A stretch of DNA of 57,542 nucleotides from Pseudomonas sp. GM78 (GTDB taxonomy: Bacteria; Pseudomonadota; Gammaproteobacteria; Pseudomonadales; Pseudomonadaceae): assembly GCF_000282475.1 (NCBI RefSeq), contig NZ_AKJF01000137.1, positions 1 through 57,542 on the forward strand, written 5' to 3'. The notes under the pieces are model-generated. The model saw nothing but the letters and a program-made list of their open reading frames with translations. It was not told the DNA's origin and ran no database searches. This document shows positions 1-57,542 of the stretch, in pieces. Positions within the stretch are counted from its first letter, which is position 1. Each line of letters begins with the position of its first letter. Made by a program: the position numbers and the translations under genes.

Positions 1-154
1 AGGGGCAAGAGCCCTTGGTTACTTGGGGCTTTTCCAAGTGACTCGCTGTAAGAGCGAAACCGCCAGACGCTGTTACCGCAGCAACGGATATGCCCCCAAT
101 CCAAATACCCACCTCGCTAAAGTGAACAGCGTCAGCCCAAAGAGCGTGTTCGGG
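1..154. repeat. probable dispersed extragenic repeat at left edge
   Basis: This non-coding stretch resembles, from memory, a repeat family scattered between genes in fluorescens-group Pseudomonas genomes (a cold-spot of text around ACTTGGGGCTTTTCC followed by a TCGCT/AGCGA mini-hairpin at about 45-60 and ACCGCAGCAACGGATATG). Nothing in it looks like a gene, although it can be read as an open frame. It sits just downstream of the leftward PfpI-type gene. The family assignment is recall, not a search. Confidence 0.35.
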
Positions 155-772
155 TTAGACGGCGATTTTTTCAGATGGCAGATAAGGCGTGATATTGCCC
201 ATGGCGCGGGAAACGTAGTCTTCTTTCTCTCCGACGGGTGCGACGTAATGAAGTGCGCTTTGCGCGGCATCAATGCCTTCGAGCCTTGCGATAATCCAGG
301 TGGCCAGGTATTGCGAGGCGAGGCAACCACCCGCGGTAGCGATGTTGCCATTGGCAAAAAAAGCCTGATTGAGGACGTCGACACCTGCTTCCTGAACCCA
401 GGGTTTCGTCGTCAGGTCGGTGCACGCTGGCACGTCCTTGAGCAATCCGAGTTTTGCCAGGATCAAGGTGCCAGAGCACTGCGCACCCAATAGTTGCCGG
501 GAAGGGTCCAGCTGCAATTGCTTCATGAGCACAGGGTCAGCAACCACTTCCCGGGTCAGCATGCCACTACCAATGATGACGGCATCGGCCTCGCTCGCTT
601 CTCGTAGCGACACGTGGGATTCGATGACAACCCCGTTCATGGAGCGAACTCTGGCGGTCGGGCTGGCAATCGATACACGCCAGCCTGGCTTCCTGATTCG
701 ATTCAGGATGCCCAGGGCAATCAGCGAGTCGAGTTCGTTGTAGCCTTCAAAAGTCAGGATTGCGATGTGCAT
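155..772 (-). CDS. DJ-1/PfpI (ThiJ) family protein
   Basis: A 205-residue single-domain protein of the DJ-1/PfpI glutamine-amidotransferase-like superfamily. The nucleophile elbow is GAQCSG with Cys99, and an acidic residue near position 13 (YNELDS) fits the Glu that usually pairs with this cysteine. The N-terminal strand (HIAILTFEGY) is typical. It lacks the C-terminal AraC-type HTH of GlxA-like regulators, so it is probably a cytosolic enzyme or stress protein (isonitrile hydratase-like, glyoxalase III-like or protease-like activities are known in the family). The ATG has GGAAG at good spacing. It appears monocistronic, and substrate is unknown. Confidence 0.85.
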   Translation of the reverse strand: MHIAILTFEGYNELDSLIALGILNRIRKPGWRVSIASPTARVRSMNGVVIESHVSLREASEADAVIIGSGMLTREVVADPVLMKQLQLDPSRQLLGAQCSGTLILAKLGLLKDVPACTDLTTKPWVQEAGVDVLNQAFFANGNIATAGGCLASQYLATWIIARLEGIDAAQSALHYVAPVGEKEDYVSRAMGNITPYLPSEKIAV

Positions 773-1031
773 GATGGCTTCTTCCGGTGCAAGTGGGGCA
801 GACGTTCATTGTGCCGCGAGGGCAGGTATTGACCCGGATGGGTGATTGATACCTGGCCTGCGTCCGACAAAGCCGGCCGCAGGTGTGAATGCATGCTAGG
901 AGTGACAGGCACGACAATCAAATAATTGTAATGGATACATTCCATCACACGCGCCAGGTACAAACAGGTCGAAGATTCGCGGTAAACCTTCCGGGCTGAT
1001 GCCGGTTAAACAGCCAGGGGCGCCACCGCAC

Positions 1032-1940
1032 TCATGTCCCTGGAGCTTTGCCAGCCTGCAGAATTTCCCCCACCAACCAACTCACCGCTCGATCCTGTCC
1101 ACGTTGTGCCAGGTACACCAGGTCCAGCTCGAAGGCGTCCAGTGCAAAAGGCAAATCATGCAGCTGCAAAGGCAGCAGTGTCGCGAAGTTGCGCGCCAAT
1201 TGGGTCGGCAGCACGACGCACAGGTCCGAGGCCGCGACCAGATGCGCCGCCTGCAGGTAGTTGGGGGTGGTGTAGACGATTTGCCGTGACAGACCCTGTT
1301 CCCCCAGCCATTGATCGACCATGCCACGGGTCTGGCCGCCATGTACCCAGAGGTGGCGCAAGCGCAGAAAGGTCTGCAGGTCCAGCGCGCCATTGACCAG
1401 CGGATGGTCCTGGCGCAACGCGACCTGAAGCGTTTCGCTGCGCCAGTGGTGACGGGCGAAGCGTGCCGGAATTTCGTCAAAGCGGCCCAGCACCATGTCG
1501 AGTTGTCCGCGATCCAGGGCATCGATCGGCAGGCTGGGCGCCAGTGGGGCGATGTCCAGGCGCAGGTTGGGCGCGCTGTCCTGCAAATGCCGCAGCAGGC
1601 TTGGCATGCACACCTGTTCGACAAAGTCGGTCATGGCAATGCGAAAGGTCTGCCGGCTGGACATCGGGTCGAAGCTTTCGTCGACGTTGAGGGTCTGCTC
1701 AATCTGCTGCAACGCTGCGCGAATCGGGCCTTCCAGTGCCAGGGCCTTGGGCGTCGGTTGCATGCGCCGGCCGATACGCACCAGCAACGGATCATCGAGC
1801 TGTTCGCGCAGGCGGGCCAGGGCGTTACTCACGGTCGGCTGGCTGAGGGCCAGGCGCTCGGCGGCTCGGGAGACGTTCTGTTCGCGCAGCAGCACGTCGA
1901 GGATGCGCAGCAGGTTTAAGTCGAAGTTGGTTGTATTCAT
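1032..1940 (-). CDS. LysR-family transcriptional regulator
   Basis: A 302-residue LysR regulator: winged HTH at about residues 8-65 (NLLRIL...SQPTVSNALARLRE) and a substrate-binding C-terminal domain. I start at ATG 1940 (MNTTNFDLNL), which gives normal LysR length; an upstream extension in the same frame has no family-like sequence. It is divergent from the acyl-CoA dehydrogenase at 2119 with 178 bp between them, the usual layout for a LysR regulator and its target, so control of that gene is inferred. The QPTVSNALARLREQLDDPLLVR wording resembles the NodD/PnbR/DntR-like branch, often tied to aromatic or fatty substrates. Confidence 0.9.
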   Translation of the reverse strand: MNTTNFDLNLLRILDVLLREQNVSRAAERLALSQPTVSNALARLREQLDDPLLVRIGRRMQPTPKALALEGPIRAALQQIEQTLNVDESFDPMSSRQTFRIAMTDFVEQVCMPSLLRHLQDSAPNLRLDIAPLAPSLPIDALDRGQLDMVLGRFDEIPARFARHHWRSETLQVALRQDHPLVNGALDLQTFLRLRHLWVHGGQTRGMVDQWLGEQGLSRQIVYTTPNYLQAAHLVAASDLCVVLPTQLARNFATLLPLQLHDLPFALDAFELDLVYLAQRGQDRAVSWLVGEILQAGKAPGT

Positions 1941-2118
1941 TCTGCAAATATCACGCATATGAAAATGAAATTTCTCAAATAGTAGGCAGCTGCTTAGGGT
2001 GTCGGCAATCCTTCTTTTCAGCTTTGGGGAGTGTCGGTGTGAGCAAAAGATTTGACGTACGGCAGGCAACGTTTGCAGGGGTCGTGACAATGGGCCAGGG
2101 CGATGGGGAGGGGCGGGC

Positions 2119-3909
2119 ATGAGCTATCAAGCACCGCTGCGCGATATGCGGTTTGTCCTGCACGAACTGTTTGACGTCACCGCGCATTGCCAACAACTGG
2201 ACAATGGCCTGGATCGCGAAACCATCGACGGCGTGCTCGAAGAGGCCGCGCGGTTCGCCGCCGAGGTGGTGGCGCCGCTCAATCGCAACAGTGACGAGCA
2301 GGGTTGTCGCCTGGAGAACGGCAAAGTCACCACGCCGGACGGTTTTGCCCAGGCTTATAAGCTCTTTGTCGAGCAAGGATGGGCCAGCATGACCGGGCCG
2401 TTGGACTTTGGCGGCCAGGGCTTCCCGCAGATGGTTTCGGCGAGCTTCCACGAGATGCTGATGAGCGCCTCGCTGTCGTTCCGCGTCTATTCCGGGCTGA
2501 CCGAAGGCACGGTCCTGGCCCTGCATCGCCACGGCAGCGACGCGCTCAAACAGCGCTATCTGGGGCCTTTGGTCAGCGGCGAGTGGGCCGGCACCATGTG
2601 CCTCACCGAGCCCCAGGCCGGCACCGACCTGGCGCTGTTGCGCACCCGCGCCCAGCCCCAGGCCGACGGCAGCTACCAGCTCAGCGGCAGCAAGATCTTC
2701 ATCAGCGGCGGCGAGCAGGACTTCACTGACAACATCATTCACCTGGTGCTCGCCCGGTTGCCCGACGCACCACCGGGAATCAAGGGCATCAGCCTGTTCC
2801 TGGTGCCCAAGCGGCTGGTCAACGCCGATGGCTCGCTTGGCGAACGCAACTCGCTGGGCTGTGGCGCGCTGGAACACAAGATGGGCATCAAGGGCGCTTC
2901 CACCTGCGTGATGAATTTCGACGGCGCCACCGGCTGGCTGGTGGGTCAACCGAACCAGGGCCTGGCCTGCATGTTCACCATGATGAACGATGCTCGTTTC
3001 CAGGTCGGGCTGCAGGGCCTGGGCATCGCCGAAGCGGCTTTCCAGGGCGGCCTGGCCTATGCCCGCGAGCGTTTGCAGTCGCGGGCGTTCACAGGGCCCG
3101 TGGCACCGGAGAAAGCTGCCGACCCGATCATCGTGCACCCGGATGTGCGGCGCATGTTGCTCACCCAGAAGACCCTCAGCGAAGGTTGCCGCATGCTGGC
3201 CGCCTACGCCGCCCGGCAACTGGACCTCGAACACGGCGCCACCGACCCGGCGCAACGTGATGCCGCCACCCGCCGCGCCGCGTTGCTCATTCCCATGATC
3301 AAGGCGTTCTTCACCGACTGCGGGCAGGAAGTGGCCAGCCTCGGCGTGCAGTTGTACGGCGGCCATGGGTTCATCCGCGAGTGGGGCATGGAGCAACTGA
3401 TGCGCGACAGCCGCATCACCCAGCTCTATGAGGGTACCAACGGTATCCAGGCACTGGACCTGATCCGCCGCAAGTTGCTCGGCGACGGCGGCAGCGAACT
3501 CAATGCATTGATTGACGAACTGGCCACCCAGGCAGCATTGGCCACGGCTCATTCGCAGGTGGCCGACATGGCCGAGCGGGTCGCACAACGCCTGCAGGAG
3601 TGGCGGGCGCTGGCCGACTCGGTGTTGCAGGCCTGTCGCCGCGACCCCGAAGAGATTGGCGCGGTGTCGGTGGACTTCCTGGCCTATTCGGCCTACGCGA
3701 TGTTGGCGGCCTTGTGGTTGCAGGCGGCTGTACGTGCCTGTGAAGTGCTGCAGGCCGGCAGCGGGGAAGCGGCGTTCTATCAGGCCAAGCTGCAATCAGC
3801 CGACTTCTACCTGCGCCGGGTGCTGCCACGGGCCGGTGCCCATCGCGAGGCGTTGCTCGCAGGTGCCGGGTGCCTGATGGCCATGCCGGAGAGCCACTTC
3901 GCGTTCTGA
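2119..3909 (+). CDS. acyl-CoA dehydrogenase (DmdC/long-subunit type)
   Basis: A 596-residue FAD-dependent acyl-CoA dehydrogenase of the long type with an extra C-terminal domain, the subfamily that includes DmdC (3-methylmercaptopropionyl-CoA dehydrogenase). It would introduce the alpha-beta double bond into an acyl-CoA and pass electrons to ETF. Visible signatures are CLTEPQAGTDLALL (FAD/substrate loop), GGHGFIREWGMEQLMRD and the catalytic base E438 in LYEGTNGIQALDLI. The ATG follows GGAGGGGCGGGC. The gene stands alone, divergent from a LysR gene and convergent with a truncated LuxR gene, so its substrate cannot be read from an operon. An acyl-CoA thioesterase lies about 1.3 kb further on. 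Confidence 0.93.
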   Translation: MSYQAPLRDMRFVLHELFDVTAHCQQLDNGLDRETIDGVLEEAARFAAEVVAPLNRNSDEQGCRLENGKVTTPDGFAQAYKLFVEQGWASMTGPLDFGGQGFPQMVSASFHEMLMSASLSFRVYSGLTEGTVLALHRHGSDALKQRYLGPLVSGEWAGTMCLTEPQAGTDLALLRTRAQPQADGSYQLSGSKIFISGGEQDFTDNIIHLVLARLPDAPPGIKGISLFLVPKRLVNADGSLGERNSLGCGALEHKMGIKGASTCVMNFDGATGWLVGQPNQGLACMFTMMNDARFQVGLQGLGIAEAAFQGGLAYARERLQSRAFTGPVAPEKAADPIIVHPDVRRMLLTQKTLSEGCRMLAAYAARQLDLEHGATDPAQRDAATRRAALLIPMIKAFFTDCGQEVASLGVQLYGGHGFIREWGMEQLMRDSRITQLYEGTNGIQALDLIRRKLLGDGGSELNALIDELATQAALATAHSQVADMAERVAQRLQEWRALADSVLQACRRDPEEIGAVSVDFLAYSAYAMLAALWLQAAVRACEVLQAGSGEAAFYQAKLQSADFYLRRVLPRAGAHREALLAGAGCLMAMPESHFAF

Positions 3910-3923
3910 GTCATCTCAGGGTA

Positions 3924-3954
3924 CGACTTCCCCTCTCGACGGGAGGGGAGTCGC
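3924..3954. terminator. bidirectional hairpin between convergent genes
   Basis: An inverted repeat CGACTTCCCCTC / GAGGGGAGTCG with a 7-base loop and a single bulged T lies in the 51-bp gap between the acyl-CoA dehydrogenase and the convergent LuxR fragment. There is no clear T-run on either side, so termination may be weak or Rho-assisted. Confidence 0.55.
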
Positions 3955-3960
3955 TGGTGG

Positions 3961-4862
3961 TCAGTCGATCAGCTTGTGGTTGCGCGCCCAGACCATCGCA
4001 TCGTAGCGGCTCGAGACCCCGAGCTTGGCGTAGATGTTACGCAGGTTCCACTTCACGGTGTCCAGGGTGATGTCCAGCGTATGGGCGATACGCTTGCTGG
4101 ACATGGCCTGGGCCACAAGGCTGAGGATCTCGCGCTCCCGGGGTGTCAACTGTGGCTCTTGCCCCGTGGATGCCTTGCGCCGCGCCGGTGTTGTTGCCTG
4201 CGCCTGCGCGCAAGGACCGGTCAGTTTATCGATCAGTTGGTCCACGTACTGGCGCACGGGGTCTTCAAGAGGGGTTTGGGCAAGACGGCCAAGCAGTTTC
4301 TCGCTCAATGCGCCTTCGTCGAGCAAGGTGCGGATCAGCCCAAGGCGCTGTCCGGCTTCCACGGCCCGACGCAGGCACTCGAGGGATTCTTCGGCACGAT
4401 CGAGGTCTTGCAGCACGCCGGCTGACAGCAGGTCGACCAGCACGGCCAGGCGATGGCGCTGGAAGCGTGCGGCGTGGTCGCCCACCGTTTTCAACGCCTG
4501 CAGAGCTGCCTGTGAGTCCTCGCTGATGAGTACTCGTGCGCGGGCCAATGCGGCGATCGCTGGCAGTTCCGCCCGGCCACCGCGCTCGCTGCCGTGGTCG
4601 CGGACAAAGTCTTCGAGCGATTGCAGTAATTCCACCGCTTGGTTGCGCTGGCCCTTGATCAGGCTCACGCGCACCTGTTCGCCCAGCAATTGGGCCACCG
4701 GACGGATCTGCCCCAGGCTGCGCAAGTGGGCGATTTGCTGGCGCAGGAAGCTCAGCGCGGCATCCGGACCTTTCTGCAGCAGGTCGAGACGGCTGCGGCT
4801 GACGTTGGTGCGCACGATTACATCGGGAACGGAGGAGTGCAGCAAGCCAAAGCGGTTGGCGG
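3961..4862 (-). pseudogene. LuxR-family (MalT-like) regulator, 5'-truncated
   Basis: The frame encodes only the C-terminal third of a large MalT/LuxR-type regulator: alpha-helical TPR-like repeats followed by a GerE-type HTH (TPREREILSLVAQAMSSKRIAH, then DTVKWNLRNIYAKLGVSSR) at the C terminus. Family members run to roughly 900 residues and begin with an ATP-binding domain; that part is missing. Regulator-like sequence ends near 4862, where the other strand starts to encode the tail of an outer-membrane protein. The remaining frame could in principle start at a TTG just beyond the junction, but a free HTH plus helical repeats would not act as the intact regulator. I infer a deletion removed the shared divergent promoter region and the 5' parts of both genes. 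Confidence 0.7.
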
Positions 4863-4978
4863 AGGTCGGTAAAGACCTCTGGTACACCAACCTCAAGGGC
4901 TACTACGAATTTGACGCGCAGAACCGGGCAGAGGGCTGGAACACCTGGTTGACCCTGGTCATTCCTTTATCGGATTGA
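4863..4978 (+). pseudogene. 3' fragment of an outer-membrane transporter gene (Phenol_MetA_deg/SphA-like)
   Basis: Reading rightward from the scar, the last 37 codons give VGKDLWYTNLKGYYEF followed by a run ending WLTLVIPLSD and TGA at 4976-4978. Alternating polar/aromatic residues and the closing hydrophobic strand fit the C-terminal beta-strands of an outer-membrane barrel; the wording recalls the MetA-pathway phenol degradation/SphA family. No start, signal peptide or upstream barrel is present. The family name is from memory; the truncation is seen directly. Confidence 0.5.
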
Positions 4979-5188
4979 AGACCTGCGCGTGCGGCTCCTG
5001 ACCGCGCCCGGCCAAGTATTTATTGCCAACTGTCCCATCAGCTACCCCCCTCCGAAGGGGGAGGCGAGCGATGTAAAACCAGCCTGTACCCTCGCAATCC
5101 AACCCCGAGCATACGCACCCTGGGGTTGTCGAAGCCATTTGTCCGAGGATTTGCGAATGAACGTGAAAGCCATCAACAAGGCGGTGCC

Positions 5189-5626
5189 ATGAGCGAGAAG
5201 GCCTACCGTCCCAGCCGCGACGATTTTCGCCGCTTCTACACCCTCGGCACACGCTGGGGGGACCATGATTCCTACGGCCATGTGCAGAACGTTGTCTACT
5301 ACTCATTCTTCGATTCGGCAATCAGCCATTTTCTGGTGGAGCAGGGCACACTGGACATCGACAGCAGTCCGGTCATCGGATTGATCGTTGAATCCAGCTG
5401 CACCTTCTTCTCGCCGATCACTTTTCCCGATCGAGTGACCGTTGGCCTGCGCATCGCCCATTTGGGCACCAGCAGTGCGCGTTACGAGCTCGGCATTTTC
5501 CGCAATGACGAACCGACGATTTGCGCCCTCGGCTACGTGGTCTACGTCTACGTGGATCGAGCCAGTAACAAGCCGGTCGCCATTCCCCCATTGGTTCGAA
5601 ACGAGTTGCGCACCCTGACGGATTGA
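5189..5626 (+). CDS. acyl-CoA thioesterase, 4HBT hot-dog family
   Basis: A 145-residue single hot-dog domain. The signature TRWGDHDSYGHVQNVVYYSF contains the catalytic Asp and the GHV-N-xxY pattern of 4-hydroxybenzoyl-CoA thioesterase/YbgC-like enzymes. It would hydrolyse acyl- or aroyl-CoA esters in the cytosol. I use ATG 5189 (MSEKAYRPS) with AAGGCGG upstream; an in-frame ATG at 5126 adds residues that do not look like the family. The stop of an 11-codon frame (MNVKAINKAVP) overlaps this start, which is probably chance. Orientation and place just past the deletion scar suggest it may once have been the distal gene of a unit with the lost outer-membrane protein. Confidence 0.85.
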   Translation: MSEKAYRPSRDDFRRFYTLGTRWGDHDSYGHVQNVVYYSFFDSAISHFLVEQGTLDIDSSPVIGLIVESSCTFFSPITFPDRVTVGLRIAHLGTSSARYELGIFRNDEPTICALGYVVYVYVDRASNKPVAIPPLVRNELRTLTD

Positions 5627-5641
5627 GGCGTTTGCATACCG

Positions 5642-5671
5642 ACGACCCTGTCTCGCATGGAACGGGGTCGT
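5642..5671. terminator. bidirectional hairpin
   Basis: ACGACCCTGT and ACGGGGTCGT form a 10-bp stem (one G-U pair) around a 10-base loop between the convergent thioesterase and patatin genes. The flanks are not T-rich, so it is a probable rather than strong terminator. Confidence 0.5.
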
Positions 5672-5697
5672 GCGGATTTACCCGGTAGGAGCCAGGA

Positions 5698-7140
5698 TCA
5701 GCACCTGGTGTGCCACCCGCGGCGAATCAGGATTTGATCGAGGGTTCTACTGATGGCCGTGCAATTGCGCACCATCTCCATGCGCTCCCAGGTGGCATGC
5801 TCACCCTCTTTGACAAGTTGCCTGACCTGATGGACAGGCAACGGCGTCAGTAACTTGAGCGGGTTGTGCCAACGCTTGGCCACAAAGATGTTGATATCAG
5901 CGGTGTAGTCCTGCACCAGCATGCTGTAACCCAGATGCTGCCAGCGTGCCAGCGCGGGGTTACGCAGACGCAGATGATTTTTGCTCACGCGCAACAGGCT
6001 TGTTGCCAGGGATTTGCCGAGTCGGATGTGTTGCTCCAATGCGCCTTTTAGTAAACCGTGCCGGGCATTGGGATTGGGTGTGAAAAGCAGTGCCGCTGGG
6101 TTGGCCATGCTGGAAATGAAGTGATTGAAACCATAGAGCCGGCCCAGGCGTTTGGCGGGCAAGTCATCGGTAAAGGAGCCGTCGATCCATCGCTGCCCTG
6201 GAAGATACGGCACTTGATGGCCAGCGGCATCTTTGGCCTGCAGGGTCACCGGCGCGATAATGCCCATGACGGCGGTAGAGGCCTGGATCGCCGAACGGAT
6301 CAAGACATTGGGCGCCGTGATTGCGTTCAACAGGCGGGGCGCCTGTTGCGGCTCAAGCCCTGTGACCGTGATGTTCAGATGGCGCCCGCTGACCTGATAG
6401 GCCTCGGCGAACGTCAGGTCGGGAATCAATCCCTGCACATGGTTTGTGACGTCCTGCGCCTGCACCATGGCATTCAGGCGCGAGCTTCGCTTGGCCTCGG
6501 ACCTGGCGTACGTCATGGTCAGGCGCTCGGGCAGCAGGTGCTCGAGCAACTCATCATCCTGGTGAGTGCAGACGATGGCTGCGATCAGTGAACCGGCACT
6601 CGAACCGGAAATGATCTTCGGCAGCAGGCCCTCCTCGATAAGGGTCTTGAGTACCCCGACGTGGAAGTAACCGAGCATCGCACCCCCGCTGAGCATCAAG
6701 GCCGAACGCCCAAAGCATTGGCTGGCACGGAGGAAGAAATCCCGACGCTCGTCCAGTGACATCACCTGCTCGTCAACGCCATCGATGGCTTGCAGTGACC
6801 GGCAGACTTCTTCGATGTACTGGTGGATCAAATGCTTGGTGCCCATGCGGGCGTGGCTGTAAAGCTCTGCCTTGCCCATCCCGGCGAGGTTGCCATGGAT
6901 GCCCTCGTTGAGCGCGAACATCAGGTCGGCGCAGGCGCCTGAATGGCGCAGGACGCTCAAGCGCTCCAGTCGTTGGCGCACGGTGCGGTGGTCATAGTCC
7001 CTGGACACTTCATTTCTGCGCCAGTCGTCCATTGCGCTCTGTTCATCCAATGCGCAGGCGTGGTTGACCCACTCCTTATAGCTGCGCGAGTGCTGCATTT
7101 TTTCATGCGGCCGAGCGCTCGGCGTCTTGTGCCTTAACAT
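5698..7140 (-). CDS. patatin-like phospholipase with N-terminal DUF3336
   Basis: A 480-residue protein: helical DUF3336 region at about residues 15-140, then a patatin lipase domain with the oxyanion loop GGAMLGYFHVG (about 152-162), nucleophile elbow GSSAGS (Ser near 181) and a later DGS (WIDGSFTDDLP) supplying the catalytic Asp. This is the architecture of bacterial homologues of yeast/plant TAG lipases (Tgl/SDP1-like). I start at ATG 7140, which has GGAGA eight bases upstream; the TTG at 7155 would put the Shine-Dalgarno inside the gene. It lies 52 bp downstream of the wax ester synthase gene on the same strand, so the pair looks like a storage-lipid synthesis/mobilisation unit. Confidence 0.88.
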   Translation of the reverse strand: MLRHKTPSARPHEKMQHSRSYKEWVNHACALDEQSAMDDWRRNEVSRDYDHRTVRQRLERLSVLRHSGACADLMFALNEGIHGNLAGMGKAELYSHARMGTKHLIHQYIEEVCRSLQAIDGVDEQVMSLDERRDFFLRASQCFGRSALMLSGGAMLGYFHVGVLKTLIEEGLLPKIISGSSAGSLIAAIVCTHQDDELLEHLLPERLTMTYARSEAKRSSRLNAMVQAQDVTNHVQGLIPDLTFAEAYQVSGRHLNITVTGLEPQQAPRLLNAITAPNVLIRSAIQASTAVMGIIAPVTLQAKDAAGHQVPYLPGQRWIDGSFTDDLPAKRLGRLYGFNHFISSMANPAALLFTPNPNARHGLLKGALEQHIRLGKSLATSLLRVSKNHLRLRNPALARWQHLGYSMLVQDYTADINIFVAKRWHNPLKLLTPLPVHQVRQLVKEGEHATWERMEMVRNCTAISRTLDQILIRRGWHTRC

Positions 7141-7192
7141 GTTTGTTCTCTCCAACGGTCATGGGCGAGGGGCAATCCCTGCAGGGCACTCG

Positions 7193-8695
7193 TCACTCGC
7201 ACGGTTGCTCGACGTCGGCAGCTGCGGGGCTGGCTCGCTTGCGTGGTGGCGTTGCAGGAGGCTCCTTGGCAGCCGCTTCCATCGGCTGCCGGCCCAGGGC
7301 CAGATATTCCTCGGTGGATTTGTGCAGGCAGTCGATGTAAACGTCCATATCAGGCAAGACGTCGCGATCGCTGCCCACCCCGAGAATGATCTGGTCGTAG
7401 AGGCTGGTGACGGCATGGCTGAGCGCCATGCCGTCGGCGATTGGCGGGACGAAATAGACCGCTTGCACCTCGGCGCCGGCGAAGTACTTGCGTGCCTTGC
7501 CCACGGGACCCGGGAAGTTGGTGATCAGGGTGTTGCACAGATGGTATTTGCCGACATGACGCCAGTGACTGCCCATCCAGCCACCCAGCATGCGCATCGG
7601 CGCAGGGACCAGGTCACCCATTGAAACGATCAGCTCATACACCACATCGCGGGCCAGCTCGGCCCCCGACTGCGTGCGCTCGAGGATCGACTGCAGCCGT
7701 TCGACGGGATCCTCGATATCCGTGCCTATGCCGATCAGCATGCCGGACACCAGGTTCCCGGTCCGCTGGGCTTGCTCGGAGAGAATCGCGACCGGACACA
7801 TTGCGACCAGCGACTGCTCGGTGGGCAGAGCCTCGCGGCGTATCAGGTAGCGCCGCAGCCCCCCGGCGATAATGGCCAGGATGACGTCGTTGAGTGTGGC
7901 GCCCTTGGCGCAGCGGCGGACCTGCTTGATCTCGTCGAGCTTCCAGGACAATCCGCCAAAGGTCCGGTGCGGCGAGACCTGGGCGTTGAACACGGTGCTG
8001 GGAATGCTCTTCTGGGCGGGCCGGTTCTCTGCGCGCAGCCGGGTCAGCAAATTCAGTCCTGCCCTGGACGCACTGTAGCTGGCGCGCAAGCTGCGCAGAG
8101 GCTGGGTCAACAAGCGGGGAACGGTTTTGCTCCACATGTGCGCGCGACTGGGCAGGCGATCATTGTAAGGTTGGCGGTAAGGACGCTCATCGGGTTCAGG
8201 TTGATCACTCATCAGCAGATTGTTGATCTCGATGCCAGCCTTGCCATCGATGTAGGCGTGATGAAAACGCAGTAGCAGGGCGAAGCTGCCGGGTGCCACG
8301 CCTTCTACGTTGTTCAGCCCCTCGATGATGGTGAGCTCCCAGGGCGCGCGGTCCATGTCAAGGGTGCGCGACATGGACCGCGCCGCGAAGATGCACAGTT
8401 GCCGCCAGTCGCCAGGTTGCGGCAGGCCGACGTGGCGGATGTGGTATTCGAGGTCGAAACTTTTGTCCTCCACCCAGTAGGGATCGTCCAGGCAGAAGGG
8501 CGCGTGTTGCAGCCGTCGGCGAAACAATGAGGTGCTGCCCAGGCGATTGTTGATGTAGCGGATGATGTCCTTGTGCCGAACCAGCCCGTTGGGTGCGGTG
8601 CGTTAGTCGCAAATCCACAGACTGCCCCCCACCATGGGTTGATGGGTGGCGTCGGAATAGAAGAACTGGGCGTCCAACGGTGTCAGTTGTTTCAA
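7193..8695 (-). pseudogene. wax ester synthase/diacylglycerol acyltransferase (WS/DGAT) with in-frame stop at codon 31
   Basis: The acyltransferase would join acyl-CoA to a long-chain alcohol or diacylglycerol. Translation should begin at TTG 8695 behind GGAGGGAAC and reads KQLTPLDAQFFYSDATHQ and on to LWICD, then meets TAA at 8605-8603, and continues in the same frame as family-like sequence (RTAPNGLVRHKDIIRYINNR). CAA or CAG to TAA would restore a Gln. The acyltransferase motif HHAYIDG is intact (about residues 145-151 of 500), as is the rest of the frame. Internal initiation at TTG 8527 would omit the first 56 residues, part of the acyl-binding fold. So it is a recent nonsense allele, or a sequencing error. 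Confidence 0.8.
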
Positions 8696-8945
8696 GGCTT
8701 GTTCCCTCCAATAGCATGATGACCAAATCAACACGTTCGGTGAGCAGCCTGTTTACAGGGGCAACTGACTGCTGGACCTGCGCAACTCGCGCATTGCAGT
8801 CATGGTTGCGCGCGAGCCCTGTGGCACACACCTCCCTTGTTGGAAGGGATCAACGTCTGCCATGGGTAGCGTGGGGCACAAGTAGAGGTAGAGGAGGCGC
8901 AGCGGAGTGGGTCGGGGGAGAGCGCCTGGAAAGTGAGATGCCGAT

Positions 8946-9737
8946 CTACAGCAGACGGCAAACCGCATCAATCACGTCCTGGGTTTTTTCCCTGTGCGGA
9001 ACGTGTTGGCAATCGCTGATGACAAGCATCTCGATCTCCCCTCGGGCCAGGTTGGCGTAACGCTGGGGATGCAACGTTGAGCCGAACTCATCTTCGGCGC
9101 CGTGGATAACCAGCATAGGGCACTGGATCGTCGCAAGATCCTTCTCGATGGTCCAGTCTGCGTAGGTGGGGGAAAGCCAGGTTTGAGTCCAGGCATTCAG
9201 GACCCATTGCGCCTTTTCACCGTGGTACTTGTGCAAACGCTCGATCTGCCCTGGCTGTTGAAACTGCTCTTTGGCGATTCGGATGCCGCCCAGTGTCCGC
9301 TCTTCAACAAAGGCTTGGGCAGACTCGGTGACCAGGGCCTGGCAGTGCTCGGAAAACAACGCGGCGCAGTGTGTGGCCATTGCACCGCCGACGCTATGGC
9401 CGAAGGCGATAAAGCGCTCGATGCCCAGGCTTGCGCGCACGAATGGGAAGTAACGCTGCGCTTCTTCACGAATGAAGTCGTTGGACCAATCGCCTGGATG
9501 AGGGTCTGAACGACCAAAGCCCAAGCGGTCATAAGCGACGACATTCCTGTTGGTTGCCTTCGCCAGCAGGGAAGGAAAGTCGCGCCATAGCTCCACGCAT
9601 CCCAGAGAGTCGTGGAACAAAACAATGGGGGCTGTTGGCTCGGCCACCCCGTGATTGCCCGGATACCAGCAGCGTGCGAACACCTGCCCATACGGCGTGT
9701 TGACCCAATGGTCTTCCTGGGTGATGCAAACCTGCAT
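8946..9737 (-). CDS. alpha/beta hydrolase
   Basis: A 263-residue single-domain alpha/beta-fold hydrolase. The nucleophile elbow is GHSVGG (Ser115), the acid is probably the Asp in HGAEDEFGS and the catalytic His is in CQHVPHREK near the C terminus; the oxyanion region is FHDSLGCVELW. ATG follows GAGG at a 7-base spacing. Upstream of the WS/DGAT gene and on the same strand, but with a 250-bp gap, so probably its own transcript. Substrate unknown; members of this group include esterases, haloperoxidase-like enzymes and C-C hydrolases. Confidence 0.85.
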   Translation of the reverse strand: MQVCITQEDHWVNTPYGQVFARCWYPGNHGVAEPTAPIVLFHDSLGCVELWRDFPSLLAKATNRNVVAYDRLGFGRSDPHPGDWSNDFIREEAQRYFPFVRASLGIERFIAFGHSVGGAMATHCAALFSEHCQALVTESAQAFVEERTLGGIRIAKEQFQQPGQIERLHKYHGEKAQWVLNAWTQTWLSPTYADWTIEKDLATIQCPMLVIHGAEDEFGSTLHPQRYANLARGEIEMLVISDCQHVPHREKTQDVIDAVCRLL

Positions 9738-9904
9738 TGATGATCCTCTTATCGCACAATCTTGCTGGCCGGGCTGTCATCGCTGGACCGGTGTGGGTGG
9801 TCATTTCGTAGGGAAGCAGCGCTTGCGGACGACGCAGGACTTTGACCCAAACGTCCTGAGATGACAAGACCAGGCATCGGGATCGCCTCGCCGAAAAAAG
9901 TGAG

Positions 9905-10522
9905 TTAACCCAGCATCTGCTCCCTGAGCAAAATGATTGCGATGATGATCATGGCCCCCCCGGAAAAACGGCTGACCCGGCGCGCCGCGGCTGGACGGGC
10001 CGTGAGCACAACCTGCGAGCCAAATCCCACCAGCAGGTAGATAACGCCACAACTGACGGTGTGGATGAGCCCCAGCGCAATCATCTGCAGGGGCACCGGC
10101 CAGGCAGCCGTCGCGTCAGTGAATTGAGGCAGCAGTGCCAGGAACAGCAGGAACACTTTTGGATTCAGCCCGCTTACGCATAGCCCCTTGATCGCCCAGC
10201 GCTTCCAGGAACTCGACGCCTGAATGCCATCAGCGTGCGGTGTAGCAGGGCGGGAAAGCATGTTAATGCCCAGCCACAGCAGATAACCCGCCCCTGCAAT
10301 GGTAAGCACCGATAAGGCAAAGGGGTGGTTGGTCACCAGCGTCCCGACGCCGGCGGCCACAATCACCGTGGCTAGCAAGTGGCCGGACAACAACCCGCCC
10401 ACGGCAGGGATGACGACCCGGCCCCTGAGCCCGGCGGAAATCGCATAGGCCCAATCGGCACCCGGTGTGATGACGAACAGGATAGATACCGCCCAGAAGG
10501 CAACGAAAACACTCAAGGTCAT
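9905..10522 (-). CDS. LysE-family amino acid exporter
   Basis: A 205-residue inner-membrane protein with six hydrophobic segments and the RhtB/LysE family signature TPGADWAYAISAGLRG near the N terminus. It would export an amino acid or derivative. I start at ATG 10522 (MTLSVFVAF), which gives the usual family length; the longer frame adds a charged, non-family 23-residue extension. It is divergent from an AsnC/Lrp-type regulator with a 147-bp shared control region, a common pairing in which the regulator senses the exported amino acid. Confidence 0.9.
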   Translation of the reverse strand: MTLSVFVAFWAVSILFVITPGADWAYAISAGLRGRVVIPAVGGLLSGHLLATVIVAAGVGTLVTNHPFALSVLTIAGAGYLLWLGINMLSRPATPHADGIQASSSWKRWAIKGLCVSGLNPKVFLLFLALLPQFTDATAAWPVPLQMIALGLIHTVSCGVIYLLVGFGSQVVLTARPAAARRVSRFSGGAMIIIAIILLREQMLG

Positions 10523-10634
10523 GGCGCGAGCCACTTGGGCTGCTGATGAAGGGCACTCTGCATCGTCTTGCTCCGGGAGATTTGGATGCAAGGAAGAATA
10601 ATGAAATCCTGTTAGAATTTACTTCCAAAGATTG

Positions 10635-10652
10635 TCGTGCAGATGCGCACGA
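10635..10652. promoter_or_regulatory. inverted repeat in exporter/AsnC control region
   Basis: TCGTGC-AGATGC-GCACGA is a perfect 6-6-6 palindrome 18 bp before the AsnC-type start codon. It is a candidate operator for that regulator, although it does not match the general Lrp consensus. Confidence 0.35.
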
Positions 10653-10669
10653 TTAGAAGGAATTTCCAG

Positions 10670-11122
10670 ATGGACAGGATTGATCGAAAGATTCTTTCTG
10701 AGCTGCAAAAGGATGGTCGACTTTCAGTCACCGAACTCGCCGAGCGCGTGGGGCTGAGTCTTTCCCCTTGTCATCGTCGAGTACGGGCACTGGAAGAGTC
10801 GGGGGTGTTGCTTGGCTATAGAGCGCAACTGGATCCTGGCGCATTGGGCCTGAATTTTTCCGCGATGGTATTCGCTACGTTGCGCGAGGGAGACAGGCGG
10901 GCTGTCGAGGCATTCGAGACGGCCCTGGTGGACATCCCACAGGTGGTCGATGCCCAGCGGTTGTTTGGCGAGCCGGACTACCTGCTGCACGTCATTACAC
11001 AAGACTTGCCGGCGTTTCAGCGCCTCTACGATGAGAGCCTTTCGACGTTGCCCAACGTCCAGCGCCTGACTTCAACGCTGGTGATGAAGCGGGTCGTGCA
11101 AGATAGACCGTTGCCTCTGTAG
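10670..11122 (+). CDS. Lrp/AsnC-family transcriptional regulator
   Basis: A 150-residue Lrp/AsnC regulator: N-terminal HTH (MDRIDRKILSELQKDGR, then SVTELAERVGLSLSPCHRRVR) and a C-terminal RAM/ligand-binding domain (GEPDYLLHV in the conserved place). Start ATG 10670 is preceded by AAGGAA; an upstream in-frame ATG adds eleven residues without family likeness. It faces the LysE exporter and is the likely regulator of that gene, with an amino acid as effector (inference from pairing). Confidence 0.92.
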   Translation: MDRIDRKILSELQKDGRLSVTELAERVGLSLSPCHRRVRALEESGVLLGYRAQLDPGALGLNFSAMVFATLREGDRRAVEAFETALVDIPQVVDAQRLFGEPDYLLHVITQDLPAFQRLYDESLSTLPNVQRLTSTLVMKRVVQDRPLPL

Positions 11123-11161
11123 CTTGAGGCGTGCAAAACCATGCATTAGAGCGGCACGCCG

Positions 11162-12103
11162 CTACAAACGCTTCAATGCGTAAGCACCCGCATTGAGCTG
11201 TGCAGTCAGAAACTCCAGGCACGCATTGATCTTCGCCGACCCCGATGCGCGAACGGTTGTCACTGCGGACACGTTGGCTGTCTGTCGATAGGAGGGGAGG
11301 ATACGCACCAGTTTCCCCTCTTCGATGCTGGGCGCAACGTCCCAGGTAGAGGCCATGATGATGCCGAATCCTTCATGCGACCACTCACGAACCACATCAC
11401 TGTGATTGGAGGCCATCGGCCCGGTCACCTTTACGCTTTCCATGCCACTTGGCCCTTCCAGGCGCCAGACGCCAAAGCTCTGGTCGCGACCCCGGAACAA
11501 CAGGCAATCGTGCAGCGCAAGCTCAGACAGCGTTGCGGGATGACCCCTGTCTTCCAGGTAGCCTGGCGCCGCACAGAGTATGCGATGGCTATCGGCGATC
11601 TTGTGCGCAATGAGGTTCTGCTCGTTGACCTCTCCGATGCGTATGTCGATGTCGAATTTCTCCGCGATCAGATCGGTGCGACGATCCACGAGTTCCAGCC
11701 AGACCTCCAGCTTCGGATAGCGCTTTCGCAGCAGCGCCAGGATCGGGGCGATATGGAATCTACCCAGGCGATGGCTGGTGCTGATCCTCAACGTGCCCCT
11801 GGGCTCGACCCGGTCGCCCAGCGAGGTTTCGAGCATGCCGTTGACGTTGTCCATGATGGTCTGGGCCCAGACCAGCATCACTTCGCCATCCGAGGTAATG
11901 GAAACACGGCGGGTTGTGCGATTGAACAGCTTGCATCCCAACGTCTCTTCCAGTGCGGCGATGCGCTTGCTGACGTGGGCCGGGGAGATACCCAGTTCGT
12001 TACCTGCGGCGATGAAGCTGGCGCGCTTGGCGATTGTCGAGAAGAGGAGCAAGTCCCGTAAAAAGGGATCATTGTTCACTAGGGGAGAATTCTGATTTTC
12101 CAT
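11162..12103 (-). CDS. LysR-family regulator of the shikimate/quinate cassette
   Basis: A 313-residue LysR regulator. HTH at about residues 15-75 (LLFSTIAKRASFIAAGNE, then GISPAHVSKRIAALEE) and a periplasmic-binding-like effector domain. It is divergent from the Gfo/Idh/MocA gene with 111 bp between the coding regions, so it probably controls the dehydrogenase, carrier and aroQ genes in response to shikimate, quinate or dehydroshikimate (inference). It is convergent with the AsnC-type gene. Confidence 0.9.
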   Translation of the reverse strand: MENQNSPLVNNDPFLRDLLLFSTIAKRASFIAAGNELGISPAHVSKRIAALEETLGCKLFNRTTRRVSITSDGEVMLVWAQTIMDNVNGMLETSLGDRVEPRGTLRISTSHRLGRFHIAPILALLRKRYPKLEVWLELVDRRTDLIAEKFDIDIRIGEVNEQNLIAHKIADSHRILCAAPGYLEDRGHPATLSELALHDCLLFRGRDQSFGVWRLEGPSGMESVKVTGPMASNHSDVVREWSHEGFGIIMASTWDVAPSIEEGKLVRILPSYRQTANVSAVTTVRASGSAKINACLEFLTAQLNAGAYALKRL

Positions 12104-12214
12104 ACTGGCGAATTATGGTCTTCAACGTTGATAGTAGGCTTGATCCTAGCAGATCGTGTCGCGGCTTCATCGCCCTGGCGCGAATACAAAAACAATGCTT
12201 GCGAAGATCAAACC

Positions 12215-13267
12215 ATGTCCAAAGTCAGAATTGCCGTCGCCGGCGCCGGGCTCATCGGTCGCCGTCATATCGAACTCGTGCAAGCCAACCCATCCTGCAC
12301 ACTCGCCGCCATCATCGATCCCATGCCGGTTTCAGCCGACTACCTGGCAACACTGGGCGTGGCGCAATACCCCGACTTGCAGACCTGTTTCGCCGCAGAA
12401 AAACCTGACGGCGTCATCCTCGCAACGCCCAATGCACTTCACGTCGAACAGTCATTGCAGTGTATCGATGCCGGAATCGCGGCACTGATCGAAAAACCCG
12501 TGGCCCACAGCGTCGATGAGGGCAAGCGATTGCTCGCTGTCGCCGACGCTGCAAATGCCAGGTTACTGGTAGGCCATCATCGCGCGCACAGCCCGATTCT
12601 CGCCAAGGCCCGGGAGTTGGTTCGAGAAGGTATGCTCGGCGATCTGGTGGCGGTGCAGGGGAGCGCGCTGTTCTACAAGCCGGACGACTATTTCGATGCC
12701 GCTGCCTGGCGACGCGAGGCGGGCGGTGGCCCCATCCTGATCAATATGATCCACGAGATCGGCAACCTGCGTTCGTTGTGCGGCGAGATTGTTGCCGTAC
12801 AGGCCATGCAGTCCAACGCGGCGCGTGGCTTCCCCGTCGAAGACACCGTGTGCATCGGCCTGCGGTTCGAGAACGGCGCCCTGGGCTCGTTCATGCTCTG
12901 CGACAGTGCGGGCAGTGCTCGCAGCTGGGAGCAGACTTCCCAGGAGAACGCCAGCTACCCCTCGTACGACGATGAAGACTGCTACGTGATTTGTGGCAAG
13001 GGCGGCTCGCTATCGGTGCCGACCATGCGCCTCAAGTACTACGCGCAGCCCGAAGACCGTTCATGGTGGAAACCTTTCCAGTCAGCCACGGCGCAAGTCA
13101 TTCGCCAGGATCCGCTGGAGCGCCAGCTTGAGCATTTCTGCAATGTCATCCGAGGTATTGAGGAACCGCTGGTTACGGTACGTGACGGCCTGCGGAACCT
13201 GATCATCACCGAGGCGATTGCCGAAGCGGCGCGCACCGGCAGCATTGTTCAAATCGACCCGACATGA
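12215..13267 (+). CDS. Gfo/Idh/MocA-family oxidoreductase
   Basis: A 350-residue NAD(P)-dependent dehydrogenase: N-terminal Rossmann fold (RIAVAGAGLIGRRHIEL), EKPVAHS with the conserved catalytic-site Lys at about residue 95, and a C-terminal alpha/beta substrate domain with NMIHEIGNLR. I start at ATG 12215 (MSKVRIAVAG). With the ShiA-like carrier and AroQ next to it, the likely substrate is a cyclitol acid of the shikimate/quinate group, perhaps oxidation of shikimate or quinate to a 3-dehydro compound. I recall a similar Gfo/Idh-AroQ pair in P. putida. The reaction has not been read from the sequence itself. Confidence 0.85.
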   Translation: MSKVRIAVAGAGLIGRRHIELVQANPSCTLAAIIDPMPVSADYLATLGVAQYPDLQTCFAAEKPDGVILATPNALHVEQSLQCIDAGIAALIEKPVAHSVDEGKRLLAVADAANARLLVGHHRAHSPILAKARELVREGMLGDLVAVQGSALFYKPDDYFDAAAWRREAGGGPILINMIHEIGNLRSLCGEIVAVQAMQSNAARGFPVEDTVCIGLRFENGALGSFMLCDSAGSARSWEQTSQENASYPSYDDEDCYVICGKGGSLSVPTMRLKYYAQPEDRSWWKPFQSATAQVIRQDPLERQLEHFCNVIRGIEEPLVTVRDGLRNLIITEAIAEAARTGSIVQIDPT

Positions 13268-13299
13268 ACATCAGGCAGGCCTGAACCCTGCCTGATGTT
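13267..13299. other. 13-bp perfect intercistronic hairpin
   Basis: AACATCAGGCAGG and CCTGCCTGATGTT form a perfect 13-bp stem with a 7-base loop directly after the dehydrogenase stop codon and 66 bp before the transporter start. No T-run follows on the plus strand, so it may stabilise or process the mRNA, or attenuate transcription into the transporter. Confidence 0.65.
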
Positions 13300-13365
13300 G
13301 TGTGCAAAAAGGGGCTGTTCGCGGCGCCCTGACCAACCAATAAAAACAATAACCGGAGGCATCCA

Positions 13366-14760
13366 ATGACAACGTCATTAGAGAGCGAACAGCATCGTTC
13401 GCGTCAGGCGAAGAAGGCAACGGCCAGCGGCTGGATTGGCTCGGCGCTGGAATACTACGATTTCTTCATTTACGCCCAGGCGGCCGCGCTTATCTTTCCG
13501 CAACTGTTTTTCCCTTCCACAGATCCGAAGATCGCCATCGTGGCTTCCATGGCCACCTATGGCGTGGGCTATATCGCACGTCCCGTCGGCGCGTTTTTTC
13601 TTGGGCATTGGGGCGATACCCGGGGGCGGAAAAACGTTCTCCTGCTGTGCATGTTCCTGATGGGGTTCGCCACCATGGCCGTGGGCCTGCTGCCGACATA
13701 TCAGCACATCGGTATCTGGGCGCCGATCCTGCTCGTGCTGTTAAGACTGGTTCAAGGGTTTGCCGTTGCCGGTGAAATCTCCGGTGCCAGTTCGATGATT
13801 CTCGAACACGCGCCGCAAGGACGACGAGGGTATTTCGGCAGCTTCACACTCCAGGGCGTGCAAGCCGGGCAAGTACTCGCCGCCGCCATTTTTCTTCCGC
13901 TGGCTTACTTCATGTCGAGTGAGGCATTCAGTACCTGGGGCTGGCGTATCCCGTTCCTCATGAGCGCCGGCGTCTTGATTGCAGGCTTCATCATCCGTCG
14001 TGAAGTGGAGGAGCCCCCGGCATTCGTGGCGCAAAACGACAAACAAACAGCTGTAGAGTCGCCCGTGGTTGCCGCCTTCAAACACAGTTGGCGCGGCATG
14101 CTGGTGGTGGTCGGTGTCTCGCTGATGAACGTGATCCCGGTCGTGACCACCGTTTTCGGTGCGGCCTATGCGGTGCAACCTGCCTATGGCATCGGCTTCG
14201 ACAAGAGCGTCTACCTGTGGATCCCGGTCGCGGGCAACCTGGTCGCGGTGTTGTGCATTCCTTTCGTCGGTAGCCTGTCCGACAAAATTGGCCGCCGTCC
14301 ATTGATCATGGCCAGTGCGTTGGGTTGCGGTTTGATGTCGTTCGCCTACCTGTATGCGATCAGCATCCACAGCCTGCCTTTGGCATTCGCGACTTCCCTG
14401 TTGATGTGGGGAATGGTTTACCAGGGCTACAACGCGGTCTTCCCGTCTTTCTTCCCCGAGCAGTTCGAAACCCGTTATCGCGTGTCGGCCATGGCCATCG
14501 CACAAAACTCCGGTCTGTTCATCACCGCCATGCTTCCGGCGCTGTTCGCATGGGTCGCCGGGCCGGGCACCGAAAACATCCCGTTGATCGTGGGCTCTAT
14601 CGCCTGCGTCTGTGCGCTGCTCGCAGCTATTGCCGCGTGGAGCGCGCCAGAGACCTCCCGAATTCCCATGGCCGACCTCGGCAAGCCAGATGCAAGGCCC
14701 ACGCAAGCCAATGAATACCATCAGGCACGGCTCACAGCGATTCGCGCCAGCAACCACTGA
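13366..14760 (+). CDS. MFS metabolite:H+ symporter, shikimate permease (ShiA)-like
   Basis: A 464-residue inner-membrane carrier of the MHS branch of the major facilitator superfamily with about 12 membrane helices. The opening ([20 protein letters not shown]) and the loop [14 protein letters not shown] are MHS hallmarks; the second-half copy of that loop is [11 protein letters not shown]. ShiA of E. coli is the closest functional prototype by context. ATG follows GGAGG. It lies between the dehydrogenase gene and aroQ, with 20 bp to aroQ, so uptake of shikimate/quinate-type acids for the cassette is inferred. Confidence 0.87.
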
Positions 14761-14780
14761 AACCACATCAAGGATTTGCA

Positions 14781-15227
14781 ATGAAGACGATTTTGATCCT
14801 CAACGGCCCTAACCTGAACATGCTGGGCCTCAGGGAACCGGCTGTATACGGGCATGAAACGCTGGCGGATGTGGAGCTGCGTTGCCGCGAAATCGGAGCT
14901 GATCTGGAATTGGCTATCGAGTTCCAGCAGACCAACCATGAAGGCCAAATGATTGACTGGATCCACCAGGCACGTGGGCGCGTCAGCGGCATCGTCATCA
15001 ATCCCGGGGCTTGGACGCACACTTCAGTTGCCATCCATGACGCCTTGATTGCCGCCGAGGTGCCGGTGATCGAGGTGCATATCTCCAACGTGCATCAGCG
15101 CGAATCGTTTCGTCATTTATCCTATGTGTCCAAGGCGGCAAAAGCCGTACTCGCAGGCTTTGGTACCCAGGGATATCGGTTGGCGGTCGAGCATTTCTCC
15201 TGGCTTATCAAGCTGGGCCAGGTTTGA
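14781..15227 (+). CDS. aroQ: type II 3-dehydroquinate dehydratase
   Basis: A 148-residue AroQ-type dehydroquinase, which interconverts 3-dehydroquinate and 3-dehydroshikimate. Motifs are clear: [17 protein letters not shown] with the catalytic Tyr in the lid loop, [17 protein letters not shown] for the substrate pocket, and [15 protein letters not shown] with the catalytic His. ATG follows AAGGA. Since it is in a LysR-regulated transport/dehydrogenase cassette, it is probably a catabolic copy rather than the housekeeping aroQ; a second copy elsewhere in the genome would be expected. Confidence 0.93.
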
Positions 15228-15238
15228 TCCCGATCCGA

Positions 15239-16105
15239 TCAATGCTCATGGGCATGTGAGTGGAGGGTCAGCGCACCGGGTACCTTGGTGCGTTCGAGCC
15301 CCCCACGTTCCAGCCACCGCAGGGTTTGCTCATAGGCGCGCTGCAGCAAGGACTCGGTCTGGTCAAAGTTGAATACCGAGACATCCACAGGGCACAAGGG
15401 CGGGACGATGTGCAGGCTGGTGAGCGTGCGGAAGTGTTCGATGTCGCTCACCAGTTGGCGCATGCTCATCAGATTGACGGTGTGCAAGGCCAGGGCGACC
15501 AGGCCTCGGGGCGGTTGTGTCAGGGCGCAACTCACGCCGGTGGGGATGACCACGACGTTGGTGGCGCCCAGGGCGACGGCAGTCGAAATGGGTGTATTGC
15601 TGGCCACGCCGCCGTCTATCAGGAACCGGTCGGCGATTTGCACGCAGGGGAACACCAGCGGGATGGCCGCGCTGGCCAGTAGCGCCTGCTCGAGTTCGCC
15701 ACTGGACAGAACGGCCTCGGCACCACTGAGCAGGTCGGTGGTGACGATGTGCAGGGGTAGCGCTGCGTCCTCGATGCGATGAATGGGCAGTGCCTGACCG
15801 AGCAATCGGTGCAAGGCCGCCGGCTGCAACAGAAAGCCACGCCGTTTGATCAGTCCTCTACAGGTATCGAGCCAGGAGAGGGGAAAGATGTCGTTTTTAC
15901 ACAGCCTGCGCCAGAACCCGGCGAGAGCCTCGACACCATCGGAATCGGGCCGTGCGGCAAAGTAGGCCCCGTTGATGGCGCCTACCGAAGCGCCGACCAC
16001 CATGTCGAATCGGACATTGGCCTCGACCAGGGCCCGCAACATGCCCACCTGCACTGCACCCAGGCTGCCGCCGCCAGCGAATACGATTGCGGTCTTGTTG
16101 GCCAT
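15239..16105 (-). CDS. patatin-like phospholipase (RssA-like)
   Basis: A 288-residue patatin: oxyanion loop GGGSLGAVQVGML near the N terminus, nucleophile elbow GASVG (VVGASVGAING) and catalytic DGG (FLIDGGVASNTP). No signal peptide is seen, so it is probably cytosolic. I use ATG 16105 (MANKTAIV); a TTG start 21 bases upstream is possible but lacks a Shine-Dalgarno. The C terminus ends in a His-rich tail (LHSHAHEH). It is convergent with aroQ with only 11 bp between stops, so no functional link to the cassette is implied. Confidence 0.87.
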   Translation of the reverse strand: MANKTAIVFAGGGSLGAVQVGMLRALVEANVRFDMVVGASVGAINGAYFAARPDSDGVEALAGFWRRLCKNDIFPLSWLDTCRGLIKRRGFLLQPAALHRLLGQALPIHRIEDAALPLHIVTTDLLSGAEAVLSSGELEQALLASAAIPLVFPCVQIADRFLIDGGVASNTPISTAVALGATNVVVIPTGVSCALTQPPRGLVALALHTVNLMSMRQLVSDIEHFRTLTSLHIVPPLCPVDVSVFNFDQTESLLQRAYEQTLRWLERGGLERTKVPGALTLHSHAHEH

Positions 16106-16187
16106 GGTCGAAGTCTCGGGGCACAAATGTATCGAATGAGTGTAGCTGACGGGGCTGTGTTACCGGTCAGCCCGACTTTTGCCAGAC

Positions 16188-17135
16188 TCAGCTGAAACGA
16201 ATGTCCAGCGAGCGAAGATGGGTCTGCAACCCGGCATCCTGGATGGGGATCAAAAATGCTTGTTGATCCGACTCGTTGAAATGCGCGTGCCAGTAGCCCG
16301 GAGGGGTCACGAATGCCAACCCGGGTGCCCAGTCCACCCGAACAGGATTGCGTATCTGGCCGTCAGCCTCCAGTTCAGTCCCGACCAGTGAGTAGCAACC
16401 CGCTGGGCAGTCGATGATGAAATCCAGTGCAATGGACTGGTGCCGATGCGGCTTCTGGATCGAACCCGCAGGGAGAATGCCGTACATGGCCCAGAGCACG
16501 TGGGTCACGGTCCTGGTTTGCGGAAAATTACGATTACCCAGCAAGATGCTGATACGGCTACGATCTTGAGCGCGCGGGTCATTCGCCGCTTCACGCAGCT
16601 TCGCGTTGGCGGTCTGCGCCGGATACAAGGTTGGCGCGAACCGATCGATGCTGCCAGTGACACCCAGGTAACGCAGCAGGGGCTCGTCATGCACATAGTA
16701 GAGGCGAGCATCCTCAGTGGCACTGAAGCGGGCGCCCAGAAGACCTGGCAGCGCAATGAAGCAGCCTTTGGACCATTCAATGAGGTGTTCACCCTGAATC
16801 ACCTGGCCTGCGCCGGCAATCACATAAAAAACCTGTGAGGTCGCATTGGGCTGGAGTGCAAGGCTGTCACCCGCATTGAGACGGATGAAGTTTGCGCACA
16901 GGCCCGGCCCTGTTGCGGGGCCTTCACAGCCCAGGGCATCGCTCAGGTCCAGCGGTACGACCCGCGATGGCCCGCTGTCATAGAGTGTCGCCGCAAAGCT
17001 GTGGTATGGAATTCGGCTGATGAGGTTGGCGCTGATCGGGTTCGCCGCCTTGCTGTACTCGAAGTACTCGGCTTCCCGTTCGTTTGCCTGCATTGCGTCA
17101 GCTGCGTCGCGGTTGAGTGGGCTGTTCATGGTCAT
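16188..17135 (-). other. cupin module with possible internal start (alternative to fusion)
   Basis: If translation restarts at ATG 17135 (MTMNSPLNRD) or ATG 17129, a free 313-315-residue bicupin results, the normal size of gentisate 1,2-dioxygenase-like proteins. The ribosome site is weak (CCAGAG before 17135; GAGATG before 17129). Metal ligands sit in the C-terminal cupin, whereas gentisate dioxygenases carry theirs in the N-terminal one, so ring cleavage is not assured. Confidence 0.45.
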
Positions 17136-18560
17136 CTCTGGTTGAAGGTCCGCACGGGCAACAACGCCCGTGCGGGATGTGAAGGGAGCGCCGCTTGTGC
17201 TGGATTCATTCCTGGAAGCTGCGACGGGTTTCTTATAGGGGCTTATCGGTTGACCATTTTGGCGGGGCACGAACACCAGGATGATCATGGCCGACAGGAA
17301 CACGCAGACGGCTACGATCACCAGCCCCGTCGTCATCGATTGCGTCAGGTCCCTGAGGGCGCCGAGCAACGCGGGGCCGGCGAAACTTGCCAGGTTGCCG
17401 GTGGAGTTGATCAGCGCAATGCCGGCGGCTGCGCCTGCACCCCCCAGGAAGGACGTTGGCAATGCCCAGAACATGGGCAGCGAGGTGATGATCCCGGCCG
17501 TTGCGATGACCAGGCCGGTAATGGCCAGCCAAGGGGTCAACGGGAAGAACGCGCAGATCAGAAAGCCCGGTACTGCCACCAGCAATGGAATCACTGCGTG
17601 CCACCGACGCTCGCGGTGGCGGTCAGAGCTTTTGCCGGCCAGGTACATGCCCAGCAGGGCTGCCAGATAGGGCACTGCCGAAATGATGCCGATCATCCTG
17701 GGATCGGTGATCCCCGAGTTGCTGATGATGCTGGGCTGCCAGAAGCCGATGGTGCTCGTCCCCATGACCAGTAAAAACAGGATCGCGCACATCAGCCACA
17801 CTCTGCCGCCAAGCAGGCCCTGGCGCACCGTACTGTGTGTCTTGGTGCTGTTGTCGTTGCTGATTTCCCCGGCTACCAGTGTTCTTTCCTCGTCGCTCAG
17901 CCATTTGGCATCGGCGACTTTATCGGTCAGGAAGAACATCACCACGAAACCCAGTATCAGCGCCGGCGCAGCTTCGATGATGAACAGCCACTGCCAACCC
18001 GCCAGGCCGTGCACATCGTTCATGGTGTGCAGGATATAGCCCGATACCAGGCCGCTGAGGATGCCGGAGACCGGATTGCCCGCCATCAGGAACGCAACCA
18101 TCTTGCCCCGGCGATGAGCAGGGAACCACAGGGTGAGATAGAGCACGATGCCTGGGAAAAAGCCTGCTTCGGCAATACCCAGGAAGAAGCGCGCGATGTA
18201 GAACTGCATCGGTGTCTGCACCAGCGCAGTCGCCGCCGAGATCAGCGACCAGGTGATCATGATGCGAGCGATCCAGCGCCGCGCCCCGACCCGGTGCAGG
18301 ATCATGTTGCTGGGCACTTCGGCGAAGAAATAGCCAATGAAGAACACACCGGCACCCAGGCCATACACCGCGTTGCTGAAGGACAGGTCGTTGAGCATGG
18401 TCAACTTGGCGAAGCCGACGTTGATCCGGTCCAGGTAACTGACGACGTAGCAAAGGAACAGCAATGGCATGAATCGCCACATGACCTTCTTGAACGTTGA
18501 GTCGGCGAGGGCAGGGACGTGCTCGCCGGTGTGTTGCTGCGCTGTATTGAGAGTAGTCAT
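16188..18560 (-). CDS. ACS-family MFS transporter fused in frame to a bicupin domain protein
   Basis: One 790-residue reading frame. Residues 1 to about 430 are a 12-helix anion:cation symporter of the MFS (SYLDRINVGFAKLTM and FFIGYFFAEVPSNMILHRVG are typical), of the kind that takes up aromatic or hexuronate acids. A low-complexity linker (about 430-475) leads to two cupin barrels: the first lacks metal-binding histidines; the second has PHRHQS and GYWHAHF, which would bind a metal as in gentisate dioxygenase-type bicupins. Start ATG 18560 has AAGGAGT. A 10-bp hairpin lies in the linker DNA and an internal ATG opens the cupin, so this looks like two genes whose separating stop was lost; whether one protein or two is made is open. 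It follows the crotonase gene by 121 bp. Confidence 0.78.
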   Translation of the reverse strand: MTTLNTAQQHTGEHVPALADSTFKKVMWRFMPLLFLCYVVSYLDRINVGFAKLTMLNDLSFSNAVYGLGAGVFFIGYFFAEVPSNMILHRVGARRWIARIMITWSLISAATALVQTPMQFYIARFFLGIAEAGFFPGIVLYLTLWFPAHRRGKMVAFLMAGNPVSGILSGLVSGYILHTMNDVHGLAGWQWLFIIEAAPALILGFVVMFFLTDKVADAKWLSDEERTLVAGEISNDNSTKTHSTVRQGLLGGRVWLMCAILFLLVMGTSTIGFWQPSIISNSGITDPRMIGIISAVPYLAALLGMYLAGKSSDRHRERRWHAVIPLLVAVPGFLICAFFPLTPWLAITGLVIATAGIITSLPMFWALPTSFLGGAGAAAGIALINSTGNLASFAGPALLGALRDLTQSMTTGLVIVAVCVFLSAMIILVFVPRQNGQPISPYKKPVAASRNESSTSGAPFTSRTGVVARADLQPEMTMNSPLNRDAADAMQANEREAEYFEYSKAANPISANLISRIPYHSFAATLYDSGPSRVVPLDLSDALGCEGPATGPGLCANFIRLNAGDSLALQPNATSQVFYVIAGAGQVIQGEHLIEWSKGCFIALPGLLGARFSATEDARLYYVHDEPLLRYLGVTGSIDRFAPTLYPAQTANAKLREAANDPRAQDRSRISILLGNRNFPQTRTVTHVLWAMYGILPAGSIQKPHRHQSIALDFIIDCPAGCYSLVGTELEADGQIRNPVRVDWAPGLAFVTPPGYWHAHFNESDQQAFLIPIQDAGLQTHLRSLDIRFS
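17150..17175. other. perfect 10-bp hairpin inside the transporter-cupin frame
   Basis: CCGCACGGGC-loop-GCCCGTGCGG is a perfect inverted repeat with a 6-base loop, placed 15-40 bp before the internal cupin ATGs (leftward strand). Hairpins of this kind normally sit between genes, which supports a former gene boundary. Confidence 0.6.
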
Positions 18561-18612
18561 CGCTGACTCCTTGTTATTGTTATGGAGTGCTCGTGATATC
18601 AAAGGCCGTGTC

Positions 18613-18652
18613 ATCGTCAGCGCAACAGTCCAGGCTTTGTTCCGCTGACGAT
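18613..18652. other. intercistronic hairpin between crotonase and transporter genes
   Basis: ATCGTCAGCG and CGCTGACGAT pair over 10 bp, then a C-C mismatch and AACA/TGTT extend the stem around a 10-base loop. It lies in the only sizeable gap of the operon, and may act as a partial terminator or RNA-stability element separating the enzyme genes from the transporter-cupin gene. Confidence 0.5.
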
Positions 18653-18681
18653 TGTCGCAGCTCTGCAGTGTTTCGGGCTGA

Positions 18682-19503
18682 TCAGGTGCCGCTGAAACGC
18701 GCCGGTCGTCGCTCCATGAAGTGCGCCACGCCTTCTTTGAAGTCGTCGCTCTGGATGCTCAGGAACATCTCCCGGTTAGCCTGTGCGATGGATTCGGTGA
18801 GTGTCTGAAAAGGGGATTCGCCCAGCTGCTGCTTGATGACCCGCACAGAGCGGGGCGAGACATTGATTGCCAGGTCTTCGGCGTATGCCAATGTTTGCTC
18901 CAGCAAGCTGTCTGGCGAAAACAGCCGGTTGACCAGCCCCATGCCCAATGCCTCCTGGGCCGATACCTTGCGTGAAGAGAGCAGCAAGTCCGCGGCGTGG
19001 CCTGGCCCGACAATACGCGGCAGCAGCCAGGCAATGCCGTGTTCGGCAATCAGCCCACGCTTGGCGAAAGCCGTGGAAAACACCGCCGTTTCACTGGCAA
19101 ACCGCATGTCGCTGTACAGGGCCAGGACCAACCCCAGCCCGGCAGCTGCGCCGTTGATCGCACTGATGATGGGTTTTCGTACGCCAGGAAAATACGAATA
19201 GCGGCTTTGGTAATCGGCGCGACGGTTCATGTCGTAGGCACGCATCCAGGCCATTTCACTGATGTCGTCCGGTGGCAGCACCTCCAGTTCATCAATGTCC
19301 ATGCCGGCGCAAAATGCCCGACCGTTGCCGGTCAGCACGATGACCCGAACGCTGTCGTCGCGATCCAGTTCGGCGAAGGCTTCACGCAGTTCAGCCTCCA
19401 TCACCTTGGTCAGCGCATTCATTTTATCCGGGCGCATCAGTGTCACCACCGCAACGTGCTCGCGGGCACCGAAGCGGCTGAGTTCGATTTGCTTGAAGCT
19501 CAT
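18682..19503 (-). CDS. crotonase-fold enoyl-CoA hydratase/isomerase (isomerase-like active site)
   Basis: A 273-residue crotonase-superfamily protein with the oxyanion-hole segments GNGRAFCAGMDIDEL and INGAAAGLGLVLAL. In the active-site helix, the position of rat crotonase Glu144 is Phe (STAFAKRG), while a Glu follows in GLIAEHGIAW at the place used by delta3,delta2-enoyl-CoA isomerases; Glu164 is replaced by Asp (HAADLL). So double-bond isomerisation or another reaction is more likely than simple hydration (inference by eye alignment). The ATG overlaps the aldehyde dehydrogenase stop (ATGA), so it is translationally coupled. Confidence 0.85.
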   Translation of the reverse strand: MSFKQIELSRFGAREHVAVVTLMRPDKMNALTKVMEAELREAFAELDRDDSVRVIVLTGNGRAFCAGMDIDELEVLPPDDISEMAWMRAYDMNRRADYQSRYSYFPGVRKPIISAINGAAAGLGLVLALYSDMRFASETAVFSTAFAKRGLIAEHGIAWLLPRIVGPGHAADLLLSSRKVSAQEALGMGLVNRLFSPDSLLEQTLAYAEDLAINVSPRSVRVIKQQLGESPFQTLTESIAQANREMFLSIQSDDFKEGVAHFMERRPARFSGT

Positions 19504-20939
19504 GATTTTTCCCTCGCACTGCTCACGGGCATTTGAATGGCGCGTATCTCGATAAACTCCTCGATGCCGTACTTCCCTCCTTCACGGCCCAGACCGGAGT
19601 CACCGAAGCCTCCGAAGGGGGCTGCCGGGTTGTACGGCGCACCATTGACGTCGACCTGTCCTGCGCGCAATTGACGGGCGAGCTTCACTGCATGATCGAT
19701 CTGACCTGCCCATACGGCAGCGGCCAGGCCATAGGCCGTGCCATTAGCGATTTCGATGGCTTGCTGTTCGTTTTCGTAGGTGATGACACTGAGTACCGGA
19801 CCGAACACTTCCTGTTGCGCCAGCGTTGACTGCGGTGGGACACGACCGAAAATCGTCGGGGCAATGAAAAAACCATTGGCAGGCACCTGTGCCTGGCTGC
19901 CACCGGCAATCAGGTCCAGGCCTTGAGATTCACCCAGGGCGATCATCGCGTGAACGCGATCGCGATGCGCCGCTGACACCAAAGGGCCCATGCGCGTGGC
20001 TGGATCCCGCGGGTCGCCTAACGTCAGGCGCGTCACGGCGTCAGCGAGCAAGGCGCGATAGGTGGCGTACAACTCGATCGGTACGAGTAGGCGGGTCAGC
20101 GAGTTGCACGATTGGCCCGAGTTCAGGAAGCACGACCCGACCACCTGGCGCACCACGCTTTCAGCGGGGGCATCGGCGGTGGCGATGCAGGCTGATTTAC
20201 CCCCCAGTTCCAGGGACACACGCTTCAAGGCCTGGCCTGCCGAGGCGGCAATACGCCGGCCCACTGCGGTTGAACCAGTGAACGACAACAAGGCGACATC
20301 CGGGTGATCGACCAGTGCCTGACCGGTTTTGGCATCCCCCATGACGATGTTCAGTACGCCTTTGGGCAAGCCTGCGGCCAGTGCAGCTTCACCCAATGCG
20401 CGAGCGGTACAGGGTGCCAGCTCGGAAGGTTTGAGTACCAGGGTGCAACCGGCGACCAAGGCAGCGGCGACCTTGGCGGTAATCTGGTGCAACGGGTAGT
20501 TCCACGGCGTGATCGCACCGACGACGCCTACCGGGGCGTGGTTGATGATGGAGTGTCCGAGCGGGGTGTCCGCCAGACACTCGCCTGCAAGGTCAGCCGT
20601 TGCGCGCCAGGCCAGGATCGGCGCCTGCACCTGTATCCGCTGCGAGAGCTTGAGTGGCATGCCAACTTCCGCGGCGACGCCTTGCGCAAGCTGATCGACC
20701 TGTTCTTCCAATTGATTGGCGATACCGCGCAGGTAGTCCGCGCGAGTACTGACGGGCAATGTCGACCAGGACGCAAAGGCGTTTTTTGCCGCCCGAACGG
20801 CGAGGTGGATTTCTTCGCTGGTGCCATGGGCGACGTGGCCCATTTCAGCTGCGCTGGCGGAATCGTGGAGGGTGGTGCTTTCGGCTGATTGCGCCGCCGT
20901 CCAGGTTCCATCGATCAGGTGATTTTGATAGGCAGTCAT
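19500..20939 (-). CDS. NAD(P)-dependent aldehyde dehydrogenase
   Basis: A 479-residue aldehyde dehydrogenase, oxidising an aldehyde to the acid. Visible landmarks: [19 protein letters not shown] (cofactor/oxyanion Asn), [11 protein letters not shown] (nucleotide loop), ELGGKSA with the general-base Glu, and NSGQSCNS with the catalytic Cys. Its stop-start junctions are overlaps on both sides: TAATG with the upstream crotonase and ATGA with the downstream one. I start at ATG 20939. In CoA-dependent phenylpropanoid side-chain cleavage, the aldehyde made by a crotonase lyase is oxidised by such an enzyme (Vdh-like); that role is proposed from context. Confidence 0.92.
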
Positions 20940-21730
20940 TATTGGGTTCCTTTGCGTGCACGCGCGTCCAGAAACGCGCTCATCACGGTTTGTGGTTCGC
21001 CGCTGGCGTAGCATTCAAGCTGGGCGCGGATACCTGCCGTGCAGGCATCGTCAAAACCCGGCTGAGTCAGCGCGCGAAAGCGTTGTTTGGATAAACGGAT
21101 GGCGGTTTCGGGGAGTTGTGCCAACGCGCGAGCACGTGCCAAGGCCGCGCCAAGCACATCCGAGCCATCAAGCTCGGTGACCAGGCCCATCTCATAAGCA
21201 CGTTGCCCGCTGACCAGTTCACCGGACACAGACAGCTGTGTGTTGTGGGTCAGGCCAACGTGCAATGACAGCAAATAGGAGCCGACGATGCTGGCCAGGC
21301 CGGCTTTGACTTCCGGTTGACCGATCCGGGCATCCGGCGCGGCAATCCGCCAGTCGCCACAGAGCGCCAGTTGCATACCGGCACCGGCGGCAACGCCGTT
21401 GATGGCGACCACACAGGGTTTGTCCAGGTCGCGCACGGCCTGGTACATGGCGCGTTGCGCGTTCAGCCACGGCGCAATCTGCTTCCAGTCGACGGCGCTG
21501 GCCTCTTCTAGATCCTGGCCAGCACAAAACGCCCGGTCACCGGCACCGGTCAGGACGAGCGCCTTGACGCCCGAATCGCGATTAAGCTGCTCCAGCGTAT
21601 CGATCAATGCATTGCGCAGGGTTTGATTGACGGCATTCAGATTGGCCGGGCGATTGAGTGTGACCCGTGCAACCTGATCCTTGATCTCCACCAGGACGCT
21701 GCGCGGGTTATCGAGTTGACTGATGTTCAT
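20939..21730 (-). CDS. crotonase-fold enoyl-CoA hydratase/lyase
   Basis: A 263-residue crotonase-superfamily protein. Oxyanion-hole segments are GAGDRAFCAGQDLEEA and INGVAAGAGMQLALCGDW. The Glu144-equivalent is kept (RIGQPEVKAGL), while the Glu164-equivalent reads Gln (THNTQLSVSG). A single catalytic Glu is also what hydroxycinnamoyl-CoA hydratase-lyases use, so hydration followed by retro-aldol cleavage is possible, though overall sequence wording is nearer to PaaF/PaaG-like proteins. ATG behind GGGAGGCGCC overlaps the synthetase stop (ATGA). Confidence 0.87.
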   Translation of the reverse strand: MNISQLDNPRSVLVEIKDQVARVTLNRPANLNAVNQTLRNALIDTLEQLNRDSGVKALVLTGAGDRAFCAGQDLEEASAVDWKQIAPWLNAQRAMYQAVRDLDKPCVVAINGVAAGAGMQLALCGDWRIAAPDARIGQPEVKAGLASIVGSYLLSLHVGLTHNTQLSVSGELVSGQRAYEMGLVTELDGSDVLGAALARARALAQLPETAIRLSKQRFRALTQPGFDDACTAGIRAQLECYASGEPQTVMSAFLDARARKGTQ

Positions 21731-23817
21731 GGCGCCTCCCGATATTCGATAACGGCGTCGACGGCGACCACACCTTCGGCCAGCACCATGACCGGATTGA
21801 CGTCGACGCTCAGCAGGTTTGCCTGGTGTTGCAGGGCGAAATCACCCAGTGCCACAGCCGCCCGGGCCAGGGCCTCGACATCGAGTGCCGGCTGACCGCG
21901 AACGCCCTTGAGCACCGGGGCGATGCGCAGACGACTGATCGCCTCTTGAGCCTGCGATTGCGTGAAGGGGGCGAGCAACGAAACGCTGTCCTGGCGAATC
22001 TCGACCAGGGTTCCACCTTCACCAATCACCACCAGTGGGCCGAACAGGGGATCAACGACGACGCCAAGCATGAATTCATGCAAGCCATTGACCGAGCGGG
22101 CCACGATCAACTGCCCATGGGGGACACCCAGTTTGTCCAGTGCACCCAGGCACAGACGCGCCGCCTCTTGCGCCGCTTGCGGGTCGGCGAGGTTCAGATG
22201 CACGAGGCCATGTTCGCTCTTGTGCGGGACCTGCGCGGCGCACCCCTTGATGACGACACGACCACCGAAGCTGGCGGCGATGCGCGCGGCGCTTTCCGGG
22301 TCATGGCACACCTGGTGCTCGACGACCGGCACGCCAGCATCCGCCAGCAGTTTCAGGCTGACAGCCTCATCAAGCAGGCCGTTATGCGTGCCGGGTGTCG
22401 CGGCTGGCGGAGCGGGCAGGGGAGAACCTTGCCATTGGCAATGCCGGGCATACTGACGAAGTGCGGCTACCGCATCGCTTTCATTGCGAAAGCTCGGTAC
22501 ACCCGCTTGCTGGAAATGTGCGCGAACATCGGCCTGCGGCGCAGTCATCACCACGGGCTTGCCAGTCTGGTGCATGAACCGGGCGGTGGTGTGTGCCAGT
22601 CCCGGCACGTCGTAGCCCGGGCCGGCCACGGGAATCCCGATGAGAAACATGTCCGCCTGCGGGTCATCGCCAAGCGTTTTCAGGACGGCAGGAAACATGG
22701 CCCCATTGCCGAGCAGCGCCGCGGTGAGATCCAGCGGGTTTGCCGCGCTGGCAAAGTCGGGAATCAAGCCTTTCAAGCGCTCAGTGGTTGGCAGGGCCAG
22801 TTCGGCCAGTGGCAGTCCGACACGTTCAGCGGCATCGGCGCACAGCACCCCCACTGCGCCGCTGTGACTCATCACCACGGTCCGCCCGGCACCGGGAGCA
22901 AAGCCGCTCAGGTACAGGGGGGCTGCGTTGACCAGTTCGTGAATGTCGTGGGCACGCCAGATGCCGTGCTTCTCGAGGTAGGCATCGAGGGCGCCATCCT
23001 GGCCCACCATGGCTCCGGTGTGGGAAGCGGCGGCGGCAGCGCCCTTGTTGCTCACGCCGCCTTTGAGCAGCACGATGTGAGTGCCGTTCTCTCGGGCAAT
23101 CCGGGCTGCCTCGGCCAGCAGCTGCGGATTGGAAACGGTTTCCACGTAGACCAGGATCAGGCGAATGTGCGGGTCGTCCACCAGCAGCCGGGTCAGCTCC
23201 GAAACACCCAGGTCCGCGTCATTGCCGGTGGCGGCCAGGTAGCGTACGCCGTAACCCTGTTCACGCAGCATCGCGTAAGGCATGACACTCGCCGCACCAC
23301 TTTGACTGACAATTGCGATAGGCCCGTCCGCCGGGGGCACTTCCATGAACATGGTGCTGAAATTCAGCACCGCACCGTTGGCAAAGTTGGCGAAGCCCTG
23401 AGCGTTGGGCCCCATCAGGCGCATGCCATGCAGGCGGGCAAATTCCACCAGTTCATTTTGCAATTGGCGACCGCTCTCGCCCGTCTCGGCAAAGCCTGAG
23501 GCCATGACCACCACGGTTTCGACGCCGAGCTTCGCACAGGCCTTGATGGCTTCTACGGCCGCCAGACCCGACACGGCGATAATGGCCGCCTGCGGGACAA
23601 CGTCGAGCGCGGCCAGATCGGCATGGCAGGGCAAGCCTTGAACCGACTCGCGCTTGGGATTGATGGGCAGGATGCGGCCGGCGTAACCGAACTTGCGCAG
23701 GTAGTGAATGGGCCGGCCACCCACTTTGTTGGGATCGTCCGACGCGCCAATGATCGCGACGCTGGAAGGGTCGAACAGCGACAGCGCTGTTGAACCGATT
23801 TTCTTGTTATGGGCCAT
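21727..23817 (-). CDS. NDP-forming acyl-CoA synthetase (acetate-CoA ligase family)
   Basis: A 696-residue single-chain NDP-forming acyl-CoA synthetase: N-terminal CoA-binding domain (SSVAIIGASDDPNKVGGRP), succinyl-CoA ligase-like domains with the phosphohistidine loop ASHTGAMVG, a second ligase-like domain, and a C-terminal ATP-grasp (from about residue 480). It would activate a carboxylic acid to its CoA thioester using ATP with release of ADP and phosphate. I use ATG 23817 (MAHNKKIGS). As first gene of the overlapped operon it should supply the CoA ester used by the two crotonases. The AMP-forming Fcs enzyme normally does this in hydroxycinnamate pathways, so this is a different solution. 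Confidence 0.88.
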   Translation of the reverse strand: MAHNKKIGSTALSLFDPSSVAIIGASDDPNKVGGRPIHYLRKFGYAGRILPINPKRESVQGLPCHADLAALDVVPQAAIIAVSGLAAVEAIKACAKLGVETVVVMASGFAETGESGRQLQNELVEFARLHGMRLMGPNAQGFANFANGAVLNFSTMFMEVPPADGPIAIVSQSGAASVMPYAMLREQGYGVRYLAATGNDADLGVSELTRLLVDDPHIRLILVYVETVSNPQLLAEAARIARENGTHIVLLKGGVSNKGAAAAASHTGAMVGQDGALDAYLEKHGIWRAHDIHELVNAAPLYLSGFAPGAGRTVVMSHSGAVGVLCADAAERVGLPLAELALPTTERLKGLIPDFASAANPLDLTAALLGNGAMFPAVLKTLGDDPQADMFLIGIPVAGPGYDVPGLAHTTARFMHQTGKPVVMTAPQADVRAHFQQAGVPSFRNESDAVAALRQYARHCQWQGSPLPAPPAATPGTHNGLLDEAVSLKLLADAGVPVVEHQVCHDPESAARIAASFGGRVVIKGCAAQVPHKSEHGLVHLNLADPQAAQEAARLCLGALDKLGVPHGQLIVARSVNGLHEFMLGVVVDPLFGPLVVIGEGGTLVEIRQDSVSLLAPFTQSQAQEAISRLRIAPVLKGVRGQPALDVEALARAAVALGDFALQHQANLLSVDVNPVMVLAEGVVAVDAVIEYREAP

Positions 23818-23913
23818 GGGGGGCTCTCGATTCTGAGGGTTGGCTTCAGGTCTGGAATCAAGTCTAGGGAGAGGGGGGTACATGCGGAAGAGTCATACAG
23901 GCGATATCAGATA

Positions 23914-23928
23914 CATCAAAAAGTGATG
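23914..23928. promoter_or_regulatory. inverted repeat in LysR/operon control region
   Basis: CATCA-AAAAG-TGATG lies between the divergent synthetase operon and the LysR gene. It is a candidate binding site for the LysR protein, although the spacing is not the standard T-N11-A. Confidence 0.35.
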
Positions 23929-23991
23929 GCTCAAGCCCTGTGTGTGGTTTATGTTTCGACCTCTGGAACCAGGGCGACGAGGACGAGGCGG

Positions 23992-24888
23992 ATGAACCTC
24001 AAACAACTGCAAAGCGTGCTGCTGATGGAGGAACTCGGGTCTATTTCGCGAACCGCGGTTGCGCTAGGCACTGCCCAGTCGCTGGTCAGTCGCCAGCTGG
24101 CGCAATTGGAGGGCGAGTGGGGCGACCAGTTATTTGTGCGCACCGGGCGAGGCCTGGTGCTGTCGGACTTCGGGCGGCTGGTGCTGCCGGAAATCCGTTT
24201 GTTGCTGGCCCAGGCCGAGCGCCTGGAAACCTTGGTCAGGGAGTCCTCGGGCGTGCCGGCGGGAACCGTGCACATCGGCGTCCTGCCGTCGATGTCGCGC
24301 AAGTTGCTGCCGTTGCTTTTCACCGAGTTGAAAACCCATGCTCCAGGGGTGCGCCTGCATGTGGTGGAAGGGTTCAGTGGTGACCTGGATGAACAACTGG
24401 CGGCAGGTTCCCTGGACCTGATTGTCGTGAACCGCTATGGCATATCCACCGCCCGTGACGAAGAGACATTGGGCGTCGTGGATACTTATCTGGTGGGCAA
24501 GGCCGGAAGCCTTGCTGGAAATGGCGAGCCGATTGCGTTCACCGCATTGTCGGGTTTTCCGTTGATTTTGCCCTCACGGCCAAATGGCTTGCGCACAACA
24601 CTCGATCAACTGGCGCGTAAACATCAGGTCGCTTTGAACGTGGCGATCGAGGTCGACACCTTGAATGCAATGAAGGATGTCGCGGCTGTCGGGGGAGCGT
24701 TCACGATCCTGCCGTTTTTTGCAGTACAGGACGATGTCGAACGCGGATTGCTGGATGCGGTGATGATCGACAAGCCGCAGATCAAAAGAACGATTGCCCT
24801 GGCATTCACTCACCAGCATCCGTTGTCGAAAGCGGCCAGGGTCGTGGGCGGACATGTTCGGGAGTTGTGCCAATCGCTGCTTGTCTAG
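23992..24888 (+). CDS. LysR-family regulator of the CoA-synthetase operon
   Basis: A 298-residue LysR regulator: HTH in residues 1-60 (NLKQLQSVLLMEELGSIS, then GTAQSLVSRQLAQLEGEWG) and an effector domain. ATG 23992 follows GAGGACGAGGCGG and gives standard length. It is divergent from the synthetase-crotonase-aldehyde dehydrogenase operon with a 174-bp gap, and is the natural candidate for its activator. Effector probably the acid substrate or its CoA ester (inference). Confidence 0.92.
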   Translation: MNLKQLQSVLLMEELGSISRTAVALGTAQSLVSRQLAQLEGEWGDQLFVRTGRGLVLSDFGRLVLPEIRLLLAQAERLETLVRESSGVPAGTVHIGVLPSMSRKLLPLLFTELKTHAPGVRLHVVEGFSGDLDEQLAAGSLDLIVVNRYGISTARDEETLGVVDTYLVGKAGSLAGNGEPIAFTALSGFPLILPSRPNGLRTTLDQLARKHQVALNVAIEVDTLNAMKDVAAVGGAFTILPFFAVQDDVERGLLDAVMIDKPQIKRTIALAFTHQHPLSKAARVVGGHVRELCQSLLV

Positions 24889-24935
24889 AACCAGGGCGGC
24901 GTGAAATCTTCATGCAACTACTGCATTTATATGGA

Positions 24936-25037
24936 ATTACGTTATGCGTAATGAGTATTTTACGATTAGGGGTTATGGCCTCATCGTATAAGCAGCGGCA
25001 TAAAGCTTCGGCATGCCTGTAGAGCCGTTATCGGCTC
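24936..25037. promoter_or_regulatory. two short palindromes upstream of the binding-protein gene
   Basis: ATTACG-TTATG-CGTAAT (24936-24952) and GAGCCG-TTAT-CGGCTC (25022-25037) lie in the AT-rich 226-bp region before the sulfonate-type binding-protein gene. The first could be an operator; the second could form a 5'-UTR hairpin. No confident -35/-10 or sigma-54 site was found. Confidence 0.35.
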
Positions 25038-25114
25038 GTCCCTTCCTACGAATAGTACCGAGACCGCGCGCGCGGATCGACCTGAATTGCCTGAGAAGGC
25101 ATCTGGAGACGAAC

Positions 25115-26071
25115 GTGCGTTACCTGACGAAACTGGCGGCCGGGATGGCCGCTGCCTTGCTGTGCCTTGCTGCGAACGCGCAAACGCTGGTGGTGGGGGA
25201 CCAAAGTTACAACGCCCAGGCCGTGATGGAAGCGGCGGGGGTGCTGGACGATTTGCCTTATACCCTTGAGTGGAAGCAATTCACTGCAGGGTCGCCTGTG
25301 GCCGAGGCGCTCAATGTCGGCAGCCTGGATATCGGGTTGCTGGGTGATGCGCCAGCGCTGTTCCTCGGTGCATTGGGCGCACCGATCAAGGTCATTGCAG
25401 CGAGCCGGCAAAATCTCGACGGTGTGGCGATTCTGGTAAGAAAGGACTCGTCGATCCACAGCCTTGCGGACCTGAAGGGCAAGCGCGCCGCCATCTGGAA
25501 AGGCTCCTGGAGTCAGCAACTACTGTTGACCGCGCTGGATAACGCGGGCGTCCCACGAGATTCGCTGGATCTGCGCTACCTCAGCGCGCTGGATGCTTCC
25601 CACGCGCTGGACGGTGGGTCCGTTGACGTCATCGCCACTTGGGAACCCTACGTCACGCAGCAGGAACGGCAGGGTGCGCGGATCCTGGCCACTGCTGATG
25701 GATTGATCCCGGCCCAGAGCTTCATTGCCGCCAACGCCAATTCAGTCGACGCCAAGCGCGGGCAGATCAGTGATTTTCTCCAGCGTCTGAGGAAAGCGCG
25801 TGAATGGACTCTACAGAACCCCGCCAATACTGACGCTTATGCCGATGCATGGGCCAAACGCACTCGAGCTGACGCCGAAATCGCGCGTGCCTGGTTTGCC
25901 CGAGCGCGAACAACCGTCGAGCCGCTGAATCCTCAGGTGCCTGTGGAGGCGCAGAAGACCGTGGACTTTTTCGCAAGCCTGGGTTTTGTAAAGTCCTACC
26001 CTGCAGCCAACCTGTTCGACAACTCATTCGCTGCGTCCTTGCAGCCAGCCTCAGCCAAAGCCCGGCCCTGA
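25115..26071 (+). CDS. periplasmic substrate-binding protein, aliphatic sulfonate/nitrate (SsuA-like) type
   Basis: A 318-residue secreted binding protein. GTG 25115 follows GGAG at 6 bases and opens a signal peptide (RYLTKLAAGMAAALLCLAANAQT); the longer upstream frame would bury this signal. The mature part (LNVGSLDIGLLGDAPALFLGALGAP and IATWEPYVTQQERQ) matches SsuA/NMT1-type proteins that deliver sulfonates, taurine or similar to an ABC transporter. No permease or ATPase gene is adjacent, so it must use a transporter encoded elsewhere. It is followed after 16 bp by an FMN monooxygenase gene, which suggests capture and desulfonation of an organosulfur compound. Confidence 0.88.
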   Translation: MRYLTKLAAGMAAALLCLAANAQTLVVGDQSYNAQAVMEAAGVLDDLPYTLEWKQFTAGSPVAEALNVGSLDIGLLGDAPALFLGALGAPIKVIAASRQNLDGVAILVRKDSSIHSLADLKGKRAAIWKGSWSQQLLLTALDNAGVPRDSLDLRYLSALDASHALDGGSVDVIATWEPYVTQQERQGARILATADGLIPAQSFIAANANSVDAKRGQISDFLQRLRKAREWTLQNPANTDAYADAWAKRTRADAEIARAWFARARTTVEPLNPQVPVEAQKTVDFFASLGFVKSYPAANLFDNSFAASLQPASAKARP

Positions 26072-26087
26072 AAGGAATATTTTTGAA

Positions 26088-27413
26088 ATGACCAAAAGAC
26101 AACTCAAACTGGGCGCCCTGACAATGGGCTGTGGTGGGCCAGGCCGCCATAACCTGTGGCTTGATCCGAAGTTGCCAGCCGACGCCAGCGTCAATGTCGA
26201 CTGGTACATCGACATTGCGCGCCAGGCCGAGTCGGCACTGTTCGACTTGATGTTTATCGTCGACAGCCAGTTCATCACACCCGGGTCGCCGTCCCACTAC
26301 CTCAATCGCCTGGAGCCACTGACGCTGCTGTCAGCGATTGCCGTGAGCACTCGACATATAGGTTTGGTCGGTACGCTGACGACTTCCTACAACTCTCCCT
26401 ATAACGTAGCGCGGCGCTTGGCCTCACTCGACCTGATCAGCAAAGGCCGTGCGGGCTGGAACGTCGTCACCAGTGGAGATGCCGGCACCGCCGGCAATTA
26501 CAGTCGCGACGAGCATTACGATTACGACACCCGTTACGGCAGGGCGGCCGAACACGTCCAGGTTGTCCAGGGCCTGTGGAACTCTTATGAAGAGGATGCG
26601 TTCGTGCGCGACAGGGCGACGGGCCAGTTTCTCGACCCAGGCAAACTGCACAGTCTGAATCACAAGGGTGAACACTTCTCCGTGGTCGGCCCGCTGAACA
26701 TTCAACGCTCTCATCAAGGCCAGCCGGTGATCTTCCAGGCCGGCGATTCGGAGCAAGGCCGGGATCTCGGCGCGGCCACTGCAGATGTGGTCTTCACCCA
26801 TGCCGCCAGCATCGAACAGGGCCAGGCTTTCTACCGCGATATCAAGGGCAGGGCAGAGCGACTTGGCCGCGATCCTGAGCAATTACTGGTAATGCCCGGT
26901 GCCGAAATCCATGTGGGTGACACCGATGAGCATGCGCGTGAAATCGAGCAGTATTACCATCAGGCCGACCATAGCTTTGAACTCGCACTGAAGGAATTTG
27001 GCCGCAACTTCGGTTGGCATGACTTCAGCCAGTACGACCTCGATGCGCCGTTCCCCCAGGAGAGTCTGGAGTCTGCACGCAGCAGCTTTTTCACCGCAGC
27101 CAAACGTATCGCCGATCAGGCACGTGAGAAAGGTTTCACGTTGCGCCAGGCCGTAGAGTTTGGCCGACAGCTGCGTCCGGGTGCCTTCGTCGGAACGGCT
27201 GATACTGTTGCGCAGAAGATGGCTGACTGGTTCGAAGCCCGAGCGGTGGATGGTTTCAACATCTACATCGGGCACCCGGAGCAGTTCAACCGCTTTACAA
27301 GCGAGGTCATACCGCTGTTGCAAGAGCGGGGTGTATACCGCAGGGCGTATGAAGGGACTACCTTGCGTGAAAGCCTGGGTTTGGAGATTCCTCGATTCCG
27401 GCGCAAAAGGTAG
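26088..27413 (+). CDS. LLM-class FMN-dependent monooxygenase (NtaA/SnaA/DszA family)
   Basis: A 441-residue flavin-dependent monooxygenase of the bacterial luciferase-like superfamily. Hallmarks are PGRHNLWLDPKLP near the start, GRAGWNVVTSGDAGTAGNYS, EHYDYDTRYGRAAEHVQVVQ and VIFQAGDSEQGRDLGA. It needs reduced FMN from a separate reductase, which is not encoded nearby. Family members cleave C-S or C-N bonds of sulfones, sulfides or nitrilotriacetate. ATG follows AAGGAA. It is co-directional with the SsuA-like gene, so a sulfur-scavenging role is inferred. Confidence 0.9.
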   Translation: MTKRQLKLGALTMGCGGPGRHNLWLDPKLPADASVNVDWYIDIARQAESALFDLMFIVDSQFITPGSPSHYLNRLEPLTLLSAIAVSTRHIGLVGTLTTSYNSPYNVARRLASLDLISKGRAGWNVVTSGDAGTAGNYSRDEHYDYDTRYGRAAEHVQVVQGLWNSYEEDAFVRDRATGQFLDPGKLHSLNHKGEHFSVVGPLNIQRSHQGQPVIFQAGDSEQGRDLGAATADVVFTHAASIEQGQAFYRDIKGRAERLGRDPEQLLVMPGAEIHVGDTDEHAREIEQYYHQADHSFELALKEFGRNFGWHDFSQYDLDAPFPQESLESARSSFFTAAKRIADQAREKGFTLRQAVEFGRQLRPGAFVGTADTVAQKMADWFEARAVDGFNIYIGHPEQFNRFTSEVIPLLQERGVYRRAYEGTTLRESLGLEIPRFRRKR

Positions 27414-27434
27414 TCACACCGAAGAGCAGCTTCC

Positions 27435-27662
27435 TTATTTGTCCTTGGAGCTGATGTGCTGTTCGCTACCCCAGGCCTCAGTGAGCTCGTCTATTCGATC
27501 TGCGATTTGAGCCTTTTTTGACAGGACCAGGCATCGCGTGTTGCCGACAAATTCTTCAATCATGTAAACAGCGTCGCCGACATCCAGCTCCAGCTCCTGC
27601 AACGCTTCATCAGGAATCCGGATTGCACCGTCACCATCCCATTCTTCGATGATGATTTTCAT
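27435..27662 (-). CDS. AbrB/MazE-like small DNA-binding protein
   Basis: A 75-residue protein with an AbrB/SpoVT swapped-hairpin look: MKIIIEEWDGDGAIRIPDEALQEL-type opening and LELDVGDAVYMIEEF. The same fold serves MazE-type antitoxins and small transition-state regulators. I see no toxin gene beside it, so it is either an orphan antitoxin-like protein or a small regulator. The start at ATG 27662 is set by the fold; its ribosome site is poor (GCCCCCT). Confidence 0.7.
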   Translation of the reverse strand: MKIIIEEWDGDGAIRIPDEALQELELDVGDAVYMIEEFVGNTRCLVLSKKAQIADRIDELTEAWGSEQHISSKDK

Positions 27663-27741
27663 AGGGGGCTTTCTCACAGGGGGTCTCCTCATTTCAGGTA
27701 TCGGCCCCGGTTTCGCGAGGCCGACTTTCAACAGGCAGCAA

Positions 27742-28716
27742 CTACTTGCAGTTGCCTGCCTTTCGATATCCTGCAGCCTGGGCCTCGGATTCCGAGGTGA
27801 AGGATATCTGGTTTTTTTCAGACACCTGACCATACCCAGGGCACCCTGTGGACAGGTGGTAGACCTGGCTTTTCCGGTTACCCACGATCGAACCCACTGC
27901 GGCTGCGCTCGCTGCACTCGCAAGGGTTGGCTGGACTGCTGCCCGTGGAGGGTTGACTGGAACGGCGCTCACCACCCCCTCACCAACGGCCTTGTATCCT
28001 TGCGACCAATGACGCTCGCCCGTTACAAACGGATTGGAGTGCCCCATGATTGCGGCAATGCGACGATCGCGCTCTTTTTCCCACGACGAAACCGGGTACT
28101 GCTTGTCCCAGGCCATCAGTAGCTGTTGCTGCTGACGTGACATGCTCAGTTTGTATCGGTCGAACATGTAGAAGGTTGTCCTTGCGACCAGCCCCTTGAC
28201 TTCGTCGCGCGGTTCCGCAGCACGTTGGTCGAAATCAACCCGCGTCTTGCATTGCCCATACTGCGGCGCTATTCCGGAGGCCATGCCGTAGTTGAAATTA
28301 CTGCGGTCGCCGTTCACCTCCCCAACAGAGGGGTAGAGGTTGAACAGGTCTGCCTCCATGGCTCGAAACACAGGATCATCGTCCACACAGTGCTCGCGCC
28401 CCCCGTTCTTCCAGCATTGGCGTTGGTTACCGAACGTCCAGGCTGGAACGATGTGTTCCCACTCGGTCCGTTCCGCGCGATTCTCTTGTTTCCTGGCCTT
28501 GAGACCGCATGACTCGGCATCGATACGGCCACCGGACTTACCTACCCACGTCCATTTGCAGCCGCAATACAGCTCGCCCATGGGGCTGTTCGCCTGGTCG
28601 AGGTAGATCTTCTGTTTTGCGATGACCTTGGCTTCGGAAAAGGTCGATGGAGGGCTTGAAAAGGCGGGGGTAATGACCGAGAGCGACAGCGCTACTATGG
28701 CGAGCAGTTTTTTCAT
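27742..28716 (-). CDS. secreted endonuclease I-type nuclease with C-terminal Ada-like zinc motif
   Basis: A 324-residue exported nuclease. Residues 1-20 are a signal peptide (MKKLLAIVALSLSVITPAFS). The endonuclease I domain (about 25-225) has the EWEHIVPAW motif with catalytic His88 and FNLYPSVGEVNGDRSNFNYG, as in EndA/Vvn/Dns nucleases. A low-complexity Ala/Pro linker then leads to VYHLSTGCPGYG near the C terminus, closing AAGYRKAGNCK, which resembles the Cys-rich metal-binding domain at the N terminus of Ada. Expected to degrade extracellular or periplasmic DNA. I start at ATG 28716. Confidence 0.88.
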   Translation of the reverse strand: MKKLLAIVALSLSVITPAFSSPPSTFSEAKVIAKQKIYLDQANSPMGELYCGCKWTWVGKSGGRIDAESCGLKARKQENRAERTEWEHIVPAWTFGNQRQCWKNGGREHCVDDDPVFRAMEADLFNLYPSVGEVNGDRSNFNYGMASGIAPQYGQCKTRVDFDQRAAEPRDEVKGLVARTTFYMFDRYKLSMSRQQQQLLMAWDKQYPVSSWEKERDRRIAAIMGHSNPFVTGERHWSQGYKAVGEGVVSAVPVNPPRAAVQPTLASAASAAAVGSIVGNRKSQVYHLSTGCPGYGQVSEKNQISFTSESEAQAAGYRKAGNCK

Positions 28717-28794
28717 TGGACAGCTTAAGCAGTTGAAAGGAAACGCATTATACGCACGACTCGATGGCGTTCGATGAAGAACGAGAGGGCCAGG

Positions 28795-28822
28795 ATGGCG
28801 CCCAGCCACGGCTGGGCGCCAT
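28795..28822. terminator. strong hairpin after the flavin monooxygenase gene
   Basis: ATGGCGCCCAGCC and GGCTGGGCGCCAT form a near-continuous 13-bp stem with the centre opened as a small loop, five bases past the monooxygenase stop codon. No long T-run follows on the minus strand. Confidence 0.65.
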
Positions 28823-28827
28823 TTGAC

Positions 28828-30651
28828 TCAGCCTGTGTGATGACTCTTGGCCAGGCCGTAGACGGACGTGCTGATCCCTTCGAAACGCGCTTTCAACTGC
28901 AGCGCCAGGTACAGCGAATAATGCCGTGACTGGTGCAGGTTGCCACCGTGGAACCAGAGGTTCTGCTGCTGGGTTGGCTTCCACATGTTGCGCAGTTCGC
29001 CCTCGTAGGGGCCAGGGTCATTCGTGGTTCCAGAACCCAGGCCCCAGCAGCGGCCGACCTTGTCAGCCACTTCCTGGGAAATCAGCTTCGCAGCCCACCC
29101 ATTCATTGAGCCATAGCCCGTGGCGTAGACGATCAGGTCTGCCGGTAGCCGGCTGCCATCGTTGAGTACGACGGCATCCGCTTCGATGCGCTCGACACCC
29201 AGGCCAGGCGCGCTCTTGAGCTTGATGGTGCCATTGGCGATCAGTTCAGAGGCGCCGACGTCGATGTAGTAACCCGAACCACGGCGTACGTACTTCATGA
29301 ACAGGCCAGACTCGTCGTCACCGAAATCGAGCATGAAGCCGGCCTTGGCCAAGCGTTCGTAGAAGTCCTTGTCACGCTCCTTGATCGCGTCAAAGACGGG
29401 TTGATGAAAGCTTGGCATCACCTTGTAGGGGATCGAGGCGAACAGCATGTCAGCCTTGTCCGTGGTCAACCCCGTCTCCAGGGCGTCTTCAGAGTAGAGC
29501 CCGCCGAAGACCAGTTCCATCAAACTGTCGGAACGCACGATGTGGGTGCTGGAGCGTTGCACCATGGTCACCTCGGCGCCGTTCTCCACCAGGTCGGCGC
29601 AGATGTCGTGAGCCGAATTGTTCGCACCGATGACCACCGCGCGCTTGCCGCTCCAGGCGTCTCCGCCGGGATGGCGGCTGGAATGGTGCTGCTGGCCTTT
29701 GAAAACCTCGGCACCTGGATAAACCGGAACATTGGGTACGCCAGACATGCCGGTGGCGAGGATCAACTGGGCAGGCTGTAACGTCACACGCTCGCCATCG
29801 CGCTGCACTTCAACCTTCCAGGTGCCACTTTGCTCGTCAAAACTGGCGCTCACGCACTCTGTACGCGGCCAATAATTGAGCTCCATGACTTTGGTGTACA
29901 TTTCCAGCCAGTCGCCAATCTGGTCCTTTGGGGTGAAGACCGGCCAGTGATCGGGGAAGGGCAGGTAAGGCATGTGGTCGTACCAGACGGGGTCGTGCAG
30001 GCACAGCGACTTGTAGCGACCGCGCCACTGATCGCCAGGCCGATCAGCCTTGTCGACGATCAGGGTTGGTACGCCCAGTCGCTTGAGCCGCGCCGCTAGC
30101 CCCAGCCCGCCCTGGCCGCCGCCCACGATCAGGCAGTAAGGTTGGGTGATGAAGCCTAGCGCAGCTTCTTCATCGCGACGGCGCTCCAGCCAGTTGCGTT
30201 TGTCGGCATGGGCGTGACCATGGCTGGCACCCATTGGACGACGGCGGCCGCTAGGTTCTTCATAACCTTTGAGCTCGCGCATGGTCGTCAGCAGCGTCCA
30301 GCACAGGCCGTCCTTCAGGCGCACGTAGCCTTTACCTCGCGCCGCATCGGTTTCCAGGCTGATCCAGCCTTCGAGCACACCGTTATTCAGCGCCGCCTCA
30401 CCTTCCACTTTCCATCGCCCGGGACGCGTCTGCTCAAGGCGTGTTTCGAGCATGTCGCGGATGGCAGGCTTGCCTTCCAGGGTCACCAGGTTCCAGCTGA
30501 ACAGTAGCAGGTCACGCCAGTGACACTCGTCGGCAAACAGTTCCAGCGTGCCGTCCAGATCACGTTGGGCGAGGCGCTCGCCGAGGGTTTCGACCCAGGC
30601 CGCGAGCTGAGCAGTGGGCGTGTGCAGAGGTGTTTCAACAGCGATGTTCAT
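28828..30651 (-). CDS. flavin-containing monooxygenase with NTF2-like N-terminal domain
   Basis: A 607-residue FAD/NADPH oxidoreductase. Residues 1-150 look like an NTF2/SnoaL domain (ERLAQRDLDGTLELFADECHW); the rest is a flavin monooxygenase with the FAD motif GGGQGG (177-182), an FMO-like FKGQQHHSSRHPGG and the NADPH motif VVIGANNSAHD, plus a closing ATGYGSMNG segment. It could be an N-, S- or Baeyer-Villiger-type oxygenase; the substrate is not evident. ATG 30651 follows GGAGATGCCCC. A sigma-54 promoter lies just upstream and a sigma-54 activator gene is divergent, so inducible expression is very likely. Confidence 0.88.
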   Translation of the reverse strand: MNIAVETPLHTPTAQLAAWVETLGERLAQRDLDGTLELFADECHWRDLLLFSWNLVTLEGKPAIRDMLETRLEQTRPGRWKVEGEAALNNGVLEGWISLETDAARGKGYVRLKDGLCWTLLTTMRELKGYEEPSGRRRPMGASHGHAHADKRNWLERRRDEEAALGFITQPYCLIVGGGQGGLGLAARLKRLGVPTLIVDKADRPGDQWRGRYKSLCLHDPVWYDHMPYLPFPDHWPVFTPKDQIGDWLEMYTKVMELNYWPRTECVSASFDEQSGTWKVEVQRDGERVTLQPAQLILATGMSGVPNVPVYPGAEVFKGQQHHSSRHPGGDAWSGKRAVVIGANNSAHDICADLVENGAEVTMVQRSSTHIVRSDSLMELVFGGLYSEDALETGLTTDKADMLFASIPYKVMPSFHQPVFDAIKERDKDFYERLAKAGFMLDFGDDESGLFMKYVRRGSGYYIDVGASELIANGTIKLKSAPGLGVERIEADAVVLNDGSRLPADLIVYATGYGSMNGWAAKLISQEVADKVGRCWGLGSGTTNDPGPYEGELRNMWKPTQQQNLWFHGGNLHQSRHYSLYLALQLKARFEGISTSVYGLAKSHHTG

Positions 30652-30693
30652 GGGGCATCTCCGATCTTGTTGTTTTTGTACGACTTGCATTAG

Positions 30694-30709
30694 AGCAAGG
30701 CCCGGGCCA
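30694..30709 (-). promoter_or_regulatory. sigma-54 promoter for the flavin monooxygenase gene
   Basis: On the minus strand TGGCCCG-GGCC-TTGCT matches the RpoN consensus (TGGCACG-N4-TTGCW) with exact -24/-12 spacing and one mismatch in the -24 box. Transcription would start near 30684, giving an RNA leader of about 30 bases to the ATG at 30651. Confidence 0.75.
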
Positions 30710-30773
30710 TCTTCATGAAAGCCTCGTTGCAGAGCGGCTGGCGCAGTATTGGGCAGGCTTTGATGCGGATCTA

Positions 30774-30811
30774 TGTCACGAATCCGGGAATGGGGGGTGA
30801 CAGAGTGTCAC
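30774..30811. promoter_or_regulatory. enhancer-like repeats for the sigma-54 activator
   Basis: A perfect palindrome GTGACA-GAG-TGTCAC lies at 30797-30811, with a further TGTCAC half-site at 30774-30779. They are about 70-110 bp upstream of the -24/-12 element, where upstream activator sites for sigma-54 regulators usually sit. The binding protein is inferred to be the divergent activator. Confidence 0.6.
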
Positions 30812-30894
30812 TCGGTGCAAAAAACGCTCGTTGCCGTCTTTTCATATAAGCTGCAAGCAGCCCCGTGTCCTGACCGTAACGGAGAACAAGAACA

Positions 30895-32784
30895 ATGAAG
30901 CCGGCCTTGATCAACGCCCATGCACAGCAGGTGCTACAAGCCGTGCAGGGCACCATCGCCAGCCACAGCCCTACCGCTGACCTGGCCATCACACGATCCT
31001 GGCGCCGGTGCCTGGATCAGTATCAGCTCGATCCGGCCAGCCGCCGCGCACCTAATGTGGTTGAACAAGCACGCTTGCAGGATCACCGCGGGCCACTGGA
31101 ACACATCATCGCTGTGGCGCATTGGCAGATGGGCAATTTGCACCAGCAACTCGGTCGTGACGGCCACGTGGTGCTACTCACCGATGCGCGCGGTGTGGCG
31201 ATCGACAGTGTGTTCAACGAATCCGAACGCGCGGAGTTCCAGCGTTCCGGGCTGTGGCTCGGCTCGGTATGGAGCGAGGATTGTGAGGGCACCAACGGTG
31301 TCGGCACCTGCCTGGTCGAGCGACAGCACGTAACCATCCGCCGTGATGAGCATTTTCGAGGCAAGCACGTCGGCCTGACTTGTTCGGCGAGCCCGATATT
31401 CGATGCGCGTGGAGAGTTGCTGGCCGTGCTCAACCTCTCCTCGGTGAGGGATGACCACAGTCTTCAGCAACACTTCCAGGCCATGGCATTGACCAACCTG
31501 TCAGCCCGGTTGATCGAGAGCTGTTTTTTCCTGGGGCAGGATCCGCAGCGATACTTGCTGCGCTTCCACCCTGAGTCGGGCTTCGTTGGCTTGTTGGGTG
31601 AAGGTCTGCTCAGTTTCGACGAGAGTGCCCGTATCTGTTCAATCAATCAGGCTGCGCTGGACCTGCTGGGCCTCAGCCGTGACCAGGTGATTGGGCAATC
31701 GCTGACGATGCTGCTGGAAACACCTATCGACCAGGTGATGAGTCAGGCCAGCGCCCAGCCGAGTGTCTGTTGGCCCATGCGGCTGGTGGACGGGCGCCTG
31801 CTCTACGGACAGCTGCGCGAACCCGTGCACCAGGCGCCCTTGATCATTCCCCCAACGCCCATCATCAACGACGTGCACGTGTGCCTGGAAGATCCGCGCC
31901 TGCAACGCGGTTTTGCTCGCGCATTGCGTGTTCTGGAGCGTGACGTTCCGGTGTTTCTACAGGGCGAAACCGGTACCGGCAAAGAAGCGTTTGCGGCGGC
32001 GCTGCACCGCGCCAGCGCCAGGGCGGGCCAGCCGTTTGTGGCAATCAATTGCGCAGCCATTCCAGAGACGCTGATCGAGAGCGAACTGTTCGGTTATCGC
32101 GGCGGCAGCTTCACCGGCGCACGCAAGGACGGGATGATCGGCAAGCTCGAGCAGGCCCATGGCGGCATTCTGTTTCTCGATGAAATCGCCGATATGCCAC
32201 TGGCGCTGCAGACTCGCCTGCTGCGTGTGCTGGAGGAACGTCAAGTGGTGCCGCTGGGTGGCGCGACGGCTCGTCCCCTCGACGTACGACTTGTCAGTGC
32301 CAGCCACCAGGATCTGCACGCCTGTGTAGCCGAAGGGCGCTTTCGTGAAGATCTGTTTTATCGCATTGCCGGGTTTACCGTGCAGCTCCCGCCATTGCGC
32401 GAACGATCAGACAAGGGCCGTTTGCTCGACCTCCTGCTGCGCGAAGAATCAAAAGGTACAAGGATTCGACTGGAGGCGGGCGTCAGGGAGCGCTTGCTGA
32501 AGCAACCGTGGCCGGGCAATGTCCGGCAGCTGCGTACGTGCCTCCGCACGCTGGTAGCGTTGTCGTTGGAGGGGCGTGTCACTCTGGACGACCTGGCGGA
32601 GTTGCTGCCGGCAGCGTCAGTTGCGTTGGCCGAAAATCCGCTGGGGGTATCCGAACGGCAGACGCTGCTGACGTTGATTGAGGCGGAACATTGGCATATC
32701 GCTCGTGTTGCCGCGCGCCTGGGGATCAGCCGAAATACGCTTTATCGCAAACTGCGTCATCACGGTATTTCGCGACCTGGTTGA
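30895..32784 (+). CDS. sigma-54-dependent activator, AcoR-like (GAF-AAA+-Fis HTH)
   Basis: A 629-residue enhancer-binding protein. N-terminal GAF-like sensor (LLTDARGVAIDS, NGVGTCLVERQHVTIRRDEH) to about residue 220, a PAS-like segment (about 225-300, LLSFDESARICSINQAALDLLG), then the AAA+ domain with Walker A GETGTGKE (357-364), the sigma-54 contact loop as GSFTGA (404-409, usual form GAFTGA) and Walker B ILFLDE, and a Fis-type HTH at the C terminus (RVAARLGISRNTLYRKLRHHG). ATG is preceded by GGAGAACAAGAAC. It faces the flavin monooxygenase gene, its probable target. The AcoR branch responds to small organic molecules such as ketones, alcohols or acetoin. Confidence 0.93.
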   Translation: MKPALINAHAQQVLQAVQGTIASHSPTADLAITRSWRRCLDQYQLDPASRRAPNVVEQARLQDHRGPLEHIIAVAHWQMGNLHQQLGRDGHVVLLTDARGVAIDSVFNESERAEFQRSGLWLGSVWSEDCEGTNGVGTCLVERQHVTIRRDEHFRGKHVGLTCSASPIFDARGELLAVLNLSSVRDDHSLQQHFQAMALTNLSARLIESCFFLGQDPQRYLLRFHPESGFVGLLGEGLLSFDESARICSINQAALDLLGLSRDQVIGQSLTMLLETPIDQVMSQASAQPSVCWPMRLVDGRLLYGQLREPVHQAPLIIPPTPIINDVHVCLEDPRLQRGFARALRVLERDVPVFLQGETGTGKEAFAAALHRASARAGQPFVAINCAAIPETLIESELFGYRGGSFTGARKDGMIGKLEQAHGGILFLDEIADMPLALQTRLLRVLEERQVVPLGGATARPLDVRLVSASHQDLHACVAEGRFREDLFYRIAGFTVQLPPLRERSDKGRLLDLLLREESKGTRIRLEAGVRERLLKQPWPGNVRQLRTCLRTLVALSLEGRVTLDDLAELLPAASVALAENPLGVSERQTLLTLIEAEHWHIARVAARLGISRNTLYRKLRHHGISRPG

Positions 32785-33004
32785 ATGCAGGATGACATCG
32801 TCGCGCTCCCTGCCTCTGTGGACTTGAACTGAGGCGATGGAGGTCGAGCAGGAGAGGGCGCTGATGCTGGAAGCAACCTTGGATCCGCGATGTTAGAGTG
32901 TTCGTCAGTTCATAAGAACCCTCTACTCGATTCGCATAGTCGCACCAAGCGGTTCCAGCGAACGAACCGGGCAAAAAAACCGTATATCAATCGTTATGTG
33001 AAGA

Positions 33005-33619
33005 ATGAATCGTCCGCTGTTTGTTTCTCTGGATGGGCCCAAGGGAGCCGGCAAAACCACGCTGTTGGAGGCCGTTACGAAAGCACTGAGGGCCGACAAC
33101 CAAAAGGTGATCCGACTTTGCGAGAGAAAAAGCGATCCCTTCAGGGGTGAAACAATGGCCCTCGTTAACAAATTCGTCAGAAATCCCTCCCGGGATCTGG
33201 AGTTGGAGGTTTGTGAGCGCTTTGCTGATAGCCGTGCCTGGATTTCCCACAACGTGCTGGCTAAACAGCCACCAGGCAGCATCATCTTGATCGATCGCTG
33301 GTACCCATCTGATGCCGCGTTTCGCCGGATAGTCCCGTTTGCAGAGATTCTACAGTTGAACATTCATCGGAACGTGCGAGTGCCAGACTTGCATGTCGGG
33401 GTTGTCACCAACCCTGAAGTTTCATGGGCAAGGGCAGCGGCTCGACGGCGTGGGCTGAGCAGTACTGTGATCCATAAGCTGGAAGAACATGTCGCTTGTA
33501 CCAAGGCGTTCGAGCGTGCGATTGCAGATCACGACTGGGTTTTATGCCGTAATGAAGGAACGATTGAAGACGCAACGATGCAGGTGATTTCGCAGATCTA
33601 TAGAGTCCTTGATGGGTAG
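33005..33619 (+). CDS. thymidylate kinase-like P-loop kinase
   Basis: A 204-residue nucleoside-monophosphate-kinase-fold protein: Walker A DGPKGAGKTT (10-19), an ERFADSRAW helix in the usual nucleotide-binding place, and DRWYPSDAAFR corresponding to the DR(Y/W) motif of dTMP kinases. It differs from housekeeping Tmk in wording and lies alone at the left end of an accessory block, so it is probably a paralogue of unknown target. The ribosome site is weak (GTGAAG one base before ATG). Codon use is less GC-biased than its left neighbours. Confidence 0.75.
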   Translation: MNRPLFVSLDGPKGAGKTTLLEAVTKALRADNQKVIRLCERKSDPFRGETMALVNKFVRNPSRDLELEVCERFADSRAWISHNVLAKQPPGSIILIDRWYPSDAAFRRIVPFAEILQLNIHRNVRVPDLHVGVVTNPEVSWARAAARRRGLSSTVIHKLEEHVACTKAFERAIADHDWVLCRNEGTIEDATMQVISQIYRVLDG

Positions 33620-33694
33620 CCTACGATTAAAGGTCGATGTTGCTCGTCTAGACACGTGTTCAGTTGCATCCGGGCTAGCTGATTGATACCGCTG

Positions 33695-33925
33695 TCATTC
33701 CGGGGCTTCCTCGACAAGATTGCGAAACACCTTGCCTTCTTTTTCGAACTCCCGCTGCACACCGGTCACCGCGTCACTCAGGCGGATCGACCGGCGACTT
33801 GCCGCGATCGCTTCGATTGCGGCGAACTGGACCACGTTGACGATGGTGCCGCCGGACAGTTCGAAGCGGGCGAGGAGGCTCGCGAGGTGATTACGGCGGT
33901 CCTGCTCCGGAAACGACTCGACTTA
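33695..33925 (-). pseudogene. C-terminal remnant of an AAA+ ATPase gene
   Basis: Read leftward, this stretch gives SFPEQDRRNHLASLLARF, then ELSGGTIVNVVQFAAIEA, then DAVTGVQREFEKEGKVF and a TGA at 33697-33695. This is the lid and C-terminal helix pattern of an AAA+ ATPase. Upstream of about 33925 the likeness stops, and there is no start codon or Walker region, so only about 75 residues of a several-hundred-residue protein remain. It marks a rearrangement at the left end of the island. Confidence 0.65.
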
Positions 33926-34098
33926 CCTCAAATGAGAACGCCCACCTTACCGCGACCAGATACTGGACTTCTTGGGATCGCTATCTATGCTGATAGAGGT
34001 CAATGGGCTTGTAGTCCATGTCACTTAGTAGTCAGGTGATTTGCGAAAGCCTCTGCAAAGGATCGATACTTAATCTTTAGGCTGAGAGGGCCTTTAGC
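33926..34098. other. non-coding gap left of the lectin gene
   Basis: Base composition becomes AT-richer here. No gene, hairpin or clear promoter could be identified, although the lectin gene promoter should lie within it; AGGG and GAGAGGG stretches before ATG 34099 may serve as its ribosome site. Confidence 0.4.
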
Positions 34099-34587
34099 AT
34101 GAAGAAAATCATCTTATTGGCTTTTTGCTTTTTGGCTAATTACTCACAAGCTAATGCCACAGAGTATTTTTTTGTTGTGGCGAAACATAGTGGTAAGTGC
34201 CTTCATCAGCAGGGCGCGACTCAAGGAAATGGAGATGCCATCACGCAATGGAGCTGCGTGAACCAGCCAAACGTGAAACTGGAGAAAATACCAGCAGGCG
34301 ACGGATATTTTTTCTTGAAGTTTCAGCATAGCGGAAAATGTGTTCATCAACAGGGCGCAACTCAAGTAAACGGAGGTGCCATCACGCAGTGGGATTGTGT
34401 AGACCAGCCGAACGTGAAATTGAAACAGATACCAGCAAGTGACGGATATTTTTTCTTGAAGTTTCAGCATAGCGGGAAATGTGTTCATCAGCATGGCGCA
34501 ACTCAAGGAAACGGAGATGCCATCACGCAGTGGGATTGTGTAGACCAGCCGAACGTGGAGTGGAAATTTCAACCTGCACCAGGTTAA
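34099..34587 (+). CDS. secreted ricin-type beta-trefoil lectin with three near-identical repeats
   Basis: A 162-residue protein: signal peptide (MKKIILLAFCFLANYSQANA) followed by three 47-residue repeats, each built as YFF-x6-HSGKC-x-HQ-x-GATQ-x-NG-x-AITQW-x-CVxQPNV. The ITQW element matches the QxW signature of ricin B repeats, and three units make one beta-trefoil, a carbohydrate-binding fold. No enzymatic domain is attached, so it is a free periplasmic or secreted lectin. Two Cys per repeat suggest disulfides. The same-strand membrane protein gene begins 57 bp later. Ligand unknown. Confidence 0.85.
   Translation: MKKIILLAFCFLANYSQANATEYFFVVAKHSGKCLHQQGATQGNGDAITQWSCVNQPNVKLEKIPAGDGYFFLKFQHSGKCVHQQGATQVNGGAITQWDCVDQPNVKLKQIPASDGYFFLKFQHSGKCVHQHGATQGNGDAITQWDCVDQPNVEWKFQPAPG
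34163..34587 (+). repeat. 141-bp tandem repeats within the lectin gene
   Basis: Three units with a 141-bp period (landmark AGGGCGC or its variant at 34211, 34352 and 34493). Units two and three differ at very few bases, unit one is more diverged, implying recent duplication or gene conversion. Confidence 0.85.
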
Positions 34588-34644
34588 AGATACTTCGGTG
34601 TGCAACCGACAACGGGCGTAAGTGTTCCAAGTGGCACTCATTCG

Positions 34645-35250
34645 ATGAGCCGAACAATGGATGAAGGAAACGAAAAAGGTACATGGTGGAAAACCCTTCC
34701 AGGCATTCTTTCTGGAATCGCTGCTGTCATCGCTGCCCTGACGGCCTTGATAGTGACGCTTTCTCAAAATGACCTCTTGGGAGCAAGGAAGCCTTCCAGT
34801 CCCACTGAGGCGACGCCGATCAGTCAGAGCACTCCTGGCAGCCAAGTGCCAGACAACGAATCGGACACAAGAGAGGGATCGTTGTTACCGCCTATTTCGA
34901 CTCTAACCTCATCAAAGGAGCTTTTGCAGGCGCTCCAAAAAGCAAACATACGCAATAGTGTCAGTGGCGGTGATAATACAATGCTTGAATGGCTGAGTGA
35001 TTCGGATCGGCACTATCATCGATTAGCGGAAGGGTGCCTGGTGCTTGTTGGAAACAGGCGCCTGGCCAAAGATGGAGTTGATTTGGATAAAATTAACTAC
35101 TACTACTTGGAGTTGCTTGGCTTGAGGGGTGGGGAAATAATGCCGATTAATCAAAAGATCGATACGCAAAAGTTGGCGAAGGCAATGATTGATGCGTACA
35201 ACAACAAAAATGGCACTCATTCAAATTCATTGTCTGAAATTCTGGAATAA
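34645..35250 (+). CDS. hypothetical membrane-anchored protein
   Basis: A 201-residue protein I do not recognise. A short charged N terminus is followed by one hydrophobic helix (about residues 14-40, WWKTLPGILSGIAAVIAALT and on), a Ser/Pro/Thr-rich linker and a soluble C-terminal domain (LEWLSDSDRHYHRLAEGCLVL). Topology is probably N-in with the C-terminal domain in the periplasm. The start is uncertain: ATG 34645, ATG 34657 and a GTG at 34600 are all possible, none with a strong ribosome site. It follows the lectin gene on the same strand and may be co-transcribed. AT-rich codons set it apart from core genes. Confidence 0.6.
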   Translation: MSRTMDEGNEKGTWWKTLPGILSGIAAVIAALTALIVTLSQNDLLGARKPSSPTEATPISQSTPGSQVPDNESDTREGSLLPPISTLTSSKELLQALQKANIRNSVSGGDNTMLEWLSDSDRHYHRLAEGCLVLVGNRRLAKDGVDLDKINYYYLELLGLRGGEIMPINQKIDTQKLAKAMIDAYNNKNGTHSNSLSEILE

Positions 35251-35373
35251 TCATAAAGATCAGATCTCAAGTGATATTCGCTTTATGTGCCTTCCATGAG
35301 CCTTTCTCTTTCGGCAGAACCAGTTTCTGATCTCGAAGATTTCGCAATTGCGCATGGGTGCTCCTCGCATGGC

Positions 35374-37023
35374 TTAACGACAAGAGCCACAGGATCCCCC
35401 CTCGCGGAGCGCGCCGATGGCTAGAGTCCGCTCAATTTCCAACATAACCCAGCCAGAATTATTATCGTAAAACCCTAGTTCGATCTGCACATCGTTGAAG
35501 TAGCAGAGCATCTGGCCGCTGACGGGCACGGTGAACTCACCACCGTCTTTCATTACCCAAGGGTGGTACTTGTCCACGGTGCCAATGAGGGCGAACCATT
35601 TGGCGTCATCCTTGCGTTTGCCATGGACGAGTGAGGCAGCCCTGTGGGCGACGCTGTCCCAGTCCTCGCCGTCGATACTGCGCGCGATGTACTTGAGATC
35701 GCGTAAGGGTTCGCCAACCCCGGGCACGACGTGGGCTCGGTAACGGACGCCGGCGCGCAGGAACACACCGGTCGGGTTCCAGTATTTTTCGGCGTAGATG
35801 CGCTGAGTGCGTTGCGCCGTGGTTGTACCGTGGGGAAGCTTACCGGGGTTTCGAACAAAGTACTCCACCAGCTTGGGCGGGCGGTAGGTCGGGTCCTCCT
35901 GCCAGCGGCGTAGCACGGAATCATCAATGGTTTCGTTAATGGTGCACAGGGAGCCGGCCGTACCTCCAGACGTGACGATACTGCGGGGTAGCCTGCCGAT
36001 ATCCCGGTAATTACGCTGGTCGCCGTTTTTGATTTCGTCCCAGATGTTGAGGATTTGACCTGCGAAGGCTTTGAAACTGTCGTGAATGGGGTCGTGCCAC
36101 GCGCCAGGGCGGGGCTCGATGGTGTGAGTGAACGCAAGGCCGAGCGCAGTGGCCTTCTGCATCATCCACTGCAGGGTGATATTGGGTAGATCATCGTCCT
36201 GGTAGCCGCCACCAACGTCGGAGTGCGCACCGATAAACCAGCGTTGCTCGTAGCATTCAGTGAAATCGTCAAGTGTTTGCGCTTCCTTTCCCGTCTCGGC
36301 GAAGGCGCGCCACAGGGAGGCCTCGAACATTGGGCGGTGTTCGTCGATGGCGAGGGCATGGTAGCCGTATCCCTGAGCACGTGTGGGTCGCACGTTGTGA
36401 GCGGCGGATTTGCCGCGGTGTGCGTCTTTGTTTTGCAGGGCGTCGGCATCGATGGCGCCAACGGTGTCCCACAGGCCGGCCATACGGATCTTCACCGCAC
36501 GCACGTAGACGTCATCGATGAGGCGGGCCTCCAAACGGTCGGGATGCCAGCCGGGAGGCGCCTCCGCCGGGTGGCCCTGCCAGTAGCGCAATCGCCACAT
36601 GGGGCGGATGACCTCGCTATCCTGCTGCGAAATATCTGCATAGCGGTCGAAAATTTCCTTGGTGCTCCATTCCTTGAGCGTGTCCGGGCGTGCAAGTCCG
36701 CAGATGGCGATCATCTGCACGAGGCTGCGAGCGGCGAACGCGCCGCGGCTGAAGCCGAAGACGTAAATCTCCGTGTCGTCCTGATAATTCTCGACCAGCC
36801 ATTCGTAGCCTTCACGAATTTTGCGGGCAACGCCCTGGCCAAAGATGCTGCCTCGGACGAATTCGCCAACGTCGGTACCGACTCCCGTGATGTATTCCTT
36901 TTTCTGGGGAACACCATTCACGTCTTTTTCCGCGAGCAACCCATAGGTACGCCAGACGTTGGTGCGATCCTTGGGCGTGTTGTCGGTGCCATCAAAAAGC
37001 AGGATGAGACGTAAAGAAGGCAT
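35374..37023 (-). CDS. DUF2235 alpha/beta hydrolase (Tle1-type phospholipase-like)
   Basis: A 549-residue protein of the DUF2235 family, which includes the type VI secretion lipase effectors Tle1. Seen: FDGTDNT (10-16), nucleophile elbow GFSRGA (Ser92), and GAHSDVGGGYQDDDLPNITL with the family's conserved His/Asp. The C-terminal 150 residues have no clear domain. No signal peptide and no PAAR, VgrG or Hcp is present. It is the last gene of the leftward hydrolase operon, 50 bp after the amidase-patatin gene. ATG follows AGGAGACCAGGC. Phospholipase A activity is inferred from family. Confidence 0.87.
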   Translation of the reverse strand: MPSLRLILLFDGTDNTPKDRTNVWRTYGLLAEKDVNGVPQKKEYITGVGTDVGEFVRGSIFGQGVARKIREGYEWLVENYQDDTEIYVFGFSRGAFAARSLVQMIAICGLARPDTLKEWSTKEIFDRYADISQQDSEVIRPMWRLRYWQGHPAEAPPGWHPDRLEARLIDDVYVRAVKIRMAGLWDTVGAIDADALQNKDAHRGKSAAHNVRPTRAQGYGYHALAIDEHRPMFEASLWRAFAETGKEAQTLDDFTECYEQRWFIGAHSDVGGGYQDDDLPNITLQWMMQKATALGLAFTHTIEPRPGAWHDPIHDSFKAFAGQILNIWDEIKNGDQRNYRDIGRLPRSIVTSGGTAGSLCTINETIDDSVLRRWQEDPTYRPPKLVEYFVRNPGKLPHGTTTAQRTQRIYAEKYWNPTGVFLRAGVRYRAHVVPGVGEPLRDLKYIARSIDGEDWDSVAHRAASLVHGKRKDDAKWFALIGTVDKYHPWVMKDGGEFTVPVSGQMLCYFNDVQIELGFYDNNSGWVMLEIERTLAIGALREGGSCGSCR

Positions 37024-37073
37024 GCCTGGTCTCCTTACGAAATGCGGGAGGGGACAACATTCGATGTCTCGTA

Positions 37074-38909
37074 TCAGACACCGCTATCGGGATAGGGAAA
37101 CGCGTTGGGTTTATTCAGCTGGGGATCGACGTATGTGCGTAAAGCCGCATCCGTAACCGCGTATCCCCAATTGATCAATCGTTCCTGCAACTCCTCATCC
37201 AGCCGCTTCAGACGCGTAGCGATGCCGGCCAGCTCCTGAGTGCGCGCAGGTTTGCAGCTGAGAGTGAGTGCGCGACCCGAATAGTGATCGTACGGGGTGC
37301 CTATTCCCCAATACGTTCCCAGGCGTTTGCCGGCATCATCAGGTTTGGCTTGATAGCTCGCTATGAGCGCGTGTTTGCGAAGACTACGCACCTGATTGTC
37401 GATCAGATCCAGGACGCGATAGGCGTGGCGTGGCCAATCGTGTTTAGGCTCTTCCTCTGGTTTTATTTTGGCGCCAGCGTCGCTGACAAGCACCGTTTCG
37501 TAGCGTTTCCAAACGGTCTCCAGGCCCAGGTTGTCATAAACGCCGCCGTCGGCCAGTACGACATCAGAGGTAAAAGGTGGACGTTGCATGTCGTCGCCCG
37601 AGCCAGGTTTAAATGCGGCCGGATGAAGTTCGATGGTCAGCGGTGATAGCACTGGTGGAAAGGCTGAAGAGGCTGCGACCGCCCGGGCGATCGAAAAATC
37701 AGGATTTTCGATGCGGCCAACGCGATAGTCACCCATATAAGGTTTGGAGAAACGCCACAGCACGCCGGATTGCACGTTGGTGGCATTGATTACAAAGCGA
37801 GGGGTATCAGGCAGGGCCTGCAATGTTTCCCCGTGGAAGAGGTACTTGTCATAGGCCGCAGCGACTTTATCCCCAATACTGCCGGGAAGCAGAATGCCGC
37901 CGATGATCGCTTCGGCGTCAAGCGTGCGTCTTGCAAGCTCACGAATGGGCCCGACCACACGGGCCTCGAAGGGCGCCCGAGCACCATCAAAAGGTAGATG
38001 CTTCCAGGCCAGTGCGAGAACCGCGCTGGTGATCGAGCCGCCCGACACGCTCGAAATACGCTGCAGCCCAAAGAGCTGACCGCTTTCATAGAGGCGCCAA
38101 AGGCTTCCCACGTGAAACAGCATTGCGCGGTAACCACCGCCGGATAGACACAGTCCCGCGCCTGACTCCGGGCGACGCGCTGCAGGTTCCGGTTGCTCAC
38201 TCAGTGCGACATTGACGGGCTGTACATTCCTCGTTGGTGCCTCCCCAACATCGGCATGATCCGCCATGATCTCGAACGTCGTATCGCCGTCTATTGCCAT
38301 CGGCTGATTTTCCAGTGCTACAACGGCAGGATCCTGGGCATTGGTTAACTTGCCGGCGGCATCAAATTTTGCCGCCATCAGGTACTCGACCTCGGTCTTT
38401 GTATATGCGGGATCCCAGTGTGTGTTTTCGGGTACATGGCAGTGTCCGAAATGTCCGCCTTTGGCCCAGTTCTCCGTACTGCGCAAATGACCGCCCGGAT
38501 CCTTGCCGTTTTTTGCGGGCTTGGGCAGCCCCGCCGGCCAAACCAACGGGACGTCATGAATCTGCTCGAGCCAACGGCAGAGGCGGGCCAGGTTCTTCAG
38601 CGTCGCTTTGTTTTTGGGTTTACCGGCGAAACCGACAACTTCTATCTGCAGGGCTCGATCTCGGTTGGTTTGTACACCGCCTTCTGCATTGCGTAGCGAG
38701 CGCGCCGCTGTGTCGGTGTCGATATGCTGGTAAATTTTGCTGGCGTCCACCGTGAAGTGCGGGTCCGACCGGTTGGACTTGAACGCGGTAAAGGCGCCCT
38801 CTGCGCTACCACCCTCCGTCGTGTGATGGACAATTTTGAACACGCCGCCCGTGTAGCTCCCGCTGGTACCGGTAATGGGGCGCTGTTCGGCAAAGGGGCA
38901 TTTGGCCAT
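37074..38909 (-). CDS. fusion of a peptidoglycan amidase (Amidase_2/PGRP) and a patatin phospholipase
   Basis: A 611-residue two-domain enzyme. Residues 20-180 form an N-acetylmuramoyl-L-alanine amidase (type 2, PGRP-like): IVHHTTEG with a zinc His (28/29), a Glu near 90, and GHCHVPENTHWDP with His158/His164 as probable zinc or catalytic residues. After a linker (180-248) comes a patatin: oxyanion loop GGGYRA (257-262), nucleophile Ser289 in SSVSGGS and the catalytic Asp454 in LADGGVYDNLGLE. So one protein could cut both the sugar-peptide bond of the cell wall and membrane phospholipids. No signal peptide or transmembrane helix. Its ATG comes four bases past the stop of a 33-codon gene, inside the hydrolase operon. 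Confidence 0.88.
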   Translation of the reverse strand: MAKCPFAEQRPITGTSGSYTGGVFKIVHHTTEGGSAEGAFTAFKSNRSDPHFTVDASKIYQHIDTDTAARSLRNAEGGVQTNRDRALQIEVVGFAGKPKNKATLKNLARLCRWLEQIHDVPLVWPAGLPKPAKNGKDPGGHLRSTENWAKGGHFGHCHVPENTHWDPAYTKTEVEYLMAAKFDAAGKLTNAQDPAVVALENQPMAIDGDTTFEIMADHADVGEAPTRNVQPVNVALSEQPEPAARRPESGAGLCLSGGGYRAMLFHVGSLWRLYESGQLFGLQRISSVSGGSITSAVLALAWKHLPFDGARAPFEARVVGPIRELARRTLDAEAIIGGILLPGSIGDKVAAAYDKYLFHGETLQALPDTPRFVINATNVQSGVLWRFSKPYMGDYRVGRIENPDFSIARAVAASSAFPPVLSPLTIELHPAAFKPGSGDDMQRPPFTSDVVLADGGVYDNLGLETVWKRYETVLVSDAGAKIKPEEEPKHDWPRHAYRVLDLIDNQVRSLRKHALIASYQAKPDDAGKRLGTYWGIGTPYDHYSGRALTLSCKPARTQELAGIATRLKRLDEELQERLINWGYAVTDAALRTYVDPQLNKPNAFPYPDSGV

Positions 38910-38912
38910 GAT

Positions 38913-39014
38913 CTATCTCTCCCGCCAGAGGGCGCCGAGTTCAACGCTCGCGATTTGCGGCGGTAAGCTGGCGGTGGCAAGAAATTGTTTGGCGTGCTCC
39001 AGATCGAAAACCAT
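38913..39014 (-). CDS. 33-residue small protein in the hydrolase operon
   Basis: An ATG at 39014 with GGAG eight bases upstream opens a 33-codon frame (MVFDLEHAKQFLATASLPPQ, ending ALWRER) that stops with TAG three bases before the amidase-patatin ATG. The peptide is soluble, with an amphipathic helix at each end and a Pro-Pro turn. The good ribosome site, tight spacing and its filling of the only large gap in the operon suggest a real gene: a translational coupler, a regulatory peptide or a small inhibitor. No family recognised. Confidence 0.5.
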   Translation of the reverse strand: MVFDLEHAKQFLATASLPPQIASVELGALWRER

Positions 39015-39032
39015 GGTGCTTGCTCCGTCGGA

Positions 39033-40604
39033 TTAAAACACGGTGTACTCAAGATAGAGATCTGTGGAATTCAGAGAGTGTTTGAACGGCGTGTAGTCCG
39101 CATTGAGGGAGTCATCGTTGCGAAACGTTCGCCCTTTGGTGGCGGCCAGGATGGCCTCCTTCAGATGAGGATTAGGCATCTGCCAACCTTTGGCGCCTTG
39201 CTGGTTGCCGAAAGCCTCGTCAGTGGAAATAGCTGCCACCAGCTCTCGGTGAGTCATCAGGTCGAGGCCTTTGTCCTTCAGCGTTGCGTTGTGACTGCCG
39301 TGGTGCCCGACCTTGTAAAAGCGCACAAGCCCGAGAATCTGAGTCGCCGAGAGCTCACGGGTGTCGTCCTTGTAGTTCTGATCGTGCCAAGACAACCAAT
39401 TGCCAACCTGTGCATCGCCAGGAAAAAGCATGAAGGTTTCGTCGGGAAGCTCAAACGCAAGCACCAGGCTCGTATTGTTGGTGTCAGAGTCGAGTTGCAT
39501 AGCAAGCGGGCCGGCGGCACCGAGCCAATCGGAATCGATTGCCCGACGCGATTGATCGCGTCCGTCTCTGTCGGACCCAGCACAGTAGTGCTGATTGAGC
39601 CATCGGAGAATACCGGTGTCGGTGTTTACATCGATGGCGCTCGACGCACTGTCCGCCGCGCGAACCTGGTCTGTACGGATGCGATGTGATCGGTTTGCGA
39701 ACGGCAAGTCGTTATCGGGGTCGTGGGACTCACCGTCGACCAAGCGAAACAGAAGATCCTCAAAGGCCCTGTTATCCAGATACGTCTCTTTCGCCGGACC
39801 CGACGAAGGTTTGTCCTTTTTCAGCTTCTCCCAATCGCGCGGAGGGCCGAGAACAAAGGCCTTCAGTGCTCCAGGAGCGGCGATAACCTGACCGGGTGAC
39901 AGGAATTCCCTGGAGAGCGCCTCAGCTTTGACCTTTTCCATGATGTCGCGGCCTTTAAGCCGCTTGGTTTTGACCGGCGCGGCACCGAGCGCGGCATCGA
40001 CCGGCTCGGCCCCACTGTTTGCAACAAGTGGCCCTAAAAAAGCGTCGAGGCCGGAAAGTGCAACCTGCCGATCGGCGGCAAACAGCGATGGGGTTGGACT
40101 CGCCGCAGCCTGCTGAATGATTTCGGAAAGAGCCGCCAATGCAACCCCGCGCTTGTCGCGATCCTGGCGTAGCTGATTGGCAAAGGCATCGTTGTCATCC
40201 TCGGTCCAGGCCATCCAGAGTTTATTGATGGCAAGGCCGCCGAAGATGATGTCTTGCGCCTGCGAAAAACCAGAGATGTGGTCCCAGTGTTCGTGTGTGA
40301 TGACCAGCAAATCGAGCGAACCTTTTGTCAGTACGCTGCCATCCGCCGCGAAGGTGCCACCTGTCGTCTTGACGATATCGGTAGCAATTTGCCGCATACG
40401 TGCTTCGGCCTGCGCACTGCCCATCAGAATGCCAAAGTCGATCAGGATATGTGCAGGTGGTTCATTGCCGTTGAGCACGCGGATAAGGAAACAATCGCCC
40501 AGAAAGCCGGCATATTCGCGCCCTTGAGCACCCAACGCCCGGTACATGCGTACGATTATCTGGCTCTTCGCGTTAGCGGGGGCGCCTTTCTTTTGTCGAG
40601 TCAT
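39033..40604 (-). CDS. metallo-beta-lactamase-fold hydrolase, ComEC/Rec2-like
   Basis: A 523-residue MBL-fold protein. GDCFLIRV (36-43) and ILIDFG start the fold; the metal motif is THEHWDH (His104, His106, Asp108, His109); later FPGDAQVGNW and KVGHHGSHNAT supply the remaining ligands, in the arrangement of ComEC-type MBL domains. These enzymes act on phosphodiester or nucleic acid substrates, but the long insert (about 150-400) is family-specific, so the substrate is unknown. It is soluble with no ComEC membrane part. Its ATG overlaps the peptidase stop (ATGA), so the two are translationally coupled. Confidence 0.85.
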   Translation of the reverse strand: MTRQKKGAPANAKSQIIVRMYRALGAQGREYAGFLGDCFLIRVLNGNEPPAHILIDFGILMGSAQAEARMRQIATDIVKTTGGTFAADGSVLTKGSLDLLVITHEHWDHISGFSQAQDIIFGGLAINKLWMAWTEDDNDAFANQLRQDRDKRGVALAALSEIIQQAAASPTPSLFAADRQVALSGLDAFLGPLVANSGAEPVDAALGAAPVKTKRLKGRDIMEKVKAEALSREFLSPGQVIAAPGALKAFVLGPPRDWEKLKKDKPSSGPAKETYLDNRAFEDLLFRLVDGESHDPDNDLPFANRSHRIRTDQVRAADSASSAIDVNTDTGILRWLNQHYCAGSDRDGRDQSRRAIDSDWLGAAGPLAMQLDSDTNNTSLVLAFELPDETFMLFPGDAQVGNWLSWHDQNYKDDTRELSATQILGLVRFYKVGHHGSHNATLKDKGLDLMTHRELVAAISTDEAFGNQQGAKGWQMPNPHLKEAILAATKGRTFRNDDSLNADYTPFKHSLNSTDLYLEYTVF

Positions 40605-42685
40605 TCGAAGCTCCTGTGCAGGAAGGCAAATGGCTCAAGATTGGCGCTTACACGTGAGCCAATCGCCTGTCCCGACGTTTTGCCTGTACGGAAGTCACGC
40701 TGGGCAGCCAAGCGTTTGTCGTCGCAAACATTCTTTCTGATGATCCGAATCAGCTTGCCATCGCGCAGGTCAATATGAATGGTCGCGCCGCCGCGGAACC
40801 AGAAGTCAGGGTCACGCGCGAGGACAGCAGTGTCACCGGCATCCGCCTTCTCTTGGTCGATCGAATCGTCGTACCCACGTCGTTTCTGCGTCATCTGGAT
40901 GATGAGTTGATGCGTCTCTTGCCCTTCGGGTCCGGCTCGCCGAGCGATCCGCGCTGAATGCACCTCGAACTTCGGAACCTTGGAAAATTCGCCATTCTCA
41001 TTCGCTTTGCCTGTCCACAATGTAGGGACGTTGGTCAGCGGTGCCTTGCGACGAGGATCATCGAAGGCAAGCAGACGCATGCCGACCAGCTTCTCCCACC
41101 CCTCGTCGAACGCACTGTCTTCCTTGAACCACTCGTGAATGAGTAACTGGTTACGCTGGATTACGCCGACAGCGGCTTCGCGGAGGTTGCGTCGCCCCCC
41201 GCCAGAGGCTCCATGCACACTAGACGTGTGCATGGGCCCGAGTGAAATGGACAGTTTGAGTGTGGCCAACAGTTCGGAGAAGACGTTGCTGAGCCCCTCT
41301 TCGGGATTCCCGCCGGCTTCACCAAACTCGGGGGTCTCAGAAAGATCCGGCTCATCCCATAGCAAGCTGTCAGGTGCCATCGAGATGCAACCGGGCACGG
41401 TGATGCCACGCTTTCTAAAGGCTTCGACGAAAGCGATGCGATAACGCATCGGGTCGTTAGCCACCAGATCAGTATCGGCCGTGATAATTGCCCGCAAATA
41501 TTCGCCAAAGTGCAGGTCAACAGGGGGGGTATAGTCCAGCGCACGCACGCACATGCGAAGCACCTGGTCCGCGGCTCTTCCGGCCTCAACAGCCAAACGG
41601 TCAACGAGTTCTGCAGAGAGATAATCCTGATTGGGTGCGGCACTCGACCGCGCGAGGCGAAAGAGATCAGCAGTCTTATACTCGTAAATGGTGACGAATG
41701 CATCAAAGATGGCAGCAACGAGAAAGCCACCACGCTCGTGCGCTTCGAACGTTTCAGAGAGTTTCTTGGGTGGCTTGATTTCGCCACTGCCTTTCTTATC
41801 GGCCCGGGATGTAGCACCGGCCGATGTTACGGGAGACCCTAGATACTGCAGTGCATAGCGCAACGCCCCGCGGCGTCCCGTAGCGTGACCAAACTGAAGT
41901 GCAAGTCCATTCAACAGGCCCGGCTCGCGCAGCGAACCTTTACTCTGTGCCAGCTGATGCCGTACGACATTCGTCAAACTGAAATGCTGGAGCAGCGCGA
42001 TGATATCGGCAAAAGCCTCATGAAAGGCCAGTGAGTCGAGATTGGTGGATTCGATCGAGCGCTGCCGCATTCCGTGAAGAATCGCATGTGTTGTCTCATG
42101 GGCAACGATGTCTTGCGACAGACAAGTGAAGACCCAGCTACTGGAAGCGGTATCGCCTTCTGGATGCTTGAAGTACCCGAAAAGCAGCGCGCGCTTGCTG
42201 GGGCTGTAATAGGCATTCTTTTCGCGAAGGCCGTGGGGATAGATCCGCAACCGACGTGTGAAGCTCCGATCCGGAGTGTCTTTAGATGCATTCCTGTCGC
42301 CAGCCCACAAGACCACTCGCCCAAGCGCCCGCTCGAAATTACGGATCGTGCGCATCGCAACCGCGAACACCATCTGCTGATGGAACTGTGGGCAACCTTC
42401 GGACGGTGGTAACCCATCTTGAGCCAGCAGAAAGGGCGCGTTGAGATCGACAGGGGCGTAAAAAAGGTCTGAACTGGGATCGTAATCGATCACCTCGAGA
42501 TAGTCGTTAATGGGCCCTGGCTCCAACTGGTCTTCCCAACGTGTTTCCCATGGAAGCTCAATGACCGCGTCATTAATGATCGCAGTCTTCAGTTCGACCG
42601 AAGACTGTGGATCGAAAGCGTATACGCGCAGCCGCCTCATGGGAGGCTTTGGCACCCGTGGAACCAGCTGCTGGATATCCGTCAT
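40601..42685 (-). CDS. thermolysin-like (gluzincin) zinc metallopeptidase
   Basis: A 694-residue protein with the zinc motif HETTH (196-200) and a third ligand Glu223 in FHEAFADI, 22 residues after the second His, as in M4 thermolysin (HELTH...NEAISD). The N-terminal 180 residues and the C-terminal half (from about 300) have no domain I recognise. No signal peptide, which is unusual for M4 enzymes. It is the first gene of the leftward operon; ATG follows GAGG at nine bases. The peptidase call is strong by motif; target and location are unknown. Confidence 0.82.
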   Translation of the reverse strand: MTDIQQLVPRVPKPPMRRLRVYAFDPQSSVELKTAIINDAVIELPWETRWEDQLEPGPINDYLEVIDYDPSSDLFYAPVDLNAPFLLAQDGLPPSEGCPQFHQQMVFAVAMRTIRNFERALGRVVLWAGDRNASKDTPDRSFTRRLRIYPHGLREKNAYYSPSKRALLFGYFKHPEGDTASSSWVFTCLSQDIVAHETTHAILHGMRQRSIESTNLDSLAFHEAFADIIALLQHFSLTNVVRHQLAQSKGSLREPGLLNGLALQFGHATGRRGALRYALQYLGSPVTSAGATSRADKKGSGEIKPPKKLSETFEAHERGGFLVAAIFDAFVTIYEYKTADLFRLARSSAAPNQDYLSAELVDRLAVEAGRAADQVLRMCVRALDYTPPVDLHFGEYLRAIITADTDLVANDPMRYRIAFVEAFRKRGITVPGCISMAPDSLLWDEPDLSETPEFGEAGGNPEEGLSNVFSELLATLKLSISLGPMHTSSVHGASGGGRRNLREAAVGVIQRNQLLIHEWFKEDSAFDEGWEKLVGMRLLAFDDPRRKAPLTNVPTLWTGKANENGEFSKVPKFEVHSARIARRAGPEGQETHQLIIQMTQKRRGYDDSIDQEKADAGDTAVLARDPDFWFRGGATIHIDLRDGKLIRIIRKNVCDDKRLAAQRDFRTGKTSGQAIGSRVSANLEPFAFLHRSFE

Positions 42686-43414
42686 CGTTTCGGTCCTCGT
42701 TGGCGAAAAGGAGGAATAAACGCTATTTCACCCTGGTCCAACCGCCGATAAATCTTCAACTGCATCAGCTAGCCGGTAACTTCTACTGGAGCAAGAGTGG
42801 TCCACCTATTTAGAGTTAAAGTCTAGAGCCAGAGGGAGATCCAGTTCATAGTTGAAAACTGAACTTGCGCTAAAGTATTTTTGCGCAAACCAATTACACC
42901 TACAATCCGTTGAATCCACTTGTGAAGGGCCTTGAACAGAAGTTTAGCCACGCAAAATGAGGCTGCTTCTATTAAAAGTGAGTTACGCTTATTACGAAAA
43001 GGTATTGAGAGTGCTAGCCGGCACTGGTAGCGACTGCCCATAGTTCAAATGCGCCGGCAAAAACATTAAGTTTTTTTGGCGCCAGTCTTTTGGCAGAAAG
43101 TGACTTGTAGAGTTTTGCGTACAAGAAACGAATAACGTATTTAACGACATAATTGGGTCGTACTTATTTTTGGTTTTTTCGGGATTCGTTTTTATTGTCG
43201 TGGCGGGAGTGAAGGAAATCGAACAAGCGAATTTTTATGCCAATTGCATTAGCTTTATGATACCTGGGCTTCACCTTAAAGCCTTGAGTTATTATCTGGT
43301 TCAACCTCAAAAATGGAGTTTAAATATATTACCTTCCTTGCCCCGCTACTTTTATTATTGCTTGCAGCCAATACAGCGCCATGTTGATGCTCGTTTGAGC
43401 CTGTGAACACCCGT
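42686..43414. other. AT-rich gene-poor stretch between the hydrolase operon and pcaIJ
   Basis: About 730 bases with lower GC than flanking core genes. Short open frames exist on both strands but none has a ribosome site, recognisable sequence or credible codon use. The left end (42686-42830) must hold the promoter of the hydrolase operon, but I see no confident -35/-10. The remainder looks like decayed sequence at the right border of the island. Confidence 0.6.
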
Positions 43415-43442
43415 TGCCGGACGAGCTTGAAACCGTCCGGCA
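43415..43442. terminator. probable pcaIJ terminator hairpin
   Basis: TGCCGGACG and CGTCCGGCA pair perfectly over 9 bp around a 10-base loop, 32 bp past the pcaJ stop. A T-run is lacking, so termination may rely on other factors. Confidence 0.55.
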
Positions 43443-43473
43443 CATTGCTGCGTGACCACGCAAACTTGATCCG

Positions 43474-44115
43474 TTATCGAATCAACGGCACGCCACTGAG
43501 CGCTTGCAAGTCCTCAAAGCTGATATCAGCGACAATCTCCCGGACCTTCAAGCCTTTCGCAGTGACGTCCAGAATAGCCAGGTCGGTATAAATCCGAGTC
43601 ACGCAGCCAATGCCGGTCAGCGGGTAGGTGCATTGCGGCACCAATTTGCTTTCGCCAGTCTTGGTCAGGTGATCCATCATGACGAACACCTGACGCGCGC
43701 CTGTCGCGAGGTCCATCGCGCCACCCACTGCGGGAATGGAACCTTCGGCGCCGGTGTGCCAGTTGGCAAGGTCGCCGTTGACCGAAACCTGGAAGGCGCC
43801 AAGCACGGCAATATCGATGTGCCCACCGCGCATCATCGAGAACGAGTCGGCGTGGTGAAAATAGGCACCACCGGCCAGCAACGTCACATGCTGTTTGCCC
43901 GCGTTGATCAGGTCATCGTCTTCTTCCCCCGGTGCAGGACTCGGGCCCATGCCCAGTACACCGTTTTCACTGTGCAGGAACACTTCCTTATCACCGAGGT
44001 AGTTGGCCACCAGCGTGGGCACGCCAATGCCCAGGTTCACGTAAGAGCCCTCGAGAATATCGTCGGCCACACGTTGGGCCATTTCGCTACGCGATAGTTT
44101 TTTCATAACAGTCAT
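43474..44115 (-). CDS. pcaJ: 3-oxoadipate CoA-transferase subunit B
   Basis: A 213-residue family I CoA-transferase beta subunit. NLGIGVPTLVANYLGD and SENGVLGMGP carry the fold's signature, with the Glu of SENG as the residue that forms the covalent CoA thioester; GGHIDIAVLGAFQV and GCVTRIYTDLAI follow. With subunit A it transfers CoA from succinyl-CoA to beta-ketoadipate, the penultimate step of the protocatechuate/catechol pathway. ATG 44115 has GAGG at seven bases. It begins eight bases after pcaI. A related acetoacetate transferase (ScoB/AtoA) is the main alternative. Confidence 0.85.
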   Translation of the reverse strand: MTVMKKLSRSEMAQRVADDILEGSYVNLGIGVPTLVANYLGDKEVFLHSENGVLGMGPSPAPGEEDDDLINAGKQHVTLLAGGAYFHHADSFSMMRGGHIDIAVLGAFQVSVNGDLANWHTGAEGSIPAVGGAMDLATGARQVFVMMDHLTKTGESKLVPQCTYPLTGIGCVTRIYTDLAILDVTAKGLKVREIVADISFEDLQALSGVPLIR

Positions 44116-44123
44116 GGCGGGCC

Positions 44124-44816
44124 TCAGTTGACGTTGGCATTCGAAATAGGGGCGTGCGGCACTGCGACCACGCGCTGAACGAAGATCCCCGGCGTGACAA
44201 TGTGTTCGGGGTCCAACTCTCCCAACTCGACGATCCGCTTGACCTGGGCGATTGTCGTTTTCGCTGCCATCGCCATGATCGGACCAAAATTACGCGCGGC
44301 TTTGCGATAGGTGAGATTGCCCCAGCGATCGCCATTTTCAGCCTTGATCAGTGCGACATCGGCATGCAACGGCATTTCCAGCACATAATTGCGACCGTCG
44401 ATCACTCGGGTTTCCTTGCCTTCGGCCAGCAACGTGCCATATCCAGTTGGCGAATAAAACGCACCGATTCCAGAGCCAGCCGCGCGAATGCGTTCGGCCA
44501 GATTGCCTTGTGGCACAACCTCAAGCTGCACCTTGCCTGCCAGGTAGAGTTCGTCGAATACATAGGAATCGGATTGGCGCGGAAACGAACAGATGACCTT
44601 GGCAACGCGCCCGGCCTTGAGCAATGCGGCCAGACCGATCTCACCGTTGCCGGCATTGTTGCTGATGATGGTCAGCTCGCGAGCGCCCGAAGCAATGACA
44701 CCATCGACCAACTCCGACGGCATGCCGGCAGTGCCGAAGCCACCCACCATGATGACCGAACCGTCGGCAATGCCGTCCAGTGCTGCAGCGACGGATTCAA
44801 ATGTTTTGTTGATCAA
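44124..44816 (-). CDS. pcaI: 3-oxoadipate CoA-transferase subunit A
   Basis: A 230-residue family I CoA-transferase alpha subunit: MVGGFGTAGMPSELVDGVI (CoA-binding loop), ISNNAGNGEIGLAALL, GGVP-type region replaced by SFPRQSDSYVFDELYLAGKV, and FYSPTGYGTLLAEGKET. This wording fits PcaI of Pseudomonas. The start is TTG 44816 behind GGGAG. No pcaF, pcaBDC or pcaR gene is in the window, so other steps are encoded elsewhere. Confidence 0.85.
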   Translation of the reverse strand: MINKTFESVAAALDGIADGSVIMVGGFGTAGMPSELVDGVIASGARELTIISNNAGNGEIGLAALLKAGRVAKVICSFPRQSDSYVFDELYLAGKVQLEVVPQGNLAERIRAAGSGIGAFYSPTGYGTLLAEGKETRVIDGRNYVLEMPLHADVALIKAENGDRWGNLTYRKAARNFGPIMAMAAKTTIAQVKRIVELGELDPEHIVTPGIFVQRVVAVPHAPISNANVN

Positions 44817-45064
44817 GACGTACTCCCGTTTTTGTGTGGCTGAACAGAATGATCTGATGGAAAAAACTCGATTGGATCATCGTGACGGCTAAGGTGTGCA
44901 TAGCGTGCCAAACAATGGGGCAAGGAGGGTGTCCTGGCATGTAATGTCGTGCGATTAGCGAACGAAACCGTGAGTAGTTGAACGGGAATGAGTAAAAGAC
45001 CCTGGCGTCAATCGCAGGGAGACGGTCGACAGGGCTGTTTCTTTGAGGTTCCCTGATCGAAAGT

Positions 45065-46363
45065 TCAGAGCGCAGCTTTCACCTGCAAACCGAGCACCAG
45101 CGCATTGTCAATGTCTTGGCCGGAAAACGCGCCGGGTTCGATGATGTATTGCACATTCGGGCGCAGCGTCAACCAAGGAGTGGCTTGGTAGCCGTAGCCA
45201 AGCTCGATCAGTTGTTCGGCACTGTCCAGATTCGGGAACGTTGTGCCATTGGCCAGCGCGGCGTCCTCCTGCACATCGCGGCTGCGCGGGTTAGGTACAG
45301 CCCGGCCATAGCCCAGAGCGACGGTGTCACGCGGGCGACCCTCGAACGGTTTGTACAGAACCACGCCGGTGCCGTACCACTTGCTGAACGGCGAAGCCGC
45401 TTCGCTGGCCGCCGAGTATTGGCCGAAGGCGTGCAGACTGCGGCCCTCGGACGATTGCGAGCTCCACACAGCCTGATCAATCAGCAGGTAATGACCGCTG
45501 CGGCCGGACACTTCTTTATCGCTGCCGATGCGTTTCACGTCGGAACTGTCGTAGTAGTAGCCAACCTTGTACTCGCTGGGCAACTCACCCGCGTGCTTGT
45601 ACACCAGTTCGATCGGTACCACAGTGCCGGTCGTATGTTTCGGGCCCAGATGCCAGGCACGGCTGGAATTGCCGTTACTCTCAGGATCGACATTGAAGGC
45701 CGCCACACGTAGTTGCCAAGACGAGGACAGGTCGTACTTCATGCGCACGCCCAAGTGGGCGTTGGGGTAGTTGGTCCAGCCACTACCGCCAGACATGTTC
45801 AGCGGATGGCCGCAGAAACCGGCGTTCATGAAGTTGCAGAGAATGCCACTGTCGAGGCCACCGAGGTCGTTGCCCATGGCCATGTAACCCAGCTTCACGT
45901 TGAGCGCCGGGGTGAACAGGCTGCGCTCGTAACTGAGTTCAGTCAGGCGAGTGTAGAGACCGCCGTAGTTTTCCTGGATGGGCAGGCGGTTGCCGACCAG
46001 ATCCTCGGAGGCGCTATTGCCGCGTCGGTCGTTGATAGCCAGCTGAATCTTGCCGGCGTTATCCACGCCATACAGTTTGCTCAGGTCGAACTGCGCGCCG
46101 AGCTTGATGTTCTGCGAGTAACGAGCCGAACGGTGCAGGCCGCCATCGGCGTTGTAAGCGGTTTCGCCACTGTAGTCGCCGGTGAACTTGATGCCGTTTT
46201 CGTCCATCTGGTGGCGTAGACCACCCCAATCGCCGGTCAGGGTATTGCGGGTCGAAAGGTTCGAATCGGTATCGGCGAAGGCGGGCAGGGTGGCGCTACA
46301 GGTCAGGCCCAGCAGCAAGCCGTGGAGCCAGCCTGCATGAGAAAAGCGAACAGCCAAAAACAT
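45065..46363 (-). CDS. OprB-family carbohydrate-selective porin
   Basis: A 432-residue outer-membrane porin: N-terminal signal peptide (through about residue 31, TCSATLPAFA), LTGDWGGLRHQMDENGIKF typical of OprB, alternating beta-strands, and a C-terminal strand ending GLQVKAAL. It would admit glucose or related sugars and acids to the periplasm. It lies 103 bp downstream of the PQQ dehydrogenase gene with two hairpins between, so the dehydrogenase gets its substrate through this channel (inference; I recall the same pairing at PA2290-PA2291 of P. aeruginosa). Confidence 0.9.
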   Translation of the reverse strand: MFLAVRFSHAGWLHGLLLGLTCSATLPAFADTDSNLSTRNTLTGDWGGLRHQMDENGIKFTGDYSGETAYNADGGLHRSARYSQNIKLGAQFDLSKLYGVDNAGKIQLAINDRRGNSASEDLVGNRLPIQENYGGLYTRLTELSYERSLFTPALNVKLGYMAMGNDLGGLDSGILCNFMNAGFCGHPLNMSGGSGWTNYPNAHLGVRMKYDLSSSWQLRVAAFNVDPESNGNSSRAWHLGPKHTTGTVVPIELVYKHAGELPSEYKVGYYYDSSDVKRIGSDKEVSGRSGHYLLIDQAVWSSQSSEGRSLHAFGQYSAASEAASPFSKWYGTGVVLYKPFEGRPRDTVALGYGRAVPNPRSRDVQEDAALANGTTFPNLDSAEQLIELGYGYQATPWLTLRPNVQYIIEPGAFSGQDIDNALVLGLQVKAAL

Positions 46364-46404
46364 GTGAGTCTTCCAGGTGGAATCTTGAATGATTTCGCAG
46401 AGCG

Positions 46405-46459
46405 GCGCGGCACCCGAAGGTGCCGCGCACAGAGAGCTTGCCCGCCAGTGAGGCGGGCA
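46405..46459. other. two tandem GC-rich hairpins between gcd and the porin gene
   Basis: GCGCGGCACC-CGAA-GGTGCCGCGC (10-bp stem, 46405-46428) is followed by TGCCCGCC-AGTGA-GGCGGGCA (8-bp stem, 46439-46459). Both are perfect. They lie in the intercistronic gap of a presumed operon and could protect the upstream message, or reduce read-through into the porin gene. Confidence 0.7.
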
Positions 46460-46466
46460 CAGCGGC

Positions 46467-48872
46467 TTACGGCAGGGCGTAAGCCATCACGTAGTCGCCG
46501 CGATCGGTCGACTGGCGCGCACCACCGGCGGTGATGACGATGTATTGCTTGCCGGTTTTCGGCGAAACGTAGGTCATCGGGCCACCTTGGCTGCCGACGG
46601 GCAGACGCGCTTTCCACACTTCCTCACCGTTGCCGCTGTTGAACGCGCGCAGGTAGAAGTCCTGAGTGCCGGCGATAAAGATCAAGCCACCTTGAGTCGA
46701 CAGGGTACCGCCAAGGGTTGGCAGACCGATCTTGATCGGCAGGTGCATGCGGATGCCCAGCGGCCCTGTATCTTCAACGGTGCCGACCGGAACCTGCCAG
46801 GCGACTTTCTGCGTCTTCATGTCGATGGCGGTCAGCGTGCCGAACGGTGGCGCCTGGCAAGGAATGCCGGCCACCGACAGGAAGCGGTTTTTGTTCACTG
46901 CGTAAGGCGTACCCTTGAGTGGAACCGCGCCCATCCCGGTGTTCAACGCTTCGCCACCGGAAGTGGCCTGACCTTTGTTCTGCGATGGGATCATCTGAAT
47001 CCACAGACCCAGACGCATGTCGTTGACGAAAATGAAACCGTGCACCGGGTCAGTGGAGATGCTGCCCCAGTTCATGCCGCCCAGTGAGCCTGGGAAACTC
47101 AGCGATTTGTCCAGGCCCGGCGCAGTGTACAAACCGTCGTAACGCATGCTCTTGAAGTCGATACGGCAGAGCAACTGATCGTACGGGGTCGCGCCCCACA
47201 TGTCGGATTCGCTCAGGTGCTGAGCACCGATTTGCGGCATGCCCACCGATTTCGGCTGGGTGGGCGAGTACGGTTCGTCAGGGATGTTTGCCGCTTTGAC
47301 CGGCACTTCTTCAACCTCGGTCAGCGGTTTGCCGGTGGCACGGTCAAGCACATAGATCTGCCCGGCCTTGGTGCCGATGACCAGCGCCGGGACGGTTTTG
47401 CCGTCCTTGGTGAAGTCGATCAGGCTCGGCTGCATCGGCAGGTCGAAGTCCCAGAGGTCGTTGTGAACGGTCTGATAGACCCAGCGTTCTTCACCGCTGC
47501 TGGCGTCCAGCGCCAGGATCGAGGCGCCGTAGGTGTGATCGAGTTTGCTGCGCTCGACACCATAGATGTCGGTGGACGAACTGCCCATTGGCAAGAAAAC
47601 CGTGTTGGTCGCCGGGTCATAGGACATCGGCGCCCAGCTGTTCGGCGTGCTGCGCACGTAAGTACTGCCGTCGGCCGGCGCGTTGCGATCCTGCGGGTTG
47701 CCCGGGTCGAATGCCCAACGCATGGCGCCGGTGATCACATCGAACCCACGGATCACGCCGCCCGGCATGTCGGTTTGCACGTTGTCGGCCACGCGACCGC
47801 CAACCACCACGGTGGTGCCGGCCATCAGCGGTGCGGAAGACAACTGGTAATAGCTGTCCGGAACTTCACCCAGGCCTGCCTTCAGATCAACCTGACCGTT
47901 GTTGCCGAAACCCTGGCAGAACTCGCCGGTGTCAGCATCAACTGCGATCAGGCGGGCATCAATGGTGTTGGTCAGCAGACGACGCTGGCAATTGGCAGCT
48001 GGCGCCGGTTTGGCTTCGATGATCGCCGAATTGCTCGGCTGAGCGATTGCGGAGGTGGCGTCGAAATAAGCCATGCCACGGCAACGCTGCCAGACTTTCG
48101 ACTTCGCGTTGATCGCGTTTTTCCAGAGTTCCTTACCGGTGTCGGCATCCAGTGCGATCAGGTTGTTGTGTGGGGTGCAGATGAACACCTTGTTGCCGAT
48201 CTGCAGCGGAGTGAGCTGGTCTTCGGCGCCATTGCCATCGCTCTCGGCGACGTCACCGGTGTGGTACGTCCACGCGACTTTCAGCTTGTCGACGTTAGTG
48301 CGATTGATCTGATCCAGTGCTGCGAAGCGGCTGCCGCCTTCGGTATTACCGTAGTGAGCCCAGTCCTTTTGCGCCTTGTCCGGCTCAACCGGCGTCAGGC
48401 CCGGGCCAGTGCCCGTGGCGGCAACAGTCGGGTGCGCAACGAACATGTTGCCAGCGGCCACCGCCAGCGCAATCGCCAACACAGCCGCGATGCCATAGGC
48501 ACCGCGACCTGGGACGCTACCATTGGCACGCTTGAGCAGCGGGTAGACCAGCGTGACCGCCAGGCCAACGGCGCTGAACATGAACAGGCGTGAGAATACC
48601 GGCCAGAAAACCAGCCCGGCATCACACACAGCCCAGATCGCCGTGCCCACCAGAAACGCGGCGAACAACCAGGCACCGGCCGTTTTGAAGCGAGCGATCA
48701 GCAGACCGGAAATGGCCATCACCAGCCCACCCACCAGGAAGTACCAGGACCCTCCCAGGCTGACCAATTTCATGCCACCAGTAGCCAGTGCCAAGCCGAG
48801 GAGGGCGATGATCACGCCCAACCCGACCAGAATGAATTTTGATATGCCCGAGAGGCGTTGACTCTGCTTCAC
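46467..48872 (-). CDS. gcd: membrane-bound PQQ-dependent dehydrogenase, glucose/quinate/shikimate family
   Basis: An 801-residue quinoprotein. Residues 1-150 hold about five membrane helices (ISKFILVGLGVIIALLGLAL and on); the rest is the eight-bladed periplasmic PQQ domain with repeated W-motifs (DADTGKELWKNA, ALDASSGEERWVYQT). HNDLWDFDLP keeps the catalytic Asp known from E. coli Gcd (Asp466), and IGTKAGQIYVLD keeps the PQQ-binding Lys. The E. coli His775 position (AGGHGS) reads AGGARQ here. It oxidises glucose to gluconolactone in the periplasm, feeding electrons to ubiquinone; quinate dehydrogenase (QuiA) is the alternative. The start is GTG 48872 behind GGGA. Confidence 0.82.
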   Translation of the reverse strand: MKQSQRLSGISKFILVGLGVIIALLGLALATGGMKLVSLGGSWYFLVGGLVMAISGLLIARFKTAGAWLFAAFLVGTAIWAVCDAGLVFWPVFSRLFMFSAVGLAVTLVYPLLKRANGSVPGRGAYGIAAVLAIALAVAAGNMFVAHPTVAATGTGPGLTPVEPDKAQKDWAHYGNTEGGSRFAALDQINRTNVDKLKVAWTYHTGDVAESDGNGAEDQLTPLQIGNKVFICTPHNNLIALDADTGKELWKNAINAKSKVWQRCRGMAYFDATSAIAQPSNSAIIEAKPAPAANCQRRLLTNTIDARLIAVDADTGEFCQGFGNNGQVDLKAGLGEVPDSYYQLSSAPLMAGTTVVVGGRVADNVQTDMPGGVIRGFDVITGAMRWAFDPGNPQDRNAPADGSTYVRSTPNSWAPMSYDPATNTVFLPMGSSSTDIYGVERSKLDHTYGASILALDASSGEERWVYQTVHNDLWDFDLPMQPSLIDFTKDGKTVPALVIGTKAGQIYVLDRATGKPLTEVEEVPVKAANIPDEPYSPTQPKSVGMPQIGAQHLSESDMWGATPYDQLLCRIDFKSMRYDGLYTAPGLDKSLSFPGSLGGMNWGSISTDPVHGFIFVNDMRLGLWIQMIPSQNKGQATSGGEALNTGMGAVPLKGTPYAVNKNRFLSVAGIPCQAPPFGTLTAIDMKTQKVAWQVPVGTVEDTGPLGIRMHLPIKIGLPTLGGTLSTQGGLIFIAGTQDFYLRAFNSGNGEEVWKARLPVGSQGGPMTYVSPKTGKQYIVITAGGARQSTDRGDYVMAYALP

Positions 48873-48901
48873 GTTAAGTGTCCCGTTGATATGATCTGTG
48901 C

Positions 48902-48930
48902 ATTATATAGATAGCTAACTATCTAGTTAA
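48902..48930 (-). promoter_or_regulatory. gcd promoter with palindromic operator in the spacer
   Basis: On the minus strand TTAACT (48930-48925) and TATAAT (48907-48902) are separated by 17 bp. The spacer is a perfect palindrome, TAGATAG-CTAA-CTATCTA (48908-48925), as expected for a TetR- or MarR-type repressor site that blocks polymerase. The start of transcription would be near 48895, about 23 bases before GTG 48872. Confidence 0.65.
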
Positions 48931-49080
48931 ATCATTAATTCGGAATGAAGCGTATTTCACTGCTCAATTACGCGCCTGATCGAGGAGCGGCGCGCCTCAA
49001 GGATTGCAGGGATCGTCGAACGTAAACAAAAGGCTCGTTTTTGTCAGGGGAGAGCGGATTTATGACAGGTCCAGATCAAC

Positions 49081-49527
49081 TCATCGGTTTTTGCTCAATA
49101 TGGAAAAATTCAACGCACCGGCTAAACAAAGCCAAGCCAGGTAAGGAAACAGGATCAAGCCGGTGATCACGTCAAGCCGCAAAGCCATCACTACCATTAC
49201 AGCGACCACCAGCCAGAGCAGCGTCAGGATCAACATGCTGGCGAGAATGCGTTGCGCACCGAAAAACACCGGTGTCCATAGCGTATTAAGCGCAATCTGC
49301 GCAGCCCATAAAGCCAGCACTACCTGGCTACCAGGTATCTGGGTCAACCGATATCCGGCCCAGGCGAGTAACAGATAAATCGTCGTCCAAGCGACTGGAA
49401 ATAACCAATTGGGTGGCGTGAAGCCGGGTTTAGCGAGAGATTCGTACCACTGACCGGGTTTAAAAAAGATGCCTGTGCTTGCCGCCGCTGCGCAGGCCAA
49501 AAGGAAAATATAAAAGGTCATGATCAT
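49081..49527 (-). CDS. tspO: TspO/MBR-family tryptophan-rich membrane protein
   Basis: A 148-residue five-helix inner-membrane protein. PGQWYESLAKPGFTPPNWLF with downstream Trp-rich helices is the TspO signature; a C-terminal YLAWLCLAGALNFSI closes helix five. TspO proteins bind porphyrins and take part in tetrapyrrole and redox stress responses. Either ATG 49527 or ATG 49521 could start the protein. It is encoded alone, between the gcd promoter region and a 180-bp gap. Confidence 0.9.
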   Translation of the reverse strand: MIMTFYIFLLACAAAASTGIFFKPGQWYESLAKPGFTPPNWLFPVAWTTIYLLLAWAGYRLTQIPGSQVVLALWAAQIALNTLWTPVFFGAQRILASMLILTLLWLVVAVMVVMALRLDVITGLILFPYLAWLCLAGALNFSILSKNR

Positions 49528-49707
49528 TCCTTGTCTAGGGTCAGTGATCTTGAGTTGTGAAGGCGTATGAATCCCGATAAGTAAGCACTGGCTTCAGAAC
49601 ATCTGATTGCCATACTGCAGTCGCCAAAGCACTCGAAATAGAGAGAGTGCCCAGGGCGAAAAATTCACAATTTCTCGCGGACTGCATCCATCAGGGGCAC
49701 CTGGCGA

Positions 49708-50523
49708 CTATGATCTCGGTACTCCCGGCACATCCATATTGATTTTGCGCCAAGCGGCTTCTGAAAAACTGTAAGCCGAAAAGGCGATCAACCCCAACGC
49801 CATCACCATCAAGATCAAACCGCCAACGGGCAGATTCTGCAGAGCATCGAGGGCTTCCTTCATGCCTGGTGGATCAGTGGTTTGATAACGGGAGCCGCTG
49901 ATCACCAGGAGCAGGGCTATCTCGATAAACACCACTCCTCGGGCTATGAGTCCAAACCGAGACACCGGGCGTACATAGCGCATCACGTCTTCGTCAGCCT
50001 CAAAGTACTTCTCGAACGACGCCTTCCATCCCTTGATGATGTGAGCGATTCCTACGCCTAGAGGGACGAGCGCCACGAGGTAAACCAGCACGTTTGAGTG
50101 ATCCCAAGACAAAAGATGCGCCAGTAAATCCTTCGTCTCCCCACCTGCGGAACTGCCCGAGCTTCTGACGCCGCTAATGAGCAGCCCCAATGCAAAAAAC
50201 GCAAGAGCGCCGTTGATCAAACCTCCCACTAACAAACCTGCGCGAATAACCAACCCTTTGAGTTTCGTACCGTGATGATCGACGTCGCGAATCGCTTGCA
50301 CCAGACGCCACCCTGCGAAGGCGAGTAGACCAGCCACCACTAGCCCAACCAGGACATATCCGAATGGCTGGGTTAACAACGCCTCCAGGCTTTTTTGACT
50401 GTCCTTCGGTTTTGTCGAGTCTTGAGCCGCCAGCAGAGCGAAGATACCTATGATCAGATACAGAATGCCCCGAGCGGCATATCCGCCTCGAGCGAGCATG
50501 ACAAGGGTGTGTTGAGTGGACAT
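49708..50523 (-). CDS. DUF1206 membrane protein
   Basis: A 271-residue inner-membrane protein with three homologous units of two helices each: YAARGILYLIIGIFALLAA, then VIRAGLLVGGLINGALAFF, then FGLIARGVVFIEIALLLV, the ARG-x-(V/L)(Y/F) start being the DUF1206 repeat signature. Function unknown. It begins 34 bp after the racemase stop on the same strand, so it may be the last gene of the symporter-racemase unit. Confidence 0.87.
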   Translation of the reverse strand: MSTQHTLVMLARGGYAARGILYLIIGIFALLAAQDSTKPKDSQKSLEALLTQPFGYVLVGLVVAGLLAFAGWRLVQAIRDVDHHGTKLKGLVIRAGLLVGGLINGALAFFALGLLISGVRSSGSSAGGETKDLLAHLLSWDHSNVLVYLVALVPLGVGIAHIIKGWKASFEKYFEADEDVMRYVRPVSRFGLIARGVVFIEIALLLVISGSRYQTTDPPGMKEALDALQNLPVGGLILMVMALGLIAFSAYSFSEAAWRKINMDVPGVPRS

Positions 50524-50557
50524 TGGATTTATTCCCGAAGGTCATATAAGAGCAGAC

Positions 50558-52093
50558 CTATCGCTTCGGGAGGGGTTCAGAGGTAGAAGTAATCGGCAAG
50601 CCAGCTGGCTGACCAGGCTTTAGCGTATTTTCTCGGGCAAGCTCAATGCACTTCAATGCCAAAATGGTTGTCGGGTCAACCAATGCGACCTCATGATTTT
50701 TGATCATGCAGGATTCGCTATGCTCCAGCACCAGAGGTAGCTCCGTGCATCCCAGGATCAGCACATCAGCGCCCAGTTCACATAAGTGCTCTGCGGCGAT
50801 CAGGAGCTGGTCTTTGCATATACCCTCTGTGAAACCTGCTTTGATGCCGTGATCTCCGTATATCGATTCCATCACCAACGCTTGGTAGTCAACACCAGGG
50901 GTAATTATTTTAAGCCCAGCTAGCCTCGCTGCCTCATGGTAAACCTGACTTTTGATTGTGCCGGACGTAGCGAGCAGCCCGACGGTTTTACCAGCACCGT
51001 AACGCTGCACGATGGCTTCAATGGTCTCTGTCAGCATATTCACAATGGGTACACGTAAATGCGCCTGGATGCGCTCTACAAATGCGTGAGCGGTATTGCA
51101 TGGAATCGCAATGGCATTGGCACCCGAGCTTTCAAGTCGCTTGCATGTTGCGTACATCGCCATCGTCGGATCGGTTTCGTCATACAGCAGGTTGGCGGTG
51201 CGATCAGGGATTTGGGGATTCTGTTCCACCACCATTTTGATGTGTTCCTGATCGCGACCTGCCGGTGTATGCGCAACGACCTTGCCCATGAAGTCGACAG
51301 TTGCCGCCGGCCCAACGCCGCCCACTATCCCAAGCTTGAAAGGTGGGCGGGTCGATTGGCCTTTCTCCAAGGTGGCGAAAGCGGCATAGATCTCGTTGAT
51401 ATCCAGTACAGTGAGACCACGCCGTTGCAGATCACCACAAACCAATGAAAGCTCAGTCATGCCAGGCAAGATGATTGTGGCTCCCTGATCCTGAAGCGAC
51501 AGGCAGGCCTGATAGACACATTCGAGCGGCACACCGTCAAGGTATCCATCCTTGATGCCGTTAATCCCGTACATGGCGCCCATCAACCCGGATTGCTTGT
51601 TATCGTTTGGATAAACGAGCTTGAAGTCATTGCCGAAATAGCGCTCAAACAGTCCTGAGTGCCGAACATAGTCAGACGCGATGATTCCCAACGTACTGCC
51701 GCGTTCAGCGACATGATCCACGTGCTTTCGTAGCGCCGCCATCATATCCAGAACGGGTATGCCAATTTCCTCCTGGATCTCCTCACGAAAGGTGTGACTG
51801 GCAAAACAAGGCAGTACAACTGCATTGACCTCGCTGGCCTCGAATGTCTGACAAACCTGGAAAACATAGAACTTTCTGGAGGTCATGCTGGTTCCCCGAT
51901 CCAGGGGCATCAGGACGTCCTTGAAGGGGTGTTGCTCAAACAGGAAGTGATAGCGGCCTTGATCCTCCAAAACCGCTCGGGACTTCACCAGCTTGTAGAA
52001 AAGATCGCCGCCGGCCAGTGAACCAAGTCCGCCGACGATACCTAGTTTGCGAGCAAACGATGACTTGCTGGACGGCTTCGATTGACCTTTCAT
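50558..52093 (-). CDS. two-domain aspartate/glutamate racemase-like protein
   Basis: A 511-residue tandem of two Asp/Glu-racemase domains (about 14-245 and 252-490), each opening with KLGIVGG(L/V)G. The C-terminal domain has both catalytic Cys (Cys332 in PCNTAH, Cys449 in LGCTELP). The N-terminal domain keeps the first (Cys96 in PCFASH), but the second is Met212 (PGMTELS), so it probably cannot racemise. It may be a substrate sensor or scaffold. Cytosolic. It starts ten bases after the dicarboxylate symporter gene, so the pair would import and racemise an acidic amino acid or act on a hydantoin-like analogue. Confidence 0.87.
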   Translation of the reverse strand: MKGQSKPSSKSSFARKLGIVGGLGSLAGGDLFYKLVKSRAVLEDQGRYHFLFEQHPFKDVLMPLDRGTSMTSRKFYVFQVCQTFEASEVNAVVLPCFASHTFREEIQEEIGIPVLDMMAALRKHVDHVAERGSTLGIIASDYVRHSGLFERYFGNDFKLVYPNDNKQSGLMGAMYGINGIKDGYLDGVPLECVYQACLSLQDQGATIILPGMTELSLVCGDLQRRGLTVLDINEIYAAFATLEKGQSTRPPFKLGIVGGVGPAATVDFMGKVVAHTPAGRDQEHIKMVVEQNPQIPDRTANLLYDETDPTMAMYATCKRLESSGANAIAIPCNTAHAFVERIQAHLRVPIVNMLTETIEAIVQRYGAGKTVGLLATSGTIKSQVYHEAARLAGLKIITPGVDYQALVMESIYGDHGIKAGFTEGICKDQLLIAAEHLCELGADVLILGCTELPLVLEHSESCMIKNHEVALVDPTTILALKCIELARENTLKPGQPAGLPITSTSEPLPKR

Positions 52094-52103
52094 GTCTATG
52101 CTC

Positions 52104-53390
52104 TCAAGCGGTGGCTACAGTGGGGGTTGGGAGCGCAGATATGGTGCCTGGCGCGTCTTCAGCCTCTTCATGGGGTTCTGACTTGGCAACCACAGCCGTC
52201 GCGATGCTATTGCCAACCACGTTGGTGGCAGTCCTGGCCATGTCAAGGAATTGGTCAATGCCGAGGATCAATAAAATGCCGGCTTCGGGAAGATTGAACA
52301 TGGGTAACGTAGCCGCCACCACAACCACCGATGCTCGGGCTACACCTGCCATTCCCTTGCTGGTGATCATCAGCGTCAGCAAAATGAGTAGTTGCTGTGT
52401 GAAGCTCAAGTCGACGTTGTAGGCCTGAGCAATGAACATGATGGCGAACGCTTGGTACATCATCGAGCCATCAAGGTTGAATGAATACCCCAACGGAAGG
52501 ACGAAACTGGATACGCGCTTCGGTGCGCCAAATTTCTCCAATGCTTCCATGGTTTTTGGATACGCGGACTCGCTACTGGCAGTGGAAAATGCCAACAGAA
52601 CCGGTTCGCGGATGAGCTTGCCCAGGGTAAACACTGAGCGCCCCAGGAACAGGTAGCCGGCAGCGAACAACACGCACCACAGAATCACGATGCCCAGGTA
52701 AAACTCGGCAATCAATTTTCCGTAATCGACTATCAAACCGAGGCCTTGAGTAGTGATGGCCGATGCGATGGCTGCGAAGACGCCTATTGGCGCGAAAGCC
52801 ATAACGAAGTCCGTGACCTTGAACATCACCTTGGCCAGCTCTTCGATGCCATCGACAATCGTTGTGTAACCGGCCCGCTTCACACCCGCCAAGGCAAACC
52901 CGAAGAACAACGAGAACACCACGATTTGCAGGATTTCATTGTTGGCCATTGCTTCAGCAATGCTGCGGGGAAACACGTGACTGATGAAAACCTTGAGGCT
53001 GAAATCCCCGGTGTTCACCACGGGGCTCGCCGCGTGCTGGACGACCTCCATGTTCAGTCCTGCACCGGGTTGGAACAGGTTCACCAGTCCCATGCCGATT
53101 GCCAACGATATCACCGAAGCGGTAACGAACCAGGCCATGGCTCGCAGGCCAATGCGCCCAACGGAGCGAGAGTTTCCCATGCTGGCAATGCCGCCGACCA
53201 AGGTGGCGAACACGAGAGGCGCGATGATCATCTTGATCATGCGTAAAAATATATCGGTGACCATCGAGAAGTAAGACGCGATCTCTTTGGCGCTTTGTTC
53301 GCTCCCTGCGAAGTGGTGGCACGCCCAACCGACAAGCACGCCTAAGGCGATGCCAATTGCGATCCGACGCGGAAGTTTATTTTTCTTCAC
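52104..53390 (-). CDS. dicarboxylate/amino acid:cation symporter (GltP/DctA family)
   Basis: A 428-residue inner-membrane carrier of the DAACS family with eight helices and two re-entrant loops. FSTASSESAYPKTMEALEKFG is the serine-rich loop and LPLGYSFNLDGSMMYQ the substrate-binding signature; MITSKGMAGVARASVVVVAA is the last loop. It would import aspartate, glutamate or C4-dicarboxylates with sodium or protons. I start at GTG 53390 because GAGGAAAGCTCC precedes it; the frame is open a further 19 codons upstream. First gene of the unit facing the LysR gene. Confidence 0.9.
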   Translation of the reverse strand: MKKNKLPRRIAIGIALGVLVGWACHHFAGSEQSAKEIASYFSMVTDIFLRMIKMIIAPLVFATLVGGIASMGNSRSVGRIGLRAMAWFVTASVISLAIGMGLVNLFQPGAGLNMEVVQHAASPVVNTGDFSLKVFISHVFPRSIAEAMANNEILQIVVFSLFFGFALAGVKRAGYTTIVDGIEELAKVMFKVTDFVMAFAPIGVFAAIASAITTQGLGLIVDYGKLIAEFYLGIVILWCVLFAAGYLFLGRSVFTLGKLIREPVLLAFSTASSESAYPKTMEALEKFGAPKRVSSFVLPLGYSFNLDGSMMYQAFAIMFIAQAYNVDLSFTQQLLILLTLMITSKGMAGVARASVVVVAATLPMFNLPEAGILLILGIDQFLDMARTATNVVGNSIATAVVAKSEPHEEAEDAPGTISALPTPTVATA

Positions 53391-53619
53391 GGAGCTTTCC
53401 TCAAGTGGTTTTTTTGCTTTTTTTACTTGGCAGGAGACAAGTGTCATTCGGTCGAAGCTCTGTGGCCTCGCTCCAACGTTTTCGATTCTAGGGTCGGGCT
53501 TGGAAGGGCGTGATGAGTAATCCCGATAGCCTCATGCGCTTTTGGAATAGTTTTCGAATCTGCTGCTTGTTCCTCACTGGGGCGCAGTAAACTGCCCATT
53601 CGGGACATGAGGTGTCGGT

Positions 53620-54549
53620 ATGCAAATCAAATGGCTGGATGACCTTCTGGCGGTCGCGGAGTGGAAGAATTTTTCTCGGGCTGCGGAGGTTCGTTGTGTG
53701 ACCCAGTCGGCTTTGTCGAGGCGTATAAAGTCACTTGAAGAATGGGTAGGTGCGGAGTTGGTCGATCGTGGCACCTATCCTGTCCAACTGACCTCTGCTG
53801 GCCGCACATTTTGTGAAGAAAGTCGCGAGGCATTGGCGGGGTTAATGAGGCTGCGCTCAAGCCTTCGCGAGGTAGAGCGGATGCCAGGGCGATCCATCCA
53901 GGTCACTGCCGGCCACAGTCTGTCGATGACATTCCTGCCGAAATGGCTGAAGCAATTTCAGCAGCACAATGAGCAATTCAATGCGCGGGTCGTTGCCGCC
54001 AACATCCACGACGCGGTCATATCTCTGGAGGAGGGGAGTTGTGATCTGATGATTGTCTATCATCACCCCTTGGCGCCAATTCTTCTCGATTCGGAAAAGT
54101 TCGGAAGTTTGACCTTGGGTCATGACGCGTTCATTCCTGTGTGCGCACCTGACAGCGAAGGGAATCCGCTGTATCCCTTACCGGGTACCTCCAGCAAAAC
54201 AGTTCCTCACCTCGCTTATACAGCCACGACTTTTCTAGGTCGCGTTGCCGACATCGTCATAAAGAATGGCCCGACTGCATGCATGTTGGAGCGGTGCTAC
54301 GAGGCGGATATGACGATGCTACTGATGCGAATGGCAGTCGAGGGTTATGGGGTGGCATGGTTGCCACAAAGCGCTGTCATGGACGAGCTTCAGCGAGGAC
54401 AGTTGGTAAAAGCGGGTGGTGATGAATGGAGCACGCGACTGGAGATACGCTCCTACTGCTCCATTACGAATGAGAACCCTACGATGCGCAGCTTGTGGAA
54501 AACCCTCGAAGGAGCTTCCCGCGATCTCCATGGCAAAACGGCCAGTTGA
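53620..54549 (+). CDS. LysR-family regulator of the symporter-racemase unit
   Basis: A 309-residue LysR regulator: HTH (MQIKWLDDLLAVAEWKNFSR, then CVTQSALSRRIKSLEEWVG) and effector domain. ATG follows GAGGTGTCGGT. It is divergent from the symporter gene with 229 bp between GTG and ATG, and should control symporter and racemase. It resembles, by its opening, the HypT/YjiE-like branch (WLDDLLAVAEWKNFSRAAE), which in E. coli answers to hypochlorite, but the context points to an amino acid signal. Confidence 0.9.
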   Translation: MQIKWLDDLLAVAEWKNFSRAAEVRCVTQSALSRRIKSLEEWVGAELVDRGTYPVQLTSAGRTFCEESREALAGLMRLRSSLREVERMPGRSIQVTAGHSLSMTFLPKWLKQFQQHNEQFNARVVAANIHDAVISLEEGSCDLMIVYHHPLAPILLDSEKFGSLTLGHDAFIPVCAPDSEGNPLYPLPGTSSKTVPHLAYTATTFLGRVADIVIKNGPTACMLERCYEADMTMLLMRMAVEGYGVAWLPQSAVMDELQRGQLVKAGGDEWSTRLEIRSYCSITNENPTMRSLWKTLEGASRDLHGKTAS

Positions 54550-54563
54550 TCGGAGCTCCAATT

Positions 54564-55019
54564 TTAGGAAAACGCAGCCTCGATAAATGCCTCTAGCGCT
54601 TTATCTTCCAGTATCTCAATAGAGAAGTGCCCGAAGCGTTTGGGCAACCAAATGATGCGTGCGCCAGACGGGGATTGCAGGTTCGCACGAGCCAATGGCT
54701 TTCCATTTTCGTCTTCTGGCTGAACACCGGCGGCCATCAATTCGTCATAGGCTTTCTCAATGTCCGGTGTCGAGTAGCAGTGGCGGTAAATCATCCCTTC
54801 ACCGGACGTATCCAATAGCTCTTTCAGATTCCCCGCCAACGGCTGTACCAGCATGAAACGCTCTTGGCCCATCAGCGCAATCGCGTAGCGCACATGCAGA
54901 CCACCTCGTTTCCAGACGAGGGTTTTGGAGATCCTGGCGTTAAGTACCTGCGCGTAGTAAGCACAGGCTTCGTCGAGATTCTTGACCAGTACATCTACGT
55001 GACTGAATTTCAGATCCAT
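54564..55019 (-). CDS. VOC-family (glyoxalase/dioxygenase-like) protein
   Basis: A 151-residue vicinal-oxygen-chelate protein with two beta-alpha-beta-beta-beta modules (FSHVDVLVKNLDEACAYYAQ and TPDIEKAYDELMAAGV, closing KRFGHFSIEILEDKALE). Candidate metal ligands are His9 in FSHVDV and Glu near the C terminus. Members range from glyoxalase I to antibiotic-resistance proteins and epimerases, so function is open. ATG 55019 follows AGGAGG at seven bases, a strong site; the longer frame is ignored. Confidence 0.85.
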   Translation of the reverse strand: MDLKFSHVDVLVKNLDEACAYYAQVLNARISKTLVWKRGGLHVRYAIALMGQERFMLVQPLAGNLKELLDTSGEGMIYRHCYSTPDIEKAYDELMAAGVQPEDENGKPLARANLQSPSGARIIWLPKRFGHFSIEILEDKALEAFIEAAFS

Positions 55020-55186
55020 TTGCAGTCCTCCTGTTGAAACGGCGTCCATGGTAAACACGCCATAACGGTTTCCTCGATGCACTGATTGTGAGCCAGGCGT
55101 CAATTATCTGGGCGACGGATCTAATGTTTCTTTTCCCGGGACAACAAACCGGGCGTATGACAGCCGAGGCTTGTGGAGTTTGGCTG

Positions 55187-55215
55187 TTGACTTGCAATCA
55201 GCCGCCAGCTAATTT
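55187..55215 (+). promoter_or_regulatory. promoter of the ilvA leader
   Basis: TTGACT (55187-55192) and TAATTT (55210-55215) are separated by exactly 17 bp. Transcription would start about seven bases on, at or next to the A of the leader peptide ATG (55222). Confidence 0.6.
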
Positions 55216-55221
55216 CTGAAC

Positions 55222-55287
55222 ATGACTTCCATCGTATTGCGCTGCCAGCCAAGCATTATTACCGCCATTCCTCATTTGGCGGGCTAG
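55222..55287 (+). CDS. ilv-type leader peptide (attenuator)
   Basis: A 21-codon frame, M-T-S-I-V-L-R-C-Q-P-S-I-I-T-A-I-P-H-L-A-G, ending TAG at 55285-55287. Nine of 21 residues are Ile, Val, Leu or Thr, with an Ile-Ile-Thr-Ala-Ile cluster just before the antiterminator strand, the arrangement of leader peptides of branched-chain amino acid operons. No Shine-Dalgarno is visible, and the predicted RNA start is at the ATG, so translation would be nearly leaderless. Ribosome stalling at the Ile codons should free the downstream gene. Confidence 0.72.
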   Translation: MTSIVLRCQPSIITAIPHLAG

Positions 55288-55336
55288 CTCACGACTGCAG
55301 CACCCAACCCGCCCTAGAGGCGGGTTTTCATTTTCT
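55278..55336 (+). terminator. ilvA attenuator: antiterminator and terminator
   Basis: AACCCGCC (55306-55313) and GGCGGGTT (55319-55326) form an 8-bp stem with a 5-base loop, followed by TTCATTTTCTG. The left arm CCCGCC (55308-55313) can pair instead with GGCGGG (55278-55283), which overlaps the end of the leader-peptide frame. The two structures exclude each other. Confidence 0.75.
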
Positions 55337-55370
55337 GTCTCGGGGCTCTGATCAATGTCAGGAGACGATC

Positions 55371-56384
55371 ATGCCCAGTACACTCGACCAACAAACCCTA
55401 CTTGAGCAGTACGTCAAAAAGATCCTCGCCGCGCCGGTGTACGAACTGGCCGTGCATACGCCCCTGCAGCCGGCACCCGCATTATCCTTGGCATTGGGTA
55501 ACCAGATCCTGCTCAAGCGCGAAGATCTGCAACCGACCTTTTCCTTCAAGATTCGTGGCGCCTACAACAAGCTGGTTAACCTGAGCGATGAGCAAAAAAC
55601 TCGCGGCGTGATTACCGCGTCCGCCGGCAACCACGCCCAGGGCGTGGCACTGGCGGCTCGGGAGTTGGGCATCGAGGCAACCATCGTAATGCCCGCTACG
55701 ACGCCAGAGTTGAAGGTGGGCGGCGTGCGCAGTCGCGGTGCCGAGACGCTGCTGCACGGAGAAAGTTTTCCGTTTGCCTTATCTCATGCGCTAGACCTGG
55801 CAAGCCAAACCGGCAAAACGTTTGTTTCACCTTTCGATGATCCGGATGTCATTGCCGGGCAGGGCACGGTCGCCATGGAAATTCTGCGTCAGCATCAAGG
55901 GGCACTGGATTCCATTTTTGTTCCGGTAGGCGGTGGCGGTTTGATCGCCGGCATCGCGGCTTACGTCAAATACTTGCGGCCAGAGGTGCGCATCATTGGG
56001 GTCGAGTCGGAACATTCAGCCTGTTTGTACGCAGCCCTACAGGCCGATGATCGAGTGGTGCTGCCAAGTGTGGGCACCTTTGCTGATGGTGTAGCGGTCG
56101 CACAGATCGGCGCACACGGTTTTGAGGTGTGCAGGTTTTGCGTCGACGAGGTACTGACTGTTAGTAACGATGAGCTTTGCATTGCGATGAAGAATATCTA
56201 CGACGATACGCGCTCTATCACTGAGCCTTCTGGCGCTCTGGCCGTTGCTGGCATCAAGAAATACGTGGCGCGAACGGGTGTGCGGGATCAGACGCTGATC
56301 GCGATCGACTCCGGTGCCAATATCAATTTCGACTCTTTACGGCATGTAGCCGAACGCGTCGCATCGAGTGAGGCGTCAGCGTAA
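55371..56384 (+). CDS. ilvA: threonine deaminase, catalytic domain only (short IlvA)
   Basis: A 337-residue PLP-dependent threonine/serine dehydratase. Schiff-base Lys60 lies in SFKIRGAYN, PLP phosphate loop is VPVGGGGLIAGIA, and TASAGNHAQGVALAA binds substrate. It converts threonine to 2-oxobutyrate. The wording tracks the biosynthetic IlvA N-terminal domain, but the protein ends right after that domain (FDSLRHVAERVASSEASA), so the C-terminal ACT-like regulatory domains of about 180 residues that bind isoleucine and valine are absent. ATG follows CAGGAGACGATC. The leader and attenuator upstream imply control of transcription by charged tRNA in place of feedback inhibition. A catabolic TdcB-like role is the alternative. 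Confidence 0.88.
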   Translation: MPSTLDQQTLLEQYVKKILAAPVYELAVHTPLQPAPALSLALGNQILLKREDLQPTFSFKIRGAYNKLVNLSDEQKTRGVITASAGNHAQGVALAARELGIEATIVMPATTPELKVGGVRSRGAETLLHGESFPFALSHALDLASQTGKTFVSPFDDPDVIAGQGTVAMEILRQHQGALDSIFVPVGGGGLIAGIAAYVKYLRPEVRIIGVESEHSACLYAALQADDRVVLPSVGTFADGVAVAQIGAHGFEVCRFCVDEVLTVSNDELCIAMKNIYDDTRSITEPSGALAVAGIKKYVARTGVRDQTLIAIDSGANINFDSLRHVAERVASSEASA

Positions 56385-56489
56385 TGGTGGACTCCAAAGC
56401 TTGTTGACCCGGCCTGCACATGAAGCGCCGATTCAAGGATGCTGAGCTTCCATTTCTCGCTCGGATCGACCGATCCGCCGGACGGTCTG

Positions 56490-56870
56490 TTAGTCGTTAC
56501 GTGTCTGTTCAAGCCGCTTATCAGGCTTGCTTGGCGGCAAGTGCGGCGTCGAGTGAAGCGTCAGCCAGACGGCCCGCAGAATGTTGATCGCGGCCATATT
56601 CAGGTGTTGTTCGGCGGCGTGCAGGGCCAGTTCGGCTGCCAGGCGCTTGTCGGCAGCACTGAGGTGCGCCGTTTTGTGGGTCATGTCCGCATCGACGTTG
56701 GCCAACAGCCCCTGGAGTTCCTGCACCGCCTGATCCGATGCCTGACGCATGTCCGCGAGCAGACGGCTGGCTTCGGCAGGCGTCATGGCCAAGGCGCGGA
56801 CACTGCGAAAAGTCAGGCGGGCGGGCAAGGTGGCCAAACTGAAACCCGTCGAAATCAACTTGCCAATCAT
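56490..56870 (-). CDS. hypothetical helical protein
   Basis: A 126-residue protein I cannot assign. ATG 56870 follows AGGAGT at eight bases. It begins with a hydrophobic/amphipathic segment (MIGKLISTGFSLATLPARLT), then is almost wholly alpha-helical, rich in Ala, Leu and Gln (EASRLLADMRQASDQAVQEL, and HAAEQHLNMAAINILRAVW), compatible with a coiled-coil or a membrane-edge protein; the start recalls small proteins associated with storage granules or cell envelope, but that is only an impression. It converges with ilvA across 105 bp. Confidence 0.7.
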   Translation of the reverse strand: MIGKLISTGFSLATLPARLTFRSVRALAMTPAEASRLLADMRQASDQAVQELQGLLANVDADMTHKTAHLSAADKRLAAELALHAAEQHLNMAAINILRAVWLTLHSTPHLPPSKPDKRLEQTRND

Positions 56871-57315
56871 GCGAGCAACTCCTGTAAACGAGTGTTTCGG
56901 CAGCGTATCAGAGTAAATCGCAAATAAAATGTCTGCTCATCGCTTGCCAGAATCAATTCTCCGCCTCTTTTTGGCATCAAGTGTCTGATCGTCATCAGAA
57001 CCCTCGAACGGTGCGCCCATAGGCACTTTGGAGTCGGATTCAGGCAGCCTTGGCAAAGGTGTTCAACGGGTTCAGCGAAGAGACGTCTGGAGTCGCATCA
57101 AATAGCGACTGCCGCTTTAGTTCGCAGGACTGGCGCAATGTATGACAAGGGAAAAGTGGACGGTAGGGAAACGGAGAGGATATGCAATTTAACTTATGGG
57201 CGATGTTAGATGTTCATAAGCAGCTCACGGGTCGGAGATTGCTAACTCAATGTTTTCGAAATTAGCGCGATTGTTCATCGATTGATGTTCATAGACTTAG
57301 TTTTCCCCGCCGTCC
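56871..57315. other. gap without genes
   Basis: No credible coding region, RNA gene or terminator is visible. The stretch is AT-richer towards its right end (57180-57310) and includes several TTCATxGAT-like words but no ordered repeat. It probably holds the promoter of the leftward 126-residue gene and sequence decayed along with the acnB fragment. Confidence 0.5.
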
Positions 57316-57542
57316 TTAGCCTCGTCGCCCCGACCTCTGACGGTCCCAGTCCAGAGGGTGATGGATGCTGATTTTCAAAAAAAGATGCTTTGGGATCTGG
57401 TTGGAAATCCAGGCATCAGGCGCAGGGGACAGGTCGTCGGTGTTGGTCTCGCCAGTCACCTTGAACACGCGCAGGCTGATCTTGTCGGCCAGGGTAGGGC
57501 GCTTAACGAACCATTCGCCATCAGCCCAGGATTGCAGTACGC
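57316..57542 (-). pseudogene. acnB: fragment of aconitate hydratase B, 3'-truncated, running off the window
   Basis: Read leftward from the window edge, 44 codons match the AcnB linker before the first aconitase domain: VLQSWADGEWFVKRPTLADK, then VFKVTGETNTDDLSPAPDAW. After Trp at 57411-57409 the expected SRPDIPLHALAML is replaced by ISNQIPKHLFLKIS and a stop follows at 57318-57316. AcnB is about 865 residues and this motif lies near residue 185, so at least three quarters of the protein, including the iron-sulfur cysteines, is missing. The N-terminal part should lie outside the window. Confidence 0.8.

What the first reader, a model, noticed from the sequence alone, without database searches (positions are those of the whole stretch)
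35374..42685. Five-gene operon of unlike hydrolases: candidate undescribed system
A single leftward unit encodes a thermolysin-like zinc peptidase (HETTH...E), a ComEC-like MBL hydrolase (HEHWDH), a 33-residue peptide, a peptidoglycan amidase-patatin fusion and a DUF2235/Tle1-type lipase. Coupling is tight (ATGA overlap, then gaps of 18, 3 and 50 bp). Active-site residues look intact in all four enzymes. Their bonds differ: peptide, phosphodiester (probable), cell wall, phospholipid. None has a signal peptide, and there is no VgrG, PAAR, Hcp, holin or clear immunity gene. The block lies between a decayed AAA+ gene and an AT-rich gap, so it looks mobile. A cell-killing system (anti-phage suicide, delivered toxin set) or an enzymatic kit for scavenging lysed cells are both possible.
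Basis: partly seen in the sequence, partly recalled or inferred. Interest (0 to 1): 0.85.

Follow-up and report, generated by a model that had tools for sequence, protein, structure and literature searches.

The report
Metalloprotease–nuclease pair with envelope-lytic enzymes
A movable block in a Pseudomonas genome carries a protein-cutting enzyme paired with a probable DNA-cutting enzyme, a pair kept together across many bacterial phyla, plus enzymes against membrane lipids and cell wall; it looks like a switch for cell self-destruction, perhaps against viruses, but nothing has been tested at the bench.

Summary
Four intact enzyme genes lie at the stated coordinates. The fifth, a 33-residue ORF, is the remnant of a ~260-aa gene ("X260") intact in relatives. 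The core is a two-gene unit: a thermolysin-like metalloprotease of an unnamed family and an MBL-fold hydrolase with a large variable insert. The MBL gene directly follows the protease in 78 of 80 genomic loci; the other two end at contig ends. In 199 genomes of the genus, separate searches with the two proteins hit the same 8 genomes. Lipases (patatin, DUF2235) and peptidoglycan hydrolases come and go around the pair. The flanks are unrelated in the nearest relative, so the block is mobile. Best reading: a proteolytically gated suicide module, a metalloprotease version of the nuclease–protease pairs shown in Hachiman, AVAST and Canu (Science 2025), with added membrane- and wall-cutting enzymes. 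A controlled sample of chromosomal flanks showed no excess of defence genes. The sensor is unknown. Novelty: new variant of a known kind. That paper mentions other protease families in a supplementary figure I could not read, so part of this may be recorded there.

The parts
40601..42685 (-). Metalloprotease, 694 aa; thermolysin-like HExxH...E core near residues 190-234; family without a Pfam or PADLOC match and without a meaningful NCBIfam match
   Evidence: profile aligns to neutral protease, aureolysin and thermolysin at the HExxH/EAxxD region, weak E 0.21-0.98; H196, E197, H200, E223, D227, H316 in 73 of 73 rows
39033..40604 (-). MBL-fold hydrolase, 523 aa, predicted pro-nuclease; overlaps the protease gene by 4 bases
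   Evidence: metal motifs in 70 of 70 rows and 232-311 residues between HxHxDH and the metal Asp (comparison); first ~100 columns match LmuA-type MBLs
38913..39014 (-). 33-aa ORF: deletion remnant of the ~260-aa X260 gene, not an independent gene
   Evidence: X260 intact in L025, L028, L029, L031, L032, L044
37074..38909 (-). Amidase_2 (endolysin-like, residues ~26-167) fused to Patatin (residues ~253-466), 611 aa; two separate genes in Sphingomonas relatives
35374..37023 (-). DUF2235 / Tle1-like phospholipase, 549 aa
   Evidence: (PF09994 E 3.6e-59)
42686..43108 (-). Upstream leader shared with the nearest relative (P. fluorescens PS862); carries the operon's 5' control region by inference
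   Evidence: match 39018-43108, 91.5%; no sigma-70-like site on the operon strand
35417..43108 (.). Extent of the mobile block: DNA similarity to the nearest relative stops at both ends

Best explanation
The block is a mobile, proteolytically gated suicide module. Step 1 (inferred): an unknown sign of infection or damage activates the cytoplasmic M4-like metalloprotease. Step 2 (inferred, by analogy with HamM, Avs1a and CanC): the protease cuts loops in the large insert of the MBL protein, which then degrades DNA. Step 3 (inferred, weaker): in this lineage the amidase-patatin fusion and the DUF2235 lipase, possibly also held inactive until cut, attack the inner membrane and then the cell wall, so that the infected cell dies. 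Shown here: the protease-MBL pair is a conserved two-gene unit, active-site residues are intact, the lipases and wall enzymes are exchangeable additions, and the block sits between unrelated flanks in its nearest relative.
For: MBL directly downstream of the protease in 78 of 80 genomic loci, the other two ending at contig ends, and in 17 of 18 plasmid loci. Gap -94 to +45 bp in 91 of 93 pairs. All 28 plasmid records with an MBL match also hold the protease beside it. Separate searches of 199 genus genomes hit the same 8 genomes, at adjacent places. Protease and MBL distances correlate, Mantel r 0.79, null maximum 0.13 in 2000 shuffles, 70 pairs. MBL motif spacing 232-311 (median 267, n 70) against 77, 77 and 81 in three ComEC proteins and 162-189 to the first Asp-motif match in five LmuA-type MBLs (about 217 by the aligned Asp in one), with two poorly conserved stretches inside the insert. 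The published mechanism rests on two gating insertions. Protease swap: an S. meliloti plasmid has a 59%-identical patatin and a generic MBL-fold gene around an S8 subtilase. Lipase or DUF2235 immediately beside the pair in 34 of 97 loci; wall enzymes nearby in others. Unrelated flanks in the nearest relative.
Against: No assay. No sensor gene recognised in or beside the block. PADLOC hits in chromosomal flanks showed no excess over control regions. X260 is deleted here and in PS862, so the module may be incomplete in this lineage. The MBL's link to known gated nucleases is limited to the N-terminal ~100 columns and to weak HMM hits. One plasmid locus (L020) has a broken protease and no MBL hit. 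Fifteen of 43 plasmid records with a protease match had no MBL match at 1e-5; the 12 of these that are listed are 27-39% identical to P0001. The MBL of the S. meliloti swap locus is not recognised by the MBL profile of this family. The distance correlation was not corrected for host phylogeny.
Confidence: 0.55

Rival explanations
1. Delivered antibacterial toxin set: amidase-patatin and Tle1-like lipase are secreted effectors, with the protease and MBL as processing partners or further toxins.
For: PF09994 is named for T6SS Tle1 effectors; amidases and patatins are common secreted effectors (recalled); no signal peptide seen, as expected for T6SS cargo.
Against: No VgrG, PAAR or Hcp family among the ten neighbouring ORFs scanned (the rest of the window was not scanned); no lipase is the immediate neighbour in 63 of 97 loci; the pair occurs in Chloroflexota and Deinococcota, not known for T6SS (recalled). 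No immunity gene was identified.
Confidence: 0.15
2. Scavenging or stress-hydrolase kit: cytoplasmic enzymes set free when the cell lyses, feeding on debris.
For: Hydrolases for four kinds of bond; other degradative genes (polysaccharide lyase, S1/P1 nuclease, tyrosinase) near some loci; no excess of defence genes in chromosomal flanks.
Against: Co-inheritance of protease and MBL with close gene coupling, patchy distribution (8 of 199 in the genus) and mobility fit conflict genes better; no secretion signals seen.
Confidence: 0.12
3. The pair is a regulatory protease-MBL unit with a non-nuclease substrate (for example nucleotide or lipid hydrolysis) and no role in cell death.
For: MBL folds have many substrates (recalled); the profile also touches Apyc1 (E 0.0024), a nucleotide hydrolase (recalled).
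Against: The best profile matches are Cas14 and CPSF-type chains, nucleic-acid-cutting MBLs, and defence MBLs; frequent partners are lytic enzymes.
Confidence: 0.12
4. Degenerate relic: with X260 deleted, the block is no longer functional in this genome.
For: X260 lost here and in PS862.
Against: All four remaining reading frames are open with conserved catalytic residues, and X260 directly follows the MBL gene in only 6 of 98 loci plus one weaker match, so it is not needed for the core.
Confidence: 0.06

Closest known systems
Nuclease-protease pairs of Hachiman (HamMAB), AVAST (Avs1), Lamassu, DRT and Canu (PMC12799240, Science 2025)
   Same: A protease gene beside an MBL-fold hydrolase gene; long inserts in the MBL between its metal motifs; transfer of the pair; protease-first order as described for Canu; protease type exchanged.
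   Different: Protease is M4-like and, in the window, not fused to a known sensor; the MBL insert is long; lipases and peptidoglycan hydrolases accompany the pair in part of the loci. Words beginning with metalloprotease, thermolysin or lipase do not occur in the main text; fig. S2 was not readable.
LmuA hydrolase (PADLOC PDLC03854), 6A-MBL (NF058524), Avs1a (NF041809)
   Same: P0002 matches their N-terminal MBL part (E 1.3e-9, 6e-7, 7e-4).
   Different: Far below the NCBIfam cut-offs; no helicase, STAND or SMC gene beside the block.
Thermolysin family M4
   Same: HExxH + E + D pattern; weak profile alignment at that place; M4 match at E 0.0095, below cut-off, in a distant relative.
   Different: No signal seen; sub-threshold similarity; C-terminal part without a match.
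Tle1/DUF2235 phospholipases (PF09994)
   Same: P0004 matches at E 3.6e-59.
   Different: No T6SS genes among the ten neighbours scanned.
Patatin effectors of defence systems such as CapV (recalled) and bacterial gasdermins (recalled)
   Same: Membrane damage as the outcome of an immune switch; protease activation in the gasdermin case.
   Different: Neither was compared by name here, beyond the PADLOC scan, which gave no match for P0003, and the PDB profile search with X260, which gave none; the patatin is fused to a wall amidase.

Membership tests
Protease-activated (gated) MBL nuclease pair | Protease gene adjacent to an MBL hydrolase gene, inherited together | tested here: met
Protease-activated (gated) MBL nuclease pair | MBL with insertions between metal motifs relative to ComEC | tested here: met
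   232-311 residues (n 70) against 77, 77 and 81 in three ComEC proteins
Protease-activated (gated) MBL nuclease pair | Insertions cover the active site | not testable with these tools
   structure prediction switched off
Protease-activated (gated) MBL nuclease pair | Protease cleaves the MBL and switches on DNase activity | not testable with these tools
   needs biochemistry
Protease-activated (gated) MBL nuclease pair | Protease is trypsin-like or caspase-like (the types shown experimentally) | tested here: not met
   HExxH metalloprotease; so this would be a variant, not one of the types shown
Lamassu / AVAST / Hachiman | SMC, STAND or helicase sensor gene in the operon | tested here: not met
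   none in the operon or among ten neighbours; an SMC-like gene stands upstream in L006 and an NB-ARC gene in L091
6A-MBL and Avs1a families (NCBIfam) | Score over the curated cut-off | tested here: not met
   28.9 of 220 bits and 18.5 of 420 bits
Thermolysin M4 peptidase | HExxH...E zinc site | tested here: met
   73 of 73 rows
Thermolysin M4 peptidase | Pfam M4 score over cut-off | tested here: not met
   no Pfam match for P0001; 16.8 of 22.4 bits in L108
T6SS effector cluster | VgrG, PAAR, Hcp or adaptor nearby | tested here: not met
   ten neighbouring ORFs scanned, none matched
Defence-island gene | Flanks enriched in known defence genes | tested here: inconclusive
   no excess seen in 88 chromosomal flank proteins against 80 control proteins, a taxonomically mismatched control; defence-like annotations near 7 of 14 annotated plasmid loci, without a control

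The most novel reading that the evidence does not exclude
A widespread, undescribed class of protease-triggered self-lysis systems: one metalloprotease switches on a DNase, a phospholipase and a peptidoglycan hydrolase, so that genome, inner membrane and wall are destroyed together. The X260 protein, found with trypsin- and CHAT-type proteases elsewhere, would be an exchangeable membrane-acting part with a holin- or gasdermin-like role.
Probability: 0.25. Interest if true: 0.88.

Novelty: new variant of a known kind. Interest (0 to 1): 0.7.

Why it matters
If true, proteolytic activation in bacterial immunity extends to a further protease class and from DNA to the whole envelope; [quoted passage not shown] The pair gives a clear, testable unit, with a protease family that no library searched here names, found in at least eight phyla. 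The swapped lipases and wall enzymes offer a natural experiment in how immune effectors are exchanged.

Tried and rejected
Rejected: the 33-aa ORF as a peptide gene. Rejected: the 544-aa ORF downstream in L040 as a partner; it has no Pfam family, looks like an antisense artefact, and matches only a short stretch at 33656-33928 of the window. The insertion-site test by right-flank DNA in 19 relatives was not informative: the matches were partial. The defence-island test showed no excess. Its limits: 88 flank proteins came from 44 genomic loci, two per locus, from loci with at least six eligible ORFs; the control was 80 of the 100 proteins drawn, from 16 of 20 regions that I placed at arbitrary coordinates in genomes of the window's order, while the flank loci come from many phyla; the tool gives family tallies, not totals of members, and showed 25 of 27 and 25 of 96 families. 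A Pfam tally of 148 neighbouring genes, from which patatin and DUF2235 genes had been taken out beforehand, found no further dominant partner. X260 matched no family in a meaningful way in Pfam, none in PHROGs and no PDB chain. An X260 scan of viral contigs was not possible with that alignment. The protease gave one partial match in viral contigs, so a phage origin is not indicated. Family searches in 185 class genomes: Avs1a gave matches in 107, none over its cut-off; LmuA gave matches in 134; many in both are short or ComEC-sized. Five LmuA-type MBLs were used for spacing and six for the profile comparison. Literature: the searches listed no paper that I recognised as describing an M4-type protease with an MBL and a lipase. 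Of PMC12799240 I read parts 1-3 of 6 and searched the main text for words; its supplements could not be read. Other papers were seen only in search listings.
Full report
What is there. The window is a whole contig (C137) of a 7.29-Mb genome in 235 contigs. The genome is of the same genus as G186, whose protease place (contig position 1078227) is that of the P. baltica locus L025, so the host is a Pseudomonas. The minus strand carries, 5' to 3', a 694-aa protease, a 523-aa MBL-fold protein, a 33-aa ORF, a 611-aa Amidase_2-Patatin fusion and a 549-aa DUF2235/Tle1-like protein.

The 33-aa ORF is a remnant. In P. baltica (L025) and in Sphingomonas and Rubellimicrobium loci (L028, L029, L031, L032, L044) a ~260-aa gene, here called X260, directly follows the MBL gene; in five of these six (not L029) an amidase follows. 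The window ORF begins like the start and ends like the end of L025's protein. About 0.7 kb of L025 has no counterpart in the window, and PS862 has a slightly larger loss at the same place. The X260 profile scores the window ORF at 13.3 bits, E 0.025, below the inclusion line but the best after the members.

The protease. P0001 has no Pfam, PADLOC or PHROGs match and only a chance-level NCBIfam one. A profile of 73 relatives aligns to neutral protease, aureolysin and thermolysin at the HExxH...EAxxD site, with weak E-values of 0.21 to 0.98. H196, E197, H200, E223, D227 and H316 are present in 73 of 73 rows. A number of relatives are 1100-1240 aa; Pfam finds an N-terminal S8 subtilase in the two long proteins tested, and records annotate two more as S8.

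The MBL protein. The strongest named matches are to LmuA (E 1.3e-9), 6A-MBL and Avs1a, all partial; in the PDB the best are Cas14 and CPSF-type chains, followed by many other MBL proteins. HxHxDH, the Asp and the HH pair are present in 70 of 70 rows. Between HxHxDH and the Asp lie 232-311 residues (median 267), against 77, 77 and 81 in three ComEC proteins; in five LmuA-type MBLs the distance to the first Asp-motif match is 162-189, and in one of them (L160) the aligned Asp gives about 217. Inside this insert, residues ~161-220 and ~281-340 are poorly conserved and partly gap-rich, around a better conserved middle; a third gap-rich stretch, residues 81-100, lies before the motif. Two insertions over the active site are what makes HamM and Avs1a pro-nucleases, and are predicted for CanC (PMC12799240, parts 1-2). 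Whether these inserts cover the active site could not be tested.

The pair is a unit. The MBL gene directly follows in 78; the other two loci, L030 and L063, end at a contig end. Of 18 plasmid loci with a protease, 17 have the MBL; the exception, L020, has a protease broken in two frames. Gaps lie between -94 and +45 bp in 91 of 93 pairs whose MBL passed a strict score. In plasmids, all 28 records with an MBL match are among those with a protease match (43, of which 40 are listed), side by side; 15 protease records had no MBL match, and the 12 of them listed are 27-39% identical. In 199 genus genomes, separate searches found the protease in 8 and the MBL in the same 8, at adjacent places; in 145 genomes of the order the protease was found in 1, the window's own. 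Pairwise distances of the two proteins correlate (r 0.79; maximum of 2000 shuffles 0.13; 70 pairs); common descent of the hosts contributes to this and was not removed. The 73-row tree spans eight phyla by record title (quick method); plasmid loci add Deinococcota and Cyanobacteriota, the latter being the broken L020.

The other enzymes are exchangeable. A patatin or DUF2235 gene is the immediate neighbour in 34 of 97 loci examined (30 patatin, 4 DUF2235), upstream or downstream, sometimes divergent; among genomic loci alone 25 of 79 (L029 was dropped by my gene caller). L046 and L047 are near-duplicates, and the plasmid locus L003 was fetched through its patatin. On the protease tree the patatin label changes at least 16 times (labels set by me). 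Amidase and patatin are separate neighbouring genes in L028, L031 and L044, both present but apart in L032, and fused in Pseudomonas. Other loci have a GH25, an M15 peptidase, an N-acetylmuramidase or a cell-wall hydrolase nearby (L016, L022, L059, L021). The full amidase-patatin protein occurs in 2 of 199 genus genomes, both with the pair; ten more have only a patatin-like match, one of them with the pair but on another contig. So patatins of this kind also occur without the pair. In S. meliloti (L009) a 59%-identical patatin stands before an S8 protease and an MBL-fold gene; that MBL is seen by Pfam but not by this family's profile.

X260 elsewhere. In S. fredii X260 precedes a GDSL lipase-Amidase_3-M15 fusion and a trypsin-like protease; in R. 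leguminosarum it follows a CHAT/TPR-S gene and one other gene and precedes a TIR protein. Five of seven members have a central hydrophobic stretch (19-residue mean hydropathy 1.87-2.26). This suggests a membrane-acting part in protease-driven systems. Against it, distant relatives, some in tandem, sit away from any homologue of the four window proteins in the window's own genome, which weakens any single role.

Mobility. Similarity to PS862 runs from 35417 to 43108 at 91-95% and stops at both ends. PS862 carries a second, 48%-identical protease with its own MBL on the same contig (L041).

Defence context. Near 7 of 14 annotated protease-bearing plasmid loci there are CBASS, DUF1837 plus helicase, ThiF, SIR2 or CHAT genes (L003, L004, L005, L007, L008, L018, L019); no control was made. 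In a sample of 88 chromosomal flank proteins from 44 loci, PADLOC matches (among them RdrA, PtuA, PtuB, SngA) showed no excess over 80 control proteins, which happened to include Zorya and type I specificity genes. This does not help the immune reading.

Verdict. A conserved metalloprotease-MBL pair is shown. That the protease activates the MBL as a DNase, and that the lipases and amidase complete cell lysis, is inferred from analogy and anatomy. It may work like a gated nuclease-protease pair; it is not one of the types shown in print, since the protease is not trypsin- or caspase-like and no known sensor is present.

Noticed in passing
window 34099-34587 (+): Ricin-type beta-trefoil lectin ORF (E 8.5e-26) just outside the block, with an unassigned 216-aa ORF at 34600-35250.
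   Followed up: no
   Followed up: partly
window 33656-33928: Short stretch similar to DNA 3' of the module in P. jinjuensis (L040); identity unknown.
   Followed up: partly
window 39033-40604 (P0002 residues 329-438): Weak PHROGs match to a phage tail protein family, phrog_7043, E 1.8e-7; not explained.
   Followed up: no
L024 and L041 (P. fluorescens PS862, one contig): Two different copies of the module on the same contig, protease genes about 29 kb apart.
   Followed up: no
L175 5986-12027; L177: X260 followed by a GDSL lipase-Amidase_3-M15 fusion and a trypsin-like protease in Sinorhizobium: a parallel set with another protease (L177 judged by its X260 and ORF layout only).
   Followed up: partly
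L176 2445-11351: CHAT/TPR-S gene, one further gene, then X260, then a TIR-domain gene.
   Followed up: no
L189 6059-7785; L190 6844-8432 (own genome, contig C81): Tandem pairs of distant X260 relatives, plus a single one at L189 12449-13099, with no homologue of the four window proteins beside them.
   Followed up: partly
L006 6469-9000; L091 3863-6949: An SMC-like ATPase gene 24 bp upstream of the protease (Hymenobacter) and an NB-ARC/TPR gene upstream (Desulfovibrio): possible sensors.
   Followed up: partly
L023 1468-7431: Cyanobacterial plasmid row of trypsin-like peptidase, GH19, TPR, an amidase 66% identical to the window's amidase domain, and a murein endopeptidase.
   Followed up: no
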